From Microbacterium sp. 70-16 (GTDB taxonomy: Bacteria; Actinomycetota; Actinomycetes; Actinomycetales; Microbacteriaceae), in the NCBI RefSeq assembly GCF_001898315.1, contig NZ_MKTQ01000028.1, positions 234,763 to 298,762 of the forward strand: a DNA stretch of 64,000 nucleotides, given 5' to 3'. The notes beneath the pieces were generated by a model, which saw nothing but the letters and a program-made list of their open reading frames with translations, was not told where the DNA came from and made no database searches. Positions 1-64,000 of the stretch are shown here, one piece after another. Numbering within the stretch: the stretch's first letter is position 1; the number at the start of each line of letters is the position of its first letter. The translations under genes were made by a program, and so were the position numbers.

Positions 1-227
1 TCGTCGAGCCACGAGAAGTCGAACTCGCCGGGACGCGGCTCGAGCAGCGCCCACGAGAAGATCCCGAGCGAGACGATGTTCACGCCCGCCTCGCGCATGA
101 GGCGCACGTCTTCGTGCCACACGTCGCGCGACCACTGTTCGGGGTTGTAGTCGGCGCCGTAGCGCATGCGCCCGGGGCCGAGCTCTCCGTCGTTTACCCA
201 GCGGTAGGTCTTCTCGTCTGCTGCCAT
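1..227 (-). CDS. Beta-galactosidase GH42, N-terminal part (runs off left edge)
   Basis: Reverse-strand reading from an ATG at 227 gives about 75 residues that leave the window open. They include YGADYNPEQW, the hallmark N-terminal beta-strand motif of family 42 glycoside hydrolases, then an EAGVNIVSLGIFSWALLEP segment typical of the same TIM-barrel family. GH42 enzymes cleave terminal beta-galactosides (or beta-linked arabinosides) in the cytoplasm. The catalytic acid/base and nucleophile lie outside the window. The gene is divergent from a TetR regulator across a 69-bp gap that holds a palindrome, so it is probably controlled by that regulator. The family is clear; the substrate is not. Confidence 0.85.
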   Translation of the reverse strand, partial: MAADEKTYRWVNDGELGPGRMRYGADYNPEQWSRDVWHEDVRLMREAGVNIVSLGIFSWALLEPRPGEFDFSWLD

Positions 228-247
228 GCGTCCATCGTAACCCAAAT

Positions 248-263
248 CCGTGCACATGCACGG
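248..263. promoter_or_regulatory. Palindromic operator between GH42 and TetR
   Basis: CCGTGCA-CA-TGCACGG is a perfect 7-bp inverted repeat around a 2-bp centre, placed between two divergent starts (227 and 297). Size and position suit a TetR-dimer operator controlling both genes. Binding by this TetR is inferred. Confidence 0.6.
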
Positions 264-296
264 TTTACCCATCACAGGCCGGTACGATCGGATGCC

Positions 297-902
297 ATGA
301 GCACAGCACCGGCCGCACGCCGCGGGCCGTATGCCAAGACCGCCGAGCGTCGCAGCGAGATCATCGCGTCGGCGACGGCGGTCTTCAGCGCGCACGGTTA
401 CCAGGGCGGATCGCTGCGCCAGATCGCGAAGCAGCTCGACCTCAGCCTGACGACCGTCATGCACCACTTCCCCACGAAGGTGTCACTGCTGGCGGCCGTG
501 CTCGAGCAAGAGGATGCCGCCGACCCCGACTTCGCCGAGCGCTCGCGCCGCGACGGGTTCGTCCCCTCGATCCTCGGAATCGTGCGCCGCAACCTCGGCC
601 GGCGCGAGCTCGTGCGCATGTTCTCGATCGTCTCGGCCGAGGCGACCTACCCCGGCCACGAAGCGCACGCGTGGCTGCAGCGGCGCTACGCGACCGTGAC
701 GGCCGACTACGCCGAGCTCATCGCGCACGACGTCGCGGCCGGCCGGCTTGCGCCCGCCGGCGGCACGGCCGACGCGGTCACGCTGGCGGGGCTCGTCGTC
801 ACCGGGTGGGAGGGCATCCAGATCCGCTGGCTCGCCGACGACACCGACCCCGTCGCCGCGATGGATGCCCTGCTGCACGCGCTGCTGCGCCCGCGCGGCT
901 GA
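297..902 (+). CDS. TetR/AcrR family transcriptional regulator
   Basis: The track ORF starts at 114, but that extension lies over the divergent gene. The ATG at 297 gives a 201-residue protein of normal TetR length, starting MSTAPAARRGPYAK. Residues about 18-65 form the HTH domain (EIIASATAVFSAHGYQGGSLRQ, then LSLTTVMHHFPTK with the recognition helix). The rest is an all-helical ligand/dimer domain. It most likely autorepresses and represses the divergent GH42 gene through the 248-263 palindrome. It could also act on the carboxylase genes 116 bp downstream, although a palindrome separates them. The ligand is unknown. Confidence 0.9.
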   Translation: MSTAPAARRGPYAKTAERRSEIIASATAVFSAHGYQGGSLRQIAKQLDLSLTTVMHHFPTKVSLLAAVLEQEDAADPDFAERSRRDGFVPSILGIVRRNLGRRELVRMFSIVSAEATYPGHEAHAWLQRRYATVTADYAELIAHDVAAGRLAPAGGTADAVTLAGLVVTGWEGIQIRWLADDTDPVAAMDALLHALLRPRG

Positions 903-917
903 CGCCCCGCCCGCGGT

Positions 918-972
918 CGAGGAGCGCAAACGGCTCTGTTTCGACCCGAAACGCGACCGTGTGCGCTCCTCG
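918..972. repeat. Long palindrome between TetR and carboxylase genes
   Basis: Outer arms CGAGGAGCGCAAACGG and CCGTGTGCGCTCCTCG pair over 16 bp with one mismatch. Inside them GTTTCG-ACC-CGAAAC forms a second stem. It directly follows the TetR stop and lacks a T-run, so it is a terminator-like hairpin without the canonical tail. It resembles the other nested palindromes in this window in architecture but not in arm sequence. Confidence 0.6.
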
Positions 973-1018
973 AATGGGAACCCTCGACAACTCAGTTAAT
1001 GAACGCTAACCTGACGGC

Positions 1019-2587
1019 ATGTATCCAACGACGGATGCCACCGACTACCGCGCACTCGTGGACGAGTTGCGCGCGCAGCGCGCTCGCGCCGCGCGGGGCG
1101 GCCCCGAGGCATCCCGTCGCCGGCACCTCGAACGCGGCAAGCTGCTCGCCCGCGACCGCGTCGATGCCCTCCTCGACCGCGGATCGCCGTTCCTCGAGCT
1201 CGCGCCGCTGGCCGGGTGCGACCTCGGCGACGAGTGGCCGTCGGCGGGAGTGGTCGCGGGGATCGGACTCGTGCACGGCCGTCACGTCATGGTCGTCGCC
1301 AACGACGCGACCGTCAAGGGCGGCACCTACCACCCGCTGACGGTCAAGAAGCACCTGCGCGCGCAGGAGGTCGCCGCCGAGAACCGCCTGCCGTGCATCT
1401 ACCTCGTCGATTCGGGCGGCGCGTTCCTGCCGATGCAAGACGAGGTCTTTCCCGACAAAGAGCACTTCGGCCGCATCTTCTACAACCAGGCCCGGCTCTC
1501 ACGCGAGGGCATCCCGCAGATCGCGGCCGTGATGGGGTCGTCGACCGCGGGCGGCGCGTACGTGCCGGCAATGAGCGACGAGACCGTGATCGTCCGGCGG
1601 CAGGGCACGGTCTTCCTCGGCGGGCCGCCCCTCGTGAGGGCCGCGACGGGCGAGATCGTCAGCGCCGAAGAGCTCGGCGGCGGCGACACGCACGCCCGCA
1701 TCTCCGGAGTCGTCGACCACCTCGCCGACGACGACGCGCACGCCCTGCGCATCGTGCGCGACATCGTCGCGACCCTGCCCGCCGCGGCGCCGCTCGCCGG
1801 CCCGCCCACGCCGGCAGCAGAGCCCGAGGCATCCGCCGATTCGCTCTGCGACCTCGTTCCGGTCGAGCTGACGACCCCCTACGACGCCCGCGAGATCATC
1901 ACGCGGCTCGTCGACGGCAGCCGCTTCGACGAGTTCAAGCGCGAGTACGGCGAGACGCTCGTGACGGGGTTCGCGCGCATCCACGGGCACCGCGTCGGTA
2001 TCCTCGCGAACAACGGCGTGCTGTTCAGCGAGTCGGCCCTCAAAGGCGCGCACTTCATCGAGCTGTGCGACCAACGGGGCATCCCGCTGCTGTTCCTGCA
2101 GAACATCACGGGGTTCATGGTCGGCCGCGAGTACGAGCACGGCGGCATCGCGAAGCACGGCGCGAAGATGGTGAACGCCGTCGCGTGCGCGCGGGTACCC
2201 AAGCTCACCGTCGTCGTGGGCGGCTCGTTCGGCGCCGGCACGTACTCGATGTGCGGCCGTGCGTACTCGCCGCGATTCCTGTGGCTGTGGCCGGGCGCAC
2301 GCGTGTCGGTCATGGGCGGGCCGCAGGCGGCATCGGTGCTTTCGACGGTGCGCAGCGAGCAGCTGGATGCCGCGGGCACGCCCTGGACCCCCGAAGAGCG
2401 CGCCGCATTCGAGCAGCCGATCCGCGAGCAATACGAGCGCCAGGGCAGCCCCTACTACTCGACGTCACGCCTGTGGGACGACGGCATCATCGCCCCCGAT
2501 GAGACCCGCGACGTCCTCGGCCTCGCGCTCGATGTCGTGATGCGCGCGCCGATGGAGCCGGTCGGCTACGGCGTCTTCCGGATGTGA
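1019..2587 (+). CDS. mccB: Acyl-CoA carboxylase beta subunit, methylcrotonyl-CoA type
   Basis: This 522-residue carboxyltransferase transfers CO2 from carboxybiotin to an acyl-CoA. The C-terminal half carries [15 protein letters not shown] and [18 protein letters not shown], a close match to the methylcrotonyl-CoA carboxylase beta signature, with SVMGG for acyl-CoA and biotin binding. The N-terminal half has the paired crotonase-fold domain ([15 protein letters not shown], then [17 protein letters not shown]). Its stop overlaps the start of the biotin carboxylase gene, so the two subunits are made together. The predicted role is leucine degradation (3-methylcrotonyl-CoA to 3-methylglutaconyl-CoA). 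The usual HMG-CoA lyase and isovaleryl-CoA dehydrogenase are not adjacent, and a geranyl- or propionyl-type specificity is less likely but not excluded. Confidence 0.9.
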
Positions 2588-4815
2588 CCATGACCGCTTC
2601 ACGCCCCTTCGACACCAACCTCTTCGACACCGCTCTGTTCGACACCGTGCTCATCGCGAACCGCGGCGAGATCGCGGTGCGCATCATCCACACGCTGCGT
2701 CGCCTCGGCATCCGCTCGATCGCCGTGTACAGCGAGGCGGATGCCGGTGCCCTGCACGTCCGCGAAGCCGACGAGGCCGTGCGGCTCGGCCCGGCTGCGG
2801 CGGCGGAGAGCTACCTGTCGATCGACCGCGTGATCGACGCCGCGCGACGCACGGGCGCGCAGGCGATCCACCCGGGGTTCGGGTTCCTCGCCGAGAACGC
2901 CGCGTTCGCGCGCGCGTGCGCCGCGGCGGGCATCGTCTTCATCGGGCCGACGCCAGAGTCGATCGAGGCGATGGGCGACAAGATCTCGGCGCGTGCCGCC
3001 GTCGAAGCGCGCGGCGTCGCGACCGTGCCCGGGCTCGCGCGGGCGGACCTGACCGACGCCGACCTCATCGCGGGAGCGTCCGCCGTCGGCTTCCCCGTGC
3101 TGATCAAGCCGTCGGCCGGGGGCGGCGGCAAGGGCATGCACGTCGTGACGGATGCCACGGAACTGCCCGCCGCGCTCGCTGCCGCGCGGCGCGAGGCCGC
3201 GGCATCCTTCGGCGACGACACGCTCTTTCTGGAGCGCTACGTGGCCTCACCCCGGCACATCGAGGTGCAGATCGTCGCCGACGCGCACGGCAACGTCATC
3301 CACCTGGGCGAACGCGAGTGCTCGCTGCAGCGCCGACACCAGAAGGTCATCGAGGAGGCGCCGTCGCCGCTGCTCGAAGGGCTCGAGAACGGTGCGGTGC
3401 TGCGGGCGCAGCTCGGCGCGGCGGCGTGCGAGACCGCGCGTAGCGTCGACTATGTCGGAGCTGGCACGGTCGAGTTCATCGTCTCGGCGGATGCCCCCGA
3501 CGAGTTCTTCTTCATGGAGATGAACACCCGTCTGCAGGTCGAACACCCCGTGACCGAGCAGGTGACTGGCCTCGACCTCGTCGAGTTGCAGGTGCGCATC
3601 GCCGCCGGCGAGACCCTGCCGGTGAGCCAGGACGACATCGTGCTGACGGGGCACAGCATCGAGGCACGCGTGTACGGGGAAGACCCGCAGGCGGGATTCC
3701 TGCCGACGGGCGGGCGGGTGCTGCGGGTCGTGCACCCGGGGCCCGCTGTGGGTTCGGGGGTGGCGGTCGCGCGCCCGGGGCTCCCCGTGGGTTCGGGCGT
3801 GCGGGTCGACACCGCGCTCGCCGATGGCCTCGACGTGTCCACCGACTACGACCCGATGCTTGCGAAGATCATCGCGACCGGCACCGACCGCGCCGAGGCG
3901 CTACGACGTCTCACCACCGCGCTGAGCTCGACCGCGGTGCTGGGGTTCGAGACGAACCTCGAGTTCCTGCGGCTGCTGCTGCAGACGCCCGAAGTGGTGG
4001 CGGGCGACCTCGACACGGGACTGATCGCGCGGGTTTTCGACGCCCTGCCGTTCGCCGAGCCGGATGCCCGGCGCTTCGCCGAGGCGGCCCTCGTGTGGGA
4101 TGCCGTGGGTTCGGGCGCTCCGCGGGGTGGCGGCGCGACTGGTGTGGGCGGCACGGGTGGCGCGGCTGGGCCGTGGCTGCGGGGCGACGGCTGGCGGCTC
4201 GGGCCCGCGGCGGCGCGGCGATGGCGGTTGGAGGCGGGCGGGCGGGAGCGCGTGGTGGCGGTGCGGGGGGCGGCTCATCCGTCCGGAAGTGCGGCTTCGG
4301 GGCATCCCACCCCGCCGAACGGGACGGATGAAGCCCGCGTGCAAGTCGACGACGGCCCCGAGTGGCGGGCATCCGTCACCATCGCCGGCGACGGCCACAC
4401 GCTGGTGACGATCGCCGGGGTCACGCGCCCCGTCGTGTGGGCCGCCGATCCCGATGGGCCGGGCGGCGGCGGGCCGGGCCCCGACGGCTCGGGCGGCCTG
4501 TGGCTCGCCGCCGGCGGCGCGACCTTCCGGTTCACCGAGCGGGTTGCGGGCCGCGCGTCGGCGGCGGATGCCGAGGGGTCACCCCAGGTGGTGTCGCCCC
4601 TTCCCGGGACCGTCGTACTGGTGCCGGCATCCGACGGAGGTGCCGTGGCGGTCGGCGACCCGCTCGTCGTCGTCGAGGCGATGAAGATGGAGCACGTCCT
4701 GCGCGCCGCTGTCGCCGGCACCGTGCGGATCGCCGTCTCCCCCGGCGATCGCGTCACCCGCGGCGCCGTCGTCGCGACGGTCGAACCGCTCCCCACCGCC
4801 GCCCCGCCGCAATAA
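2584..4815 (+). CDS. mccA: Biotin carboxylase/BCCP subunit of acyl-CoA carboxylase
   Basis: This 743-residue alpha subunit has a biotin carboxylase domain from about residue 20 ([13 protein letters not shown]), an ATP-grasp with [11 protein letters not shown] and the [14 protein letters not shown] motif, a Gly/Pro-rich variable linker, and a C-terminal biotinyl domain with EAMKMEHVL, whose Lys carries biotin. It carboxylates biotin using ATP and bicarbonate and partners the carboxyltransferase just upstream. The start is either the GTG at 2584, in a GTGA overlap with the mccB stop, or the ATG at 2590; both imply translational coupling. The TAA stop lies inside the left arm of a long palindrome, so the last residues (PPQ) are encoded by that element. 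Confidence 0.9.
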
Positions 4816-4894
4816 CTCAGGAGTTGCGCCCCGGAAACGGCCCACGACCGCCCGAATGGGGCTCGATGCGGGCTCCGTTCCTGAGTTATTGCGG
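4807..4894. repeat. Long palindrome, AATAACTCAGGA family, copy 1
   Basis: Arms CCGCAATAACTCAGGA and TCCTGAGTTATTGCGG are perfect 16-bp inverted repeats enclosing a GC-rich interior. It lies between the convergent mccA and vapC genes and contains the mccA stop codon. The same arms recur at 5616 and 48393. Confidence 0.85.
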
Positions 4895-4938
4895 GTGGGC
4901 GGTGCATGCCGGCCCCCGCCCGCGGGCGCGAGCGGCGC

Positions 4939-5313
4939 TCAGTACGGAGCGACAAGCCCCGGGATCATCGGGAAGTGCTTCACGTTGCGGGTCAGCAACG
5001 GCACGCCGAGCCCGAGCGCCGTTGCCGCGATGGCCAGGTCGGCGCTGTCGATGCCGCGATGCGACGGCAGCCACTCGCGCCCGAGCGCTCCCGCGCGCTC
5101 TGCAACGCCCTCATCAACGGGATGCCACGTGAGCAGCCGCAAGAGTGTGCGCGTCGGCGCTTCCTCCCTCGGGCGCATTCCGGCGAGGACTTCCATCCGA
5201 GTGATCTCGCTCGCGTGCAGCGGCCCGCGCCGATGCGAGGCCTGCAGCACGGCGACCGCGGCATCCTGCCCCCGCAGCACGTCGATGAGGATCGACGTGT
5301 CGACGAGGGTCAT
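4939..5313 (-). CDS. vapC: PIN-domain toxin, VapC family
   Basis: A 124-residue ribonuclease-type PIN domain. It has the first acidic residue in MTLVDTSILIDVL, a Glu in ITRMEVLAG and the later Asp in GIDSADLAIAATA, and ends with a LLTRNVKHFPMIPGL segment typical of VapC. The track ORF begins further upstream. The ATG at 5313 is preferred because it overlaps the antitoxin stop as ATGA and starts the PIN fold directly. VapC toxins cut RNA, often tRNA, and are held inactive by VapB. The module stands alone between two palindromes and the metabolic genes around it look unrelated. Confidence 0.88.
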   Translation of the reverse strand: MTLVDTSILIDVLRGQDAAVAVLQASHRRGPLHASEITRMEVLAGMRPREEAPTRTLLRLLTWHPVDEGVAERAGALGREWLPSHRGIDSADLAIAATALGLGVPLLTRNVKHFPMIPGLVAPY

Positions 5314-5552
5314 GAGCCGAGTCGCGCGCCGGAGCGCACGCGCTCGACGTACGAGCGCCCGCCCTCGTCGCGGCCGCTCCACGCTCCTGCGACGGCAGCG
5401 ATCGTGGCTTGCCCCTCCGGCGCGCTCGCGCCACCGTAGACACTCACCACTGCGTTGCGGATGAGCGCCGACATCGACAGCCCCGTGCGCGCGGCCGCCG
5501 CATCGAGCAGCCGACGCTCCTCGTCGCCGAGCGAGATCTGCGTGCGCATCAT
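5310..5552 (-). CDS. vapB: Ribbon-helix-helix antitoxin, VapB family
   Basis: An 80-residue protein starting MMRTQISLGDEERRLLDAAA, a ribbon-helix-helix DNA-binding N-terminus, followed by a Gly/Ala-rich tail likely to bind the toxin. Two adjacent ATGs (5552 and 5549) are possible starts. No clear ribosome-binding site is visible and the start overlaps the operator, so a leaderless or very short-leader transcript is possible. It overlaps vapC by four bases. The expected role is to neutralise VapC and autorepress through the palindrome at 5551-5570. Confidence 0.85.
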   Translation of the reverse strand: MMRTQISLGDEERRLLDAAAARTGLSMSALIRNAVVSVYGGASAPEGQATIAAVAGAWSGRDEGGRSYVERVRSGARLGS

Positions 5553-5570
5553 GATGTAAGGCTACATCAT
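5551..5570. promoter_or_regulatory. VapB autoregulatory operator
   Basis: ATGATGTA-AGGC-TACATCAT is a perfect 8-bp inverted repeat lying across the vapB start codon, which is the expected position for RHH-antitoxin autorepression. Confidence 0.65.
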
Positions 5571-5615
5571 AAACCCATCGTGGGCCACCGGCAGTCCGGC
5601 GCCAGCACCGCCCCG

Positions 5616-5703
5616 CCGCAATAACTCAGGACTCGCGCCCCTGAAACGGCCCGCGACCGCCCAAATGGGGCTCACCGCGGGGTCCGTTCCTGGATTATTG
5701 CGG
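5616..5703. repeat. Long palindrome, AATAACTCAGGA family, copy 2
   Basis: It starts CCGCAATAACTCAGGA and ends with an imperfect complement (TTCCTGGATTATTGCGG). It is the same length (88 bp) and orientation as the copy at 4807. The interior is also similar (GAAACGGCCC, CGACCGCCC, AATGGGGCTC), as are the bases just outside the left arm. It follows the end of the alcohol dehydrogenase gene and lies upstream of vapB. Confidence 0.85.
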
Positions 5704-5774
5704 TGGGCGGCACGAGCCGAGCGCACCGCGAGCAGCGCGGCGCGCGGCGGCCGCGGCGCGCCCGCGCGCCTGCC

Positions 5775-6815
5775 TCAGGGCCGCACGAGGGTCTTGATCG
5801 CGCGGCGCTCGTCCATGGCGGCGTACGCCTCGGCGATCTCGCTCAGGGGCAGCTCGAGGTCGAAGACGAGACCCGGGTTGATCTTGCGCTGCCACACGAG
5901 ATCCATCAGGTGCGGGAGGTACGCGCGGCAGTTGGCGGGCCCGCCCTTGAGCCCGACGTTGCGCCAGAACAGCTGGTCGACGGGCAGGTCACCGTGCGGC
6001 ACGCCGACGATGCCGATGTTGCCGCCGTCGCGCACGCTGCCGACGGACTGCAGTCGCGCGCTCTCGGTGCCGACGCACTCCAGCACGCAGTCCGCGCCGA
6101 TGCCGTCGGTCACCTCGCGGATGCGCTCGCTGCCGGCCTCGTCGCGCTCTTCGACGATGTGTGTCGCACCGAACTCGCGGGCCACGCGCTGGCGCGCCTC
6201 GTGCCGGCTCATCGCGATGATGGTCGTGGCGCCCAGCTCACGCGCGGCGAGGATGGCACACAGGCCCACGGCGCCGTCGCCGACGACCGCGACCGACGAG
6301 CCCGGGCCGACGCCCGCGCTGACTGCCGCGTGCCAGCCCGTGCACATGACGTCCGAGAGGGCGAGCAGGCTCGGGATGAGGTCAGCGGGCGGCGCCGCCG
6401 GCGTCGCGACGAGCGTGCCGTCGGCCATCGGGATGCGCACGACGTCGGCCTGCGCACCGTCGTAGTGCGACCCGTGCCGGCAGTTGGCGGTCGCGCCCTT
6501 GAGGCACAGCGGACACGTGCCGTCGGACGGGTTGAAGCCGCCCACGACGAAGTCGCCGACCTTGATCGTCGTGACGGCAGACCCGACCTCGGTCACGACG
6601 CCGCACAGCTCATGCCCGATCGGCGTCGGCCCGTCGACCTTCGAGATGCCGCGGTAACGCCACAGGTCTGACCCGCACACGCACGCGGCGGTGACCTCGA
6701 GGATCGCATCGGTCGGCTCGAGCAGCACGGGGCGCGGGCGCTGCTCATAGCGGACGTCGCCCGGCGCGTGGATGACGGCGCCGAACATCGTGCGGGTTTC
6801 AGTGACAGTGGTCAT
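5775..6815 (-). CDS. Zinc-dependent alcohol dehydrogenase family protein
   Basis: This 346-residue medium-chain dehydrogenase has the catalytic zinc ligands in ACVCGSDLW and GHELCG, the structural-zinc cysteines in CPLCLKGATANCRHG, and a Rossmann nucleotide site in VVGDGAVGLCAI. The track ORF is longer, but the ATG at 6815 has a good AAAGGA site and starts in the canonical place. NAD(P)-linked oxidation of an alcohol or reduction of an aldehyde is expected; the substrate is unknown. It follows the MFS gene by about 90 bp of purine-rich repeat and is probably co-transcribed with it. Confidence 0.85.
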   Translation of the reverse strand: MTTVTETRTMFGAVIHAPGDVRYEQRPRPVLLEPTDAILEVTAACVCGSDLWRYRGISKVDGPTPIGHELCGVVTEVGSAVTTIKVGDFVVGGFNPSDGTCPLCLKGATANCRHGSHYDGAQADVVRIPMADGTLVATPAAPPADLIPSLLALSDVMCTGWHAAVSAGVGPGSSVAVVGDGAVGLCAILAARELGATTIIAMSRHEARQRVAREFGATHIVEERDEAGSERIREVTDGIGADCVLECVGTESARLQSVGSVRDGGNIGIVGVPHGDLPVDQLFWRNVGLKGGPANCRAYLPHLMDLVWQRKINPGLVFDLELPLSEIAEAYAAMDERRAIKTLVRP

Positions 6816-6829
6816 GACAGTCCTTTCGA

Positions 6830-6897
6830 GGGAGCGAACCGAGGAGAGCGAACGGAGAAGAGCGGACGGAGGGAGCGAACCGAGGAAGCGAACGGAA
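6830..6897. repeat. Purine-rich degenerate repeat between MFS and ADH
   Basis: GGGAGCGAACCGAGGA occurs twice, 41 bp apart, with related GAGAGCGAACGGAG units between, filling the whole gap between two co-directional genes. No coding function is apparent; it could act as a spacer or attenuator. Confidence 0.6.
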
Positions 6898-6906
6898 AAC
6901 GACAGG

Positions 6907-8319
6907 TCAGCGACGGCGCGTCGCCGGGACGATCGTGAACAGGATGACAGCGGTCGCGATCGCAAGGAAGGCGCTCGCGCCGAGCAGCGCCGTCGAGACC
7001 TCGGCCGTGACGGCGGCGGCTCCGGCGGTCGCCGACGACGCTGCGGCCGTTCCGATTGCGACGAGGATGCCCAGGCCCAGCGACGACCCGATCTGGTGGA
7101 AGGTGTTGAGCACTCCCGAGGCGGCGCCGGCGTCGGAGGCATCCGCCCCGGCGATGCCGAAGGACGTGAGCGGCGCGAGCGCGAGGCCTTGCCCTGCACC
7201 GATCAGCACCATCGGCAGCGCGACTGAGACGAGGTATGAGCTGTCGGCGGTGACGCGGCTGAGCCAGAAGATCCCGGCGAGGGTGACCACGACGCCGACG
7301 ACGAGGATGATCGTGCCGCCGAACCGGCGGACGAGACGCGGGATCGCAAGCGCGACGACGAAGTTGACGATCGTCATCGGCAGGAACGCGAGCCCCGCCT
7401 GCACCGGCGTGAACCCGAACACGAGCTGCAGGAACTGACTCGTGAAGTAGAAGAACCCGATCATCGACGCGAGGTACAGCAGGCGCGTGACGTAGGCGCC
7501 CGTGCGGACGGGGCTCGAGAACAGCTGCAGCGGCACGATGGGCTGCGCCGCGCGCGACTCGATGAACACGAACAGCGCGAGCGCGACGAGAGCGAACGCG
7601 GCCGAGAGGTAGGGGACGGGGCTGTCCCAGCCGAACTCGGCGCCGAACAGGATCGCGAACACGAGCGCACCGACACCGAGCATCGAGGCGACCGCACCGA
7701 GCACGTCGAAGCGGCCCGACTGCTTGCCACCGCCCGGCAGGAACCGCGGGGCAAGCAGCAGCATCGCGATGCCGATCGGCACGTTGATGAAGAATCCGGC
7801 GCGCCACGAGAAGAGGGATGCCGCGGCTCCGCCGACGACCATGCCCAGGCTCGCGCCGATGCCCGCCGCCGCGGAGTACCACGCGACCGCGCGATTGCGC
7901 TCCTCGCCCTCGAAGCTCGCGGTGATGAGCGCAAGCGACGACGGCGCGACGATCGCCGCGCCGATCCCCTGCAGGGCGCGGGCCGCGATGATGAGCCAGG
8001 ATGCCGGGGCGATCGCGATCAGCAGCGACGCGGTCGAGAAGATGATGAGCCCTGTGATGAACACGGGCTTGCGTCCGAGCAGGTCGCCGGCGCGGGCGCC
8101 GACCAGCAGCAGACCGCCGAAAACGAGCGTGTAGGCATCCTGCACCCATGCCAGCTCGGTCGCCGACATGCCGAACTCAGCCTGCAGACTCGGCAGCCCC
8201 GTGAAGATCACCGAGTTGTCCAGGATGATCATGAAGTAGCTGACGAGCACGATCGCGAGCATCGCGCCCTTGTGGAGCGCGCGCGAGGCGACGGTCTGGG
8301 TTCCGGTAGTCGTGGTCAC
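6907..8319 (-). CDS. MFS transporter, DHA2 (14-helix) family
   Basis: A 470-residue membrane protein with about 14 hydrophobic segments. It has DNSVIFTGLPSLQ in helix 1 (motif D1-like), a GDLLGRKPVF loop matching MFS motif A, and GIGAAIVAPSSLALI matching motif C of proton antiporters. Drug:H+ antiporters of this family export small hydrophobic compounds. The start is a GTG at 8319, because the nearby ATG is in another frame. It is the first gene of a probable operon with the alcohol dehydrogenase, suggesting export plus reduction of an aldehyde or xenobiotic (inference). Confidence 0.88.
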   Translation of the reverse strand: MTTTTGTQTVASRALHKGAMLAIVLVSYFMIILDNSVIFTGLPSLQAEFGMSATELAWVQDAYTLVFGGLLLVGARAGDLLGRKPVFITGLIIFSTASLLIAIAPASWLIIAARALQGIGAAIVAPSSLALITASFEGEERNRAVAWYSAAAGIGASLGMVVGGAAASLFSWRAGFFINVPIGIAMLLLAPRFLPGGGKQSGRFDVLGAVASMLGVGALVFAILFGAEFGWDSPVPYLSAAFALVALALFVFIESRAAQPIVPLQLFSSPVRTGAYVTRLLYLASMIGFFYFTSQFLQLVFGFTPVQAGLAFLPMTIVNFVVALAIPRLVRRFGGTIILVVGVVVTLAGIFWLSRVTADSSYLVSVALPMVLIGAGQGLALAPLTSFGIAGADASDAGAASGVLNTFHQIGSSLGLGILVAIGTAAASSATAGAAAVTAEVSTALLGASAFLAIATAVILFTIVPATRRR

Positions 8320-8419
8320 ACATCAAGTAGACGCGCGCCGTGGCATCCGCGGCAGTGTCGCCCGTGCCCGGTACTGGCGGAACCCCCTTCGCCGCCGCGG
8401 CCGCCGCGCGCGCCTACGC

Positions 8420-8502
8420 CTACGCCTCGCGAGTACCCTTCGATACACCGCGCTGCGCGCGGCACTCAGGGACCGACGGCTGCGAGGCTACGCCTCGCGA
8501 GT
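8420..8502. repeat. TACGCCTCGCGAGT direct repeat and hairpin
   Basis: TACGCCTCGCGAGT occurs at about 8420 and again at 8489. Between the copies lies TTCGATACACCGCGC / GCACTCAGGGACCGA, which resembles dispersed repeats I know from Microbacterium intergenic regions (from memory). The second copy forms GCGAGGC-TAC-GCCTCGC (8482-8498), which contains the stop codon of the transglutaminase gene. Confidence 0.55.
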
Positions 8503-9384
8503 TATTGTGACCTGGACGTGCAGCTCGCTCTTGAACGGGCCGGCGTACACGCCGCGCAGGGGCGGCACGTCGTTGTAGTCGCGGCCACGGCCCACGAGCA
8601 CGTGCCGTTCGCCGATCTCGATGCGGTTGGTCGGGTCGAACCCCTGCCACTCGCCGGCGAACCACTCCACCCACGCGTGCGACTCGCCGGTGACGGCGAC
8701 GCCGACCTCGGGGTGGGCGCTGGGGTGCAGGTAGCCCGACACGTAGCGCGCCGGGATGCCGACCTCGCGCAGCGCGCCGAGGGTGATGTGGGTGATGTCC
8801 TGGCAGACGCCTTTGTGCTGTCCCCACGCGTCGGCCGCCGTCGAGTGGACGCCGGTCGTGCCAGGCATGTACTCCACGGCATCCCGCACCGCCGCCGCGA
8901 TCGCGAGGGCGGCGCGCGCCGGCTCGTCGTGCTGGGCGGCGATCGTGCGCGCGAGGTCTGCGACCTCGGCAGGCGGCGCCGTGCGGTGTGACTGCCCACG
9001 CATCTCGACCGTCGCGATCGACTGCGCACTCTCGAGCGCGAGGCGCTCCCACCCGTAGGCGAAGTACGCGAGCGGTCGCGGGCGCACCTCGACGAGCGAG
9101 CGGGCCGTGATCGACAGGTCGGTGTGCGCGGCGAGCACGTCGAATGCCGCCACGCGCGTGCCGAAGTAGTCGGTGTAGTAGTTGACGCTCGTGGACGGGT
9201 CGATGTCGAGCTGTGAACTCAGCACGAACTGCGTCTCGGTCGAGCTCGGCAGCATGCGCGCCTCGTTGTACGACGCGCCGACCTCGCCCTGGTAGGCGAA
9301 GCCCGTCGCGTGCTCGATCCGCAGCCGGTGCGGGCCCGACAGGGTCTGCGTGAAGGCCGCCGGCAGCGCCCGGTCGTCGGTCAT
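8488..9384 (-). CDS. Transglutaminase-like cysteine protease family protein
   Basis: 298 residues from the ATG at 9384, which overlaps the upstream stop as ATGA. An N-terminal beta-rich domain (about residues 15-100) is followed by a transglutaminase-like fold with the Cys in HKGVCQDITH, the His in GESHAWVEWF and the Asp in FDPTNR, a complete triad. These proteins act with alpha-E and circularly permuted ATP-grasp partners, present here in the same order. The cluster is conserved in many bacteria and has been predicted to make or process a peptide or peptide-like modification. The C-terminal residues TREA fall inside a hairpin repeat. Confidence 0.9.
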   Translation of the reverse strand: MTDDRALPAAFTQTLSGPHRLRIEHATGFAYQGEVGASYNEARMLPSSTETQFVLSSQLDIDPSTSVNYYTDYFGTRVAAFDVLAAHTDLSITARSLVEVRPRPLAYFAYGWERLALESAQSIATVEMRGQSHRTAPPAEVADLARTIAAQHDEPARAALAIAAAVRDAVEYMPGTTGVHSTAADAWGQHKGVCQDITHITLGALREVGIPARYVSGYLHPSAHPEVGVAVTGESHAWVEWFAGEWQGFDPTNRIEIGERHVLVGRGRDYNDVPPLRGVYAGPFKSELHVQVTITREA

Positions 9385-10313
9385 GAGGTCTCTCCGATCC
9401 AGCTGGGCTCGGCGTGCGTCGGGAAGAACCGGGCGCGGATCGCCTCGGATGCCTCGCGCGTGACCTTCTGCACCTGCTCCATGTGCTCGGGCAGCTCGCT
9501 GAGGATCTCTTCGATCGGCCGGTACTCGAGGTCGTTGCGGATGCGTCCGAGCGCGCGCAGCACCGTGTTCGAGTGCCCGACGCGGTCGGCGACCGGGTCG
9601 ATCGCGCTCATGCACTTCTCGGCGCGGGCGATCGAGTGGATGACCGAGCGCGGGAACAGCCGGTCCAGCAGCAGGAACTCGGCGGCGTTGGAAGCACTGG
9701 GCATCCCCCGGTACGTGCGCAGGTACGCCTCGTAGGCACCGCACGAACGCAGGATCGTCGTCCACGACGGGCCGGATGCCTCGGTCAGCGACCGCGTCGC
9801 GAGCAGCCGCGCCGTCATGTCGGTGCGCTCAATCGCGCGCCCGAGGGCGAGGAACTGCCAGGCCTCGTCGCGGCTCGTGGACGAGTCGGTGATGCCGACG
9901 GCGAGGGCCGAGCGCTCGCGCACCCACTGGAAGAACTCGTGCACCTTCTCGTTGTTGATGCGTCGGGGCATCCGCGAATAGGTCGTGTTGAGGGTCTCCC
10001 ACAGGTCGGTCGAGACGATCTCGCGGGCGCGCCGGGCGTTCTCGCGCGACGCCTGCACGGCGTACGCGATGCTCGACGGGTTGGTCCGGTCGACGGCGAG
10101 GCTCGTGAGCACGTCGCTGCGCGTGACCTTCTCGGTGCCTTCGGGCGGGAACGAGCCCATGACCCCCATAAGCGAGCGGCACGCGGTGTCTTCGTCGACC
10201 CAGGGGTCTTCCAGCAGCAGCTGCAGGTGCACGTCGAGGATGCGCGCCGTCCCGTCCGCACGCTCGATGTAGCGCCCGATCCAGAACAGGCTCTCGGCGA
10301 TGCGGCTCAGCAT
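9381..10313 (-). CDS. Alpha-E domain-containing protein
   Basis: A 310-residue helical protein with the family's opening signature MLSRIAESLFWIGRYIERAD and many conserved Arg and Glu residues. The family always neighbours circularly permuted ATP-grasp and transglutaminase genes; its biochemical role is unproven. It overlaps the ATP-grasp stop by seven bases and the transglutaminase start by four, so the three proteins are translationally coupled. Confidence 0.9.
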   Translation of the reverse strand: MLSRIAESLFWIGRYIERADGTARILDVHLQLLLEDPWVDEDTACRSLMGVMGSFPPEGTEKVTRSDVLTSLAVDRTNPSSIAYAVQASRENARRAREIVSTDLWETLNTTYSRMPRRINNEKVHEFFQWVRERSALAVGITDSSTSRDEAWQFLALGRAIERTDMTARLLATRSLTEASGPSWTTILRSCGAYEAYLRTYRGMPSASNAAEFLLLDRLFPRSVIHSIARAEKCMSAIDPVADRVGHSNTVLRALGRIRNDLEYRPIEEILSELPEHMEQVQKVTREASEAIRARFFPTHAEPSWIGETS

Positions 10314-12091
10314 CCGCCCTCACCTCCCCGCCCGTGTCCCACTTCCGGCAGACCATGTCCCAAATGATGCTGGTCCAGGCCCTCAGAAGCAGCATTTTTT
10401 GGGACATGGTTCGGGAGCGACGCGGATGCCTGCTGCTGCTGTTCCTGCTGCTGCTGTTCCTGCTGCTCGGCCATCGAGCGGGGGCGATCCTGCGGCGAGT
10501 GGGTCTGCTCGTCCTGCGGGTCGTAGATGATCGGGATCGCCTGCGTGACGGATGCCTGGTCGGCGACCAGTCCGGCAAGACCGTCCGGCCCGCGCAGGCC
10601 GCGCTGCGGCGCATCGCCGCCGACGATCCAGGTGTCCTTCGAGCCGCCGCCCTGCGACGAGTTCACGACGAGCTGCCCCTCGGGCAGCGCGACGCGCGTG
10701 AGGCCACCGGGCAGCACCCACACCTCGTCGCCGTTGTTGACGGCGAAGGGGCGCAGGTCGGCGTGCCGGGGCCGCATGCCGTCTTCGACGAGGGTCGGGA
10801 TCGTCGAGAGCATGATGACCGGCTGCGCGATCCAGCCGCGCGGGTCGGCGATGAGCTTCTTGCGCAGCTTGTTGAGCTCTGCTGGTGAGGCATCCGGCCC
10901 CACGACCAAGCCCTTGCCGCCCGACCCGTCGACGGGCTTGACGACGAGCTCGTCCAGCCGGTCGAGGACTTCTTCGAGCGCGGCGGGCTCTTCGAGCCGC
11001 CAGGTGTCTACGTTCTTGAGGATCGGCTCTTCGGCCAGGTAGTACCGGATCAGGTCGGGCACGTACGTGTACAGCAGCTTGTCGTCGGCGACGCCGTTGC
11101 CGACGGCGTTGGCGATCGTGACGTTGCCCAGGCGCGCGGCGAGCATGAGCCCGGGGGCGCCGAGCATCGAGTCGGCGCGGAACTGAAGCGGGTCGAGGAA
11201 GTCATCGTCGACGCGGCGGTAGATCACGTCGACGCGCTTGAGGCCGCGCGTCGTGCGCATGAACACCTTGCCGCCGATGCACTGCAGGTCGCGGCCCTCG
11301 ACGAGCTCGATGCCCATCAGGCGCGCCAGCAGCGTGTGCTCGAAGTACGCGGAGTTGTAGACGCCGGGGGTGAGCACGACGACGTTGGGGTCGTCGATGC
11401 CCGACGGCGCGGACGCCCGCAGGGCCTGCAGCAGCTTGTTGGGGTAGTCGCCGACGGGCTGCACGCGCATCGAGTGGAACAGCTCGGGCAGGGTCTGCGC
11501 CATCACCCGGCGGTTGGAGATCACGTAGCTGACCCCGGAGGGCACCCGCACGTTGTCTTCCAGCACCCGCATCTCGCCGTGCTCGTCGCGGATCAGGTCG
11601 ATGCCGGCGACCTGGATCCGCACGCCGTTGGCGGCGTGAATGCCGGATGCCTGACGGTAGAAGTACTGGCTCGACGCGATGAGCGCGGCCGGCAGCACTC
11701 CGTCGCGCACGCAGTGCTGGTATCCGTACGCGTCGTCGAGGAACGCCTCGAGCGCGCGCACGCGCTGCTGCACGCCCTTCTCGATCGTCGTCCACTCGTC
11801 GTACGCGATGACGCGCGGCACGGCGTCGAGCGGGAAGGGCCGCTCTTCACCCGCGAAGTCGAACGTGACGCCCTGCGCGAGGTACGAACTGGCGAGCGAT
11901 TCGGTGCGCCCGCGCAGTTCTTCCTGGGTCAGCTGGGCCAGCGCCTGGTACAGCTCGCGATACGCCGCGCGCGACGGCGCAAGCCCCTCGGCACCGACGG
12001 ATGCCTCGAACATCTCGTCGAACGCCGGGACACCCGACACGGTCTTCCGTGGCGCCAGAGTGGAGCCGTAGCCCTCGAACAGGTCACCCAT
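10307..12091 (-). CDS. Circularly permuted ATP-grasp protein, with palindrome-derived tail
   Basis: 594 residues. The first ~520 match the circularly permuted ATP-grasp type 2 family: GVTFDFAGEERPFPLDAVPR near the N-terminus, LEDNVRVPSGVSYVISNR, VVKPVDGSGGKG for nucleotide binding, and VNSSQGGGSKDTW near the end of the domain. Such enzymes form carboxylate-amine bonds using ATP. It is the first gene of the three-gene cluster. The C-terminus is odd: a low-complexity Gln run (QEQQQQEQQQQ) from a CTG-type repeat, then about 40 residues largely encoded by a palindromic element. The tail is probably not part of the enzyme core. Confidence 0.9.
   Translation of the reverse strand: MGDLFEGYGSTLAPRKTVSGVPAFDEMFEASVGAEGLAPSRAAYRELYQALAQLTQEELRGRTESLASSYLAQGVTFDFAGEERPFPLDAVPRVIAYDEWTTIEKGVQQRVRALEAFLDDAYGYQHCVRDGVLPAALIASSQYFYRQASGIHAANGVRIQVAGIDLIRDEHGEMRVLEDNVRVPSGVSYVISNRRVMAQTLPELFHSMRVQPVGDYPNKLLQALRASAPSGIDDPNVVVLTPGVYNSAYFEHTLLARLMGIELVEGRDLQCIGGKVFMRTTRGLKRVDVIYRRVDDDFLDPLQFRADSMLGAPGLMLAARLGNVTIANAVGNGVADDKLLYTYVPDLIRYYLAEEPILKNVDTWRLEEPAALEEVLDRLDELVVKPVDGSGGKGLVVGPDASPAELNKLRKKLIADPRGWIAQPVIMLSTIPTLVEDGMRPRHADLRPFAVNNGDEVWVLPGGLTRVALPEGQLVVNSSQGGGSKDTWIVGGDAPQRGLRGPDGLAGLVADQASVTQAIPIIYDPQDEQTHSPQDRPRSMAEQQEQQQQEQQQQASASLPNHVPKNAASEGLDQHHLGHGLPEVGHGRGGEGGC
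10353..10409. repeat. Palindrome inside the ATP-grasp 3' end
   Basis: CCATGTCCCAAATGATGCTG and CAGCATTTTTTGGGACATGG form a 20-bp stem with two mismatches, inside the last part of the reading frame. It looks like an intergenic-type hairpin that has become coding. Confidence 0.65.
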
Positions 12092-12215
12092 GGCATGAGC
12101 CTAGTCCGCGCCGTGTTTCGGGAGTGTGACGCGCCCGTCGACCCGTCCGGTCAAGCCGGCGAGACCAGCCGGTCAGCCGGCGAGGCGACGCGATCAGCCC
12201 ACGACAACGACGCGG

Positions 12216-13436
12216 TCAGCCGGCGAGGACGAGGCGGAGCTGCTCGACGGCCCAGTCGAGCTCGGTGGCGCGCACCACGAGCGGCGGGGCCATGCGGATG
12301 GTCTGGCCGTGCGTGTCCTTGACGAGCACGCCGCGGGCAAGCAGCCGCTCGGCGACCTCGCGTCCCGTGCCGTGCACCGGGTCGATGTCGATGCCGGCCC
12401 ACAGCCCCGCGATGCGGACGGCCGTGACACCGCTGCCGACGAGCGATGCCAGCGACGCGGCGAGGTGCTCGCCGAGCGCGTGCGCGCGGGTCTGGAACTC
12501 GCCCGAGGCGAGCATCTCGACGACCTGCAGGCCGACGGCGCACGCGAGCGGGTTGCCACCGAAGGTCGACCCGTGCTCGCCGGGGCGGATGACCCCGAGC
12601 ACGTCGGCGTTCGCGACGACCGCAGACAGGGGCAGGATGCCTCCGCCGAGCGCCTTGCCGAGCAGGTAGATGTCGGGTACGACGTCCTCACGGTCGCACG
12701 CGAAGGTCGTGCCGACGCGGGCGAGTCCGGACTGGATCTCGTCGGCGATGAACAGCACGTTGTTGCGGTCGCAGATCTCGCGGATCTGGCGCAGGTAACC
12801 CGTCGGCGGGATGATGACGCCGGCTTCGCCCTGGATCGGCTCGACGAGCACCGCCGCGGTGCTCTCGTCGATCGCGGCTTCGATCGCCGCGGCATCCCCA
12901 TAGGGCACCGACACGAATCCGGGGGTGAACGGGCCGAAGTCGTCCCGCGCCTGCGGGTCGTCGCTGAAGCTCACGATCGTGGTCGTGCGGCCGTGGAAGT
13001 TGCCGTCGGCGACGATGATCTTCGCCTCGCCCGCGGCGACGCCCTTGACGCGATACGCCCACGCGCGCGCGACCTTGATGCCCGTCTCGACGGCTTCGGC
13101 GCCCGTGTTCATCGGCAGCACGAGGTCTTTGCCGCAGAGTTCGGCGAGCGCTCCCGCGAAGGCGCCGAGCTTGTCGTTGTGGAACGCGCGGCTCGTGAGC
13201 GTGACGCGGCCGAGCTGCTCGGTGGCGGCCGCGACGATCGCGGGGTGGCGGTGCCCGAAGTTCAGCGCGGAGTACGCCGACAGCAGGTCGAGGTAGCGCT
13301 TGCCCTCGACGTCGGTGACCCACGCGCCCTCGGCGCGCGCGACCACGACCGGCAGCGGGTGGTAGTTGTGTGCGACGTGGGCTTCTTCGGCGGCGATCAG
13401 GTCACCGGTCAGCGCGTCGATGGTGGGGGTGGTCAT
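12216..13436 (-). CDS. rocD: Ornithine--oxo-acid transaminase
   Basis: A 406-residue class III PLP aminotransferase. It has the substrate loop HNYHPLPVVV, YSALNFGHRHP, the PLP-binding Asp in FIADEIQSGLAR, the Schiff-base Lys in YLLGKALGGGILP, and HGSTFGGNPLA. It converts ornithine and 2-oxoglutarate to glutamate semialdehyde and glutamate. The ATG at 13436 is preferred to the upstream track start because it overlaps the ddaH stop as ATGA. Paired with ddaH, it fits an arginine/dimethylarginine catabolic route feeding PutA-type proline/glutamate metabolism, and putA lies 4 kb away. Confidence 0.92.
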   Translation of the reverse strand: MTTPTIDALTGDLIAAEEAHVAHNYHPLPVVVARAEGAWVTDVEGKRYLDLLSAYSALNFGHRHPAIVAAATEQLGRVTLTSRAFHNDKLGAFAGALAELCGKDLVLPMNTGAEAVETGIKVARAWAYRVKGVAAGEAKIIVADGNFHGRTTTIVSFSDDPQARDDFGPFTPGFVSVPYGDAAAIEAAIDESTAAVLVEPIQGEAGVIIPPTGYLRQIREICDRNNVLFIADEIQSGLARVGTTFACDREDVVPDIYLLGKALGGGILPLSAVVANADVLGVIRPGEHGSTFGGNPLACAVGLQVVEMLASGEFQTRAHALGEHLAASLASLVGSGVTAVRIAGLWAGIDIDPVHGTGREVAERLLARGVLVKDTHGQTIRMAPPLVVRATELDWAVEQLRLVLAG

Positions 13437-14311
13437 GGCTTTCCTCGCAGTTCGAGTGTGCAGCATTTGATGCCGCCGCCGCCGAGCAGCAGCTCGGACA
13501 GGTCGATCAGGATCGGGTTGTAGCCGCGCTCGCGCAATTGGGCCTCGAAGCCCGTCGCGCGCGGCGAGATGAAGACGTTGTAGCCGTCGGATGCCGAGTT
13601 GAGGCCGAACACGGCACCGTCGGCATCCGACACCTGGATCGCATCGGGGTAGCGCTCGCGCAGGATCTGCAGCGACGGCTCGTCGAACGCTGATGGCAGG
13701 TAGGCGATGTTCGCCTTCTCGACGCCGCTGGCGCCTTGGACCGGGTCGAGCACCGAGATCGCGGTGTCGAGGTGGTAGAACCGCGGGTCGACCAGGCGCA
13801 GCGAGACGACCTCGCGGCCGAAGACCTCGGCGACTTCGCGGTGGCTGTCGCCGACCGAGCGGAATCCGGTGCCGGCGAGGATCGTGTCGCCGACGAGCAG
13901 GAAGTCGCCCTCACCTTCCTGCACCTCGATCGGCTCGACGACCTCGAACCCGTGGGCGGCGAACCAATCCATGAACGGACGCTCCTCGCCACGGCGCTCG
14001 TCCACACGGAAGCGCACACCGAGGGCGCGACCGTCGATGATGAAGCCGCCGTTGGCGGTGTAGACCATGTCGGGCAGGCCTTCGACGGGGTCGATCAGCT
14101 CGACCTCGTGACCGAGCGCGAGGTACGTGTCGTAGAGGGTCTGCCACTGCGCGACGGCCTTGGCGGTGTCGGTCGGCTTGGCCGGCTCCATCCACGGATT
14201 GATGCGGTAGCTGACCGTGAAGTGCTCGGGCCGGCACATGAGGTACCGCCGGTGGTGCGCGCGCCGCGCGGGTGTCGTCTGCGGCTGCTGCGCTGGTGAA
14301 AGGGTGGACAT
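13433..14311 (-). CDS. ddaH: Dimethylargininase / arginine-hydrolysing amidinohydrolase
   Basis: 292 residues of the guanidino-group-modifying pentein fold. Visible active-site elements are EGEGDFLLVGD, the catalytic His in RFYHLDTAISVL and the nucleophilic Cys in GGGGIKCCTLEL near the C-terminus. Family members hydrolyse dimethylarginine, or arginine itself, to citrulline. The coupling to rocD argues for catabolism whose product enters the ornithine pool; which guanidino substrate is used cannot be told from sequence alone. The ATG at 14311 is chosen over a much longer track ORF that runs through low-complexity sequence. Confidence 0.85.
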   Translation of the reverse strand: MSTLSPAQQPQTTPARRAHHRRYLMCRPEHFTVSYRINPWMEPAKPTDTAKAVAQWQTLYDTYLALGHEVELIDPVEGLPDMVYTANGGFIIDGRALGVRFRVDERRGEERPFMDWFAAHGFEVVEPIEVQEGEGDFLLVGDTILAGTGFRSVGDSHREVAEVFGREVVSLRLVDPRFYHLDTAISVLDPVQGASGVEKANIAYLPSAFDEPSLQILRERYPDAIQVSDADGAVFGLNSASDGYNVFISPRATGFEAQLRERGYNPILIDLSELLLGGGGIKCCTLELRGKP

Positions 14312-14531
14312 CTCGCTCCTCGACGTGAAGGGCGGCGGACGCTGTCCAGAGGCCCGTTGCTCTTGCGAGAACCCTTCGACCCGGCTCGCTGCGCGTCGCA
14401 CGGCGGACGAGGAAAGGCTGTGGCGGGCACGCCGGCATCCATTGTGCCACGCGGATGCCGTGCTGACGCCGAACCGGCACCGGGTGGATGCCGAGCGACC
14501 ACCTCGCCAAAAGTGAGTAGATTTCTTCTCT

Positions 14532-15290
14532 ATGGGGCGTCGTACGGGGGACGAGACACGCGCGCTGTTGCTGCGCGTGGGGATGCAGATGTTGCTCGAA
14601 CGCGGAGTGTCCGCGGGGGTGCAGCACATCAGGTTGCAGGACGTGTTGCGTCACGCGGGGCTGACAACGGGGGCTGCCTACCGACTGTGGGCCGACCAGA
14701 ACGACTACCAGCGCGATCTTGCCGTCGCGATGGTGCGGCTGCGGCTCAGCAGCCCTGCCGACTACGCCCGCACGGCCGTGCAGGACCTCATCGACGCCGG
14801 CGCGACCGGCGATGACGTCATCCGCGCCGCCGCCGAGGCGCACGTCCGCACCGCCGATGCCGACGTCGACGACCCCGCGCAGGCGCGCGACGCGCAGCAG
14901 TTCCTCATCGCTCTCGCGCTGCGCACGACAGCGGACACGTGGCCCGAGCTGCGGGATGCCAGCCGCGCGCGCCACCACGAGTCGATGGCCGCATTCGCGG
15001 ATTTCTACACCGACGTGATGGCGATCTACGGCATGCGCATGAAGGCGCCGATGACCGTCATGGACTTCACCGAGGCGATGGCGGCGATGGGCGAGGGGTT
15101 CGCGGTCCGCGCACTCGAGGGCATCGATCACCCGCGCTACGACGTGGGCGAAGCCGACGAGATGCCGACTGGCCAGTGGACGCTGTTCGCACTGGGCGTC
15201 AGGGCCCTGGTGAACGAGTTCATGACGACAATCGACGGCGCCGAAGAGGCAGAGCGTCCCGACGGGGGCGGGAGCTCTGGGGCCGAGTGA
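14532..15290 (+). CDS. TetR family transcriptional regulator
   Basis: 252 residues beginning MGRRTGDETRALLLRVGM. The N-terminal HTH (residues about 10-60) contains HIRLQDVLRHAGLTTGAAYRLW, a TetR-like recognition helix with Arg-Leu-Trp in place of the usual Tyr-Tyr-His-Phe, and a long helical effector domain follows. It is divergent from ddaH-rocD across 220 bp, so control of that operon is plausible but no clear operator was found. The ligand is unknown. The last ~15 residues are acidic/Gly-rich and probably disordered. Confidence 0.8.
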   Translation: MGRRTGDETRALLLRVGMQMLLERGVSAGVQHIRLQDVLRHAGLTTGAAYRLWADQNDYQRDLAVAMVRLRLSSPADYARTAVQDLIDAGATGDDVIRAAAEAHVRTADADVDDPAQARDAQQFLIALALRTTADTWPELRDASRARHHESMAAFADFYTDVMAIYGMRMKAPMTVMDFTEAMAAMGEGFAVRALEGIDHPRYDVGEADEMPTGQWTLFALGVRALVNEFMTTIDGAEEAERPDGGGSSGAE

Positions 15291-15517
15291 TCCCCCAACC
15301 CCAGAGCGACACTCCCCCCGGCGTGTCAGTGACGGTCCGACCTACGGCGAATGCCGCGCTGGAACCGGTCTCCGTCGGCGCTCCCCAGATGCGCCACTGC
15401 TATCGTGGCCCGACTCACGCGCGGGGGTACAGAAAGATAAGTTGTTTCTCTTGATTCCAAAATGCTGGCCTGACTCCAGAGATTTCGGCCCGCCGAATCA
15501 GGGTCGCTGAAGGGCCG

Positions 15518-17032
15518 CTACGCCAGCGCGATCGCGGTCCACGACACCGGCGGCAGGGTGATGGTCAGCTCGCCTCCGGCGATCCGGGCCGTGTCGTTGG
15601 GCTTCGGCGAGACACGCTCGCGGTCGTCGAGCGTGTTCTTCGCGTACACGTCGTCGTCGCTGATCGTGTGCGACTCGACGACGGCCACCTCGCCGAGCGC
15701 CGCGACGTCGATCGTCAGGGTGACGGGTTCTGTCGTCGAGCGGTTCACGAGGAAGACTGCGCTGCGCCCCGCCTCGGCGTCGTGCGTCGCCACGGCATCC
15801 ACCAGGGATACCTCGCCGTAGGCCTCGGTCTCATACGTCGGCGCGTCAAGCTTCACCCGCAGTGCTTCGCCGCGCGCGAGGCGCGACGTGATCGAGAACG
15901 GGAAGAACGTCGTCTGGCGCCAGGCCGGGCCGCCGGGCTCGGTCATGATCGGCGCGATGACGTTGACGAGTTGCGCGAGCGACGCGGATGCCACACGATC
16001 GGCGTGCTTGAGCAGCGAGATCATGAGGTTGCCGAACACGACCGCGTCGACGACCGAGTAGACGTCTTCGAGCAGGCGCGGCGCGATCGGCCAGTTGTCG
16101 ATGCCTTCGATCTTGTCGACGCCGTGGTAGCGCTCGAGGTACCAGACGTTCCACTCGTCGAACGAGATGTCGATCTGCTTGCTCGAACCGCGCACGGCCT
16201 TCACGTGGTCGGCGGTCGCGACGACCGACTCGATGAAGCCGTCCATATCGACGGCAGAAGCGAGGAAGCTGCCGATGTCACCGCCGCGCTCTTCGTAGTA
16301 GGCGTGGCACGAGATGAGGTCGACGTCGTCGTACGTGTGCGTCAGCACGACGCGCTCCCACTCGCCGAACGTCGGCATGTGGGCACTCGACGAGCCGCAC
16401 ACGACGAGCTGGACATCGGGGTCGAGCTGGCGCATGCCCTTGGCCGCCTGCGACGCGATCTTGCCGTAGTCGTCGGCCGAGCGGTGGCCGAGCTGCCACG
16501 GGCCGTCCATCTCGTTGCCGAGGCACCACATGCGCACGTTGAACGGCTCGATGCGTCCGTTGGCGATGCGGCGCTCGCTGAGGGCCGTGCCGCCGGCGAT
16601 GTTCGAGTACTCGAGCAGGTCGATCGCCTCGAGCGTGCCGCGCGTGCCGAGGTTGACCGCCATCATCAGGTCGCTGCCGACCTTGTCCAGCCACGAGGCG
16701 AACTCGTGCAGGCCGACCTCGTTGGTCTCGGTCGAGTGCCAGGCGAGGTCGAGCCGACGCGGGCGCTGCGCGACGGGTCCGACCGAGTCTTCCCAGCGGA
16801 AACCCGACACGAAGTTTCCGCCGGGGTAGCGGATCGTGTCGACGCCGAGCTCGCGCACGAGGTCGATGACGTCGGTGCGGAAGCCCTCGGCATCCGCCGT
16901 CTCGTGCCCCGGCTCGTAGATGCCGTCGTAGACGTGCCGGCCGAGGTGCTCGACGAAGCCGCCGAACAGCTTGCGGCGGATCGGTCCGATCGAGAAGTGC
17001 GGGTCGATGGTCAGGCGTGCGGAGGGCATCAT
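15518..17032 (-). CDS. Alpha-L-arabinofuranosidase, GH51
   Basis: A 504-residue intracellular glycosidase with no signal peptide. IGPIRRKLFGGFVEHLGRHV marks the family N-terminus, RYPGGNFVSGF follows, the acid/base Glu lies in WCLGNEMDGPWQ and the nucleophile Glu in DISFDEWNVWY. It removes terminal alpha-L-arabinofuranosyl groups from arabinan or arabinoxylan oligosaccharides. Two adjacent ATGs (17032, 17029) follow an AGAAAGG site; the larger frame is chosen. A possible LacI-type operator lies about 30 bp upstream. No arabinose transporter lies next to it in this window. Confidence 0.92.
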   Translation of the reverse strand: MMPSARLTIDPHFSIGPIRRKLFGGFVEHLGRHVYDGIYEPGHETADAEGFRTDVIDLVRELGVDTIRYPGGNFVSGFRWEDSVGPVAQRPRRLDLAWHSTETNEVGLHEFASWLDKVGSDLMMAVNLGTRGTLEAIDLLEYSNIAGGTALSERRIANGRIEPFNVRMWCLGNEMDGPWQLGHRSADDYGKIASQAAKGMRQLDPDVQLVVCGSSSAHMPTFGEWERVVLTHTYDDVDLISCHAYYEERGGDIGSFLASAVDMDGFIESVVATADHVKAVRGSSKQIDISFDEWNVWYLERYHGVDKIEGIDNWPIAPRLLEDVYSVVDAVVFGNLMISLLKHADRVASASLAQLVNVIAPIMTEPGGPAWRQTTFFPFSITSRLARGEALRVKLDAPTYETEAYGEVSLVDAVATHDAEAGRSAVFLVNRSTTEPVTLTIDVAALGEVAVVESHTISDDDVYAKNTLDDRERVSPKPNDTARIAGGELTITLPPVSWTAIALA

Positions 17033-17059
17033 CGCCTTTCTGCTCGTGTCAGCACGACT

Positions 17060-17075
17060 ATAACGTTTCAACGGC
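17060..17075. promoter_or_regulatory. Possible LacI-type operator upstream of GH51
   Basis: ATAACGTTTCAACGG contains CGTT-TC-AACG, the kind of AACGTT-centred half-palindrome bound by LacI-family sugar regulators. It sits some 30 bp upstream of the arabinofuranosidase start. The evidence is short-motif only. Confidence 0.35.
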
Positions 17076-17136
17076 ACCGATGGCGGGCGTATGCGCTGGC
17101 CACGGCCGCGCTCGGGCTCGGTCTCCACATCCGCGC

Positions 17137-17236
17137 GGCGCATAACTCAGGCAGTTCGGTCGGGTCGTAGCGGCCGACCCGCGGATTTCCGCGGGTTCGG
17201 CGCTCGAGCCCACGCAGATTGCCTGAGTTATGCGCC
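17137..17236. repeat. Long palindrome, GCATAACTCAGGC family, copy 1
   Basis: Arms GGCGCATAACTCAGGCA and TGCCTGAGTTATGCGCC are a perfect 17-bp inverted repeat, 100 bp end to end. The centre is a second palindrome around CCCGCGG-ATTT-CCGCGGG. It sits just past the putA stop. The arms recur at 46590, and the centre resembles the one at 48393. Confidence 0.88.
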
Positions 17237-17243
17237 ATGGCGG

Positions 17244-20200
17244 TCAGATGACGGCGCGGCTCCAGTCGTCGGGGTTGCCGAAGCGGTGCGCGGTGATGGT
17301 GACCGACTGCTCATGCAGGAACGGCAAGAGTTCGATGCGGCCGGCCGTCGTGACCGGCCCCGCGTAGACGGCGAGGTCGGGGTCTCCGCCGGATGCCTCG
17401 GCGAGCGCCGTCTGCAGGGCACGCACCGACTCGACCGCACCCACGAGCCGCGCGCGCGGCACCCGCTCGGCCGCGTCCGTTCCGGTGAACGCAACGATGC
17501 GCCCGATCCATTCGTCGTCGGTCTCGACCCACACCGGCACGCCGAGGTCGCCGAGTTCTCGGCGCACGGCTGCGGGCACGGGACCGGGCACGCTGAGGTC
17601 GAACCGGCCGCCCGCGCGGACACCCGCCACGACGACGCGCAGGATGCTCTGCCACGTGGCATCCCGCGTCGCGCGCACGGCCACGTGGTCGACGGGCCGG
17701 TAGCGGAACAGGTTGCGCTCGATCTTCAACTGCGAGACGTCCTGCACGCGCCCGAACTCGCGGTCCCACGCGACGGCATCCGACAGCGCGCCTCGGCGCA
17801 GCCACTCGAACGCCTCGTAGTCGAGCGTCGGCTGGGCCGCCTCGATCAGATCGGTGATGCGCGAGTCGAGCCCGCGCAGGTGCAGCGTGGACGACGGCGC
17901 TCCACCCGACGACGGCCGCCACGACCCGAGCCCGATCAGGTAGTTCGGGCCACCCGCCTTCGTACCGGCCCCGACCGACGACCGCTTCCAGCCGCCGAAC
18001 GGCTGGCGCTGAACGATCGCGCCGGTGATCCCGCGGTTCACGTACAGATTGCCCGCCTGCACGCCATCGAGCCACAGCTGCAGATCGGCGGGGTTCTGCG
18101 TGTACAGCCCCGCCGTCAGGCCGTATGCGACCGCGTTCTGCAGCTCGATCGCCTCGGCGAGCGAATGCGCGTGCATGATGCCCAGCATCGGGCCGAAGAA
18201 CTCTTCGAGGTGCGTCCGCGATCCCGGCCGCACGCCCACCCGGATGCCCGGCCGCCACAGCCGGTCGGCATACTCGGGCGGCGCATCGGCGATCCGCTCG
18301 GGCTCGACGAGCCACTGCTCGCCCTCTTCGAGGGTCGTCAGCGCCCAGGCGAGCTTGCCGCGGGGCGCCTCGATCACGGGCCCGACCTCACTGCGCGGGT
18401 CGGAGGGGACGCCGACGCGCAGTGATCGCGTCGCGTCGATGAGCTGGCGGGCGAAGCGCTCCGACCGGCCGACCGGCCCGACGAGGATCGCGAGCGAGGC
18501 CGCCGAACACTTCTGGCCGGCGTGCCCGAAGGCGCTCTTGACGAGATCGGATGCCGCGAGGTCGAGATCGGCCGACGGCATGATGATCATCGCGTTCTTG
18601 CCGCTCGTCTCCGCCAGCAGCGGAAGCTCGGGCCGCCACGACCGGAACAGCGCCGCCGTCTCCCACGACCCGGTCAAGATCACCCGGTCGACATCGGGGT
18701 GGGCGATCAACTGCCGGCCGAGACCGCCCTCATCGATGTCGACGAGTGCGAGGACATCGCGCGGCACGCCGGCATCGTCGAGCGCCTGCCACAGCGCTTC
18801 GGCGACGACCGCCGCACAGCGGCGCGCCTGCGGCGCGGGCTTGAACACGACGCCCGACCCGGCGGCGAGCGCTGCGAGCACGCCGCCCGCGGGGATCGCG
18901 ATCGGGAAGTTCCACGGCGGAGTCACCACCGTCAGTCGCGCCGGTGTGAAGACCGCGCCGGCGACCCGGTCGAGCTCTTTCGCCGTCGCGGCGTAATAGT
19001 TCGCGAAGTCGACGGCCTCGCTGACTTCGACGTCGGCCTCGGCGAACACCTTGCCGGTCTCGGATGCCGCGACGTCGATCAGCTCGCCGCGGCGCTCTTC
19101 GAGCGCGCGAGCCGTGGCCTGCAGCACGGCCGCCCGCTCGGCGGCGGGCTTCGCGCCCCACCCCGCTGCAGCCGTCCGCACCCGCTGCACGGTCTGCTCA
19201 AGGAGTTCCTCGTCGACGATGCGGGCGGCGGTGATCGTGGCATCCCCCGCCGTCGACGTCTCGACGTGCGCGAGGATCTCGGTCGCCCACGCCCGGTTGG
19301 CGGGCAGCGCCGGGTCGGAGTCGGGCGCATTCGCGAACCCGGGCGCCCCGGCGAAGCGTGCGTCGGACTCGCGCGCGGCGTACACCGCGGTCTCCACGAA
19401 CTCGGGGCCGAACAGCGAACCCGCACCGTCGGCGACGACCGCGTCATCGTCATCCCGGGTTGTGCGGGCGATGCCGAGCACAGCCTGGGTCAGTCCGTCG
19501 TCGGCGGGCCCGGCCGCCCGCACGAGACGCCGCGCGGCCCGTCCGTCCGCGGCCGCCTCACCCGGCCCGTGACCTGCCGTCCGGTCCTGTCGCCGGTTTG
19601 GCCCGACCGGCAACGCCGGGTCGGCGGCGCGATCGAGCGACGCGAGGAAGCGGTCACGCTCGCGTGCGAACAGCGTGGGGTCGGATGCCAGATCGAACGC
19701 CGCGGAAAGGAAGTTGTCGCTCGAGGCGTTCTCTTCGAGCCGCCGCACGAGGTAGCTGATCGCCACATCGAACTCGTCGGGACGCACGACCGGCACGTAC
19801 AGCAGCACGTGCCCGACCTCGCGCGTGACGGCCTCGACCTGCCCCTGCGCCATGCCGAGCAGCATCTCGAACTCGACGTCCGCGCGTACCCCGCGCTCCC
19901 CCGCCAGCAGCCACGCGTACGCGATGTCGAAGAGGTTGTGGCCCGCGACGCCGACGCGCACGGCGCGCGTGTGCTCGGGGCGCAGCGCTTCGTCAAGGCA
20001 GCGCAGGTAGCTGGCATCCGAATCGAGCTTCGACGCGTGGGTCGCGAGCTCCCACCCGTGCATGACGGCGTCGACGCGCTCCATCGCGAGGTTCGCGCCC
20101 TTGACGAGCCGCACCTTGATGCGGGCGCCGCCGGCGTCGACCCGCTGCTGCGCCCACGCGGTGAGCTGCTGCAGCGCGGGCAGCGCGTCGGGCAGATACG

Positions 20201-20972
20201 CCTGCAGCACGATGCCTGCCTCGAGGCCTCGCAGCCGTGGGTCCTCGAGCAGCCGAGTGAACACCGCGATCGTCAGGTCGAGATCGCGATACTCCTCCAT
20301 GTCGAGGTTGATGAACGTGGTGGTTGCGGACGCCGTCAGATACAGCGGCAGCAGCCGCTCGACGACGAGGTCGACGGTCTCATCGAACGCCCACATCGAG
20401 ATGTGACTCGCGATCGCCGAGACCTTGACCGAAACGTAGTCGACGTCGTCGCGGCGGATGAGGTCATGGATGCCTTCCAGACGGCGCAGCGCCTCGTGCT
20501 CGCCCAGCACGGCCTCACCCAGCAGGTTGAGGTTCAGCCGCGCCCCGCCCTCGCGGATCTTCGCGAGCGCGGGGCCGAGCTTCTCGGGCCGCGCGTCGAC
20601 GATGAGGTGGCCGACCATCTCGCGCAGCACGCGGCGCGCGATCGGCACGACGGGGCTCGGCAGTACGGGGGCTACGGCTCCACCCGTCCGCACCGCAGCG
20701 CGCAGGTACCAGGGCAGGAACTCCGGGACGAGCGGCGCGATGCGCTGCAGGTTCGCGGCGGCGGCGCCCAGCGCTTCGGGGCGCATCACGCCGTCGACGA
20801 ACCCGAGCGTGAAGGGCAGGCCGTGGGGATCCTTGAGCACGCCGGCGAGCCGCTGCGCGGCGGGGTCGGCATGCACCTCGGCTGCTTCGCCGACCCAGCG
20901 CTGGGCGAGAGCGATCGCGCGCTGCGCCCGTTCAGCGGTAGCCGGGTCGGATATGGCGATGTCGTCGGTCAC
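17244..20972 (-). CDS. putA: Bifunctional proline dehydrogenase / glutamate-semialdehyde dehydrogenase
   Basis: About 1242 residues. The N-terminal half is an FAD proline dehydrogenase barrel (VDYVSVKVSAI, FINLDMEEYRDLDLT, RIKVRLVKGANLAME). The second half is an aldehyde dehydrogenase with PPWNFPIAIPAGG, the Glu in LAETSGKNAMI and the catalytic Cys in GHAGQKCSAAS. A further ~180-residue C-terminal domain follows. It oxidises proline to glutamate, passing electrons to quinone and NAD. No ribbon-helix-helix repressor domain is present at the N-terminus, as usual for actinobacterial forms. The GTG at 20972 is chosen over the track GTG at 20987 because CTGGA precedes it; this is uncertain. It ends just before a long palindrome that could terminate it. 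Confidence 0.93.
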   Translation of the reverse strand: MTDDIAISDPATAERAQRAIALAQRWVGEAAEVHADPAAQRLAGVLKDPHGLPFTLGFVDGVMRPEALGAAAANLQRIAPLVPEFLPWYLRAAVRTGGAVAPVLPSPVVPIARRVLREMVGHLIVDARPEKLGPALAKIREGGARLNLNLLGEAVLGEHEALRRLEGIHDLIRRDDVDYVSVKVSAIASHISMWAFDETVDLVVERLLPLYLTASATTTFINLDMEEYRDLDLTIAVFTRLLEDPRLRGLEAGIVLQAYLPDALPALQQLTAWAQQRVDAGGARIKVRLVKGANLAMERVDAVMHGWELATHASKLDSDASYLRCLDEALRPEHTRAVRVGVAGHNLFDIAYAWLLAGERGVRADVEFEMLLGMAQGQVEAVTREVGHVLLYVPVVRPDEFDVAISYLVRRLEENASSDNFLSAAFDLASDPTLFARERDRFLASLDRAADPALPVGPNRRQDRTAGHGPGEAAADGRAARRLVRAAGPADDGLTQAVLGIARTTRDDDDAVVADGAGSLFGPEFVETAVYAARESDARFAGAPGFANAPDSDPALPANRAWATEILAHVETSTAGDATITAARIVDEELLEQTVQRVRTAAAGWGAKPAAERAAVLQATARALEERRGELIDVAASETGKVFAEADVEVSEAVDFANYYAATAKELDRVAGAVFTPARLTVVTPPWNFPIAIPAGGVLAALAAGSGVVFKPAPQARRCAAVVAEALWQALDDAGVPRDVLALVDIDEGGLGRQLIAHPDVDRVILTGSWETAALFRSWRPELPLLAETSGKNAMIIMPSADLDLAASDLVKSAFGHAGQKCSAASLAILVGPVGRSERFARQLIDATRSLRVGVPSDPRSEVGPVIEAPRGKLAWALTTLEEGEQWLVEPERIADAPPEYADRLWRPGIRVGVRPGSRTHLEEFFGPMLGIMHAHSLAEAIELQNAVAYGLTAGLYTQNPADLQLWLDGVQAGNLYVNRGITGAIVQRQPFGGWKRSSVGAGTKAGGPNYLIGLGSWRPSSGGAPSSTLHLRGLDSRITDLIEAAQPTLDYEAFEWLRRGALSDAVAWDREFGRVQDVSQLKIERNLFRYRPVDHVAVRATRDATWQSILRVVVAGVRAGGRFDLSVPGPVPAAVRRELGDLGVPVWVETDDEWIGRIVAFTGTDAAERVPRARLVGAVESVRALQTALAEASGGDPDLAVYAGPVTTAGRIELLPFLHEQSVTITAHRFGNPDDWSRAVI

Positions 20973-21041
20973 GGTTCCAGATTGCACCGTCCGCGCGCGA
21001 ACGCGATGCGGCGTGCGCAGGTTCCGGAAAAGCTCCGGCGC

Positions 21042-21095
21042 CGGTCAGTCCCAGGTGCCGCGGTCAGTCCCAGGTGCCGCGGTCAGTCCCAGCTG
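21042..21095. repeat. 19-bp tandem repeat carrying the thioesterase stop
   Basis: GGTCAGTCCCAGGTGCC-type units repeat with a 19-bp period almost three times. Each unit includes a TCA that reads as a stop on the minus strand; the first one reached ends the thioesterase, so the segment is a duplicated gene end. Confidence 0.7.
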
Positions 21096-21643
21096 CTCGG
21101 CGCGGATGCCTTCGTCGAGGGCAGCGCGGCGCCGGCCGCCCAGTCGGCGATCCAGTCCGGCAGCGGTGGCAGGTCGTCGGGTGTGCCCAGGGCCGCGAAC
21201 AGCTCCTCCGTGTTCACGACGCCGCCGCTCTTGCGCAGGAACCGCGCGCGCACGATCATCTCGGCGTAGATCTCGCCGTCGACCACCGCGCGGTGGATCT
21301 GGTAGACCGCCTTGTCGTCGTGCCCGTACAGGCGCGACTCGACCGTGAACTTCTGCCACAGCTGCAGCGACTTGCGGAAAGTCACCGTCTCGCTCGCGAC
21401 CACGGCGTACCAGTCGTGCGCATTCATGGCATCCCACAGTCCCGTGCGGATCAGCAGGTCGAAACGTCCCAGATCGAACAGTGAGGCGTACCGCCCGTTG
21501 TTCATGTGCATGAGCAGATCGATGTCAGTGGGCAGCGTGCGCAGTCGCACGCGACCCACGGAACGCGTCGGGATCGGGCCTCTGCGGCGCAGCAGCACCT
21601 TCGCGCGCCAGATCGTCAGCAGGGTCCGCCACCACACATTCAC
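21083..21643 (-). CDS. Acyl-CoA thioesterase, hotdog-fold (4HBT) family
   Basis: A 186-residue protein from a GTG at 21643. The TDIDLLMHMNNGRYASLFDLGR stretch is the hotdog active-site helix with its conserved MNNGRY motif, as in the 'thioesterase superfamily / THEM6-like' group. It is predicted to hydrolyse an acyl-CoA in the cytoplasm. The N-terminal ~25 residues are basic and hydrophobic and may associate with the membrane. The last residues (SSWD) lie at the edge of a tandem duplication of the gene end. Confidence 0.82.
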   Translation of the reverse strand: MNVWWRTLLTIWRAKVLLRRRGPIPTRSVGRVRLRTLPTDIDLLMHMNNGRYASLFDLGRFDLLIRTGLWDAMNAHDWYAVVASETVTFRKSLQLWQKFTVESRLYGHDDKAVYQIHRAVVDGEIYAEMIVRARFLRKSGGVVNTEELFAALGTPDDLPPLPDWIADWAAGAALPSTKASAPSSWD

Positions 21644-21767
21644 GCGGGGATGTTACCGGCAGCGGTGACCAGGGTGCGATATCGGTTGTAGGCATCCTCC
21701 ACACGGCACCCGTCCGGTCTGGACGGGCCGATTTCGCGTTTTCATAGGCCCGACGTAGAGTCTGGCC

Positions 21768-22286
21768 ATGGAAGCCACCACTGACACTGCAGCGCAGACC
21801 GACATCGTCGTCCGTCCCGTTCGCGACGTCGACGCCGAGGCCCTGGGACGCGTCCACGCGGCCTGCTGGCATCAGACGTACGACCACCTGATCAGCAAGG
21901 CGGCCCTGGAGAACGTGTCGCCGCGGCGCCTCGCCGAACTGTGGACGCACTGGGCCGCACAGGGGCCTGAGTTCCACATGTTCGCCGCCCTCGTGCAGGG
22001 CGAGATCGTCGGTTTCGTCGGGTCGGGTCCCGCGCGTGACCGCGACGCTCCGCGCAACCGCGAGCTGTACTTCATCTACCTGCTCGAGGAGTATCAGGGC
22101 ACGGGCACCGGCCAGCGCCTGTTCGACGCGGCGATCGACGCCGACGAGCCGGTGTACCTGTGGGTCGCCGACGACAACCCGCGCGCGCACCGGTTCTACA
22201 CCCGCAACGGCTTCGCCCTCGACGGCGCGACGCACACCGAGCCGTTCCTGGGCGAGACCCTCACCGAGGTGCGGTTCGTCCGCTGA
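21768..22286 (+). CDS. GNAT family N-acetyltransferase
   Basis: A 172-residue single-domain acetyltransferase. Residues 13-120 contain the N-terminal strand IVVRPVRDVDAEAL and, after FIYLLEEYQ, the acetyl-CoA pyrophosphate loop in GTGTGQRLFDAA; WVADDNPRAHRFYTRNGF matches motif B. The substrate is unknown. It faces the cytochrome b gene convergently, with a nested palindrome in the 113-bp gap. Confidence 0.88.
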   Translation: MEATTDTAAQTDIVVRPVRDVDAEALGRVHAACWHQTYDHLISKAALENVSPRRLAELWTHWAAQGPEFHMFAALVQGEIVGFVGSGPARDRDAPRNRELYFIYLLEEYQGTGTGQRLFDAAIDADEPVYLWVADDNPRAHRFYTRNGFALDGATHTEPFLGETLTEVRFVR

Positions 22287-22313
22287 CGGCCTCGCGGGTG
22301 TTTCTCGCGGCAC

Positions 22314-22388
22314 GAACTCCGCAGAATCGCATGAACTCCGCAGACATCCATGGGGATGCCTGCGGAGTTCGTCACATTCTGCGGAGTT
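22314..22388. repeat. Nested double palindrome between convergent genes
   Basis: GAACTCCGCAGA occurs twice, then its complement twice (CTGCGGAGTTC, ATTCTGCGGAGTT), so an outer and an inner stem fold on one axis. It lies between the GNAT and cytochrome b 3' ends and is a candidate bidirectional terminator without a T-run. Confidence 0.75.
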
Positions 22389-22399
22389 GACGACCCCCG

Positions 22400-24040
22400 T
22401 CAGCGCCCGCTGACCGTCCCGAACAGCTTCGCGATCGGCGCGAGCACGAGCGGCCGCGCCGCGACCCATGCGCCGGCGATGACGGCCAGCGACAGCACGA
22501 ACATCCAGAAGCCGGTCCAGTTGTCGGCGTAGGCGACGCCGTCGACCGAACCCTGCGCCGCGTACATGTGGTTGAGGTTGCGCAGCGCACCGGTCGCGAG
22601 CACGAGCACGACGTGGATGATGATGAACACGACGAAGAACAGCATCGTCGGGAAGTGCAGCTTGCGCGCCCACTCGATCGGGTAGGCGGCGCTGAGCTTC
22701 GCGTTCTTCTTCGGCCACAGTCCGCTCATCCGGAAGCCCGTGACCACCGCGAGCGGCGCGGCGATGAACACCGTCGTGAAGTAGGCGAGCTGCTGCAGTG
22801 AGTTGTAGTTGACCCAGCCGTTCTCGGTCGGCCAGTCCAGCGACACGTACTGCAGCGCGGCGCTCACCGCGTTCGGGATCACTTCCCAGCTCGTCGGGAC
22901 GATCCGCATCCACTGCCCGGTCACGAACAGCAGCACGACGAAGACGACGCCGTTGATGATCCACAGCAGATCGAGGCTCTGGTGGAACCAGATCGTGAGA
23001 CTCGTCTTGCCCTTCTTGTTGTTGCGGGGCGTCCAGAACACCGCCGGCCGCTTCTCGGTGCGGATCGTGAGACCCGTCCGGATGATCAGCACCATCAGGA
23101 ACACGTTGAAGAAGTGCTGCCAGCCGAGCCACGCGGGGATGCCCACGGGTGCGCCCTCGGGCAGGTGGTACTCGCCCGGGTAGGTGACGAGGAAGTCCTG
23201 CATGAACTCGAGGCTCAAGAACCAGCGCACGAACAGGACGGCCATCGCCGCAGCAAACAGCAGGCCCGCTCCGCCGACGATGACGGCGCCCGCCCACTGC
23301 GCCTTCGTGAAGGGACCGATGCGGGCCGGCTCGGGCTTCGGCGCGGGGCGATGCGCTGCCGCGCGGCCCGGCCAGACCGACGGGGTGAACGGCAGCGGCG
23401 CGCGATCCGCTGGCGCGACGGCGACCGGCGCGGCGGGCTTCGGTGTGGCGGGCTCAGTTATCGGCACGACCGGAACTCCGTGCTCAGGTACGGATGCCAC
23501 GACCGTGGCATCCGCGACAACGCGCGCGACACCCGCGGGCGGCCACGGCTCGCCGCCGACCTCGCGGGGCAACCCCTGCCGCAGACTGGCACCGGCACTG
23601 GCCCCTGCGCTTGTCGCACTGGCCCCCAAGCTTGCCGCACTGGCCCCCGAGCTTGTCGAGGGGCCATCCGCCACAGCCACGGCCGCCGCCTCGACAGGCT
23701 CGGCGACCGGGGCGACATCGGCGACCGCTGCCGCAGCTCCCGCCGGCGGCCACGGTTCGCCACCGGCCACGCGCGGCAGCCCGCGCCGCAGGCTGACCCC
23801 CGCGACCGCACTGGCCCCCGAGCCCGCCACCGGACTGGCCCCCGAGCTTGTCGAGGGGCCGCTCGCCGCCACAGCCGCCGCGCCCGCAGCCGCCGCCTCG
23901 ACAGGCTCGGCAACCACAGCAGCCGCCGCCTCGACAGGCTCGGCGACCAGGGCGACCGCCGCAGCGCCCGCGGGCGGCCACGGCTCGCCACCGGCGACGC
24001 GAGGCAGGCCGCGGCGCAGCGCACTTCCGAAGGTGGCCAT
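22400..24040 (-). CDS. Membrane cytochrome b (b561/Ni-hydrogenase type) with repeat-rich N-terminus
   Basis: 546 residues. The C-terminal ~300 form a di-heme cytochrome b membrane domain with candidate heme His in WLGWQHFFNV, WFHQSLDLLW, RKLHFPTML and FIIIHVVLVL, in a b561-like bundle. The first ~240 residues are low complexity: three copies of LRRGLPRVAGGEPWPPAG (about 8-25, 84-101, 153-170) separated by AEPVEAAA and GPSTSSGAS segments that are in-frame translations of genomic REP-like repeats. The gene starts seven bases after etfA ends, so EtfBA and this protein are one operon. A role in passing electrons from ETF to the quinone pool is inferred, not established. Confidence 0.8.
   Translation of the reverse strand: MATFGSALRRGLPRVAGGEPWPPAGAAAVALVAEPVEAAAAVVAEPVEAAAAGAAAVAASGPSTSSGASPVAGSGASAVAGVSLRRGLPRVAGGEPWPPAGAAAAVADVAPVAEPVEAAAVAVADGPSTSSGASAASLGASATSAGASAGASLRQGLPREVGGEPWPPAGVARVVADATVVASVPEHGVPVVPITEPATPKPAAPVAVAPADRAPLPFTPSVWPGRAAAHRPAPKPEPARIGPFTKAQWAGAVIVGGAGLLFAAAMAVLFVRWFLSLEFMQDFLVTYPGEYHLPEGAPVGIPAWLGWQHFFNVFLMVLIIRTGLTIRTEKRPAVFWTPRNNKKGKTSLTIWFHQSLDLLWIINGVVFVVLLFVTGQWMRIVPTSWEVIPNAVSAALQYVSLDWPTENGWVNYNSLQQLAYFTTVFIAAPLAVVTGFRMSGLWPKKNAKLSAAYPIEWARKLHFPTMLFFVVFIIIHVVLVLATGALRNLNHMYAAQGSVDGVAYADNWTGFWMFVLSLAVIAGAWVAARPLVLAPIAKLFGTVSGR
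23642..23948. repeat. REP-like repeats inside the cytochrome b reading frame
   Basis: GCCCCCGAGCTTGTCGAGG occurs at about 23643 and 23838, and CCTCGACAGGCTCGGC at about 23689, 23896 and 23929. They are mutually inverted, of the kind scattered between genes in Microbacterium-like genomes, but here all lie within one coding sequence and keep the frame. Confidence 0.75.
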
Positions 24041-24046
24041 GGGGCG

Positions 24047-25033
24047 TTAGGCCTTCTTGGCTTCGAGTGCGGCGATGAGCTGGGGCACGACGGTGAACAC
24101 GTCGCCCACGATGCCGTAGTCGGCGATCTCGAAGATCGGCGCATCACCGTCCTTATTGATGGCGACGATCGTCTTCGAGGTCTGCATGCCGGCCTTGTGC
24201 TGAATGGCGCCGGAGATTCCGAGAGCGACATACAGCTGCGGCGCGACCGAGACACCGGTCTGCCCGACCTGGTGCGAGTACGGGATGTAGCCCGCATCCA
24301 CGGCCGCGCGCGAGGCGCCGATGGCCGCGCCCAGCGCGTCGGCGAGCTGCTCGACGAGCACGAACTTCTCGGCCGAGCCGAGTCCGCGGCCGCCCGAGAC
24401 GACCTTCGCCGCTCCGCGCAGTTCCGGGCGAGACGAGGTCGAGGTCTCGGCGGTGAAGCCCGTGACCTCCGCCGCGGCAGCACCCGAGGCATCCACCGTC
24501 AGCGGCACGACGACCGGTGCGGCGACGGCCTCGGCGCGCGCTTCTATCGCTCCCTGGCGCACCGTGATGACGGGGGCGCCGAAGGTCGCCGCGCTCGTGG
24601 CGTTGTAGGCGCCGCCGTACACCGAGTGCTGCGCGAGCACGCCTTCGTCGTCGCGGGCGACGCCGACGGCATCCACGGCGAGCGCCGAACGCGACCGCAC
24701 GGCGAACCGGCCGGCGACATCGCGACCCTCGATCGAGTTCGAGATCAGCACCGCGTCGGGCTTCACGAGCGCGGATGCCGCGGTCAGGGCATCTACGACG
24801 GGCACCGTCAACGCCGACGCAGCTCCCCCGTGCCCTGCCGTCAGCACGGTCGGCGCACCGAGGTCACCGGCCGCGGCCGCGAGCGACGCGAGCGCGTCGT
24901 CAGCGGCGACGACGAGTGCGACCGGCGTGCCGACCGACGCGGCGGCGCCGATGAGGCCGGCCGATGACGAGGCGAGCGTGCCCGCCGGAGTGACGTCCAG
25001 CAGGACGAGAATCGAGTCTGCAGCGAAATCCAT
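24047..25033 (-). CDS. etfA: Electron transfer flavoprotein alpha subunit
   Basis: About 328 residues. The C-terminal FAD domain carries the ETF-alpha signature: [37 protein letters not shown] and [16 protein letters not shown], then [20 protein letters not shown]. It receives electrons from acyl-CoA dehydrogenases; one is encoded 2 kb upstream. GTG 25036 and ATG 25033 are adjacent, and the ATG is preferred, with AGGGA eight bases before it. It sits between etfB and the cytochrome b gene in a tight operon. Confidence 0.95.
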
Positions 25034-25044
25034 CACAACGTCCC

Positions 25045-25821
25045 TTACGCCAGTCGGTTCTCGATGAGGTAGGCGGCGAGCTTCTCGCCCGCATCGCCCT
25101 CGTCGACGATCTTCACGCCCGCTCCGCGCGGCGGCTTCTCGCTGACGACGGTCAGGATCGACTGCGGAGCGGATGCCGGGTCGACGTCGACGCCGAGATC
25201 GGCCAGCGACACCGTCTCGAAGGGCTTCTTCTTGGCCGCCATGATCCCCTTGAAGTTCGGGAACCGGGCATCCGGAAGCGCCTCGGTGATCGAGATGACG
25301 GCGGGCAGCGACGTCGTGACCTCGGCCTTGCCGCCGTCGGTCGCGCGTGTGCCTGACACACTGTCGGCGCCGATCGTCACCGACGAGAGCGCGGTCGCCT
25401 GCGGCACCCCCAGGTGCTCGGCGAGCATCGCGGGGATGACTCCGCCGGAGCCGTCGGTGGAGAGGTTGCCCGTGATCACGAGGTCGAACCCGGTGCGCTG
25501 CACGGCGGCGGCGAGCACGGCGGCGGTCACGCCGAGGTCGGCGCCGACCAGCGCGGGGTCGACGACCTGCAGGGCGGATGCCGCGCCCATCGCGAGCCCC
25601 TTGCGGATCGTCGCGGCGGCGTCGTCGGATGCCATCGACACGACCTGCACCTCGGTGCCGGGGTTCGCGTCGGCGTAGCTCAGCGCAACCTCGAGTGCAC
25701 GCTCGCCGATCTCGTCGAGCACCCGGTCAGAGGCGCCGCGGTCGGCGAGCCCCGTCTCCAGACTCAGCTTGCGGTCGCCATAGGTGTCGGGGACTTCTTT
25801 GACCAGCACCACGATCTTCAT
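25045..25821 (-). CDS. etfB: Electron transfer flavoprotein beta subunit
   Basis: A 258-residue protein, [20 protein letters not shown] onward, with the ETF-beta AMP-binding region ([34 protein letters not shown]) and the C-terminal recognition-loop area ([18 protein letters not shown]). It is the promoter-proximal gene of etfB-etfA-cytochrome b, with a strong GAAGGAG site before its ATG. With EtfA it shuttles electrons from acyl-CoA dehydrogenation to the membrane. Confidence 0.95.
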
Positions 25822-25905
25822 CGGTTCTCCTTCGCGATGCGCTCATTCTATGAGATGCGACGCAGTGTCGCCAATTGTGAGACTGAGAGTCAGTTGGGTT
25901 GGCTA

Positions 25906-25985
25906 CCCGAGAACAGGCATTCGCACCGGAACAGGCGGATGCCACGCGCAATCGGCCTGTTCTGGGCAGATCGCCTGTACTCGGG
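25906..25985. repeat. Nested double palindrome after the enoyl-CoA hydratase gene
   Basis: The outer arms CCCGAGAACAGGC and GCCTGTACTCGGG and the inner arms CCGGAACAGGC and GCCTGTTCTGG repeat one ACAGGC core twice and its complement twice. The layout is the same as at 22314 with a different core. It lies past the stop of the gene at 26002 and upstream of etfB. Confidence 0.72.
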
Positions 25986-26001
25986 CACCGACAGCACCCG
26001 C

Positions 26002-26778
<777 letters not shown>

Positions 26779-26880
26779 GCGCTCAGTCTTCCAGCCGCGG
26801 GCGGCGCCGTCACGCGCTTCGCGCCGTGTATCCCGCGCGGTGCATCCCGCGCCGTGCGTCAACCGAGCGCGCCGGGCGGC

Positions 26881-28035
26881 TCAGCCGAGCACGCCGCGGC
26901 CGATCACGAGGCGCATGATCTCGTTGGTGCCCTCGAGGATCTGGTGCACGCGCAGGTCGCGCACGACCTTCTCGATGCCGAACTCCTGCAGATAGCCGTA
27001 GCCACCGTGCAGCTGCAGCGCCTGATTGGCGACCTCGAATCCGGCATCCGTCGCGAAGCGCTTGGCCATCGCGCAGCGCACGGCGACATCGTCGGCGTGC
27101 TCGTCGATCGCGTGCGCCGCGTCGCGCACGAGCGCGCGGGCCGCCTGCAGCTGCGTCGCCATGTCGGCGAGCGTGAACACGACCGACTGACGCTGTGCGA
27201 GCGCCTCGCCGAACGTGAAGCGCTCGTGCACGTACCGCACGGCTCGGTCGAGCGCCCACTGCGCGCCGCCGATCGAGCACGCCGCGATGTTGACGCGGCC
27301 GCCGTTGAGGCCGGTCATCGCGATGCGGAACCCGCCGCCGAGTTCGCCCAGCACGGCGGATGCCGGGACGCGCACCTCGTCGAGGATCACCTGCCGCGTC
27401 GGCTGCGCGTTCCACCCCATCTTGTGCTCGTTCGGCCCGAACGCCAGCCGCTCGGTGGCGGCCGGCACGAGGAACGCCGTGATCCCCTTCGCCCCGGGCT
27501 CGCCCGTACGCGCCATGACGACATAGACGGATGCCTCGCCGGCGCCGGAGATGAACTGCTTGACGCCGGTCAGCACGTACTCGTCACCGTCGCGGATCGC
27601 GCTGGTGGTGATCGCCGCGGCATCCGACCCGGCACCCGGTTCGGTCAGGCAGTACGCGCCGAGGTCGCGCATCGTGACCAGGCGCGGCAGCCATTCGTGG
27701 CGCTGCGCCGCGGTGCCGTGGGCGTCGATCATCCACGCGACCATGTTGTGGATCGAGACGTACGCCGCGATCGTCGGGTCGCCCATCGCGAGCTGCTCGA
27801 AGATCGCCGCGGCATCGCGCCGGGTCAGTCCCGAACCGCCCACATCGTCGCGCACGTAGATGCCGCCGAGGCCCAGCTCGCCGGCGGCGGCGAGCACGTC
27901 GCGGGGGAAGTGCTTACGGCGATCCCAATCGAGTGCATGGGGCGCCAGACGCGTGTCGGAGAACTCGCGCACGGCATCGAGGATGGCGGTGCGCTCTTCT
28001 GCGGAGAGAGCACCAGGAACGGCAGTCATGCTCAT
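26881..28035 (-). CDS. Acyl-CoA dehydrogenase, isobutyryl-CoA-like
   Basis: A 384-residue flavoenzyme: CLTEPGAGSDAAAI (FAD/substrate loop), VKQFISGAG, NGGRVNIAACSIG, and the catalytic Glu in HQILEGTNEIMRL. Sequence flavour and the FGPNEHKMGWNAQPT loop suggest the isobutyryl/short branched-chain group. It oxidises acyl-CoA to enoyl-CoA and hands electrons to ETF, encoded nearby. The ATG at 28035 follows GAGGA; a second ATG is at 28029. Confidence 0.9.
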   Translation of the reverse strand: MSMTAVPGALSAEERTAILDAVREFSDTRLAPHALDWDRRKHFPRDVLAAAGELGLGGIYVRDDVGGSGLTRRDAAAIFEQLAMGDPTIAAYVSIHNMVAWMIDAHGTAAQRHEWLPRLVTMRDLGAYCLTEPGAGSDAAAITTSAIRDGDEYVLTGVKQFISGAGEASVYVVMARTGEPGAKGITAFLVPAATERLAFGPNEHKMGWNAQPTRQVILDEVRVPASAVLGELGGGFRIAMTGLNGGRVNIAACSIGGAQWALDRAVRYVHERFTFGEALAQRQSVVFTLADMATQLQAARALVRDAAHAIDEHADDVAVRCAMAKRFATDAGFEVANQALQLHGGYGYLQEFGIEKVVRDLRVHQILEGTNEIMRLVIGRGVLG

Positions 28036-28142
28036 ACGGTCACGTCCTCGTGAGACAGATCGACATCTTCGTCGCGGCCCGGTAGGGCACATTGCTCAGT
28101 CTAGCGGGGTACGCGGTGGTATGGCCAGGCGGGTGGCGCCGC

Positions 28143-29336
28143 CTACAGGCGCTCGATGATGGTCGCGTTGGCCATGCCGCCGCCCTCGCACATGGTCTGC
28201 AGGCCGTAGCGACCGCCGGTCGCCTCGAGGTAGGCCAGTAGGGTGCTCAGCAGGCGCGTTCCGCTCGAGCCCAGGGCGTGGCCGAGGGCGATCGCGCCGC
28301 CCCAGGGGTTGAGCTTCTGTGCATCCGCGCCGACTTCGGCCGCCCACGCGAGCGGCACCGACGCGAACGCCTCGTTGACCTCATAGGCATCCAAGTCGTC
28401 GATCGTCAGGCCACTGCGCTCGAGGATCCGCCGCGTCGCGGGAATGGGCCCCGTCAGCATCATGAGCGGGTCATCGCCGACGACCGCGAACGCGTGGAAC
28501 CGCGCGCGCGGCGTCAGCCCGAGCTCGCGCGCCTTGGCTTCGCTCATGATGAGCACGGCGGATGCCCCGTCGGTCAGCGGCGACGAATTGCCCGGCGTGA
28601 TGCGCCAGTCGATCTCGGGGAAGCGCGCGGCTGCGGCATCCGTCCGGAACGCCGGAGCGAGCCCGGCCAGGCCCGCGACCGTCGTGCCCGGGCGCACGGT
28701 TTCATCGACGGTCACCTCGCCCGCGTCGGCCGGCACCGGCAGCAGCTGCGACGCGAACCGGCCTTGCGCCGCCGCCTCGGCGGCCCGCTCGTGCGACTCG
28801 GCCGCGAACGCGTCGAGGTCGGTGCGACTGAGTCCCCATCGCTGCGCGATGAGCTCGGCCGAGATCCCTTGGTTGACCAGGCCCTCGGGGTAGCGCTCGC
28901 GCAGAGCGGGCGAGAACGGCGATCCGGCGACGGATGCCGAGACTCCCAGCGGCACACGGCTCATCGATTCGACGCCGCCGGCGATCACGATGTCGTACTG
29001 CCCCGCCATGACGCCCTGCGCGGCGAAGTGCGCGGCCTGCTGGCTCGACCCGCACTGCCGGTCGATCGTCGTCGCCGGCACCCGCTCGTCGAACCCGGCG
29101 GCCAGCACCGCCTGACGCGCGATGTTCAGCGTCTGCTCGCCGACCTGGCTCACGCAACCCAGCAGGACGTCGTCGATCTGCGTCGAGTCGAGCCCGTTGC
29201 GCTCGAGGACACCGCGGAGCACGTGCGCCGCGAGGTCGACGGGATGGATGCCGCTGAGTGCTCCTCCCGGCTTGCCGCGGCCGGACGGAGTGCGGACAGC
29301 GTCGACGATGACGGCGGTGCGGGCGGCGATGCTCAT
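28143..29336 (-). CDS. Acetyl-CoA C-acyltransferase (thiolase)
   Basis: A 397-residue thiolase with the acyl-accepting Cys in TIDRQCGSSQQAAHFA, AGGVESMSRVPLG, the His in NPWGGAIALGHALGSSG and the second Cys in LQTMCEGGGMANA. It cleaves 3-ketoacyl-CoA. It sits upstream of acyl-CoA dehydrogenase and enoyl-CoA hydratase in the same direction, with ~110-bp gaps that may hold separate promoters. Confidence 0.93.
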   Translation of the reverse strand: MSIAARTAVIVDAVRTPSGRGKPGGALSGIHPVDLAAHVLRGVLERNGLDSTQIDDVLLGCVSQVGEQTLNIARQAVLAAGFDERVPATTIDRQCGSSQQAAHFAAQGVMAGQYDIVIAGGVESMSRVPLGVSASVAGSPFSPALRERYPEGLVNQGISAELIAQRWGLSRTDLDAFAAESHERAAEAAAQGRFASQLLPVPADAGEVTVDETVRPGTTVAGLAGLAPAFRTDAAAARFPEIDWRITPGNSSPLTDGASAVLIMSEAKARELGLTPRARFHAFAVVGDDPLMMLTGPIPATRRILERSGLTIDDLDAYEVNEAFASVPLAWAAEVGADAQKLNPWGGAIALGHALGSSGTRLLSTLLAYLEATGGRYGLQTMCEGGGMANATIIERL

Positions 29337-29377
29337 GGCACCATCCTCCCCCTCTCCCGGCGAGCCGCGTACTCCGC

Positions 29378-32300
29378 TCAGTACGCGACCACCGGCAGCA
29401 CCCCTCGCGCACGGGAATCGAGCCAGCCCGGCGCTCCGGTGAACGTCACCCGGATGACGTGCAGGCCACGACTCACCTTCGGCAGCGTGACCGAGAAGCG
29501 TCCGCGGTCCGACGCATCCAGCTCGACCGTCCCGACCGTCTTGCCGTTGTCGGTCACCGTGACGGTGCCGATCGGAGCGCTCCGGTCATCCGCCGTGACC
29601 CGGCCCGACACGTCCACGGTCGAGCCGCCGCGCACGAAGGCGCGGTTCGGCTGCGCCGTCACGTGCGTGGCGACCGGCTGCACCTGCGCTTCGGTCAGCA
29701 CGGCGACCGAGCGCGCAGGCACCGTGACGGTTCCCGTCGTGGCATCCCACGTCGTCGTCTTCACGACGGCGTCCGCCCCGTTCGCCTGAGCCGCCGTCAG
29801 CGCGAACGCCCGGCCGGCGAGCGCCGGCAGCTGCTGCGTCGTCGGCTCGGTCGAGGCGTTGAACACGACGAGCGCGCCGGAAAGATCGGGATCGACGTCG
29901 TCGCCGACGAGATCGTCGATCAGCATCGTGATCACGCCGGGCGTCGCACCCGCGGCGCCGCTCGGGAACGACACCTTCTGCTCGATGCGCTCGGCCGAGC
30001 CGAGCCGCAGCAGGGGAACCTCGCCGCGCACCCGCAACAGGTCGAGAGCGGATGCCTCGGCCGCAGCGATGTCGGCGGCGCCCGGCTTGAGTGCGGGGTT
30101 CGCCAGCAGCGGCTGCATGATGCTCCACTTGTCCTGGTTGTCGGCGGCGGGCGGCAGGCCCGATCCGAAGGTCGACTCCTGCCCCGTCCAGTCGATGCGG
30201 TTGAACCAGTCACCCGAGTTGAAGCTGTTGCGGTCGAGCGATTTCGAGCGCAGCAGCTCGGTGCCCGCGTGCCAGAAGGACGGCGTCTGCGAAAGTGTCA
30301 CGGTCGCGAGCGAGAGCGTGTTCATGCGCACGCGATCGGCCATCGTCGTGTCCGTCGGCAGCTTGAGAACACCGAGGTCGTACAGCGTCTCGTTGTCGTG
30401 GGCGTCGACGTAACTGATGATCTCGTCGGGCTGCGCGGCGTACCCGGCCGCCTGCCCGTTGTAGTCGAGATCGGAGCCCTTCTTCAGCGTGCCGTCGGAT
30501 GTCGGGAACGAGAAGTCGGCGAGATTGCCCGCGAGCCCGAGCTTGACCAGGTCGGTCAGATGTCCGAGGTCGGCGAGCGCCTGCTCGGGCGTCCCGTTGA
30601 TCGCGTCGCCGTTGGGATCGGTCGCGAGGCCGGTGCCGAAGCCCTGCCGGAAGGTCGAGCTGCTGTCGACGGGGCTGCCGCCGTGCACCGCGTCGCGCAG
30701 CCGGTCGCTGAACGTGCCGATTCCCGTACCGCCGAGGTTTCCCTGCCGCGCCTGCACGAACAGGGCGTCATCGGCGACCTCGCCGAAGTTCCAGCCCTCG
30801 CCGTACAGGTAGACTTTCGATCCGTCGACGCCGTCCTTCTTCAGCGTCAGCTCATCGAGCGCGGCACGGACCGCGAGCATGTTCTCCTTCGAGTGATGCC
30901 CCATCAGATCGAAGCGGAACCCGTCGACCTTGTACTGCTTGGCCCACAGCACGACCGAGTCGACCATCAGCTTCTCGGCAACCTCGTGCTCGGTGGCGAC
31001 GTTCTGGCAGCACGTCGAGGTCTGCACCGCGCCGTTGCCATCGAGCCGCTGATAGTACCCGGGTACGACCTTGTCGAGCACCGACGTATCGGCCTGGCCC
31101 GATGCCGAGGTGTGGTTGTACACCTCATCGAGCACGACCTGCAGACCCATCGAGTGCAGCGAGCCGACCATCGAGCGGAATTCGCTGACGCGCGCCCCGC
31201 CCTCCGCATTCACCGCGTACGATCCCTCGGGCGCCTGGTAGTGATACGGGTCGTACCCCCAGTTGAAGCCGTCGGCGTCGGCGACCGCCGCGACGCACGC
31301 CTGCTGCTCCGCCGAGTCTGGCGCGAACGAGGCGAGGTCGCACGCGGGCGTCGCCTGCTCCGAGCGATCCTCCTCGATCGTCGCGATGTCGAACGAGGGC
31401 AGCAGGTGCACCGTGTTGATGCCGGCGGATGCCAGCTGCTTCAGCTGCCGCGTGCCGGCGCTGTCGCGCGCGAACGCGAGGTAGGTGCCGCGCTCGTTCT
31501 CGGGCACCGTCTCGTCGGTGATCGAGAAGTCGCGGATGTGCAGCTCGTAGATCGCGCGGTCGACGTCGCGCGCGATGACCGGCGCCTTCGCCTTCGTCCA
31601 GGTCTTCGGTTCCCACGCCTTGTCGTTCAGGTCGATCGCGACCGACCGGGTCGAGTTCGTCGTGAGCGCGATCGAGTACGGATCGGTGACGTCGTTCGTC
31701 TCGATCTTCCCCGTGGTCGGGGCGTAGACCCTGACCTCCCAGAGGTACTCGTCGCCCTTGAGTGCCTTCGCGCCCGTGACGGTCCACGTCCCGGATGCCG
31801 CGTCGAACGAGGCGTCGTGCCGTGCGGGGTCGCCGGTCTTCCCCGCATTCCACGTCAGCAGGGTCGCGGTCTGTGCCGTCGGCGCCCACAGCCGGAACGT
31901 CGGCTTCGACCCGCGGAACGACACACCGAGATCGTCGTCGGCCACGGCATCCGCATACAGATCGTCGAGCACGCCCGGAATCTGCACGCCCGTGAACGCG
32001 GTGAGCACACCGTCCGCGCCGCGCTGCGCGACGGCGAGTTGGCCGCGCAGCAATGCGGCGACGGCATCCCGATCCTGCCCCTCGACGTGCAGGGCGATGA
32101 AGCCCGACAGGGCGGGGAAGCGGCCCCGCTGCTCGCCGGTGAGTCCTGACGCGACGCGGGTCAGCGCGACGGGGTCACCGCCGGTGACGTCGCCGTTCGT
32201 CACCGCGAGCTCTGCCGAGGCCGAGCCGTAGAGCTGCCACGCCGCCCCATCGGCCGGTGCGCCCAGCTCGCCCGGCCACGCGATGGTGTCGGCGTCGATC

Positions 32301-35300
32301 CAGTGCGCGCGCGACTGTCCGATGCCGGTGAGCGGCGGGTCGGCCGACTCGATCTCGAGCGAGTGCGTCGCGGAGTCGTACGTGAACGTCACGCGCTTGC
32401 CCTCCGTCGCCGAGAACGCGATGTTGGGGCCGTCCTTCACGCCGCCGTCGCCGTAGTTCTCGTCCCAGCCGAGGCCGTGGGTGACCTTGAGTTCGTACGA
32501 CCCGGTCGGCAGCTTCGTCGTCGAGAATTCGTAGACGCCGTCGCGGTCGCCGTCGAACATCATGGCGCGCAGGCAGTCGGGCGCCCAGTCGCCGGCGCAG
32601 CCGAGCTCGGACTGGAACGAGCCCGCGAGCGTCACGACCGGCCCCTCGATGCTCGATTGCACGACCTTCGTGCGGGGATCGAACCAGAACGTGATCGGAC
32701 CGCCGGCATGGCTGATCGCGATGTTCGACCCGCTGAGCACACCGTTCGCGCCGTAGTTCTCGTCCCAGCTCTTCTCGGTCGCGACCTTGTACTCGTAGTC
32801 ACCCGCGGGCAGGTCGACCGTGAGGCGCCAGATGCCGTCCACCTGCGTCATCTGCGCCTGATCGCAGTCGGGCGCCCAATCCCCCGCGCAGCCCATCTCG
32901 GAGTTGAGCGATCCCGGAATGCTCACGAAGTCGTACGGTGTCGCGTCGTCGGGCTCTTCCGGCGTGGGCTCCTCGGTGAGGTTGACGCGGTTCCCGACCG
33001 ACGCGTAGGTGGACGCCGCGGAGCGGTGGCCGGCGGCATCCGTCGACACGGCGCGGTACTCGACGAGCGTGCCCGCCGCGAGCCCCGCGACGTCGTGGAA
33101 GACGCCGGGCGTCGTGTCTTCGGCGGTGCCGAGGTCGTGCCACTCGTCGCCGCCGACGACGCGCCACGCGAAGCTCGTCTGCCGCCACGATTGGTCGACG
33201 GTCGCCGAGACGGCGACCTGCCCCGACAGGCCGGCGCCCGCCACCGGCACTGCGACCTCGATCGGCGCCGCCTCGGCGGGCGCGGTGACCTTGCCCCCGG
33301 CGCGGTACACGACAGCCGACAGCGCGGGGACGGTGACGGATGCCGCGGCATCCGCACCCGTCGTCACCGTGCCGGTCGAGCCGTACAGGCCCGTGAAGCT
33401 CGCGTCGGCGGTGAGGGTCGGGACCGTGACGGTCGCAGCGGATGCCGTGTTGTTGAGCGCGACGAGGTATTCGACCTTCTCGTCGGTGCCGACACGCGAG
33501 AACGCGTAGACGCCGTCCTGCGCGTAGCGCTCGATCTGCGCCCCGTCGACGAGCGCGGGGTGGTCCTTCCGCAGCGAGGCGAGAGCCGCGATGTGCGTGT
33601 AAAGGCCCGTGTCGGTGCCGTATCGGTCGACCGACCCGACCGGCGTGCCGTCGATCAGGTTCTGGTTCTGATACTCGGGCACCTGGCTCGCGAACAGCGT
33701 CTGGCGGGCGCTCTTGTCGTTCCCCGGGGCGGCGCCCGTGAAGCCCTGCTCGTCGCCGTAGTAGACGACGGGCTGGCCGCGACTGAGGAACAGCAGGTCG
33801 TGGGCGAGAAGATCGCGCTGCTCGGCATCCGCCGTGTCCTTCAGGAAGTACCCGATGCGCCCCATGTCGTGGTTCCCGAGGAACGTCGGCAGCGCCGTCG
33901 CCGACGAGTCGGGCGTCGTATAGCGGTCATCGCCCGCGAACATCTTCTGCAGCACCTCCGCGTCGCCGCCCTTCGCGAAGCTCGTCGCGGCGGACTGGAA
34001 GGCGAAGTCGAGCACCGAATTCATGTCGGTGTCGCGCACGTACGGCGAGAGGACGGCGGGGTCGGCGTCGTACACCTCACCGAACATGAAGAAGTCCGGC
34101 TTGCCCTGGCTGTGCGCGTAGTCGAGCACCTTCGTCGTCCACTGCTGCCAGAACGGGAAGTCGACGTGCTTGGCCGTGTCGATGCGGAAGCCATCGATGC
34201 CCATGTCGATCCACGACTCGTAGACCTCGGCGAAGCCGTTCACGACGGTCGGGTTCTCGGTCATGAGGTCGTCGAGTCCCGAGAAGTCGCCGTAGGTCGT
34301 GGACTCGCCGGTATAGGTCGAGTCGCCGCGGTTGTGGTACAGAGTGACGTCGTTGAGCCACGCGGGGACCTTCACGTCCGCCTCGGACGGGTCGACCACC
34401 GGCGTGTAGGGGAAGCTCGTCGCGGCATCCATCGCCGGGAAGGTGCCGGTGCCCGCGTAGTCGGCGGGGTCGAACGCGTTGCCGGCGGCGTCGGTGTACG
34501 GCTTGGCCGCCTGGTCGATGTAGGTGTACTGGTTCTCGGCGTAGGAGATGACGTCGGCGGTGTGGTTCGTGATGATGTCGAAGTAGACGTCGATGCCCCG
34601 ACCGTGCGCGTCGTCGATGAAGGCCTTGAGCTCGTCGTTCGTGCCGAGGTGCGGGTCGATTCGGGTGAAGTCGGTGATCCAGTACCCGTGGTACCCGGCG
34701 CCGGCGTTCGCCCCCTCGCCCTGCACGGGCTTGTTCATGAAGCTCGGCGTCAGCCAGATCGCGTTCGTGCCGAGCCCCGCGATGTAGTCGAGGTTCGCGC
34801 GCAGCCCCGCGATGTCGCCGCCGTTGTAGAAGCCGGTCGAGGTGGGGTCGAAACCGGTCGTCAGGCGATCGCCGCTCAGTCCCCCGGTGTCGTTCGTGGC
34901 GTCGCCGTTGGCGAAGCGGTCGGTCATCACGAAGTAGAACTGCTTGCCGTCGCCGGGTTGACGCACCGGAGCGGAGACGAGCGCGTCATCGGCGGTCGTG
35001 TAATCGGATGCCAGGGACTCCGCCTCGATCGCGATGCGGTGCGACTCGTCGTCGTACACGAAGCGCAGCGTGGCGGGGCCGGCGACGGTGAGGGGGATGT
35101 TCGCGCCGCCCGCCGCGCCGTCGGCGCCGTAGCTCTCGTCCCAGGCGCCGTTCAGAGCGACCTTGTACTCGTAGGTGCCTGCTGGCACGTCGAACGTCTT
35201 CGCATACCGCGTCGTGCCGTCGATGGGCTCGAGCGCGGTTGCCGCACACGTGGGATCCCAGTCGCCGAGGCATCCCACCTCGCTCTGCAGATCGCCGACG

Positions 35301-35437
35301 AGGGCGGGGGTGCGGTCGGCCGCGAGCGTGGGGCTCGCCCCGACCGCGACCGCGCCGGTCGCGACCACGAGGGCGCTCGTCAGGACGGCGATGGCTCGCC
35401 GTGCGGAAGTGGACAGGGTCGTCGTCGACTGCGGCAC
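29378..35437 (-). CDS. Secreted amylopullulanase, two GH13 domains
   Basis: A 2019-residue exoenzyme. Residues 1-40 are a Sec signal (ATGAVAVGASPTLA then A). An X25-type module is near residue 57 (SEVGCLGDWDPTC). A first GH13 alpha-amylase barrel spans about 155-690: Asp in GFRIDTAK near 416, Glu in MFGEVYD near 451, Asp in LGNHDMG near 522. Two more X25 modules (SEMGC..., SELGCAGDWAPDC) lie near 847 and 945. A pullulanase N2/CBM48 region follows, then a second GH13 barrel with Asp in GFRFDLMGHH near 1510, Glu in YLYGEGWNF near 1547 and Asp in VDAHDNE near 1679. The C-terminus is an Ig-like repeat; no sorting signal is seen. It should debranch and hydrolyse starch or pullulan outside the cell. 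The start is a GTG. Confidence 0.92.
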   Translation of the reverse strand: MPQSTTTLSTSARRAIAVLTSALVVATGAVAVGASPTLAADRTPALVGDLQSEVGCLGDWDPTCAATALEPIDGTTRYAKTFDVPAGTYEYKVALNGAWDESYGADGAAGGANIPLTVAGPATLRFVYDDESHRIAIEAESLASDYTTADDALVSAPVRQPGDGKQFYFVMTDRFANGDATNDTGGLSGDRLTTGFDPTSTGFYNGGDIAGLRANLDYIAGLGTNAIWLTPSFMNKPVQGEGANAGAGYHGYWITDFTRIDPHLGTNDELKAFIDDAHGRGIDVYFDIITNHTADVISYAENQYTYIDQAAKPYTDAAGNAFDPADYAGTGTFPAMDAATSFPYTPVVDPSEADVKVPAWLNDVTLYHNRGDSTYTGESTTYGDFSGLDDLMTENPTVVNGFAEVYESWIDMGIDGFRIDTAKHVDFPFWQQWTTKVLDYAHSQGKPDFFMFGEVYDADPAVLSPYVRDTDMNSVLDFAFQSAATSFAKGGDAEVLQKMFAGDDRYTTPDSSATALPTFLGNHDMGRIGYFLKDTADAEQRDLLAHDLLFLSRGQPVVYYGDEQGFTGAAPGNDKSARQTLFASQVPEYQNQNLIDGTPVGSVDRYGTDTGLYTHIAALASLRKDHPALVDGAQIERYAQDGVYAFSRVGTDEKVEYLVALNNTASAATVTVPTLTADASFTGLYGSTGTVTTGADAAASVTVPALSAVVYRAGGKVTAPAEAAPIEVAVPVAGAGLSGQVAVSATVDQSWRQTSFAWRVVGGDEWHDLGTAEDTTPGVFHDVAGLAAGTLVEYRAVSTDAAGHRSAASTYASVGNRVNLTEEPTPEEPDDATPYDFVSIPGSLNSEMGCAGDWAPDCDQAQMTQVDGIWRLTVDLPAGDYEYKVATEKSWDENYGANGVLSGSNIAISHAGGPITFWFDPRTKVVQSSIEGPVVTLAGSFQSELGCAGDWAPDCLRAMMFDGDRDGVYEFSTTKLPTGSYELKVTHGLGWDENYGDGGVKDGPNIAFSATEGKRVTFTYDSATHSLEIESADPPLTGIGQSRAHWIDADTIAWPGELGAPADGAAWQLYGSASAELAVTNGDVTGGDPVALTRVASGLTGEQRGRFPALSGFIALHVEGQDRDAVAALLRGQLAVAQRGADGVLTAFTGVQIPGVLDDLYADAVADDDLGVSFRGSKPTFRLWAPTAQTATLLTWNAGKTGDPARHDASFDAASGTWTVTGAKALKGDEYLWEVRVYAPTTGKIETNDVTDPYSIALTTNSTRSVAIDLNDKAWEPKTWTKAKAPVIARDVDRAIYELHIRDFSITDETVPENERGTYLAFARDSAGTRQLKQLASAGINTVHLLPSFDIATIEEDRSEQATPACDLASFAPDSAEQQACVAAVADADGFNWGYDPYHYQAPEGSYAVNAEGGARVSEFRSMVGSLHSMGLQVVLDEVYNHTSASGQADTSVLDKVVPGYYQRLDGNGAVQTSTCCQNVATEHEVAEKLMVDSVVLWAKQYKVDGFRFDLMGHHSKENMLAVRAALDELTLKKDGVDGSKVYLYGEGWNFGEVADDALFVQARQGNLGGTGIGTFSDRLRDAVHGGSPVDSSSTFRQGFGTGLATDPNGDAINGTPEQALADLGHLTDLVKLGLAGNLADFSFPTSDGTLKKGSDLDYNGQAAGYAAQPDEIISYVDAHDNETLYDLGVLKLPTDTTMADRVRMNTLSLATVTLSQTPSFWHAGTELLRSKSLDRNSFNSGDWFNRIDWTGQESTFGSGLPPAADNQDKWSIMQPLLANPALKPGAADIAAAEASALDLLRVRGEVPLLRLGSAERIEQKVSFPSGAAGATPGVITMLIDDLVGDDVDPDLSGALVVFNASTEPTTQQLPALAGRAFALTAAQANGADAVVKTTTWDATTGTVTVPARSVAVLTEAQVQPVATHVTAQPNRAFVRGGSTVDVSGRVTADDRSAPIGTVTVTDNGKTVGTVELDASDRGRFSVTLPKVSRGLHVIRVTFTGAPGWLDSRARGVLPVVAY

Positions 35438-35457
35438 GTGGAGCTCCCGGGGTGTGC

Positions 35458-35475
35458 GGGCACGGCGCCGTGCCC
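35458..35475. promoter_or_regulatory. Perfect palindrome upstream of amylopullulanase
   Basis: GGGCACGGC-GCCGTGCCC is an uninterrupted 18-bp palindrome about 20 bp upstream of the GTG start. It could be an operator or a leader hairpin affecting translation; the sequence does not decide between them. Confidence 0.45.
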
Positions 35476-35562
35476 TCTGCGGTTGCTCTCCACGCTACTG
35501 GGACCGGTCACAGCGCGGTGTGAGAATCCTCTCATCCGGCTATGCGCGGGCTGAGTGCGGGC

Positions 35563-36753
35563 TCAGTCCTCCGCTTCAGCCGCCCGCAGCGAGATGGTCG
35601 ACGTGCCGACCTCGTCGACGAAGCCCTCAATGTGACGCTCGTCGGGGCCGACGTACTCCGACAGCGGGCGGATCAGAGCGTTGGCTCCCGCCTGCTCCAT
35701 GATGTGCGCCGTCCACCCCACCACGCGCGCCGCGACGAACAGCGGGGTGAAGGTGAGAGTGTCGAAGCCGATGAGGTTGTAGGCGGGACCCGACGGGTAG
35801 TCGAGGTTGGGGTAGATGCCCTTGCGCGCCACGAACTCGCGCTCGAGCGTCGCATACAGCGCCTCGACGTCGGGGCGGTCGTAGTAGGCGATGAGGGTGT
35901 CGAGCGCCGCCTTCATCGTGGGCACGCGCGAGTCGCCGTGTTTGTAGACCCGGTGCCCGAAGCCCATGATCTTGCGCTTGTGGGCCAGGGCGTCGTCGAG
36001 CCAGGCGACGACGTTGTCGGCGTCCCCGATCTCGTCGAAGATGTGCAGCACCGCCTCGTTGGCACCGCCGTGCAGCGGGCCCTTGAGCGCTCCGATGGCC
36101 CCGACGACGGCGGAGTAGAGGTCGCTGAGGGTCGAGGTGATGACCCGCGCGGTGAACGTCGACGCGTTGAACGAGTGCTCGGCGTAAAGGATCATCGACC
36201 GGTTGAACGCGTCGACCACGATGGGATCGAACTCCTCACCGAAGGTCATCCAGAGGAAGTTCGCGGCGTAGTCGAGGTCATCGCGCGGCGCGATGAGCTC
36301 CTGACCGCGGCGGCGGCGCTGGCCGTACGCGACGATCGCGGGGAGGGCGGCGAACAGGCGGATGCTGCGCTCGAGGTTCTCCTCGGCGGTCCCCGTCGCG
36401 TCGAGCACGGACCCCGTGCCGGCGAGGTCGCGGGCGCCCAGCACGCTGACGGCCGAGCGGACCTCGTCCATCGGGTGCGCGTCGAGCGGCGTCAGGTCGA
36501 TGACGGCCTTCACGTCCTCGGCGAGCCGTCGGTGGGCACGCTCGGTCGCGCGCAAGGCCGCGAGCTGGTCGGCGTCCGGAAGGTCGCCGTTCCAGAGCAG
36601 ATAGGCGACGGCCTCGAGGGACTGGGTCGCCGCGAGCTCGTGCACGGGGTAGCCGCGGTAGAGCAGCGAGTTGGTCTCCGGGTTGACCTTGCTGATGGCC
36701 GTAACGTCGGCGATGACGCCGGTCAGGCCCTTGTGGATGTCCTGGTCAGGCAT
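35563..36753 (-). CDS. prpC: 2-methylcitrate synthase
   Basis: About 396 residues of the citrate synthase family: GLTGVIADVTAISKVN, the catalytic His region GALKGPLHGGANEAV, IMGFGHRVYKHGDSR, and the Asp-containing NLDYPSGPAYNLIG. The operon with prpB and prpD makes it methylcitrate synthase (propionyl-CoA + oxaloacetate) rather than housekeeping citrate synthase. The ATG at 36753 has an AAGGAG site at ideal spacing; the track's GTG at 36759 overlaps the prpB stop. Confidence 0.93.
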   Translation of the reverse strand: MPDQDIHKGLTGVIADVTAISKVNPETNSLLYRGYPVHELAATQSLEAVAYLLWNGDLPDADQLAALRATERAHRRLAEDVKAVIDLTPLDAHPMDEVRSAVSVLGARDLAGTGSVLDATGTAEENLERSIRLFAALPAIVAYGQRRRRGQELIAPRDDLDYAANFLWMTFGEEFDPIVVDAFNRSMILYAEHSFNASTFTARVITSTLSDLYSAVVGAIGALKGPLHGGANEAVLHIFDEIGDADNVVAWLDDALAHKRKIMGFGHRVYKHGDSRVPTMKAALDTLIAYYDRPDVEALYATLEREFVARKGIYPNLDYPSGPAYNLIGFDTLTFTPLFVAARVVGWTAHIMEQAGANALIRPLSEYVGPDERHIEGFVDEVGTSTISLRAAEAED

Positions 36754-36755
36754 GC

Positions 36756-37658
36756 TCACTCCTTCGTGATCTGGAAGTTGAAGACGTTCGTGTCGAAGTG
36801 GTTGTACGCCTCGTAGTCGATCAGGTCGTACAGCTCTGCGCGGTGCTGCATCTGGTCGAGCTGCCCCGTGAGGTGACCCTCGGAGTTCAGCGTATCCAGC
36901 GCACGCCCCGCCGCGCCCATGGCCATGCGCAGGAGCGATACCGGCCAGATGACGATCCGCACCCCGGCATCCCGCAGCTGGTCGACCGAGAACAGCTCAC
37001 TCTTGCCGAACTCGGTCATGTTGGCGAGGATCGGCACGTCGACGGCCTTCGCGACCGCCTCGAACTCGGCGACGTCGCGCATGGCCTCCGGGAAGATGGC
37101 GTCGGCCCCGGCATCCACGAGCGCCTTGGCTCGATCGATCGCGGCGTCGAGCCCGTCGATCGCACGGATGTCGGTGCGCGCCATGATCAGGAAGTTCGGG
37201 TCGCGGCGGGCGTCGACGGCCGCGCGGATGCGCTTGAGCGCCGTGTCTTCGTCGACGACCTGCTTACCGTCGAGGTGGCCGCATCGCTTGGGGTTGACCT
37301 GGTCTTCGATGTGGGTGCCGGCGATCCCGGCATCCTCGAGCGTCTGGATCGTACGGGCCACGTTCATCGGCTCGCCGAAGCCCGTGTCGGCGTCGATGAT
37401 CGCCGGCAGTTCAGTCATGCGGGCGATCTGCTGCCCGCGCCCGGCGACCTCCGTCAGCGTCGTCAGGCCGATATCGGGCAGGCCCAGGTCGGCACTGAGC
37501 ACCGCACCCGAGATGTAGACACCCTCGAAGCCCTTGCGCTCGATGAGTCGGGCGCTCAGCGGGTTGAACGCGCCCGGGAACCGCAGCAGCTCGCCCGCCG
37601 CGAGCCGTTCGCGCAGCAGCCGCCGCTTCTCTGTCGCCGGTGTCTGGCTGTACAGCAT
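36756..37658 (-). CDS. prpB: Methylisocitrate lyase
   Basis: A 300-residue member of the isocitrate lyase/PEP mutase fold. It has the GFEGVYISGA start, IDADTGFGEP, and the catalytic Cys loop in EDQVNPKRCGHLDGK. It cleaves 2-methylisocitrate to pyruvate and succinate in the cytoplasm. It sits between prpD and prpC; a 98-bp palindrome separates it from prpD, so expression may be partly uncoupled. Confidence 0.95.
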   Translation of the reverse strand: MLYSQTPATEKRRLLRERLAAGELLRFPGAFNPLSARLIERKGFEGVYISGAVLSADLGLPDIGLTTLTEVAGRGQQIARMTELPAIIDADTGFGEPMNVARTIQTLEDAGIAGTHIEDQVNPKRCGHLDGKQVVDEDTALKRIRAAVDARRDPNFLIMARTDIRAIDGLDAAIDRAKALVDAGADAIFPEAMRDVAEFEAVAKAVDVPILANMTEFGKSELFSVDQLRDAGVRIVIWPVSLLRMAMGAAGRALDTLNSEGHLTGQLDQMQHRAELYDLIDYEAYNHFDTNVFNFQITKE

Positions 37659-37677
37659 CAGTTCCTCCCTCTCTTCT

Positions 37678-37775
37678 GTTCGGTATTCAGTCTCCGCGCG
37701 GTGCGCGCGAACGCCGCGCCGCGAGATTCCGCGGGATGGCAGCCGCCCGCCGAGCGCGGAGACTGAATTGCGAAC
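37678..37775. repeat. Long palindrome, AATTCAGTCT family, copy 1
   Basis: Arms start GTTCGGTATTCAGTCTCCGC and close with the complement of GTTCGCAATTCAGTCTCCGC: 22 bp with two mismatches, 98 bp overall, in the prpD-prpB gap. The interior holds an ATTCCGCGG half-core. A second copy of the arms is at 40613. Confidence 0.85.
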
Positions 37776-37797
37776 GCGCGCGCGGCGAGCCCCGCCA

Positions 37798-39318
37798 TCA
37801 GAACAGCCCGCGCGGGCTCGGCACCGCGGCCAGAACCCCCGCCTTCGCGACGATGTTGAGCTCGCGCACCTCGTCGGCGGTCAGCTCGGGCAGGCGCTGC
37901 GCGAGGGTCAGGAACCGCTCGATCTCCTCCGGCGTCAGCACGGGCTCGGCCAGCAGGCGGAACTTCGCGACGTAGTCGGCGCGGGCGAACGGGCGCGCCC
38001 CGAGCGGGTGCGCGTCGGCGACGGCGATCTCGTCGGTCAGCACGGTGCCGTCGGCGAGGGTGATCTCGACGCGGCCGCCGAAGGCCTTCTCGTCGGGGTC
38101 TTCGGAGTGGTAGCGGCGCGTCCACTCGGCATCCTCGGCCGTCGTGATCTTGTGCCACAGCGCGACGGTGTCTTCGCGCCCCGCCCGCGCGGGCAGGTAC
38201 GAGTCGACGTGGTGCCAGCCGCCGTCCTGCAGCGCGACCGCGAAGATGTACGGGATCGAGTGGTCGAGGGTCTCGCGGGATGCCTTCGGGTCGTACTTCT
38301 GCGGGTCGTTCGCGCCCGAGCCGATCACGTAGTGGGTGTGGTGGCTCGTGTGCAGGACGATCGACGCGACGTCGGCCGGATCGAAGGATGCCTCGCGGTG
38401 GAGCTTCCGGGCCAAGTCGATCCACGCCTGGGCCTGGTACTCGGCGGAGTGCTCCTTCGTGTACGAGTCGAGGATCGCGCGCTTGGGCTCGTCGGGGGCG
38501 GGCAGCGGCACGTCGTAGGAGGCATCCGGCCCATCGAGCAGCCACGCGATGACGCCGTCCTCGCCTTCGTAGATGGGCGAGGGCGAGGTCTGTCCGCGCA
38601 TGGCACGGTCGACGGCTTCGACCGCCATCTTCCCGGCGAAAGCGGGGGCGTGTGCCTTCCAGGTCGAGATCTCGCCCTTGCGCGACTGGCGGGTAGCGGT
38701 CGTCGTGTGCAGCGCCTGGCCGACGGCCTGGTAGATCGTGTCGGCGTCGAGGCCGAGCAGCGTGCCGATGCCGGCGGCGGCCGACGGGCCGAGGTGCGCG
38801 ACGTGGTCGATCTTGTGCTTGTGCAGCGAGATCGCCCGCACGAGGTCCATCTGGATCTCGTACCCCGTCGCGATGCCGCGCACGAGCGCCGCGCCGTCCT
38901 TGCCGGCGTGCTGGGCGACCGCGAGGATCGGCGGGATGTTGTCGCCGGGGTGCGAGTACTCGGCGGCGAGGAACGTGTCGTGGTAGTCGAGCTCGCGCAC
39001 GGTGACGCCGTTCGCCCACGCCGCCCACTCGGGGCTCGTGCGCGTCTCGCTCGGCTCGCCGAAGATCGTGCTGCCCGCGCCGCCGCGCGAGACGGGGTGG
39101 TCGAGCGCCTGCGCCCGCGCCGCCGTAACGGGTCCGCGGGTGAGGGATGCCGCGGCCACCGACGCATTGTCGATGACGCGATTGATGATCATGTCGACGA
39201 CCTCGGGCTCCACGGCGACGGGGTCGGCGGCGACCTCGGCGATCTTGAAGGCGAGCTGGTCGGCGCGGTCGAGGTTCTCTTCGCTGCGGTGGACGCGGAC
39301 GTGATGTGTGACGGTCAT
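37798..39318 (-). CDS. prpD: 2-methylcitrate dehydratase, MmgE/PrpD family
   Basis: A 506-residue protein with the family's helical core: [43 protein letters not shown] and [20 protein letters not shown]. It dehydrates 2-methylcitrate to 2-methylaconitate without an iron-sulfur cluster. It overlaps the GntR regulator stop as ATGA and heads prpD-prpB-prpC, the propionate-detoxifying cycle. Confidence 0.95.
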
Positions 39319-39950
39319 GCGCTGGTCTCCAGTGATTCGAGGATCGAGGTCAAGGCGTTGTGCAGGTGGACGTGGGTCGCGTGCGCGGCGAGGTCGGCGT
39401 CGCCCGCGCCGACCGCGGACGCGATGAGGCGGTGCTCCGAGACGGATGCCGCGAGGCGTTCGGGCTTGTCGCGGGCGAGCCGGCGCACACGCACGAGGTG
39501 GGTGCGCACGTTCCGCATGGCCGCCGTCAGGTAGTCGTTGGCGACCGCGGCATCCAGCGCCCCGTCGAATCGCGCGATGAGCGCGTAGTACGCATCGGGG
39601 TCGGCCGCGGCATCCGTTCGGGCGAACTCGGCCGCGAGGGCTGCGAAGCGGTCACGCTCGGACGTGTCGCGGGCGGCAGCCAGGCGCGCGGCGAGCTCTT
39701 CGAGCGCGCGGCGCAGGTCGAACAGCTCGCGGATGTCGTCCGCGTCGATGTCGCTGACGACCGTGACACGCGGGGATGCCTGGACGACGAGCCCGTCGGC
39801 GGCGAGGCGACCGAGCGCCTCGCGCAGCGGCGTGCGGCTCACGCCGAGCCGCGTCGACTGGTCGACTTCGCCGAGCACGGTGCCCGGCGCGAGGATGCCC
39901 GACTGGATCTCGTCGAGGATCGTGACGTATGCCCGGTCGCTCGCTCGCAT
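39315..39950 (-). CDS. GntR family regulator (FCD subfamily) of the prp operon
   Basis: 211 residues with an N-terminal winged HTH ([40 protein letters not shown]) and an all-helical FCD ligand domain ([17 protein letters not shown], then FDGALDAAV and [12 protein letters not shown], which supply metal/ligand-type Asp and His). It is the promoter-proximal gene of the prp operon, overlapping prpD, so it probably autoregulates and senses a methylcitrate-cycle intermediate. GTATAC-centred sites lie just upstream. Confidence 0.9.
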
Positions 39951-39955
39951 GACGC

Positions 39956-39969
39956 CATTGTATACATAA
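39956..39969. promoter_or_regulatory. GTATAC operator next to the GntR start
   Basis: ATTGTATACATAAT is a near-palindrome around TGTATACA, the type of site bound by FCD-GntR repressors, and lies a few bases upstream of the regulator's start codon. Confidence 0.55.
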
Positions 39970-40007
39970 TCTTACGGTTCTGTTCATGTCGGGATACCGA
40001 GCGGATG

Positions 40008-40020
40008 CAACGTATACATC
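40008..40020. promoter_or_regulatory. Second GTATAC site, nearer rnhA
   Basis: AACGTATACATCG repeats the GTATAC core about 51 bp from the first site in the divergent gap, so two dimers could bind cooperatively between the prp operon and rnhA. Confidence 0.5.
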
Positions 40021-40069
40021 GCCGGCGGGGGCTGCGGGGGTCGAGCCGCGCATCGACTACCGTCGAGGG

Positions 40070-40606
40070 GTGACCGATTCCTCCCCCCGCTATGTCGTGG
40101 CCACCGACGGCGCCTGCAAGGGAAACCCCGGGCCGACCGGCTGGGCCTGGGTCGGCGAAGACGGCCAGTGGGCTGCGGGGGCGATCCCCGTCGGCACGAA
40201 CAACATCGGCGAGTTGATGGGACTGCTGAAGGCCATCGAGGATCACGCCGACGTCGCGCACCTCGTCGTGCAGGCTGACTCGAAGTACGCGATCGACACC
40301 TATTCGTCGTGGATGGATGCTCATCGCCGTCGCGGCTGGAAGACCTCGACGGGCGCACCCACGAAGAACCGCGATCTGCTCGAGCAACTCATCACCGCCC
40401 GCGACGCGCGGCGCGACGCGGGCCTGCCTGACGTCATGCTCGAGCACGTGCGCGGGCACCGCGGTCACGTGCTCAACGAGTGGGCCGACGAGCGCGCCGT
40501 GCGGGGCGCCGAGCACGCCGCGAAGGGCACCGCGAGCGCGTGGTCGTCGCTCGGCGGCCTGCATCCGACCCTCGACGTGTCGTCCGCCCCTTCGAAGAAG
40601 CGCTGA
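40070..40606 (+). CDS. rnhA: Ribonuclease H type 1
   Basis: 178 residues from a GTG at 40070 (the track ORF starts in the regulatory gap). The catalytic carboxylates appear in ATDGACKGNPGPTG, NNIGELMGLL, VQADSKYAID and NEWADERAV, with VRGHRGHVLNE supplying the His. It degrades RNA in RNA-DNA hybrids. The C-terminal ~35 residues extend beyond the usual domain and look disordered. It is divergent from the prp operon and convergent with the VOC gene. Confidence 0.9.
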   Translation: MTDSSPRYVVATDGACKGNPGPTGWAWVGEDGQWAAGAIPVGTNNIGELMGLLKAIEDHADVAHLVVQADSKYAIDTYSSWMDAHRRRGWKTSTGAPTKNRDLLEQLITARDARRDAGLPDVMLEHVRGHRGHVLNEWADERAVRGAEHAAKGTASAWSSLGGLHPTLDVSSAPSKKR

Positions 40607-40612
40607 CCTGGC

Positions 40613-40698
40613 GTTCGTAATTCAGTCTCTGCGCCGCGAAAACCCCGATCGCAACGGTTCGACGGTCGGTACAACGCCGCTCAGACTGAATTACGACC
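40613..40698. repeat. Long palindrome, AATTCAGTCT family, copy 2
   Basis: Arms GTTCGTAATTCAGTCT and AGACTGAATTACGACC pair over 16 bp with one mismatch, filling the gap between the convergent rnhA and VOC genes. The arms match the copy at 37678; the interior is mostly different. Confidence 0.85.
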
Positions 40699-40705
40699 GC
40701 GCGAG

Positions 40706-41065
40706 TCAGTCGGTCGTGCCCTCGAACAGCCCGATGTGGTTGCCGTCGGGGTCGACGATGACGGCCCACCAGCTCTTGTCGGTGATGTTCGCCTTGGCCA
40801 TCGCGACGGTGCCGCCCGCGGCGCGCGTCTTCGCGACCGTCTCGTCGATCGAGTCGACCTCGACATACGACCGCGGCTGGGTGAACCCCTCGCCGCGCGG
40901 CGCGAGCCCGCCACCCGAGATGCCGTTGGGTGCCGACCACATGGGGTAGCCCTCGAACCCCTCGATCTCGGCGATCTTCCACCCGAACAGTCCGGAGTAG
41001 AAGTCGGCCGCCTTCTTCAGGTCAGAAACCGGGATGTCGATGTGCGTGATGTCTCCGTGCGCCAC
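40706..41065 (-). CDS. VOC family (glyoxalase/bleomycin-resistance fold) protein
   Basis: 119 residues from a GTG at 41065 preceded by AAGGGG. One beta-alpha-beta-beta-beta pair each side: ITHIDIPVSDLKKAADFYSGLFGW and YVEVDSIDETVAKTRAAGG ending VDPDGNHIGLFEG. The family uses metal-dependent chemistry or simply binds ligands; the function here is unknown. It resembles the stand-alone 'lyase I-like' VOC proteins common in actinobacteria. Confidence 0.85.
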   Translation of the reverse strand: MAHGDITHIDIPVSDLKKAADFYSGLFGWKIAEIEGFEGYPMWSAPNGISGGGLAPRGEGFTQPRSYVEVDSIDETVAKTRAAGGTVAMAKANITDKSWWAVIVDPDGNHIGLFEGTTD

Positions 41066-41123
41066 GATGGCCCCTTCCGTCGGCCCACAGTCTGCGCCGC
41101 ACGCCCCACACCTCACAAGAGGG

Positions 41124-41597
41124 TCAGGGCACCAGGAACGAGGCCAGGCGATCGAGCGCGGAGCGCTGGCCCGCGACGAGCCGCGGGCGGGCGCGGGCCA
41201 GCGGCATCCACTCGACGCGGTCGACCTCGGGGAAGGCCTGCACGCGGCCCGACCGCGGAGGCCACTCCAGCTCGAACTCGCCGAAGACCGCCCCAGCCGG
41301 GTCGAATCCCGCCCCGTCGGCCACGAAGACGGTCACCCGCTTGCCCGAGCTGTACGCGAACGTGCCGAGCTCGGCATACTCCCCGACCGGCGGCTCGAGC
41401 CCCAACTCCTCGCGGAACTCGCGCTTCGCGGCATCCAGCGGCGCCTCGCCCGATGCGTCGTATTCCCCCTTGGGAATGGACCAGGCGCCGTCGTCCTTCG
41501 CCGCCCAGTACGGGCCGCCCATATGTGCGACGAGCGCCGACACCTCGCCGTCCGGGTCGACCCGATACAGCAGGATGCCAGCGCTCGTAACAGCCAC
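41124..41597 (-). CDS. NUDIX hydrolase
   Basis: A 157-residue protein with a full Nudix box, GEAPLDAAKREFREELGL, and an upstream WSIPKGEYD signature of the group acting on dinucleoside polyphosphates or nucleotide-like substrates. The start is a GTG at 41597. It hydrolyses a nucleoside diphosphate linked to some moiety; the substrate is not determinable. It is followed by the VOC gene in the same direction. Confidence 0.9.
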   Translation of the reverse strand: MAVTSAGILLYRVDPDGEVSALVAHMGGPYWAAKDDGAWSIPKGEYDASGEAPLDAAKREFREELGLEPPVGEYAELGTFAYSSGKRVTVFVADGAGFDPAGAVFGEFELEWPPRSGRVQAFPEVDRVEWMPLARARPRLVAGQRSALDRLASFLVP

Positions 41598-41616
41598 GAC
41601 GGCTCAGGCCGGTGGC

Positions 41617-42630
41617 TCAGGCCGGGCGACCCTTGGGGGAGACCTTGTAGGTCTCCTCCGGGTCGGTCACCGACACCCCGGCGAGCGCGGCGTTGACGGC
41701 GTCGTACGCCGCCTGCTCGAGCACGATGTCGGATGCCTTGACGGTGTCCTCGAGCTGCTCGGGGCGCGAGGCTCCGACGAGGGCCGCGGCGATGTTCGGG
41801 TTGTGCAGCACCCACGCGAGCGCGAGCTGCGGCACAGTGATGCCGGCCTCGTCGGCGATCGGGGCAAGCTTCTGCACGGCCTCGAGGACCTCGTCGCGCA
41901 GGAACCGCTTGATGAAGTTCGCGCCGCTCTTCTCGTCGGTCGCGCGCGAACCGGCGGGCACCGGCTGGCCGGGCAGGTACTTGCCGGTGAGCACGCCCTG
42001 CGCGAGCGGCGACCACACGATCTGCGAGATGCCGAGCTCCTGCGAGGTCGGGATCACCTTCTCTTCGATCACGCGCCACAGCGCCGAGTACTGCGGCTGG
42101 TTTGACACCAGCTGGAAGCCCAGCTGCTTCGACAGTGCGTGACCCTCGCGCAGCTGCTCGGCCGTCCACTCCGAGACGCCGATGTAGAGCGCCTTGCCCT
42201 GACGGACGATGTCGGCGAAGGCCTGCATCGTCTCTTCCAGTGGGGTCTCGTAGTCGTAGCGGTGCGCCTGATACAGGTCGACATAGTCGACCTCGAGGCG
42301 GCGGAGCGACCCGTTGATGCCGTCGAAGATGTGCTTGCGCGACAGCCCCTGGTCGTTCGGGCCCATGCGCCCGATGGGCCAGTAGACCTTCGTGAAGATC
42401 TCGAGCTGCTCGCGGGGCTGCCCCTTGAGCGCCTTCGCGAGCACGACCTCGGCCGCCGTGTTGGCGTATGTGTCGGCCGTGTCGAACGTCGTGATGCCGA
42501 GGTCGAGAGCCTTGTGCACCGTCGCGATCGCCGCATCGTCACCAACCTGCGACGCGTGCGTCACCCAGTTTCCGTAGGTGATCTCCGAGACCTTGAACCC
42601 GCTGTTGCCGAGATAGCGATAGTTGACCAT
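41617..42630 (-). CDS. Aldo/keto reductase, potassium-channel-beta-like
   Basis: A 337-residue TIM-barrel reductase starting MVNYRYLGNSGFKVSEITYG. The catalytic Asp and Tyr lie in FDTADTYANTAAEVVLAKAL, the Lys in EIFTKVYWPIG and the His in DLYQAHRYDYETPLEE, with LVGASRPEQLED for NADPH binding. It belongs to the AKR6/7-like group (YghZ/Kv-beta). General aldehyde reduction is the likely role. Confidence 0.9.
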   Translation of the reverse strand: MVNYRYLGNSGFKVSEITYGNWVTHASQVGDDAAIATVHKALDLGITTFDTADTYANTAAEVVLAKALKGQPREQLEIFTKVYWPIGRMGPNDQGLSRKHIFDGINGSLRRLEVDYVDLYQAHRYDYETPLEETMQAFADIVRQGKALYIGVSEWTAEQLREGHALSKQLGFQLVSNQPQYSALWRVIEEKVIPTSQELGISQIVWSPLAQGVLTGKYLPGQPVPAGSRATDEKSGANFIKRFLRDEVLEAVQKLAPIADEAGITVPQLALAWVLHNPNIAAALVGASRPEQLEDTVKASDIVLEQAAYDAVNAALAGVSVTDPEETYKVSPKGRPA

Positions 42631-42672
42631 GCCTCCACGCTACCCGCGCACGCGGGTGCCGCGGCGCGCGTA

Positions 42673-45676
<3,004 letters not shown>

Positions 45677-45690
<14 letters not shown>

Positions 45691-46561
45691 ATCCCGTCCG
45701 CGAATCGTGTTCCTCGACGTCGACGGGACGATCCTCGAGCACGGATCGGTCATCGCGTCGTCGACCGTGACGGCCATCCGTACAGCACGCGCGAATGGGC
45801 ACCTCGTCTACCTGTGCACGGGCCGCGCCGAGGGCGATCTGCACCCGTCCGTGCGCGAGATCGGCTTCGACGGGGCGATCACCAACGGTGGCGCCTTCGC
45901 GACGCGGGGCGATGAGCTTGTCGTCGCGCACCCGATGGAGCGCGCCGATCTCGACCGGCTCACGGGGTATCTCGTCGACCACGGCATCCAGTTCTTCCTG
46001 CAGTCGCACGAGGCCGTCTTCGCGAGCGAGGGCATCTTCGCGATGATGGCCGACTTCCTGCGCATGCGCGCCGAGCGCCGACGCGAAGACCTGCACCACC
46101 TGGGACTCGACGACAGTGATGACCTGCTCGACAGCGTCATGGCCGAGGCCAGCCAGCGCTACCGGCCGCTCGAAGAGGCGCCGCTCGACGAGATCGCGAA
46201 GGCTGTCTTCATCAGCGGCGACTCCGACGCCGTCACCCGCGCGCAGCGCGATCTGGGCGACCGCTTCCACGTGATCCCGGGCAGCATGCCGCTGCCCGGC
46301 GGATCCAACGGCGAGATCTCACCCCTCGGGGTGAACAAGGGCGCGGGCATCCTCGAGATCTTGGCGCTGCTCGGCCGCGACGCCGCCGACGCAGTCGGCA
46401 TCGGCGACAGCTGGAATGACGTCGAGATGTTCGAGGTGTGCGGCGTCTCGTTCGCGATGGGCGGCGCCGATCCCGAACTGCAGGCGCTCGCGGGCCGCAC
46501 CACGACCGGTGTCCTCGACGACGGCGTCTGGAACGCCTTCGTCGAGATCGGCCTCGTCTGA
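45677..46561 (+). CDS. Cof-type HAD phosphatase
   Basis: 294 residues from a GTG at 45677 with a GAAAGGA site. HAD motif I is IVFLDVDGTILEHG, motif II is in CTGRAEGDL, the type-IIB cap follows, motif III Lys is in LGVNKGAGILEIL, and motif IV is VGIGDSWNDVEMFEV. These enzymes dephosphorylate sugar phosphates. It is intact, unlike the three fragments before it, and is probably the surviving last gene of the former beta-glucoside operon. It is convergent with the SDR gene. Confidence 0.9.
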
Positions 46562-46589
46562 CCCCGCGCCGCGGGTGCGCTCGCGCCAC

Positions 46590-46676
46590 GGCGCATAACT
46601 CAGGCAATCTGACCTCTGAGCGGCCGTGCAGGCCGTGCAGGCCGTGCAGGCCGTGATCCTGCCTGCGTTATGCGCC
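46590..46676. repeat. Long palindrome, GCATAACTCAGGC family, copy 2, with 9-bp tandem core
   Basis: Arms GGCGCATAACTCAGGCA and TGCCTGCGTTATGCGCC pair over 17 bp with one mismatch, identical to the 17137 arms. The interior differs: GGCCGTGCA is tandemly repeated about 3.5 times (46622-46655). It lies between the convergent HAD and SDR genes. Confidence 0.87.
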
Positions 46677-46716
46677 CGCAATCACGCGCGCTGGCGGTGC
46701 GCCACGGCGCCGCGGG

Positions 46717-47559
46717 TCACAAGAAGATGTCGGGGAACAGCTCACTATCGGGCGTGCCGGCCGTCGCGGCGTAGCCGGAGAAATCGGTCACCCCGGCATC
46801 CCGCAGCACCTGCTCGACGATGAGGGTCTGCCCCGTGTACTCGCGCGCGGGGCGCGTGAGCACCTCGTAGGCGGCGTCGGCGTAGACCTCGGGCGTGCGA
46901 CTGACCTTCATCATGCGGTCGCCGCCGAGCGCGAACTGCACGGCGGCGGTCGCGATCGTCGTCTCGGGCCACAGGGTGTTCGCGGCGATGCCGTCCTTCG
47001 CGAACTCGGCGGCAAGGCCGAGCGTGGCCATCGTCATGCCGTACTTCGCGAGCGTGTACCCGGTGTGCGCGCCGAGCCACCGCGGCGTGATGTTCAGCGG
47101 CGGCGACAGCGACAGGATGTGCGGATTCTCGGCATCCTTCAGGATCGGCACCGCGGCACGCGACAGCATGAACGTTCCGCGGACGTTGACGTCCTGCATG
47201 AGGTCGTACTTCTTCGTGGCGAGGTCGAGCGAGCCCGACAGATCGATCACCGACGCGTTGTTGATGACGATGTCGATGCCGCCGAACTCGCCCTGCGCCT
47301 TCAGGACGGCCTCGGTGATGTCGTCGTCGCTGCGGACGTCGCCGACGATCGGCAGGGCGCGCCCGCCCGCCGCCTCGATCTCGGCGGCGGCCGAGTGCAC
47401 GGTGCCCTCGAGCTTCGGGTGCGGGGTGTCGGTCTTCGCCATGAGCGCGATGTTCGCGCCGTCGCGCGCGGCGCGCAGTGCGATCGCGAGGCCGATGCCG
47501 CGGCTGCCACCCGACATCAGGATCGTCTTGCCGGCGAGGCCGGCCCCTGAGCTTGTCAT
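46717..47559 (-). CDS. SDR family oxidoreductase, HSDL2-like
   Basis: A 280-residue Rossmann protein with MSGGSRGIGLAIALRAARDG for NAD(P), INNASVIDLSGSLDLATKKY, and the catalytic Tyr/Lys in TGYTLAKYGMTMATLGLA. The LSPPLNITPRW segment is typical of the HSDL2/'SDR family, peroxisomal-like' group linked to fatty-acid metabolism. It overlaps the enoyl-CoA hydratase gene as ATGA, so the two act together. The substrate is unknown. Confidence 0.88.
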   Translation of the reverse strand: MTSSGAGLAGKTILMSGGSRGIGLAIALRAARDGANIALMAKTDTPHPKLEGTVHSAAAEIEAAGGRALPIVGDVRSDDDITEAVLKAQGEFGGIDIVINNASVIDLSGSLDLATKKYDLMQDVNVRGTFMLSRAAVPILKDAENPHILSLSPPLNITPRWLGAHTGYTLAKYGMTMATLGLAAEFAKDGIAANTLWPETTIATAAVQFALGGDRMMKVSRTPEVYADAAYEVLTRPAREYTGQTLIVEQVLRDAGVTDFSGYAATAGTPDSELFPDIFL

Positions 47560-48332
47560 GCCTTCTCCTTACGTCGGGCGGATGCCGCGGCGAACGCCGC
47601 CACCCGCACGCGGGATTCTTCGGTGTCGAATGCGGCGCCGATCGTGCGCGCCTCGTCGGCGAGGTTGTCGGCGAACGAGCGACCCGCGCCCGTGCGGACG
47701 AGCCGTTTGGCCTGTCCGAACGCGGCTGTCGCGTTCTGCAACCAGAAGTCGGCGACCTCAGCCGCGCGCTTTGCGGGGTCGATCGAGACCTCGCTGATGA
47801 GGCCCCAGTCGAGGGCCGTGTCGGGGTGGATCGTCTCGTCGCGCAGCAGCAGTCGCAGCGCACGCGTCTGGCCGATCGCCGCCACGAGCAGCGTCGAGAC
47901 GCCGAGGTCGGGCGTCAGTCCGATGTTGGCGTAGCGGCTGACGAACTGCGCGCGAGGCGACGCGACGATGTAGTCGGCCGTCAGCATGAGGCCGAGTCCC
48001 CCGCCCGCGACGGCGCCCTGCACCGCGGCGACGATCGGCTTGTCAGACTCGACGAACGTGCGGATGCCGTCGTGGATGACATCCGCCATCGCCGTCACGT
48101 CGGTGCCGCGCGCGCCGCCCGACCCCATCTCGAGGACGTCGCCGCCGGCGCAGAAGGCAGGCCCCGCGGCATCCAGGATCACGGCACCCACGGAGGGGTC
48201 GGCGGTGACCTCGTGAGCGAGGTCGCGCCAGCGCCGCCCCATCTCGAAGCCCATCGCGTTGAGCGAGGCGGGGCGGTTGAACGTGAGGCGCGCGAGCGCG
48301 CCGTCGCGCGTGTACAGGATCGAATCGGTCAT
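47556..48332 (-). CDS. Enoyl-CoA hydratase/isomerase family protein
   Basis: A 258-residue crotonase. Oxyanion loop AGPAFCAGGDVLEM, AAVQGAVAGGGLGLMLTADY, then FVSRYANIGLTPDLGVSTLL. The position after GGGLGL that usually carries Glu is Thr, and an Asp stands at TPDLGVS, so it is more like the isomerase (PaaG-type) group than a hydratase. The ATG at 48332 is preferred over the longer track start. It is coupled to the SDR. Confidence 0.88.
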   Translation of the reverse strand: MTDSILYTRDGALARLTFNRPASLNAMGFEMGRRWRDLAHEVTADPSVGAVILDAAGPAFCAGGDVLEMGSGGARGTDVTAMADVIHDGIRTFVESDKPIVAAVQGAVAGGGLGLMLTADYIVASPRAQFVSRYANIGLTPDLGVSTLLVAAIGQTRALRLLLRDETIHPDTALDWGLISEVSIDPAKRAAEVADFWLQNATAAFGQAKRLVRTGAGRSFADNLADEARTIGAAFDTEESRVRVAAFAAASARRKEKA

Positions 48333-48392
48333 CAGCGGCTCCTTGGGTCGGTCACGAAGGCGTTGGCCACGGATGCGGTCGCAGCGGGCGTC

Positions 48393-48492
48393 CCGCAATA
48401 ACTCAGGAACGACGCCCCTCGCTGCGGACCCGGGCCGCGGAATTCCGCGGCCCGGCGTGCGGCAGGGACGCGCAACTCCTGAGTTATTGCGG
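48393..48492. repeat. Long palindrome, AATAACTCAGGA family, copy 3
   Basis: Arms CCGCAATAACTCAGGA and TCCTGAGTTATTGCGG are identical to the 4807 copy, 43 kb away. The centre is an uninterrupted 26-bp palindrome built on CCGCGGAATTCCGCGG, close to the centre at 17137. It lies past the 3' end of the SDR gene at 48517. Confidence 0.9.
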
Positions 48493-48516
48493 CGAGGTCG
48501 TGGAGCATGCCGCGCG

Positions 48517-49278
48517 TCACTTCGGCGCCATGCGGATCGCGCCGTCGAGGCGGATCGTCTCGCCGTTGAGGTAGCCGTTGTCGACGATGTGGGCGACGAG
48601 CGCCGCGTACTCGTCGGGTCGGCCGAGGCGGGCCGGGTAGGGCACCTGCTCGCCGAGGCTCGCCTGGGCGGCTTCGGGCAGCCCCGCGAGCATGGGGGTC
48701 TCCATGATTCCCGGTGCGATCGTGCAGACGCGGATGCCGTAGCGCGCGAGCTCGCGCGCGATCGGCAGCGTCATCGCGTGCACTCCGCCCTTGCTCGCGG
48801 AGTACGCCGGCTGGCCGATCTGGCCGTCGAAGGCGGCGACGGATGCCGTGTTGATGATGACGCCGCGGTCGCCACCCTCGGTCGGCTCGGTCTTCGCGAT
48901 CGCGGCGGAGCTTTGCGCGATGACGTTGTAGGTGCCGATGAGGTTGACCCGGATGATCCGCTCGAAGTGCGCGAGGTCGGTCGGCGCACCCTCGCGGTCG
49001 AGCACCTTCGCGGGCGGGGCGACGCCCGCGCAGTTGACGACGACGCGCAGCGGCCCGTGGTCGCCGGCCGCACCGACCGCGAAAGCGATCTGCTCGGGGT
49101 CGGTCACGTCGGCGGGAACGAAGGTCCCGCCGATCTCGGCCGCGCGCTCGGCTCCCGGCGACGTGGGCAGGTCGACGATCACGACGTGCGCGCCCGCGGC
49201 CGCGAGGCGGGTCGCGGTGGCGAACCCCAGACCGCTGGCACCGCCCGTGACGAGGGCGGATGCTCCGACGATGTCCAT
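48517..49278 (-). CDS. 3-hydroxyacyl-CoA dehydrogenase, SDR (HSD17B10-like)
   Basis: 253 residues with [57 protein letters not shown], then [19 protein letters not shown] with the catalytic Tyr-Lys pair. The [10 protein letters not shown] and [13 protein letters not shown] stretches match the type 10 hydroxysteroid/2-methyl-3-hydroxybutyryl-CoA dehydrogenase group. It would supply the missing third step for the acyl-CoA oxidation genes at 26-29 kb, or act in isoleucine breakdown. Confidence 0.9.
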
Positions 49279-49422
49279 CTGTTCTCCTTCGAACGGGCGC
49301 TACCGCGTATCAGCATACGCGGTACTGAGTCTCACATGCGATCTTTTGCGGGATGCCTCCGCGTACCCCTCCATCTCAGCATGGGCCTGGCGACGGCGCG
49401 AGCTTCGGAGTTGACTGCGAGC

Positions 49423-49782
49423 ATGGAGTTGCAGACCAAGCACGTGTACGACGAGGCATCCCCCGGCGACGGATACCGGGTGCTCACCGACCGGTTGTGG
49501 CCGCGGGGACTCTCGAAGGAGCGCGCCCACCTCGACGAGTGGGCGAAGGAGCTCGCCCCCTCGACCGAGCTGCGGACGGCGTTCCATCACGAGGGTCTGC
49601 CGTGGCCCGAGTTCGAGCAGCGCTTCCGCGCCGAACTCGCCGCCAACCCCGAGCTCGCCGAGCGCGCGGCAGCCTGGGCAGAGCACGACGTGGTCACGCT
49701 GCTGTACGGGTCGCACGACGCGCAGCACAATCAGGCGGTCGTGCTGCAGGAGGTGCTGGAGGCGAGGGCCGAGGGTCGCTGA
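49423..49782 (+). CDS. DUF488 family protein
   Basis: A 119-residue protein: YRVLTDRLWPRGLSKERAHL, DEWAKELAPSTELRTAFHH, then VVTLLYGSHDAQHNQAVVL, the conserved pattern of DUF488. The family is uncharacterised but resembles a nucleic-acid or nucleotide-binding fold and is common in actinobacteria. The track ORF runs 1 kb further upstream over the SDR gene; the ATG at 49423 is the natural start, although ATG 49381 is possible. Confidence 0.82.
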   Translation: MELQTKHVYDEASPGDGYRVLTDRLWPRGLSKERAHLDEWAKELAPSTELRTAFHHEGLPWPEFEQRFRAELAANPELAERAAAWAEHDVVTLLYGSHDAQHNQAVVLQEVLEARAEGR

Positions 49783-49864
49783 CCCGGCATCCGCTCGCCT
49801 TCATCGGTTCCGATACGCGGCTCGCGGGCCGTCACATGGGACGGACGAAGCTCGCCCACGCGCG

Positions 49865-50653
49865 TCACCCCGGCCCGAGGATGAAGTTCCACGTCCCCGC
49901 GGCGACGGCGGATGCCACGGCTACGGCCGAGATCGCCGCGCCGATCGCGACGAGGGCCCACTCGCGTCCGCCGAAGCGCGACTCGCGCGCCCACGTGCGT
50001 CGCCCGGGGGCGCCGAATCCGCGGGCCTCCATCGCGGTCGCGAGCTTCGATCCGCGCCGGATCGAGAGCACGAGCAGGGCGAACGCCATGCCGACGAACC
50101 GGCGCACACGCCCCCGGTCGGCGACACCCCGCGCCCGGCGCGCAAGCTCGAGCGCGCGCCAGTCGTCGAGGAAGAGCCCGACCATCCGCAGCCCGGCGAG
50201 CGCCCCGAGCACGAATCGCGCGGGCAGCCGCACGATCTGCGCGAGACCGTCGGCGAGATCGGTCGGGTCGACCGTGACGAACAGCACGACCGACGGCAGC
50301 GCGACCGCGAGCACGCGGAACAGCGTCGCGACCGCAAGTGTCAGCGAGCCCTCGCTGATGCGGATCACGAACCACTCGACGTACACCTGACCGGATGCCT
50401 CGCCGTACAGCGCGATCGTCAGCGCCGTCAGCGGCGCCGCGATCCACACCGGCAGCGTGCGCAGCCAGAACTCGCGCCAGCCGAGCCCCGCGAACAGGAA
50501 CAGCAAGCTCTCGAGCACAAGCGCCACCGCCGCCGACACCCAGTCGAGCGTCAGGATCAGTGGCAGCGCGATCAGCGCGCTCGCGGCGAGCTTCGCGACG
50601 GGGTTGATCCCCGCGACCACCCCGGTGCGCGCACGCGTGTCGAGCAGGGTCAT
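49865..50653 (-). CDS. ykoC: ECF transporter transmembrane (T) component
   Basis: A 262-residue membrane protein with five to six helices. The cytoplasmic coupling region has the ECF-T alanine-arginine motifs ALELARRARGV and TAMEARGFG. It transmits ATPase motion to the S component. Its ATG overlaps the ATPase stop by four bases in a three-gene operon governed by a TPP riboswitch, which makes it the YkoC-like part of a hydroxymethylpyrimidine/thiamine transporter. Confidence 0.9.
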   Translation of the reverse strand: MTLLDTRARTGVVAGINPVAKLAASALIALPLILTLDWVSAAVALVLESLLFLFAGLGWREFWLRTLPVWIAAPLTALTIALYGEASGQVYVEWFVIRISEGSLTLAVATLFRVLAVALPSVVLFVTVDPTDLADGLAQIVRLPARFVLGALAGLRMVGLFLDDWRALELARRARGVADRGRVRRFVGMAFALLVLSIRRGSKLATAMEARGFGAPGRRTWARESRFGGREWALVAIGAAISAVAVASAVAAGTWNFILGPG

Positions 50654-52146
50654 GTCGCCGCCCCCAGCACGAAGCGCCGCGCCTGCAGCGCGCGCACGAC
50701 GGCGTCGTCGTGCGTGATCGTGACGATCGCGACGCCGTCGTCGCGCAGCGCGGCGAGCATCGCGACGAGCTCGGCCCAGGTGCGGGCATCCTGCCCGAAC
50801 GTCGGCTCGTCGAGCACGAGTACGCGCGGCGCCGTCGCGAGGGCGGCCGCGACTGTCAGCCGCCGCTTCTCACCGCCCGACAGCGTGTACGGGTTGGCGC
50901 GCGCGAGCGGCGCAAGCCGCAACCGCTCGAGCAGTTCGCCGACGCGCGGCGCAATCACGTCGTCGGTCAGCCCCAGCGCGCGCGGACCGACCTCGAGCTC
51001 TTCGCGCACGGTCTTCGCGAGCAGCTGATGCTCGGGGTCCTGGAACACCATCCCGATGCGCGTCAGCAGCTCGCGTGACCGCCACGCGATCGGCGACCCT
51101 CCGGCGTCGCCGGCGAGAACGGATGCCGCGGTCACCTCCCCCGCGGCCGCCGGCAGCAGCCCCGCCAGCGTCAGCCCCAGCGTCGACTTGCCGGCGCCAT
51201 TCGCGCCCACGATCGCGAGCGCCTCACCCGCCCGCACCTCCAGATCGATGCCCGACGCGACCGGCACACCGCGCACGCGCGCGACCGCGAGATCCCGCGC
51301 GTCGAGCAGCACCTCGCCGCCGACAGAAGAACCCGCAGGCCCCAAACCACCCACAGACCTCAAGCCACCCACAGAAGCCGGAACCACCGGCGGAATCCCC
51401 GGCACCCACACCCCGGCATCCGCCAGCTCGGCACCGCGCTCACCGAGCACCGCCTCCGGCGACCCGTCGGCGATCACGCCGTCGGGCCCGATCACGATGA
51501 CGCGGGTCACGAGCGGCAGCCACACCTCGACGCGGTGCTCGACGACGACGAGCGACGCGCCGGTCTCGTCGAGCACGCGCTCGACGGCACCACGCACTTC
51601 GGCGACGCCGCCCGGGTCAAGGTTCGCCGTCGGCTCGTCCAGCAGCAGCAGGCCGGGCCGCATCGCGAGGGCGCCTGCGAGCGCGAGCCGCTGCTTCTGC
51701 CCGCCCGACAGCGCCTTGGTCGGCCGGTCGAGCGGGACGTCGAGCCCGACGGCATCCAGCGCCCAGCGAACCCGAGGCCAGATCTGCTCGCGCGGCACCC
51801 CGAGGTTCTCGCACCCGAACGCGACGTCGTCGCCCACGCGCGCGAGGATCATCTGCGCGTCGGGGTCTTGCAGCACGAGTCCGCTGCGTCCGCGGGATGC
51901 CGCGGCGAGCGCGCCGTCGACGAGCAGCTCGCCGTGCGACTCGCCCTCGTCTTCACCGCCGAGCACGCCCGCGAGTCCCTGCAGGAGCGTCGACTTGCCC
52001 GCGCCGGAGGCGCCGAGCAACAGCACGCGCTCACCGGGCTCGATGTGGAACGAGACGTCGCGCAGCGCCCATGCCCGCCGCGACGCGTGGCGCCAGCCCC
52101 AGCCGTGCGCGTCGACAGACGCCGGCGCGACGGACTCCACCCGCAC
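50650..52146 (-). CDS. ykoD: ECF transporter dual ATPase
   Basis: A 498-residue fusion of two ABC ATPases. The first has Walker A LLGASGAGKSTLLQG, signature LSGGQKQRLALAGA and Walker B LLLLDEPTANLD. The second has VGANGAGKSTLGLTL, LSGGEKRRLTVAAAL and LVLDEPTFGQD. A Gly/Ser/Val-rich linker joins them. The GTG at 52146 follows the ykoE stop by seven bases; the longer track start lies over ykoE. It powers thiamine-precursor uptake with YkoE and YkoC. Confidence 0.92.
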   Translation of the reverse strand: MRVESVAPASVDAHGWGWRHASRRAWALRDVSFHIEPGERVLLLGASGAGKSTLLQGLAGVLGGEDEGESHGELLVDGALAAASRGRSGLVLQDPDAQMILARVGDDVAFGCENLGVPREQIWPRVRWALDAVGLDVPLDRPTKALSGGQKQRLALAGALAMRPGLLLLDEPTANLDPGGVAEVRGAVERVLDETGASLVVVEHRVEVWLPLVTRVIVIGPDGVIADGSPEAVLGERGAELADAGVWVPGIPPVVPASVGGLRSVGGLGPAGSSVGGEVLLDARDLAVARVRGVPVASGIDLEVRAGEALAIVGANGAGKSTLGLTLAGLLPAAAGEVTAASVLAGDAGGSPIAWRSRELLTRIGMVFQDPEHQLLAKTVREELEVGPRALGLTDDVIAPRVGELLERLRLAPLARANPYTLSGGEKRRLTVAAALATAPRVLVLDEPTFGQDARTWAELVAMLAALRDDGVAIVTITHDDAVVRALQARRFVLGAAT

Positions 52147-52153
52147 GCCCGGG

Positions 52154-52798
52154 TCAGACCAGCGCGCGGCGCTCGCGCCCCGAGGCGAAGCGGTCGAGCG
52201 CGCCCGTTGCGGCGAGGCCCCGCGCGAGCACCCACGACAGGCCACCCGCGATGACGGCGCCCGAGACGACTGTGCTGATCAGGTAGACGGTCGTGAACGT
52301 GGCATCCGCCCCCGCGTACCAGAGGATCAGGTTGTTGATGCCGCCGGCGAACGCCGCAGCGGCACCGGCGACCAGCGCGACCGGCAGCGACCACGCCCGG
52401 TAGAGGAAGAGCAGGAAGATGATCTCGGCGCCGAGGCCCTGAACAAGCCCCGCCTCGATCGTGAGGAAGCCGCCCCACTGGTTGCCGACGAGCGCCGAAA
52501 CGACCGCGGCGAGCGTCTCGACGTAGATCGCGGCGCCGGGCTTGCGAATGATGAGCGCCCCGAGCACGCCCGCAAACAGCCACGGCCCGTCGAGCAGGCC
52601 CTGCAGGCCCGGCAGCAGTGGGTCCAGCAGCGCCTTGGGTCCGAGATAGCCGAAGTTCCAAAGCAGGAAGATCAGGCCGGATGCCACGCCGATGACGCTG
52701 GCGACGACGATGTCGACGATGCGCCAGCGCAGGCGACCGAGGGCCGAGTTTGCGGCAGACGTGGGCCGAACGGTGGATGGGGACGCAGATGCGTGCAT
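52154..52798 (-). CDS. ykoE: ECF transporter substrate-binding (S) component, YkoE family
   Basis: A 214-residue membrane protein with six hydrophobic segments. WRIVDIVVASVIGVASGLIF and the segment around YVETLAAVVSALVGNQWGG match the YkoE family of thiamine/HMP-specific S components. It is first in the operon, directly behind a TPP riboswitch, with AGGGAGGAG before the ATG at 52798. Confidence 0.92.
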   Translation of the reverse strand: MHASASPSTVRPTSAANSALGRLRWRIVDIVVASVIGVASGLIFLLWNFGYLGPKALLDPLLPGLQGLLDGPWLFAGVLGALIIRKPGAAIYVETLAAVVSALVGNQWGGFLTIEAGLVQGLGAEIIFLLFLYRAWSLPVALVAGAAAAFAGGINNLILWYAGADATFTTVYLISTVVSGAVIAGGLSWVLARGLAATGALDRFASGRERRALV

Positions 52799-52808
52799 GT
52801 TCTCTCCT

Positions 52809-52892
52809 CCCTGCGCCGGCATGATCCGGATCAGGTTCGACGGTCGAAGCGTGGTTCGCTTCCTCTCAGCCCGGCTCACCGGACTCCCGTGG
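52809..52892 (-). promoter_or_regulatory. TPP riboswitch (THI element)
   Basis: On the minus strand the leader reads ACGGGAGTCCGG, then GGGCTGAGAGG, then GAACCTGATCCGGATCATGC and CGGCGCAGGGAGG: all canonical blocks of the thiamine pyrophosphate aptamer in order. The Shine-Dalgarno of ykoE follows immediately, so TPP binding probably blocks translation initiation. Confidence 0.95.
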
Positions 52893-52933
52893 TTGTGTCG
52901 TTGAGTATAGCTGTGACCGGGTAGTTTTGGCGG

Positions 52934-54466
52934 GTGACCATGGAAGACGCGCCACCATCGTCACGTCGCGCGCGCCGTGAGCAGGCTGTCGCCACCGGCG
53001 AGATCGACGCACCGACGGGCACGGGCACGGATGCCTCCGACGCTGACACCCCCGACACCGACATCCTCCGCGCGGACGACGCCGTAGCATCCGTCCTTCG
53101 ACCCACACCCACATCTGCCCCGGCCGGTCGCGTCGCTCTCGGCTGGATCGACGAGGACGCCGTCGCCGCGCGTCTCTCGCCGCAGGATCTGACCAGCTCG
53201 ACGCATCCGTACGCGGCCGCCTACCCCGACCTGCTGGCCCGCCGCCCGCGCCGTTCACCGGTGCGAGCGGGCGTCGTCGCGCCGGTGCTCGGCACGCTCG
53301 GCCTGCTCGGCGCGTACGCCGCGACGACGCTGCTGTGGCCGCTGTACGCGGTCGCACCCGCCGTGGAGACCGTCGCGATCGCCGACATCACCTCCCCTGC
53401 GACGGCCGTCGTGTGGCCGACCGAAGGCTCGGCCGCGATCGGCGTCGCCGGCTTCGACGGATCACCCGCAACGACGACGGATGCCGTGCCGATGGCGAGC
53501 ATCACGAAGCTTGTGACGGCGCTCATGATCGTCGAGGAGCTGCCGCTGTCCGTCGGCGAGAGCGGGCCTGAGTTCTCGTTCACCGCGCGCGATCGCCAGA
53601 CGTATTACAACTACCTGGCGGCCGACGAGTCGGCGCTGAATGTGCCGGTCGGGGGAACGCTGACGGAGTATCAGATGCTCCAGGGCATCCTGATCGGCTC
53701 TGCCGGAAACTACACCGACCACTTGGCGAGCACCATCTGGCCCACCGACACCGTCTTCGCCGCGGCGGCGACGAACTGGCTGTCACGGCACAATCTGACC
53801 GGCATCACCGTCGTCGAGCCGACGGGAATCGAATCGGCCAACGTCGCCGACCCCGCCTCACTCATCACCCTCGCCCGGTATGCGATGGCCGATCCGGTGA
53901 TCGCCGAAATCGTGCGCACACCGTCGGTGACCCTGCCGGGAGCCGGCGAGGTCGTCAACACGAACGACCTGCTGGCCGATCCCGAAGTCGTGGGGCTCAA
54001 GACCGGCACGCTCTACGGCGCCTACAACCTGCTCGCCGCGAAGGAGATCACCGTCGGCGACACAACCGTGCGCGTCTACGCGACGGCGCTCGCCCAGACC
54101 AGCGATGAGGCCCGCGACAGCGAGACGGCGAGGTTGCTGAGCGACGTCGCGGCCGAGGTCGCGCAACCGCGCGTCCTGCCGGCCGGCACCATCGCCGGTG
54201 TCGTGACGACCGCGTGGGGCGCGACGGCGAACATGGTGACGGATGACGAGGTGTCGCTGCTCCTGTGGAACGGCGCGACCGCCGCGGTCACGAGCGACCT
54301 CGCGCTCGGCGATGCGCGCGAGGCGAACGACACCGTCGGCTCGATCAGCACGAAGGGCCCGCTGGGCACGGCATCCACCGGCGTTCACCTCACGGCCGAC
54401 ATTCCGGGGCCGGATGCCCTCTGGCGCCTCACCCACCCACTCGAGCTCTTCGGCCTCGTCGACTGA
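52934..54466 (+). CDS. Membrane-anchored D-alanyl-D-alanine carboxypeptidase-like serine hydrolase
   Basis: A 510-residue protein. An N-terminal ~110-residue Asp/Thr-rich cytoplasmic part is followed by one membrane helix (VAPVLGTLGLLGAYAATTLLW), then an extracytoplasmic penicillin-binding fold: SxxK in MASITKLV, SxN in GSAGNYT and KTG in GLKTGTLYG. The Ser and Lys are intact, so low-molecular-weight PBP activity on peptidoglycan is likely. GTG 52934 and ATG 52940 are both possible starts. It is divergent from ykoE. The long cytoplasmic tail is unusual for DacA-type enzymes. Confidence 0.85.
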   Translation: MTMEDAPPSSRRARREQAVATGEIDAPTGTGTDASDADTPDTDILRADDAVASVLRPTPTSAPAGRVALGWIDEDAVAARLSPQDLTSSTHPYAAAYPDLLARRPRRSPVRAGVVAPVLGTLGLLGAYAATTLLWPLYAVAPAVETVAIADITSPATAVVWPTEGSAAIGVAGFDGSPATTTDAVPMASITKLVTALMIVEELPLSVGESGPEFSFTARDRQTYYNYLAADESALNVPVGGTLTEYQMLQGILIGSAGNYTDHLASTIWPTDTVFAAAATNWLSRHNLTGITVVEPTGIESANVADPASLITLARYAMADPVIAEIVRTPSVTLPGAGEVVNTNDLLADPEVVGLKTGTLYGAYNLLAAKEITVGDTTVRVYATALAQTSDEARDSETARLLSDVAAEVAQPRVLPAGTIAGVVTTAWGATANMVTDDEVSLLLWNGATAAVTSDLALGDAREANDTVGSISTKGPLGTASTGVHLTADIPGPDALWRLTHPLELFGLVD

Positions 54467-54720
54467 GCCCGCCAGCAGCCCCGCGACCGCCGGGGCACGA
54501 GTCCCGTCGACAGCAACGCGATCATCGCGCCGAGGATCACGAGCGCGCGCTTCGCACCGTGCCCGAGCGGCACGACCCGCTGCACCGACTGCCGCAGCGT
54601 GACCGCGATGATGTCGGGCGACTGCACGTAGCGCTGCAGCGGGGCCCACGGCCCCTGCACGAGCACCGCGTCGCAGGTGGCAGGCTGGAGGGTGTCGGCC
54701 GGAGCCGGCGCCTCGCCCAC
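54385..54720 (-). pseudogene. Unrecognised small membrane-protein fragment
   Basis: The minus-strand frame of 111 residues reads TLQPATCDAVLVQGPWAPLQ, then a basic stretch and one hydrophobic segment (ALVILGAMIALLSTGLVP), then runs on top of the serine-hydrolase 3' end as Arg/Ser-rich sequence. The first ~85 residues look protein-like and the remainder looks like antisense noise, so it is probably a truncated gene or a short single-helix protein with a spurious tail. I do not recognise a family. Confidence 0.35.
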
Positions 54721-54735
54721 GACCGGAGGTCACTC

Positions 54736-55626
54736 ATGCAGCAGCGCCACATCGGAGAGTTCACCGTCTCGGCGATCGGTCTCGGCGGCATGCCGATGTC
54801 GATGAACGGCGACAATGAGTTTCCCGACCACGAGACGGCGATCGCGACCGTCCATGCCGCGCTGGATGCCGGGGTCACACTCATCGACACGGCCGATATC
54901 TACGCGCCCTCGTGGGATCTGATGGGTCACAACGAGCGGATCGTGCGGGATGCCCTGGCATCGTGGGACGGGGATCGCTCGGGCATCCTCGTGACGACCA
55001 AGGGCGGGATCACGCGCACCGCTGAGAAGGACTTCGGTCGCGACGGATCGCTCGCGTACCTGCGCAGCGCCGTCGAGCGCTCGCGCGAGAACCTCGGCGT
55101 CGACGTCATCGACCTGTACCAGTACCACCGACCCGACCGGTGGATGGTCTACGGCGAGATCATCAAGAACCTGGCGACGCTGAAATCGGAGGGACTGATC
55201 CGCGCGATCGGCATCTCGAACGCGAGCGTCGAAGAGATCGCCATCGCGCAGGAGGTGCTCGGCGAGGGCGAGCTTGTCAGCGTGCAGAACGAGTTCTCAC
55301 CGCGGCATCCGGGTAGTTACGACGAGCTGCGCTACTGCCACGATCGCGGCATCGCGTTCTTGCCGTGGAGCCCCCTGGGTGGCACGGGTGGCGGCGGCCG
55401 CACGATCGGCGAGCGGTTCGGCGTGTTCCGCCAGATCGGCGACGCGCACGGCGTGAGCCCGCAGCAGGTCGTCCTGGCGTGGGAACTGTCGCTCAGCCCC
55501 GTCGTCGTGCCGATCCCCGGCGCGCGGCGCCCGGCATCCATCACCGACTCTGCACAGGCGGCCGACCTCGCGCTGAGCGACGACGAGCTCGCCCGCTGCT
55601 CGGTCGCCGTCGGACTCGAGGTCTGA
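54736..55626 (+). CDS. Aldo/keto reductase
   Basis: A 296-residue TIM-barrel oxidoreductase from the ATG at 54736 with a CGGAGG site. Catalytic residues lie in TLIDTADIYAPS (Asp, Tyr), LVTTKGGITR (Lys) and DLYQYHRPD (His); NADPH binding is in VPIPGARRPASITDS. It is distant from the reductase at 41617. The substrate is unknown. The track ORF begins earlier, inside the serine-hydrolase gene. Confidence 0.9.
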   Translation: MQQRHIGEFTVSAIGLGGMPMSMNGDNEFPDHETAIATVHAALDAGVTLIDTADIYAPSWDLMGHNERIVRDALASWDGDRSGILVTTKGGITRTAEKDFGRDGSLAYLRSAVERSRENLGVDVIDLYQYHRPDRWMVYGEIIKNLATLKSEGLIRAIGISNASVEEIAIAQEVLGEGELVSVQNEFSPRHPGSYDELRYCHDRGIAFLPWSPLGGTGGGGRTIGERFGVFRQIGDAHGVSPQQVVLAWELSLSPVVVPIPGARRPASITDSAQAADLALSDDELARCSVAVGLEV

Positions 55627-55685
55627 GGGGCGGCCGCGCGGGCGATGTCTGAGGCGCGGCCGCGCGCGTCAGGGCGATGGCCCGG

Positions 55686-56717
55686 TCAGACGCGACGGTA
55701 GGTCGCGACCATCGGGCAATCGAAGGGATCGCGTGCGGCAAGCCCCACGCGGTTGAGGTAGTCGATCACGATCGCGTAGGAGCGTCCGAGCGACGTCTCG
55801 ACATACGGCACGCCCAGCGTGGCGCACTGTTCGCGCACGATCGTCCGCGCGTGGGAGAGGTACGGGCGCGGCATGTTCGGGAACAGGTGGTGTTCAACCT
55901 GGTAGTTCAGCCCGCCCATGAGCCACGTCGCCCACCAGCCGCCGCGGATGTTGCGGGACGTGCGCACCTGCTTGCTGAAGAAGTCGAGCTTCGCATCCGG
56001 GGCGATGATCGCCATGCCCTTGTGGTTGGGCGCGAACGAGGCCCCCATGTACACACCGAAGACGGCCAGCTGGACACCCGCGAACGCGAACGCCATGCCG
56101 ATCGGTAGGAAGACGAAGACGGGGACGACGAAGATCGAGAAGCGCAGTACCAGCAGGCTGATCTCGATCCAGCGACCCTTGACCTTCTCGCGGCTGGCGA
56201 GGTGACGGAAGGCGAGCGCGTGCAAGTTGAGACCCTCGAGTGTCAGCAGCGGAAAGAACAGCCACCCCTGCCGCTTCGTGATCCACCGGCGGAGGCCGCG
56301 GGCGCTCGCGGCATCCTCATCGAGGAACGAGATCGTGTCGATCTCGATATCGGGGTCCTTGCCGACCTTGTTGGGGTTGGCGTGATGGCGGGTGTGCTTC
56401 GTTGTCCACCACGAGTAGCTCATGCCGACGACCCCGTTGGCGAGCAGGCGCGCGAGCCGGTCGTTGCCGGGTCCGGAGGAGAGGATCTGCCGGTGGGCTG
56501 CTTCGTGGCCGAGGAAGGCGACCTGCGTGAACAGGATGCCGAGGGCGCCGGCGATCAGCAGTTGGAACCAGCTGTGCCCGAACAGGATGAAACCCGTGAT
56601 GCACCCGGCGAAGCCGAGAGCGAGGGCGGTGCCGACGATCGCGTAGAACCACGGGGTACGTCGCAGCAGGCCCATCTCGCGGACGACCTGTGCGACATCG
56701 GTGAAAGCGCGGGTCAA
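55686..56717 (-). CDS. Fatty-acid desaturase
   Basis: A 343-residue membrane di-iron enzyme with the three His boxes: GHEAAH, HTRHHANPNK and QVEHHLFPNMP, the last being the Q-x-x-H-H type of front-end/linoleoyl-CoA-like desaturases. No fused cytochrome b5 is seen. About four membrane helices lie between the boxes. It inserts a double bond into acyl chains for membrane fluidity. The only start in frame at the expected position is TTG at 56717, without a strong ribosome site, so translation may be weak or controlled. Confidence 0.9.
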   Translation of the reverse strand: MTRAFTDVAQVVREMGLLRRTPWFYAIVGTALALGFAGCITGFILFGHSWFQLLIAGALGILFTQVAFLGHEAAHRQILSSGPGNDRLARLLANGVVGMSYSWWTTKHTRHHANPNKVGKDPDIEIDTISFLDEDAASARGLRRWITKRQGWLFFPLLTLEGLNLHALAFRHLASREKVKGRWIEISLLVLRFSIFVVPVFVFLPIGMAFAFAGVQLAVFGVYMGASFAPNHKGMAIIAPDAKLDFFSKQVRTSRNIRGGWWATWLMGGLNYQVEHHLFPNMPRPYLSHARTIVREQCATLGVPYVETSLGRSYAIVIDYLNRVGLAARDPFDCPMVATYRRV

Positions 56718-56760
56718 GTGCGGGAACTCTGCTGTGCCCGCGTACGTCTGCCGGACGGGT

Positions 56761-56776
56761 CCGAGGCGAGCCTCGG
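56761..56776. promoter_or_regulatory. Leader hairpin upstream of the desaturase
   Basis: CCGAGGC-GA-GCCTCGG is a perfect 7-bp inverted repeat about 45 bp upstream of the TTG start. It could be an operator or an RNA structure relevant to cold or membrane control. Confidence 0.4.
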
Positions 56777-56964
56777 TAAGTGACGAAGAGATGATCTGCC
56801 CCCGGATGTTCGGGGCCCTGAGGCCGAGAAGCCATGGGCTGCTGCCGATCGCTGTGGCCTACCGTACGGGCAACGACATGGCCGGCGCGGCATGAAGGCG
56901 GATTGAGGGCGAATCCTCAGGACCGCCGGCCGCCGACCACCGCCGACTCGAGGTCTGAGGGGGT

Positions 56965-57534
56965 CTACTGCTGCCGGGGAAGCACGGTCAGCACGCGTTG
57001 CACGTGCTCGCGGAACTCGGCCATGAAGCCGCGGAGGAACTCTTCGGTGCTCGGGTTGTGCACCGTGCCGTCGGCCGCGAAGACCTCTGGCGAGAAGGTG
57101 ATGTAGGCCTCCGGCGCGGTCATCTGGCGGGCGTTGCAGAAGCTGAGCACACCGCGCAGACTCTGCTGGGCCACCGCCGTGCCGATCTGACCGATGGATG
57201 CCCCGATGACAGCAGCGGGAATGTGGTCGAAGGAGTTCTGCCCCCACGGGCGGGAGGCCCAGTCGATCGCGTTCTTCAGGCCACCGGGGATGGAACGGTT
57301 GTATTCGGGGGTCACGAACAGCACGGCATCCGAGGTCTCGATCGCGTGCTTGAGGGCGACCGCCGCCGCCGGGTAGTCGGCGTCATAGTCCGGGCTGTAG
57401 AGCGGGAGGTCCCGGATCGGGATCTCGGTGAACTCGAGGTCGTCGGGCGCGAGTCGGATCAGCGCCGACGCGAGCACCCGGTTGATCGAGGTCGAGGAGA
57501 GGCTCCCGACGAAGTATCCGACCTTGTACGACAT
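56965..57534 (-). CDS. NADPH-dependent FMN reductase
   Basis: A 189-residue flavodoxin-like protein with the FMN phosphate loop in FVGSLSSTSINRVLASA and VTPEYNRSIPGGLKNAIDW, the family signature. It reduces FMN, azo compounds or quinones using NADPH. The ATG at 57534 has GGGAG upstream; the longer track ORF adds an unlikely tail. It is the last chromosomal protein gene before the tRNA boundary. Confidence 0.9.
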   Translation of the reverse strand: MSYKVGYFVGSLSSTSINRVLASALIRLAPDDLEFTEIPIRDLPLYSPDYDADYPAAAVALKHAIETSDAVLFVTPEYNRSIPGGLKNAIDWASRPWGQNSFDHIPAAVIGASIGQIGTAVAQQSLRGVLSFCNARQMTAPEAYITFSPEVFAADGTVHNPSTEEFLRGFMAEFREHVQRVLTVLPRQQ

Positions 57535-57643
57535 GTTGTTGCTCCCATCGCTGCGGTCCTGACCGGACGTGTGGCCAGTATGCGTCGCCGCCGCGCGGCG
57601 CACCAGCCCCTTGGGGTTGGACTTCGCGCGCGCGGCCCGGCAC

Positions 57644-57700
57644 GAAGTTGGCGCAACACGCGGCTACCCCCGTGGAGTTCTCGCGTGTCGCGCCAACTTC
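57644..57700. repeat. Long palindrome upstream of tRNA-Ser
   Basis: Arms GAAGTTGGCGCAACACGCG and CGCGTGTCGCGCCAACTTC pair over 19 bp with a single mismatch around a short loop, in the gap between the FMN reductase and the tRNA. It shows the same architecture as the other elements with unrelated arms. Confidence 0.75.
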
Positions 57701-57746
57701 TTGGCGCTGCAAGCCTCGCGCACCCTCGGCGCGTGCTTTCGAGCGA

Positions 57747-57779
57747 CCGCTGGATACCCTGGCATCCAGCGGTGTTTTT
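57747..57779 (+). terminator. Rho-independent terminator upstream of tRNA-Ser
   Basis: CCGCTGGAT-ACCCTGGC-ATCCAGCGG is a perfect 9-bp stem followed by TGTTTTTC. On the plus strand it would stop read-through from the left into the tRNA gene. Confidence 0.65.
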
Positions 57780-57811
57780 CGCACCCGCGCGCGTGTCGTA
57801 AGATAGACGAC

Positions 57812-57902
57812 GGTGACGTGTCCGAGCGGCCGAAGGTGCAACTCTCGAAAAGTTGTGTAGGGTAACCCCCTACCGTGGGTTCAAATCCCACCGTCACCGC
57901 CA
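57812..57902 (+). tRNA. tRNA-Ser (anticodon CGA)
   Basis: A 91-nt class II tRNA. Acceptor GGTGACG pairs with CGTCACC, discriminator G, and CCA is encoded. The anticodon stem CAACT/AGTTG encloses CTCGAAA, so the anticodon is CGA (57846-57848), reading UCG. A long variable arm (TAGGGTAACCCCCTA) and GTGGG-TTCAAAT-CCCAC T-arm complete the fold. Chromosomal genes lie to the left and the accessory region starts right after the 3' end, as at tRNA attachment sites. Confidence 0.97.
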
Positions 57903-57914
57903 GAAAAACACCAT

Positions 57915-57942
57915 ATCAGCGCTCCTTTCGAGGGGCGCTGAT
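57915..57942 (+). terminator. Hairpin directly after tRNA-Ser
   Basis: ATCAGCGCTCC-TTTCGA-GGGGCGCTGAT forms an 11-bp stem with one G-U pair, 12 bases after the tRNA CCA. The T content after it is modest. It probably ends the tRNA transcript. Confidence 0.5.
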
Positions 57943-57950
57943 TGGCGTTT

Positions 57951-57980
57951 GGGTAAAGAATGGGTATGAATTCTTTACCC
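57951..57980. repeat. AT-richer inverted repeat at the island edge
   Basis: GGGTAAAGAAT-GGGTATGA-ATTCTTTACCC is a perfect 11-bp inverted repeat. A shifted pairing (GAATGGGTA with TACCCATTC) is also possible, so two alternative hairpins compete. Its composition is unlike the flanking chromosome. Confidence 0.55.
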
Positions 57981-58795
57981 ATTCCCGCTCGCAGAGGCCC
58001 GAGATCGCCGCCGAGGCTTCGCGTATTCCCGCCTGTCACCAGGACTTTCCTACGGCTGGCAACCCTCACTTACGGTGGGAATCTCGCCCACGGTAGGTGA
58101 CGTGCATTCGATCGGCGTGCGCCGGTGTGTTTGTTGGCCTCTCGACAGGCCACCGGCGGTCGCAGGCGTAGTCAGAATTGGCCACGCGATTGACGTACCT
58201 CGATCGGGCATCATTCCGGGCGGCTCAATCGAGCGGCCGCTCCTTTCGCCCTTGAAGATGTGACAGTCGCTCTCGCGGATGTACGGTTCACCACCGGCTA
58301 ACGACACTCCCTGAGCTGCACGCCACGCAGCCTCCTGCGCAGCGGGCGCTGCATCCTGCCGGCGTGCGGTCGAGCTCGCATCGCGAGGGTCGGGATGGTG
58401 ACTAGCGGGTTCAAGTGACGATCAGGGACTGGGCTGCACATGGCTGGTGCCCTCGCCGGCAATCATCAGCCCGCGGTCGCCGCGGCGCGAGCCCGAGGGC
58501 GACACGCGGCAATGTCCGACGCGGACTGTGTCGACACCCGCCGCGACCCGGCGCTCGTTCGCGATGAGATCCGGGGCTTCGACGTACCGTTCGTTCGAGT
58601 CCTGGGAGGCGAGTACAGGCCGATAGTCGGGGTGCAGAACATGTGAGGGCTACCTCGTCTTGGGACCGCAGAGGCCGCAGCTCGGCGCCCTTACCTCCGC
58701 GGTCGGCGCCGCCCTTTTGCCCCACACGAGCCACCCGTGCGCCTCCCGGACCCTGGCTGATTATGCCGCGAGACCGGACGGACCCCGCTACTTCA
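57981..58795. other. Gene-poor stretch at the left of the accessory region
   Basis: About 815 bp between the tRNA-side hairpins and the ImmA gene. The ORFs on the track (58050-58307 minus, 58440-58646 plus, 58411-58920 minus) have no recognisable family, no convincing ribosome sites and Arg/Ser-rich shadows. TACGGTGGGAATCTCGCCCA / CACGGTAGGTGACGTG near 58070-58100 repeats an ACGGTRGG motif. No integrase is visible. I see nothing I can call a gene. Confidence 0.5.
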
Positions 58796-59350
58796 TTACG
58801 CCCTTCGCTTGGCGAGCCTTCGTAGTCTGATGACGGTGCCGCCAGACTCCCGCATTCGCCAGACGGCCATTTCTTCGCTGACTCCATATTGCATGGCGAG
58901 TCCAGACGGCGCGCCACCACGGATGGCGTGCGAACGGGCCGCGGCGGCGGGGATCAGGAGAGCGCCTCCGAGCTCGGCAGCCTCTCGCTCGTGCTCGGAC
59001 GACGCGCCACACTTTCCTTTCTGATCCATCCAAGATCCATTCAGACGATGCTCGCCCAAGATGTGCGCGATCTCATGGGTGAGGTCCGAGAGTATGCGTG
59101 GGGGGCTGTGGACGTGGTTGTAGAGAATCACATGACCTTCACCCTCGCGTAGGAGGGCTGCAGACCAGAGGTGGGGAGCCTCGACGGTGAAGCGTCTCAA
59201 TGCCACTGGGTCATCGGTCGCCTGCGCAAGGGACAGGACGGGGACTCCCCACAGGGCTGACCAGCGGGGCACGTCGAATGGCTCGCTGGGTGTGAGTCCT
59301 ATCTCATCTCGAACCTCGGTTGCGAGTCGGGCGAGCGCGGCCTTGTTCAC
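58796..59350 (-). CDS. ImmA/IrrE family metallo-endopeptidase
   Basis: A 184-residue protease. The zinc site is THEIAHILGEH (His92, Glu93, His96), with the third ligand expected in SEHEREAAELGGALLIP around Glu121. The track ORF is longer because its frame continues over the XRE gene; the GTG at 59350 is one base after the XRE stop (TGA-C-GTG), the natural coupled start. In ImmR/ImmA, DdrO/IrrE and CapH/CapP pairs, such peptidases cleave the partner repressor after DNA damage. The same gene order and orientation against a divergent effector operon is seen here, so it is the likely trigger for that operon. Confidence 0.9.
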   Translation of the reverse strand: MNKAALARLATEVRDEIGLTPSEPFDVPRWSALWGVPVLSLAQATDDPVALRRFTVEAPHLWSAALLREGEGHVILYNHVHSPPRILSDLTHEIAHILGEHRLNGSWMDQKGKCGASSEHEREAAELGGALLIPAAAARSHAIRGGAPSGLAMQYGVSEEMAVWRMRESGGTVIRLRRLAKRRA

Positions 59351-59351
59351 G

Positions 59352-59714
59352 TCAGTTTGCGGGTCGGGTGCTCCGAAGAACCTGCAGACCGGACTTGAAC
59401 ACGTTCTCGAGCAAGGTCTTGTCGGTCTCGGTGAGGTCCTTCCGGGCGCGCAGAAGCGCCGCGACCTCACTCATCAATTCCGGCTCAGACTCCGTCCGCA
59501 CGGTCGAGCCCAAGAAGTCGTCGGCCGACATCTTCAGCCACTGCGTGATTTGCACGAACGCGTCTAGGTCCGGTCGCTGCCCGTTCCGCAGCCGAGACAG
59601 TAACGAGGGACTCACTCCAATCTGACTCGCGGCTTGGCGCCATGAAATGTTCTCGGACTCGATCCTCGCGCTGAGCACGGCAGCAAGACGGCCGACATCA
59701 ATGTGGGTAGGCAT
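59352..59714 (-). CDS. XRE-family repressor, CapH/ImmR-like
   Basis: 120 residues from the ATG at 59714 (AGAGAGAAG site upstream). Residues about 23-46 form the helix-turn-helix (SWRQAASQIGVSPSLLSRLR), then QWLKMSADDFLG closes the XRE fold. The C-terminal ~45 residues, acidic then helical, resemble the dimer and cleavage region of peptidase-controlled repressors. It is coupled to the ImmA gene and divergent from the ubiquitin-like operon; two operator-like sites lie in the 116-bp gap. It is predicted to repress both directions until cleaved. Confidence 0.9.
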   Translation of the reverse strand: MPTHIDVGRLAAVLSARIESENISWRQAASQIGVSPSLLSRLRNGQRPDLDAFVQITQWLKMSADDFLGSTVRTESEPELMSEVAALLRARKDLTETDKTLLENVFKSGLQVLRSTRPAN

Positions 59715-59753
59715 GTCGCTTCTCTCTTTCTGCGATGGTACGACACCGACCTG

Positions 59754-59774
59754 GTGTTGCGCTACTGAAACACT
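59754..59774. promoter_or_regulatory. Operator 1 for the XRE repressor
   Basis: GTGTTGCGCTACTGAAACAC has GTGTT and AACAC half-sites ten bases apart. Read on the other strand it closely matches operator 2. Confidence 0.65.
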
Positions 59775-59786
59775 TCCGGTACCTTG

Positions 59787-59808
59787 AGTGTTGCAGTAGC
59801 AAAACACT
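59787..59808. promoter_or_regulatory. Operator 2 for the XRE repressor
   Basis: AGTGTT-N10-AACACT, a 22-bp palindromic site containing GCAGTAGC. It matches operator 1 in inverted orientation at about 18 of 21 positions. The centres are about 33 bp apart (three helical turns), and this site ends 22 bp before the multi-ubiquitin start, covering the likely promoter. Confidence 0.7.
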
Positions 59809-59830
59809 GTCCCTCAAGAGAAAGGCTGTC

Positions 59831-60307
59831 ATGTCCATCACCACGCAGGACCCGCGTCACGAAGATGCGGGACGGCGCCCGAAGATCGCGATCACCATCG
59901 ATGGGGCGAGATTCACTACCCGCGATGACGACCAGGAAGCGGCCAGCCTTCTTCGCCTGGCGGGCCGTGATCCGAAGTCATGGAACCTCGCACGCCTGGT
60001 GCCCAGCGGCGAGCCGCAGCGGTTCAAGGACGGCAAGGTCATCGATCTCCGCGACGGCGATGCCTTCATCTCCGTCAAGCAGCGCGTCGAGTTGACCATC
60101 GTGATCGATGGCGAGTCCTTCACCACGAAGGATGATGATCAAGAAGCGGCCGCGCTGCTTCGCCTGGCAGGACTCAACCCGAACGAGTACGACCTCGCTC
60201 GAGTCCGCGACGGCGAAGAGCCGAAGGTCTACAAGGACACCAAGATCGTTGAGCTCCGCGACGGCGATGTCTTCGTCTCGGTGAAGCAGAGCAGCCCGGT
60301 CGCCTGA
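59831..60307 (+). CDS. Tandem ubiquitin-like protein (multiubiquitin domain family)
   Basis: 158 residues from the ATG at 59831 after AGAAAGG. Two beta-grasp repeats, about residues 18-85 and 86-152, each run IDG-x-x-FTT-x-DDDQEAA, then LLRLAG, a YDLA/WNLA turn, and LRDGD-x-F-x-SVKQ at the end. The repeats are very similar even at DNA level, so the duplication is recent or homogenised. The C-terminus is SSPVA, with no Gly-Gly. It is predicted to be activated by the E1 and passed to E2 or target. Its stop overlaps the E2 start (TGATG). The family is confident; that it is conjugated is inference. Confidence 0.88.
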   Translation: MSITTQDPRHEDAGRRPKIAITIDGARFTTRDDDQEAASLLRLAGRDPKSWNLARLVPSGEPQRFKDGKVIDLRDGDAFISVKQRVELTIVIDGESFTTKDDDQEAAALLRLAGLNPNEYDLARVRDGEEPKVYKDTKIVELRDGDVFVSVKQSSPVA

Positions 60308-60672
60308 TGGATGCCCAGGTCAGCTCCCCCGTCGCCGCGTTCATTGCGGACCTCGCCGAGCAAGGTATTCATGCGCGAGTAAACGGACCCGCTGTGGTCT
60401 ACGAGGTTGTCGCGGTGACGGGGGCGCTGGCAGGTCAGTCCGTCTCGACCGCTGTGAGCATCAATGAGCTAGGGGGGTGGCCCGCGGCGCCGCCGCACTG
60501 GATTCATTTTCCGGCGAACGTGCAGTTCGCTTCCACGAACACCGACCTCATCGACTGTTTAGAGGGCTGGACGCGACATTCTCGAGACATCGGGAACTGG
60601 AGTATGGACCGGCCTGCGATAGCCAACTGGCTTGCGCATGTGCGGGGAGTCCTAGGAGGGGTATCGGCATGA
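60307..60672 (+). CDS. E2-like protein, prokaryotic E2 family (probably family E)
   Basis: 121 residues. The core GGWPAAPPHWIHFPANVQF, then NTDLIDCLEGWTRHSRDIGN and NWSMDRPAIANWLAHVRG, resemble the small E2-fold proteins encoded beside multiubiquitin genes. It has only one Cys, Cys84, placed in the strand-to-helix region where an E2 thioester Cys could lie. The ATG overlaps the previous stop and its own stop overlaps the E1 start (ATGA), so the three are translated together. It would carry the ubiquitin-like protein from E1 to target. The exact E2 subfamily is uncertain. Confidence 0.75.
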   Translation: MDAQVSSPVAAFIADLAEQGIHARVNGPAVVYEVVAVTGALAGQSVSTAVSINELGGWPAAPPHWIHFPANVQFASTNTDLIDCLEGWTRHSRDIGNWSMDRPAIANWLAHVRGVLGGVSA

Positions 60673-62153
60673 CAATCTCAATCGCTATGACACAAGAGCT
60701 CTCCAACGAACTCGAAGCACACCTCGCTCGCGCCGATGGGCAAGAGGATGTGGTCATCGCAACTTACGTCTGGTCGACGGGCAACACGCGACGCACCGCC
60801 ATCCTGGGTCGGGCAGTCATGCCGGCTCCAGGCGAACGCAAAGTCCACGGCAATGCGTCGTTCACGGGCGGGTATGTCGTGAGAGCTGCCACCGAAGCGC
60901 GCGAACGGAGCGAGGGCATCGTGCTGCTGCACTCACATCCGGATGCCACGGGCTGGCAGGGGCTTAGTGGGCCCGACCACAACACGGAGTCCGAGTACGA
61001 ACGCGTCGCACGTTCTATCACCGGCCTCCCTCTCGTCGGCATGACGCTCGGGACTCGGGGGAGCAGTTGGTCCGGCAGGGTCTGGGAAACCAGCGCGGAG
61101 CCAACCCACGCGGAGTCGGTGCGTGTCTCTGGTTCGACCCTGAGGGTAACGTGGAACGAAGACCGGCGCCGCGCGCCACGCGCCACTGAGTACCAGCGCC
61201 GGACTGTGGCCGCGTGGGGTGAGTCCATCCAGCGCGACATCGCGCGGCTCAAGGTCCTCGTCGTGGGCGTTGGCAGCGTAGGCCTGGATATCGCGGCAAG
61301 GATCGCAGCCACCGGTGTCGAGCATCTTGGCGTGATGGATGTGGACGTCGTCGAGGAGTTGAATCTTGATCGAATGATTGGGGCAACCCGTGAGGATGCC
61401 CGTGAGCGTCGATTGAAGACGGAGGTCGCCGCGCGAGTCGCGCGAACGGCTGCCACTGCTACCGATTTCGAGCTGCAGACCCACGACGTGAGCATCACCA
61501 CTCCTGAAGGCTTGGCTGCGGCTCTGGACTACGACGTGATCTTTTCGTGCGTCGACCGACCGTGGCCTCGTGCGGTGCTCAATTCCGTGGCGTACGCCGA
61601 CCTCATTCCGGTCATTGACGGGGGTATCGCAATCGATACTCTCCCTGACGGCCGAATGCGCGGCGCGACGTGGAAGACGCACGCCATCGTTCCGGGTCGG
61701 CCGTGCATGCAGTGCAATGGGCAGCTCCGTGTGAACGAGCTCACGCTGGATCGTGCGGGCCTGCTTGATAGCCCGAAGTACATTCGCCAGTCCGGCATCC
61801 AGCCCGGTACAGGTGCACCCAATGTCGCCGCGCTGGCCGCGTCCGTAAGCGCAGGAATGCTTGCCACGTTCGTCAGCTTGGTGGCAGCACCTGCCGGAAT
61901 CGGAGTCCCGGCTCCGCTGCGGTACGCGTTGGCGGTTCACCAGCTCGAACATCTGCCCGCGACGAGCGGGATGTTCTGCACCTACGAGAAGGGGACGGCG
62001 CTGGGCGACAAGCGCCTCAGCCTCGTGTCCAACTCTTGCTCTCCGACGAGCCAGCGTACTGACTCGCGGCGGGGACGTCTCCGCCGATGTGCGCGGCGGT
62101 TGTTGGCCGCGTTCACCGGTCGGCTGGCTCGCTTGGCGGAAAGGACCGGGTAG
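60669..62153 (+). CDS. JAB deubiquitinase-E1 (ThiF) fusion protein
   Basis: 494 residues from ATG 60669; the track ORF begins earlier in the E2 gene. Residues 1-140 form a JAB/JAMM domain with the zinc motif LLHSHPDATGWQGLSGPD (His88, His90, Asp103). Residues about 185-440 form a ThiF/E1 adenylation domain: GVGSVG at 200, MDVDVVEELNLDR (Asp224, Asn232, Arg235), Lys250, and FSCVDRPWPRAVLN. PCMQC (346-349) is a zinc or catalytic Cys pair; Cys437 and Cys457 are other candidates. The last 35 residues are strongly basic. It combines processing and activation of the ubiquitin-like protein in one chain. Confidence 0.9.
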   Translation: MTISIAMTQELSNELEAHLARADGQEDVVIATYVWSTGNTRRTAILGRAVMPAPGERKVHGNASFTGGYVVRAATEARERSEGIVLLHSHPDATGWQGLSGPDHNTESEYERVARSITGLPLVGMTLGTRGSSWSGRVWETSAEPTHAESVRVSGSTLRVTWNEDRRRAPRATEYQRRTVAAWGESIQRDIARLKVLVVGVGSVGLDIAARIAATGVEHLGVMDVDVVEELNLDRMIGATREDARERRLKTEVAARVARTAATATDFELQTHDVSITTPEGLAAALDYDVIFSCVDRPWPRAVLNSVAYADLIPVIDGGIAIDTLPDGRMRGATWKTHAIVPGRPCMQCNGQLRVNELTLDRAGLLDSPKYIRQSGIQPGTGAPNVAALAASVSAGMLATFVSLVAAPAGIGVPAPLRYALAVHQLEHLPATSGMFCTYEKGTALGDKRLSLVSNSCSPTSQRTDSRRGRLRRCARRLLAAFTGRLARLAERTG

Positions 62154-62246
62154 TAGACCTGCGGCTTGGCTGCTGATGGCGGCGCAGCGCGCTCGGTACT
62201 ATGCCGCTAGAGTTCGGAGGTCGAGTATTTCTGTGTAGGGAGACAC
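62154..62246. other. Gap between JAB-E1 and protease genes
   Basis: 93 bp, the only sizeable gap in the operon. No hairpin terminator is obvious; AGGGAG lies just before the next ATG. A secondary promoter is possible but not demonstrable. Confidence 0.4.
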
Positions 62247-63323
62247 ATGGAAGCCCGCCCATCCAAGAAGCCTGCGCGCGCAGCGGAGCCGAAGCCTTCA
62301 GCCGGTGAACCGGTCCAAGATGCGCTCCCGGTCGACGAGCCGCTGACAGCTGACGATTCAGTCGACGACAAGGTGCGTTCCGAGAACGCAGATGGGGCTT
62401 CGGATCCCGTCGACGAATCGACGTCGCCTGCGGACTGGGACGTGCTGATGCTCCTCCAGATGGGACCTGGCGCCAACAGTTCGCTGATGCGACCAGTCGT
62501 GCAGGACATAATCCAGCGACTCGGGGGGCTCGATGCACCGCGAGAGCCTGGCTCTCGCATCGATGTCTGGCTGGATTCCCCTGGAGGGGATGCTCACGCA
62601 GCGTACAAGCTCGGTCTCTATTTGCGATCGCGGTTCGAAGTTGTCAACTTCGTCATCGTTGACTACGCCAAGAGTGCGGCCACGCTGCTCGCGCTTGCAG
62701 GCGACGAGATCTTCATGGGGCCGGCCGCAGAGCTTGGCCCGCTTGACACTCAAGAGAGCCGCGAAGGCGAGGTTCGGATGCGCTCGAACCTCGACACCGC
62801 AAATACCATCGACAACGTTTACTTCCAGGTCGTTTCGAACGCCATCGCGGCGGGCAGCGAGATTCTGCGATCCACCGCGTTGACTCGAGAACAGACCATT
62901 CAGCATGTGCTCGACTTCTCAGCCCAGTTCGCCAGGCCGCTTCTCGAGCAAATCGATCTAGTTGCCGTGAACGCCGCGAGCACCAGCCTCGACGTCGCGA
63001 TTGAATACGGAGCCCGGCTACTGTCATACCGTCACAATCGGACCGGGTTCGCTTCCGCCAAGGCACGCATGTCTCAACTCGTTCGCGGATACCCCACGCA
63101 CGGGTACGTAATCGACCGCGATGAGGCGCGAGACGGGCTGGGCCTACCAGTGAAAAATCTGGAGGACTACGGGCTGTTGTCTCAACTCGATGCTGTCTAT
63201 GCTGGCGCTCAAAGCCAGCAAATGAACATCATCGAAATAACTAAAGCGTCAGCCATCGTTCGAGTCTCTGAGGAGGAAGAGCATGTGGAGCCTGAAGCAG
63301 GGACCGAGCCCGGAGCAGCATGA
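62247..63323 (+). CDS. ClpP/SppA-fold protease, SDH_sah (serine dehydrogenase proteinase) family
   Basis: 358 residues. The first ~62 are acidic and disordered. The core has IDVWLDSPGGDAHAAYKLG (oxyanion loop at 111-114), then VDYAKSAATLLALAGDEIFM with the nucleophile Ser143 next to Lys142, and GPAAELGPLDTQ, the family signature. A helical domain follows, then GLPVKNLEDYGLLSQ and an acidic tail. Unlike membrane SppA it has no membrane segment. It shares direction and spacing with the ubiquitin-like genes and is the probable effector: proteolysis of tagged proteins or of its own partners. No unfoldase is encoded nearby. Confidence 0.87.
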   Translation: MEARPSKKPARAAEPKPSAGEPVQDALPVDEPLTADDSVDDKVRSENADGASDPVDESTSPADWDVLMLLQMGPGANSSLMRPVVQDIIQRLGGLDAPREPGSRIDVWLDSPGGDAHAAYKLGLYLRSRFEVVNFVIVDYAKSAATLLALAGDEIFMGPAAELGPLDTQESREGEVRMRSNLDTANTIDNVYFQVVSNAIAAGSEILRSTALTREQTIQHVLDFSAQFARPLLEQIDLVAVNAASTSLDVAIEYGARLLSYRHNRTGFASAKARMSQLVRGYPTHGYVIDRDEARDGLGLPVKNLEDYGLLSQLDAVYAGAQSQQMNIIEITKASAIVRVSEEEEHVEPEAGTEPGAA

Positions 63324-63468
63324 ATCGCGGAGCGCCCGGTCGAGCTACGTCTTCAAGACCCGAAGAGAGGCGGGCTACGCCGCTCTCGACCGGATCCATG
63401 CTCGCAACGAGGCTCGACAGGGGCGGGTTACGGGCGAATGGCGGCGCGCGCTCCGCGAAGGGCGGTAA
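63283..63468 (+). CDS. Small basic ORF overlapping the protease 3' end
   Basis: 61 residues, MWSLKQGPSPEQHESRSARS onward with RREAGYAALDRIHARNEARQ, Arg-rich and probably helical. An excellent GAGGAGG stands seven bases before the ATG, although those bases also encode the Glu run of the protease. The 41-base overlap is in another frame. No family is recognised. It could be a small partner or regulator of the protease, or a chance frame. Confidence 0.45.
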   Translation: MWSLKQGPSPEQHESRSARSSYVFKTRREAGYAALDRIHARNEARQGRVTGEWRRALREGR

Positions 63469-63524
63469 GTCCGCTTTGAACGGCCGTGGTGAACAAGGCC
63501 GTTCAATGCGGCGACGGTCCCCTA

Positions 63525-63710
63525 GGACGTGTCTGACAAAGGTTGAGGGGTCTGGCTGAGAATCTCGACGGGTGTCGCGGTTTCGATTGCTGCCGGATGC
63601 AAAAGGGGCGTTGATCCGGGAGATGCTGCCGCCGACCACTGGCGGCCGGGGCCGAAGTTCCCGGATGGGCGGCCGATGGTCGAGCGCAGCGCACCGCACC
63701 TTGACGTCCC
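63525..63710 (+). pseudogene. IS5-type transposase, 5' remnant with left terminal repeat
   Basis: GGACGTGTCTGACAAA resembles the left end of IS5-family elements. From a GTG at 63572, SRFRLLPDAKGALIREMLPP matches the N-terminus of IS5-group transposases, and GGRGRS is followed, after a one-base frameshift, by FPDGRPMVE, the expected continuation. Sequence after about 63700 no longer matches. The element is broken and cannot move by itself. Confidence 0.65.
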
Positions 63711-64000
63711 GCACGGCTTGTCGAACGCTTCGCGTTCAACGAGCTTCGCCGGGTCGCACCCCGCTCGGGGACCGGAGATTTCAGAGGGGATCGCCGTTGC
63801 AGTGCGTGAGGTGGCGCAGGTGGTCGCGAACCAGCTGACACCGTCGCAGTTCCCGCTGGCGAGTGTTACCGCGTTCCTCTGTGGGCGCCATCGACGATCG
63901 CGAAACGCCCAGCAAGTACGAATCGGTCCCGCTCAGGTGAGTATTCGCGCTTCTGAGGGCCGCTGATATTGGGGTTCGGGGCCACCCTGCCGTCGACGCG
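63711..64000. other. Right edge without a supported gene
   Basis: A plus-strand frame (63676-63966) is open (EVAQVVANQLTPSQFPLASV) but starts inside the transposase remnant and matches no family I know. The window ends before an integrase or a second attachment site could be seen. Confidence 0.4.

Follow-up and report, generated by a model that had tools for sequence, protein, structure and literature searches.

Probable paired dyad operators and a putative CapH/CapP-type switch beside a Bub operon in Microbacterium sp. 70-16

RESULTS AND DISCUSSION

Gene content of the locus

The stretch analyzed here (the window) comprises 64,000 nucleotides of the Microbacterium sp. 70-16 genome. Toward its right end, two leftward genes, encoding an XRE-family protein and a zinc peptidase, are separated by a short gap from a rightward operon. 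The features are as follows, in window coordinates.

58796..59350, minus strand: CapP/ImmA-like M78 metallopeptidase, 184 aa (Pfam Peptidase_M78; HExxH at residues 92-96)
59352..59714, minus strand: CapH-like XRE repressor, 120 aa (Pfam HTH_3; PADLOC capH)
59715..59830, 116 bp: divergent gap for promoters and operators; a purine-rich ribosome-binding sequence lies at either end (~59718-59728 and ~59816-59826)
59754..59773: probable operator site 1, proximal to the XRE gene, GTGTTGCGCTACTGAAACAC; exact dyad, rank 1 in 64 kb, 25.0 bits
59788..59807: probable operator site 2, proximal to the Bub operon, GTGTTGCAGTAGCAAAACAC; exact dyad, rank 2 in 64 kb, 24.6 bits
59831..60307, plus strand: BubA-like protein with two tandem ubiquitin-like domains (weak Pfam Multi_ubiq match)
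60307..60672, plus strand: BubB/E2-like protein (prokaryotic E2, same operon position); its start overlaps the BubA stop (TGATG)
60669..62153, plus strand: BubCD-like JAB-ThiF (E1) fusion (Pfam ThiF, E 1.1e-26; JAMM-like HSHP-D motif)
62247..63323, plus strand: ClpP-fold SDH-type serine protease (Pfam SDH_protease, E 2.6e-9), 93 bp after the Bub genes

The XRE ATG at 59714 (minus strand) and the BubA ATG at 59831 bound the gap exactly. On its left side the XRE stop and the GTG start of the ImmA gene are 1 nt apart, which makes translational coupling plausible and agrees with the coupled XRE-ImmA pair of the original prediction, which had been made from the letters of the window.

The tandem-ubiquitin protein, the E2-like protein, and the JAB-ThiF fusion identify the right side as a Bub operon; among solved structures, the fusion matches Citrobacter BubCD best (E value of 9.3e-25). 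Ubiquitin-like, E2-like, and JAB plus E1 components (here fused) are all present, in an order conserved with related loci L081 to L087. The BubA-like protein shares 44 to 48% identity with the two-domain proteins and 58 to 60% with the single-domain proteins of related operons, and several of its relatives carry a multiubiquitin annotation. The BubB/E2-like protein is 38 to 52% identical to the proteins at the same position of related Bub operons and 27% identical to a protein of L015 with a sub-threshold Prok-E2_E match. A frameshift in the C terminus of the BubCD-like protein was considered and rejected, because this tail is variable in all homologs.

The putative repressor and the peptidase

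The XRE protein matches the PADLOC capH profile weakly over residues 11 to 106 (E value of 9.5e-6). Its predicted model consists of an HTH followed by a C-terminal helical pair. With this model, Foldseek retrieved only generic XRE folds, among them the N-terminal domain of CapH (7t5u) at a modest TM score of 0.70 by target length, and a phmmer search of the protein against the PDB returned nothing at an E value of 0.01. Together, these matches relate the protein to CapH on modest evidence. In its C-terminal part, the sequence LLRA (residues 87 to 90), at the edge of the loop that connects the two helices, is unchanged in 27 homologs. The cleavage loop of DdrO carries ELRG (PMC10904395), and by this analogy the inter-helix loop next to LLRA is the proposed cleavage region.

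The peptidase that adjoins the XRE gene is related to CapP and has an intact active site. In 20 homologs, H92, E93, H96, E123, and the cysteine C114 of a loop do not vary, and the His92/Glu93 pair singled out by the original prediction is part of the HExxH motif. C114 is at most a tentative candidate for a switch cysteine, by analogy with a cysteine switch reportedly described for CapP. The predicted model (mean pLDDT of 92) finds CapP as its top structural match (7t5t; Z 13.8, rmsd 4.2, 156 residues), followed by regulators of the Rv2017 type (deposited as Mycobacterium tuberculosis transcriptional regulator) and by PprI/IrrE. The PADLOC capP match is weak (E value of 2.2e-6) and covers profile positions 43 to 153 of 242.

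The peptidase has no C-terminal domain beyond the peptidase core, with 184 aa versus 291 for 7t5t. The CapH/CapP family has no known requirement for such a domain, and the short length weakens strict membership among full CapP proteins, not the functional analogy. The IrrE alignment spans chain residues 13 to 170 only, of approximately 243 modeled residues, and because it stops at residue 170, the GAF-like domain is missing in the peptidase. In PprI this domain takes part in single-stranded DNA (ssDNA) binding (PMC10904395). Given its absence here and the ImmA-like size of the peptidase, the triggering step may differ from that of CapP and PprI.

Two dyads in the divergent gap

Both GTGTT-N10-AACAC sites of the original prediction are exact. 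Dinucleotide shuffling of the window, repeated 100 times, never produced the pattern, and of its seven occurrences in the 3.13-Mb genome, two are in this gap. Aligned with each other, the sites agree at 18 of 21 positions (86%) in inverted orientation, as had been claimed, and at 76% in direct orientation. Their centers are 34 bp apart, which amounts to 3.2 helical turns (10.5 bp each) and corrects the three turns of the original prediction. The BubA start follows 24 bp after the end of site 2.

A search with an alignment of XRE proteins yielded 47 loci in actinobacterial genomes, to which plasmid loci and two same-genus genomes were added, and 55 loci were kept. For footprinting, 18 non-redundant homolog clusters were built from XRE protein identity; clustering of the upstream regions by free-gap DNA alignment was dropped, as it merged nearly everything. 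Upstream of the 18 non-redundant homologs, dyads with 5-bp arms and even total lengths of 12 to 22 are enriched (z of 2.7 to 7.8), with z of 7.8 at a total length of 18, 5.6 at 20, and values near 0 at odd lengths. A palindromic 22-bp motif was then trained without the window, only on sequences upstream of XRE homologs from other genera; its seeds were taken from L011 and L062, so that these two loci are slightly favored and the window is not. This motif places the two gap sites first and second of the 64 kb, the third match scoring 11.7 bits, and its maximum in 18 Mb of random (Markov) sequence is 18.4 bits. The operator reading of the original prediction is thus borne out by independent footprinting, which ranks both sites far above the rest of the window and the random null.

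When each cluster was left out in turn, 17 of the 18 clusters had their locus-wide top match in the 190 nt that precede the XRE gene. The failing cluster (L015 to L017) differs in its recognition helix, which reads SPSTMTR in place of SPSLLSR, and it has a paired dyad of its own, GTTCGAC-N2-GTCGAAC; such covariation of helix and dyad is expected if the XRE protein reads the dyad. At least two sites per gap are present in most clusters. Their spacing is about 20, 40, or 60 bp in the relatives, which makes the 34 bp of the window an outlier.

The closest Bub operons by E1 sequence (53 to 59% identity over the full alignment) mostly have other M78-containing regulators. These are HTH-M78 fusions in L082 to L084 and L086, the last also having a gene for a HigB-like toxin. 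In L081 and L087 the M78 proteins show no detected HTH, and L088 has no annotated M78 gene. The motif is absent from the gaps of eight related Bub operons with other regulators (−2.9 to 5.2 bits), and these low scores indicate that it follows the regulator, not the cargo. The motif ranks, the held-out cluster test, and the absence beside other regulators together argue that the dyads are very probably the operators of the divergently encoded XRE protein.

The same genome has a lone GTGTTGCGCCCGTGAAACAC site in front of an xdhC-like gene, again in a divergent gap (G000 C26:140824-140843; L004, L010 3325-3344). It was rejected as a second regulon member, since its 14.2 bits lie within the random background, and no conservation was seen in the other 57 genomes searched.

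A scan of the gap for consensus sigma-70 promoters found nothing, and a −35/−10 pair picked manually (TTGCGC-17-TACCTT at 59757-59785) is too weak to be claimed as a promoter. In CBASS-linked relatives, the distal operator contains the extended −10 of the divergent operon (TGTTAGAAT and variants), an arrangement that fits repression by promoter occlusion. The pattern TGnTAnnnT touches an operator in 19 of the 55 loci.

Cargo of the homologous loci

The ImmA gene adjoins the XRE gene in all 55 loci, convergently in three Rhodococcus plasmids. The same regulator pair is found beside CBASS, Pycsar, and Bub operons, so that the pair sits, with its probable operators, at the promoter of an immune operon both here and in relatives. 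Type II CBASS (SMODS cyclase, E1-E2, and JAB-TIR-SAVED) adjoins it in seven loci (L012, L013, L023, L031, L033, L035, and L067), and a further cyclase/E1/JAB/TIR-SAVED type in L022 and relatives. Pycsar (PycC and PycTM) adjoins it in L056, and ubiquitin-like operons in the window, L014, L015 to L017, L038, and L065. Many Saccharomonospora and Prauserella relatives have no recognizable immune operon beside the pair.

Proposed mechanism

From these computed features we infer a switch in which a CapH-like repressor sits on the dyads and is released by an ImmA-like peptidase, a reading that is likely as a whole. XRE dimers would bind the two dyads and cover both promoters of the gap, shutting off the Bub operon and probably the gene of the repressor itself; repression of the Bub operon by the XRE protein is highly likely. 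The ImmA-like zinc peptidase would be the releasing factor, active most likely after DNA damage or with ssDNA during phage attack. It would cut the C-terminal dimerization region of the repressor, which would then leave the DNA and allow the operon to be expressed. A low basal level of operon expression and its rise after DNA damage are predicted accordingly. Cleavage of the XRE protein by the ImmA protein is quite likely, DNA damage is a fairly probable trigger, and for direct sensing of ssDNA the case is evenly balanced.

CapH and CapP are presented as controllers of CBASS and other immune operons by Lau et al. 2022, as that study is cited in PMC13373217 and PMC10233336, and cleavage of CapH by CapP is stimulated by ssDNA (PMC10233336). 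CapW or CapH plus CapP adjoins 219 of 544 Bub operons, and both respond to DNA damage (PMC13373217, 2026). In light of that report, a CapH/CapP-type switch on the Bub operon described here would be a further example of a known arrangement. The CapH/CapP-like layout originally proposed for this gap is supported by the weak PADLOC matches to both partners, the structural match to CapP, and the presence of the same pair beside CBASS and Pycsar in relatives.

With repressor and operators unchanged, the wiring could also follow ImmR/ImmA: the short peptidase would be activated by a RecA-dependent or other protein signal, in contrast to CapP and PprI, which bind ssDNA directly. The 184-aa length, the missing GAF-like domain, and the same short peptidase core shared by the 20 aligned homologs all favor such wiring, but the best structural and profile matches are to CapP and PprI/IrrE, and the neighbors of the relatives are immune operons, not genes of integrative conjugative elements (ICEs). 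On balance, ImmR/ImmA-like wiring is rather unlikely. Beside the pair itself, no ICE genes were seen over a sequence that stops, with the contig, at the window end. A compact, portable actinobacterial form of CapH/CapP is a tentative reading, at somewhat less than even odds: a peptidase without the GAF-like domain would still sense damage via its peptidase-HTH core or a partner, and would be swapped intact with its operators among CBASS, Pycsar, and Bub operons.

Control of the Bub operon by the pair is itself the point at issue if the pair is only self-regulating or toxin-antitoxin-like, which we regard as improbable. Some HTH-Xre/Zn-metalloproteinase pairs have been described as toxin-antitoxin systems (PMC10538038), and the Saccharomonospora-type relatives lack immune cargo. 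Against this stand the short distance from site 2 to the BubA start, the multiple sites per gap in most clusters, the overlap of operators with the cargo-side −10 in CBASS-linked relatives, and the repeated association with three immune systems. That the dyads bind another regulator, or form a chance pair, is very improbable; the similar site in the xdhC gap would fit such an explanation, but it scores as random background and is unconserved, and across genera the motif goes with XRE homologs and does not occur next to other regulators.

Relation to known systems

The preferred CapH/CapP-type reading rests on likenesses in the joint coding of an XRE repressor and a zinc peptidase beside an immune operon, in the peptidase fold, and in the same-genus relatives of the pair that sit on type II CBASS. 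The differences are the weak profile matches, a peptidase approximately 100 aa shorter than the CapP chain 7t5t, and the putative status of ssDNA activation here. ImmR/ImmA of ICEBs1 and its relatives likewise couple the genes of an XRE repressor and a short ImmA peptidase, but here the cargo is a Bub operon of the immune type in place of an integrative conjugative element. With DdrO/PprI (IrrE) of Deinococcus, the pair shares the peptidase fold and a C-terminal repressor part with a candidate cleavage loop, whereas PprI has a GAF-like domain and controls a DNA repair regulon, compared with only two local sites here. The operon resembles the described Bub operons (BubA, BubB, and BubCD) in its gene order and in having Citrobacter BubCD as its best solved relative, and differs in regulator from most of its nearest E1 relatives, among which HTH-M78 fusions occur.

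The motif gives a DNA-level definition of the operator, a 20- to 22-bp dyad with a consensus near AGTGTTTCRRWWYYGAAACACT, usually in two or more copies, for a regulator family found with three kinds of bacterial immune operon. No description of this operator family was found in the literature examined. With the dyad defined, damage-induced control of the little-understood Bub ubiquitin-like systems becomes testable with short oligonucleotides, and the motif can help to find more immune operons in genomes of actinobacteria. Being short, the peptidase raises the question of how damage would be sensed in the absence of a GAF-like domain.

Additional features of the region and of related loci

To the right of a tRNA-Ser gene (57812-57902), the G+C content falls from approximately 0.70 to approximately 0.62 (57812-64000, up to the contig end). 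This part of the window has features as for an acquired element beside a tRNA, with no integrase noticed and no direct repeat of the tRNA-Ser of at least 13 nt to its right. No protein similar to the SDH-type protease is annotated beside the ThiF gene in related operons.

The ubiquitin-like proteins of the window and of L081 to L086 have one or two domains and all end in -VA, with no C-terminal glycine. The E2-like protein has a single cysteine; it is not shared by the related operons L087 and L088 and so may not be a classical catalytic cysteine. The closest XRE relatives (approximately 54% identical; L062, L063, and L064, on Rhodococcus plasmids) have a convergent ImmA gene and a divergent gene for a 302- to 303-aa protein, which in L062 has no Pfam match. 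A very short basic open reading frame (ORF) of approximately 40 to 55 aa, of the MAGKRGRSAVTGRFVKQSTVK... type, separates the operators from the CD-NTase gene in the CBASS-linked L012 (~5280-5400) and L013 (~5900-6020), and a similar short basic ORF occupies the same place in L066 (5692-5856).
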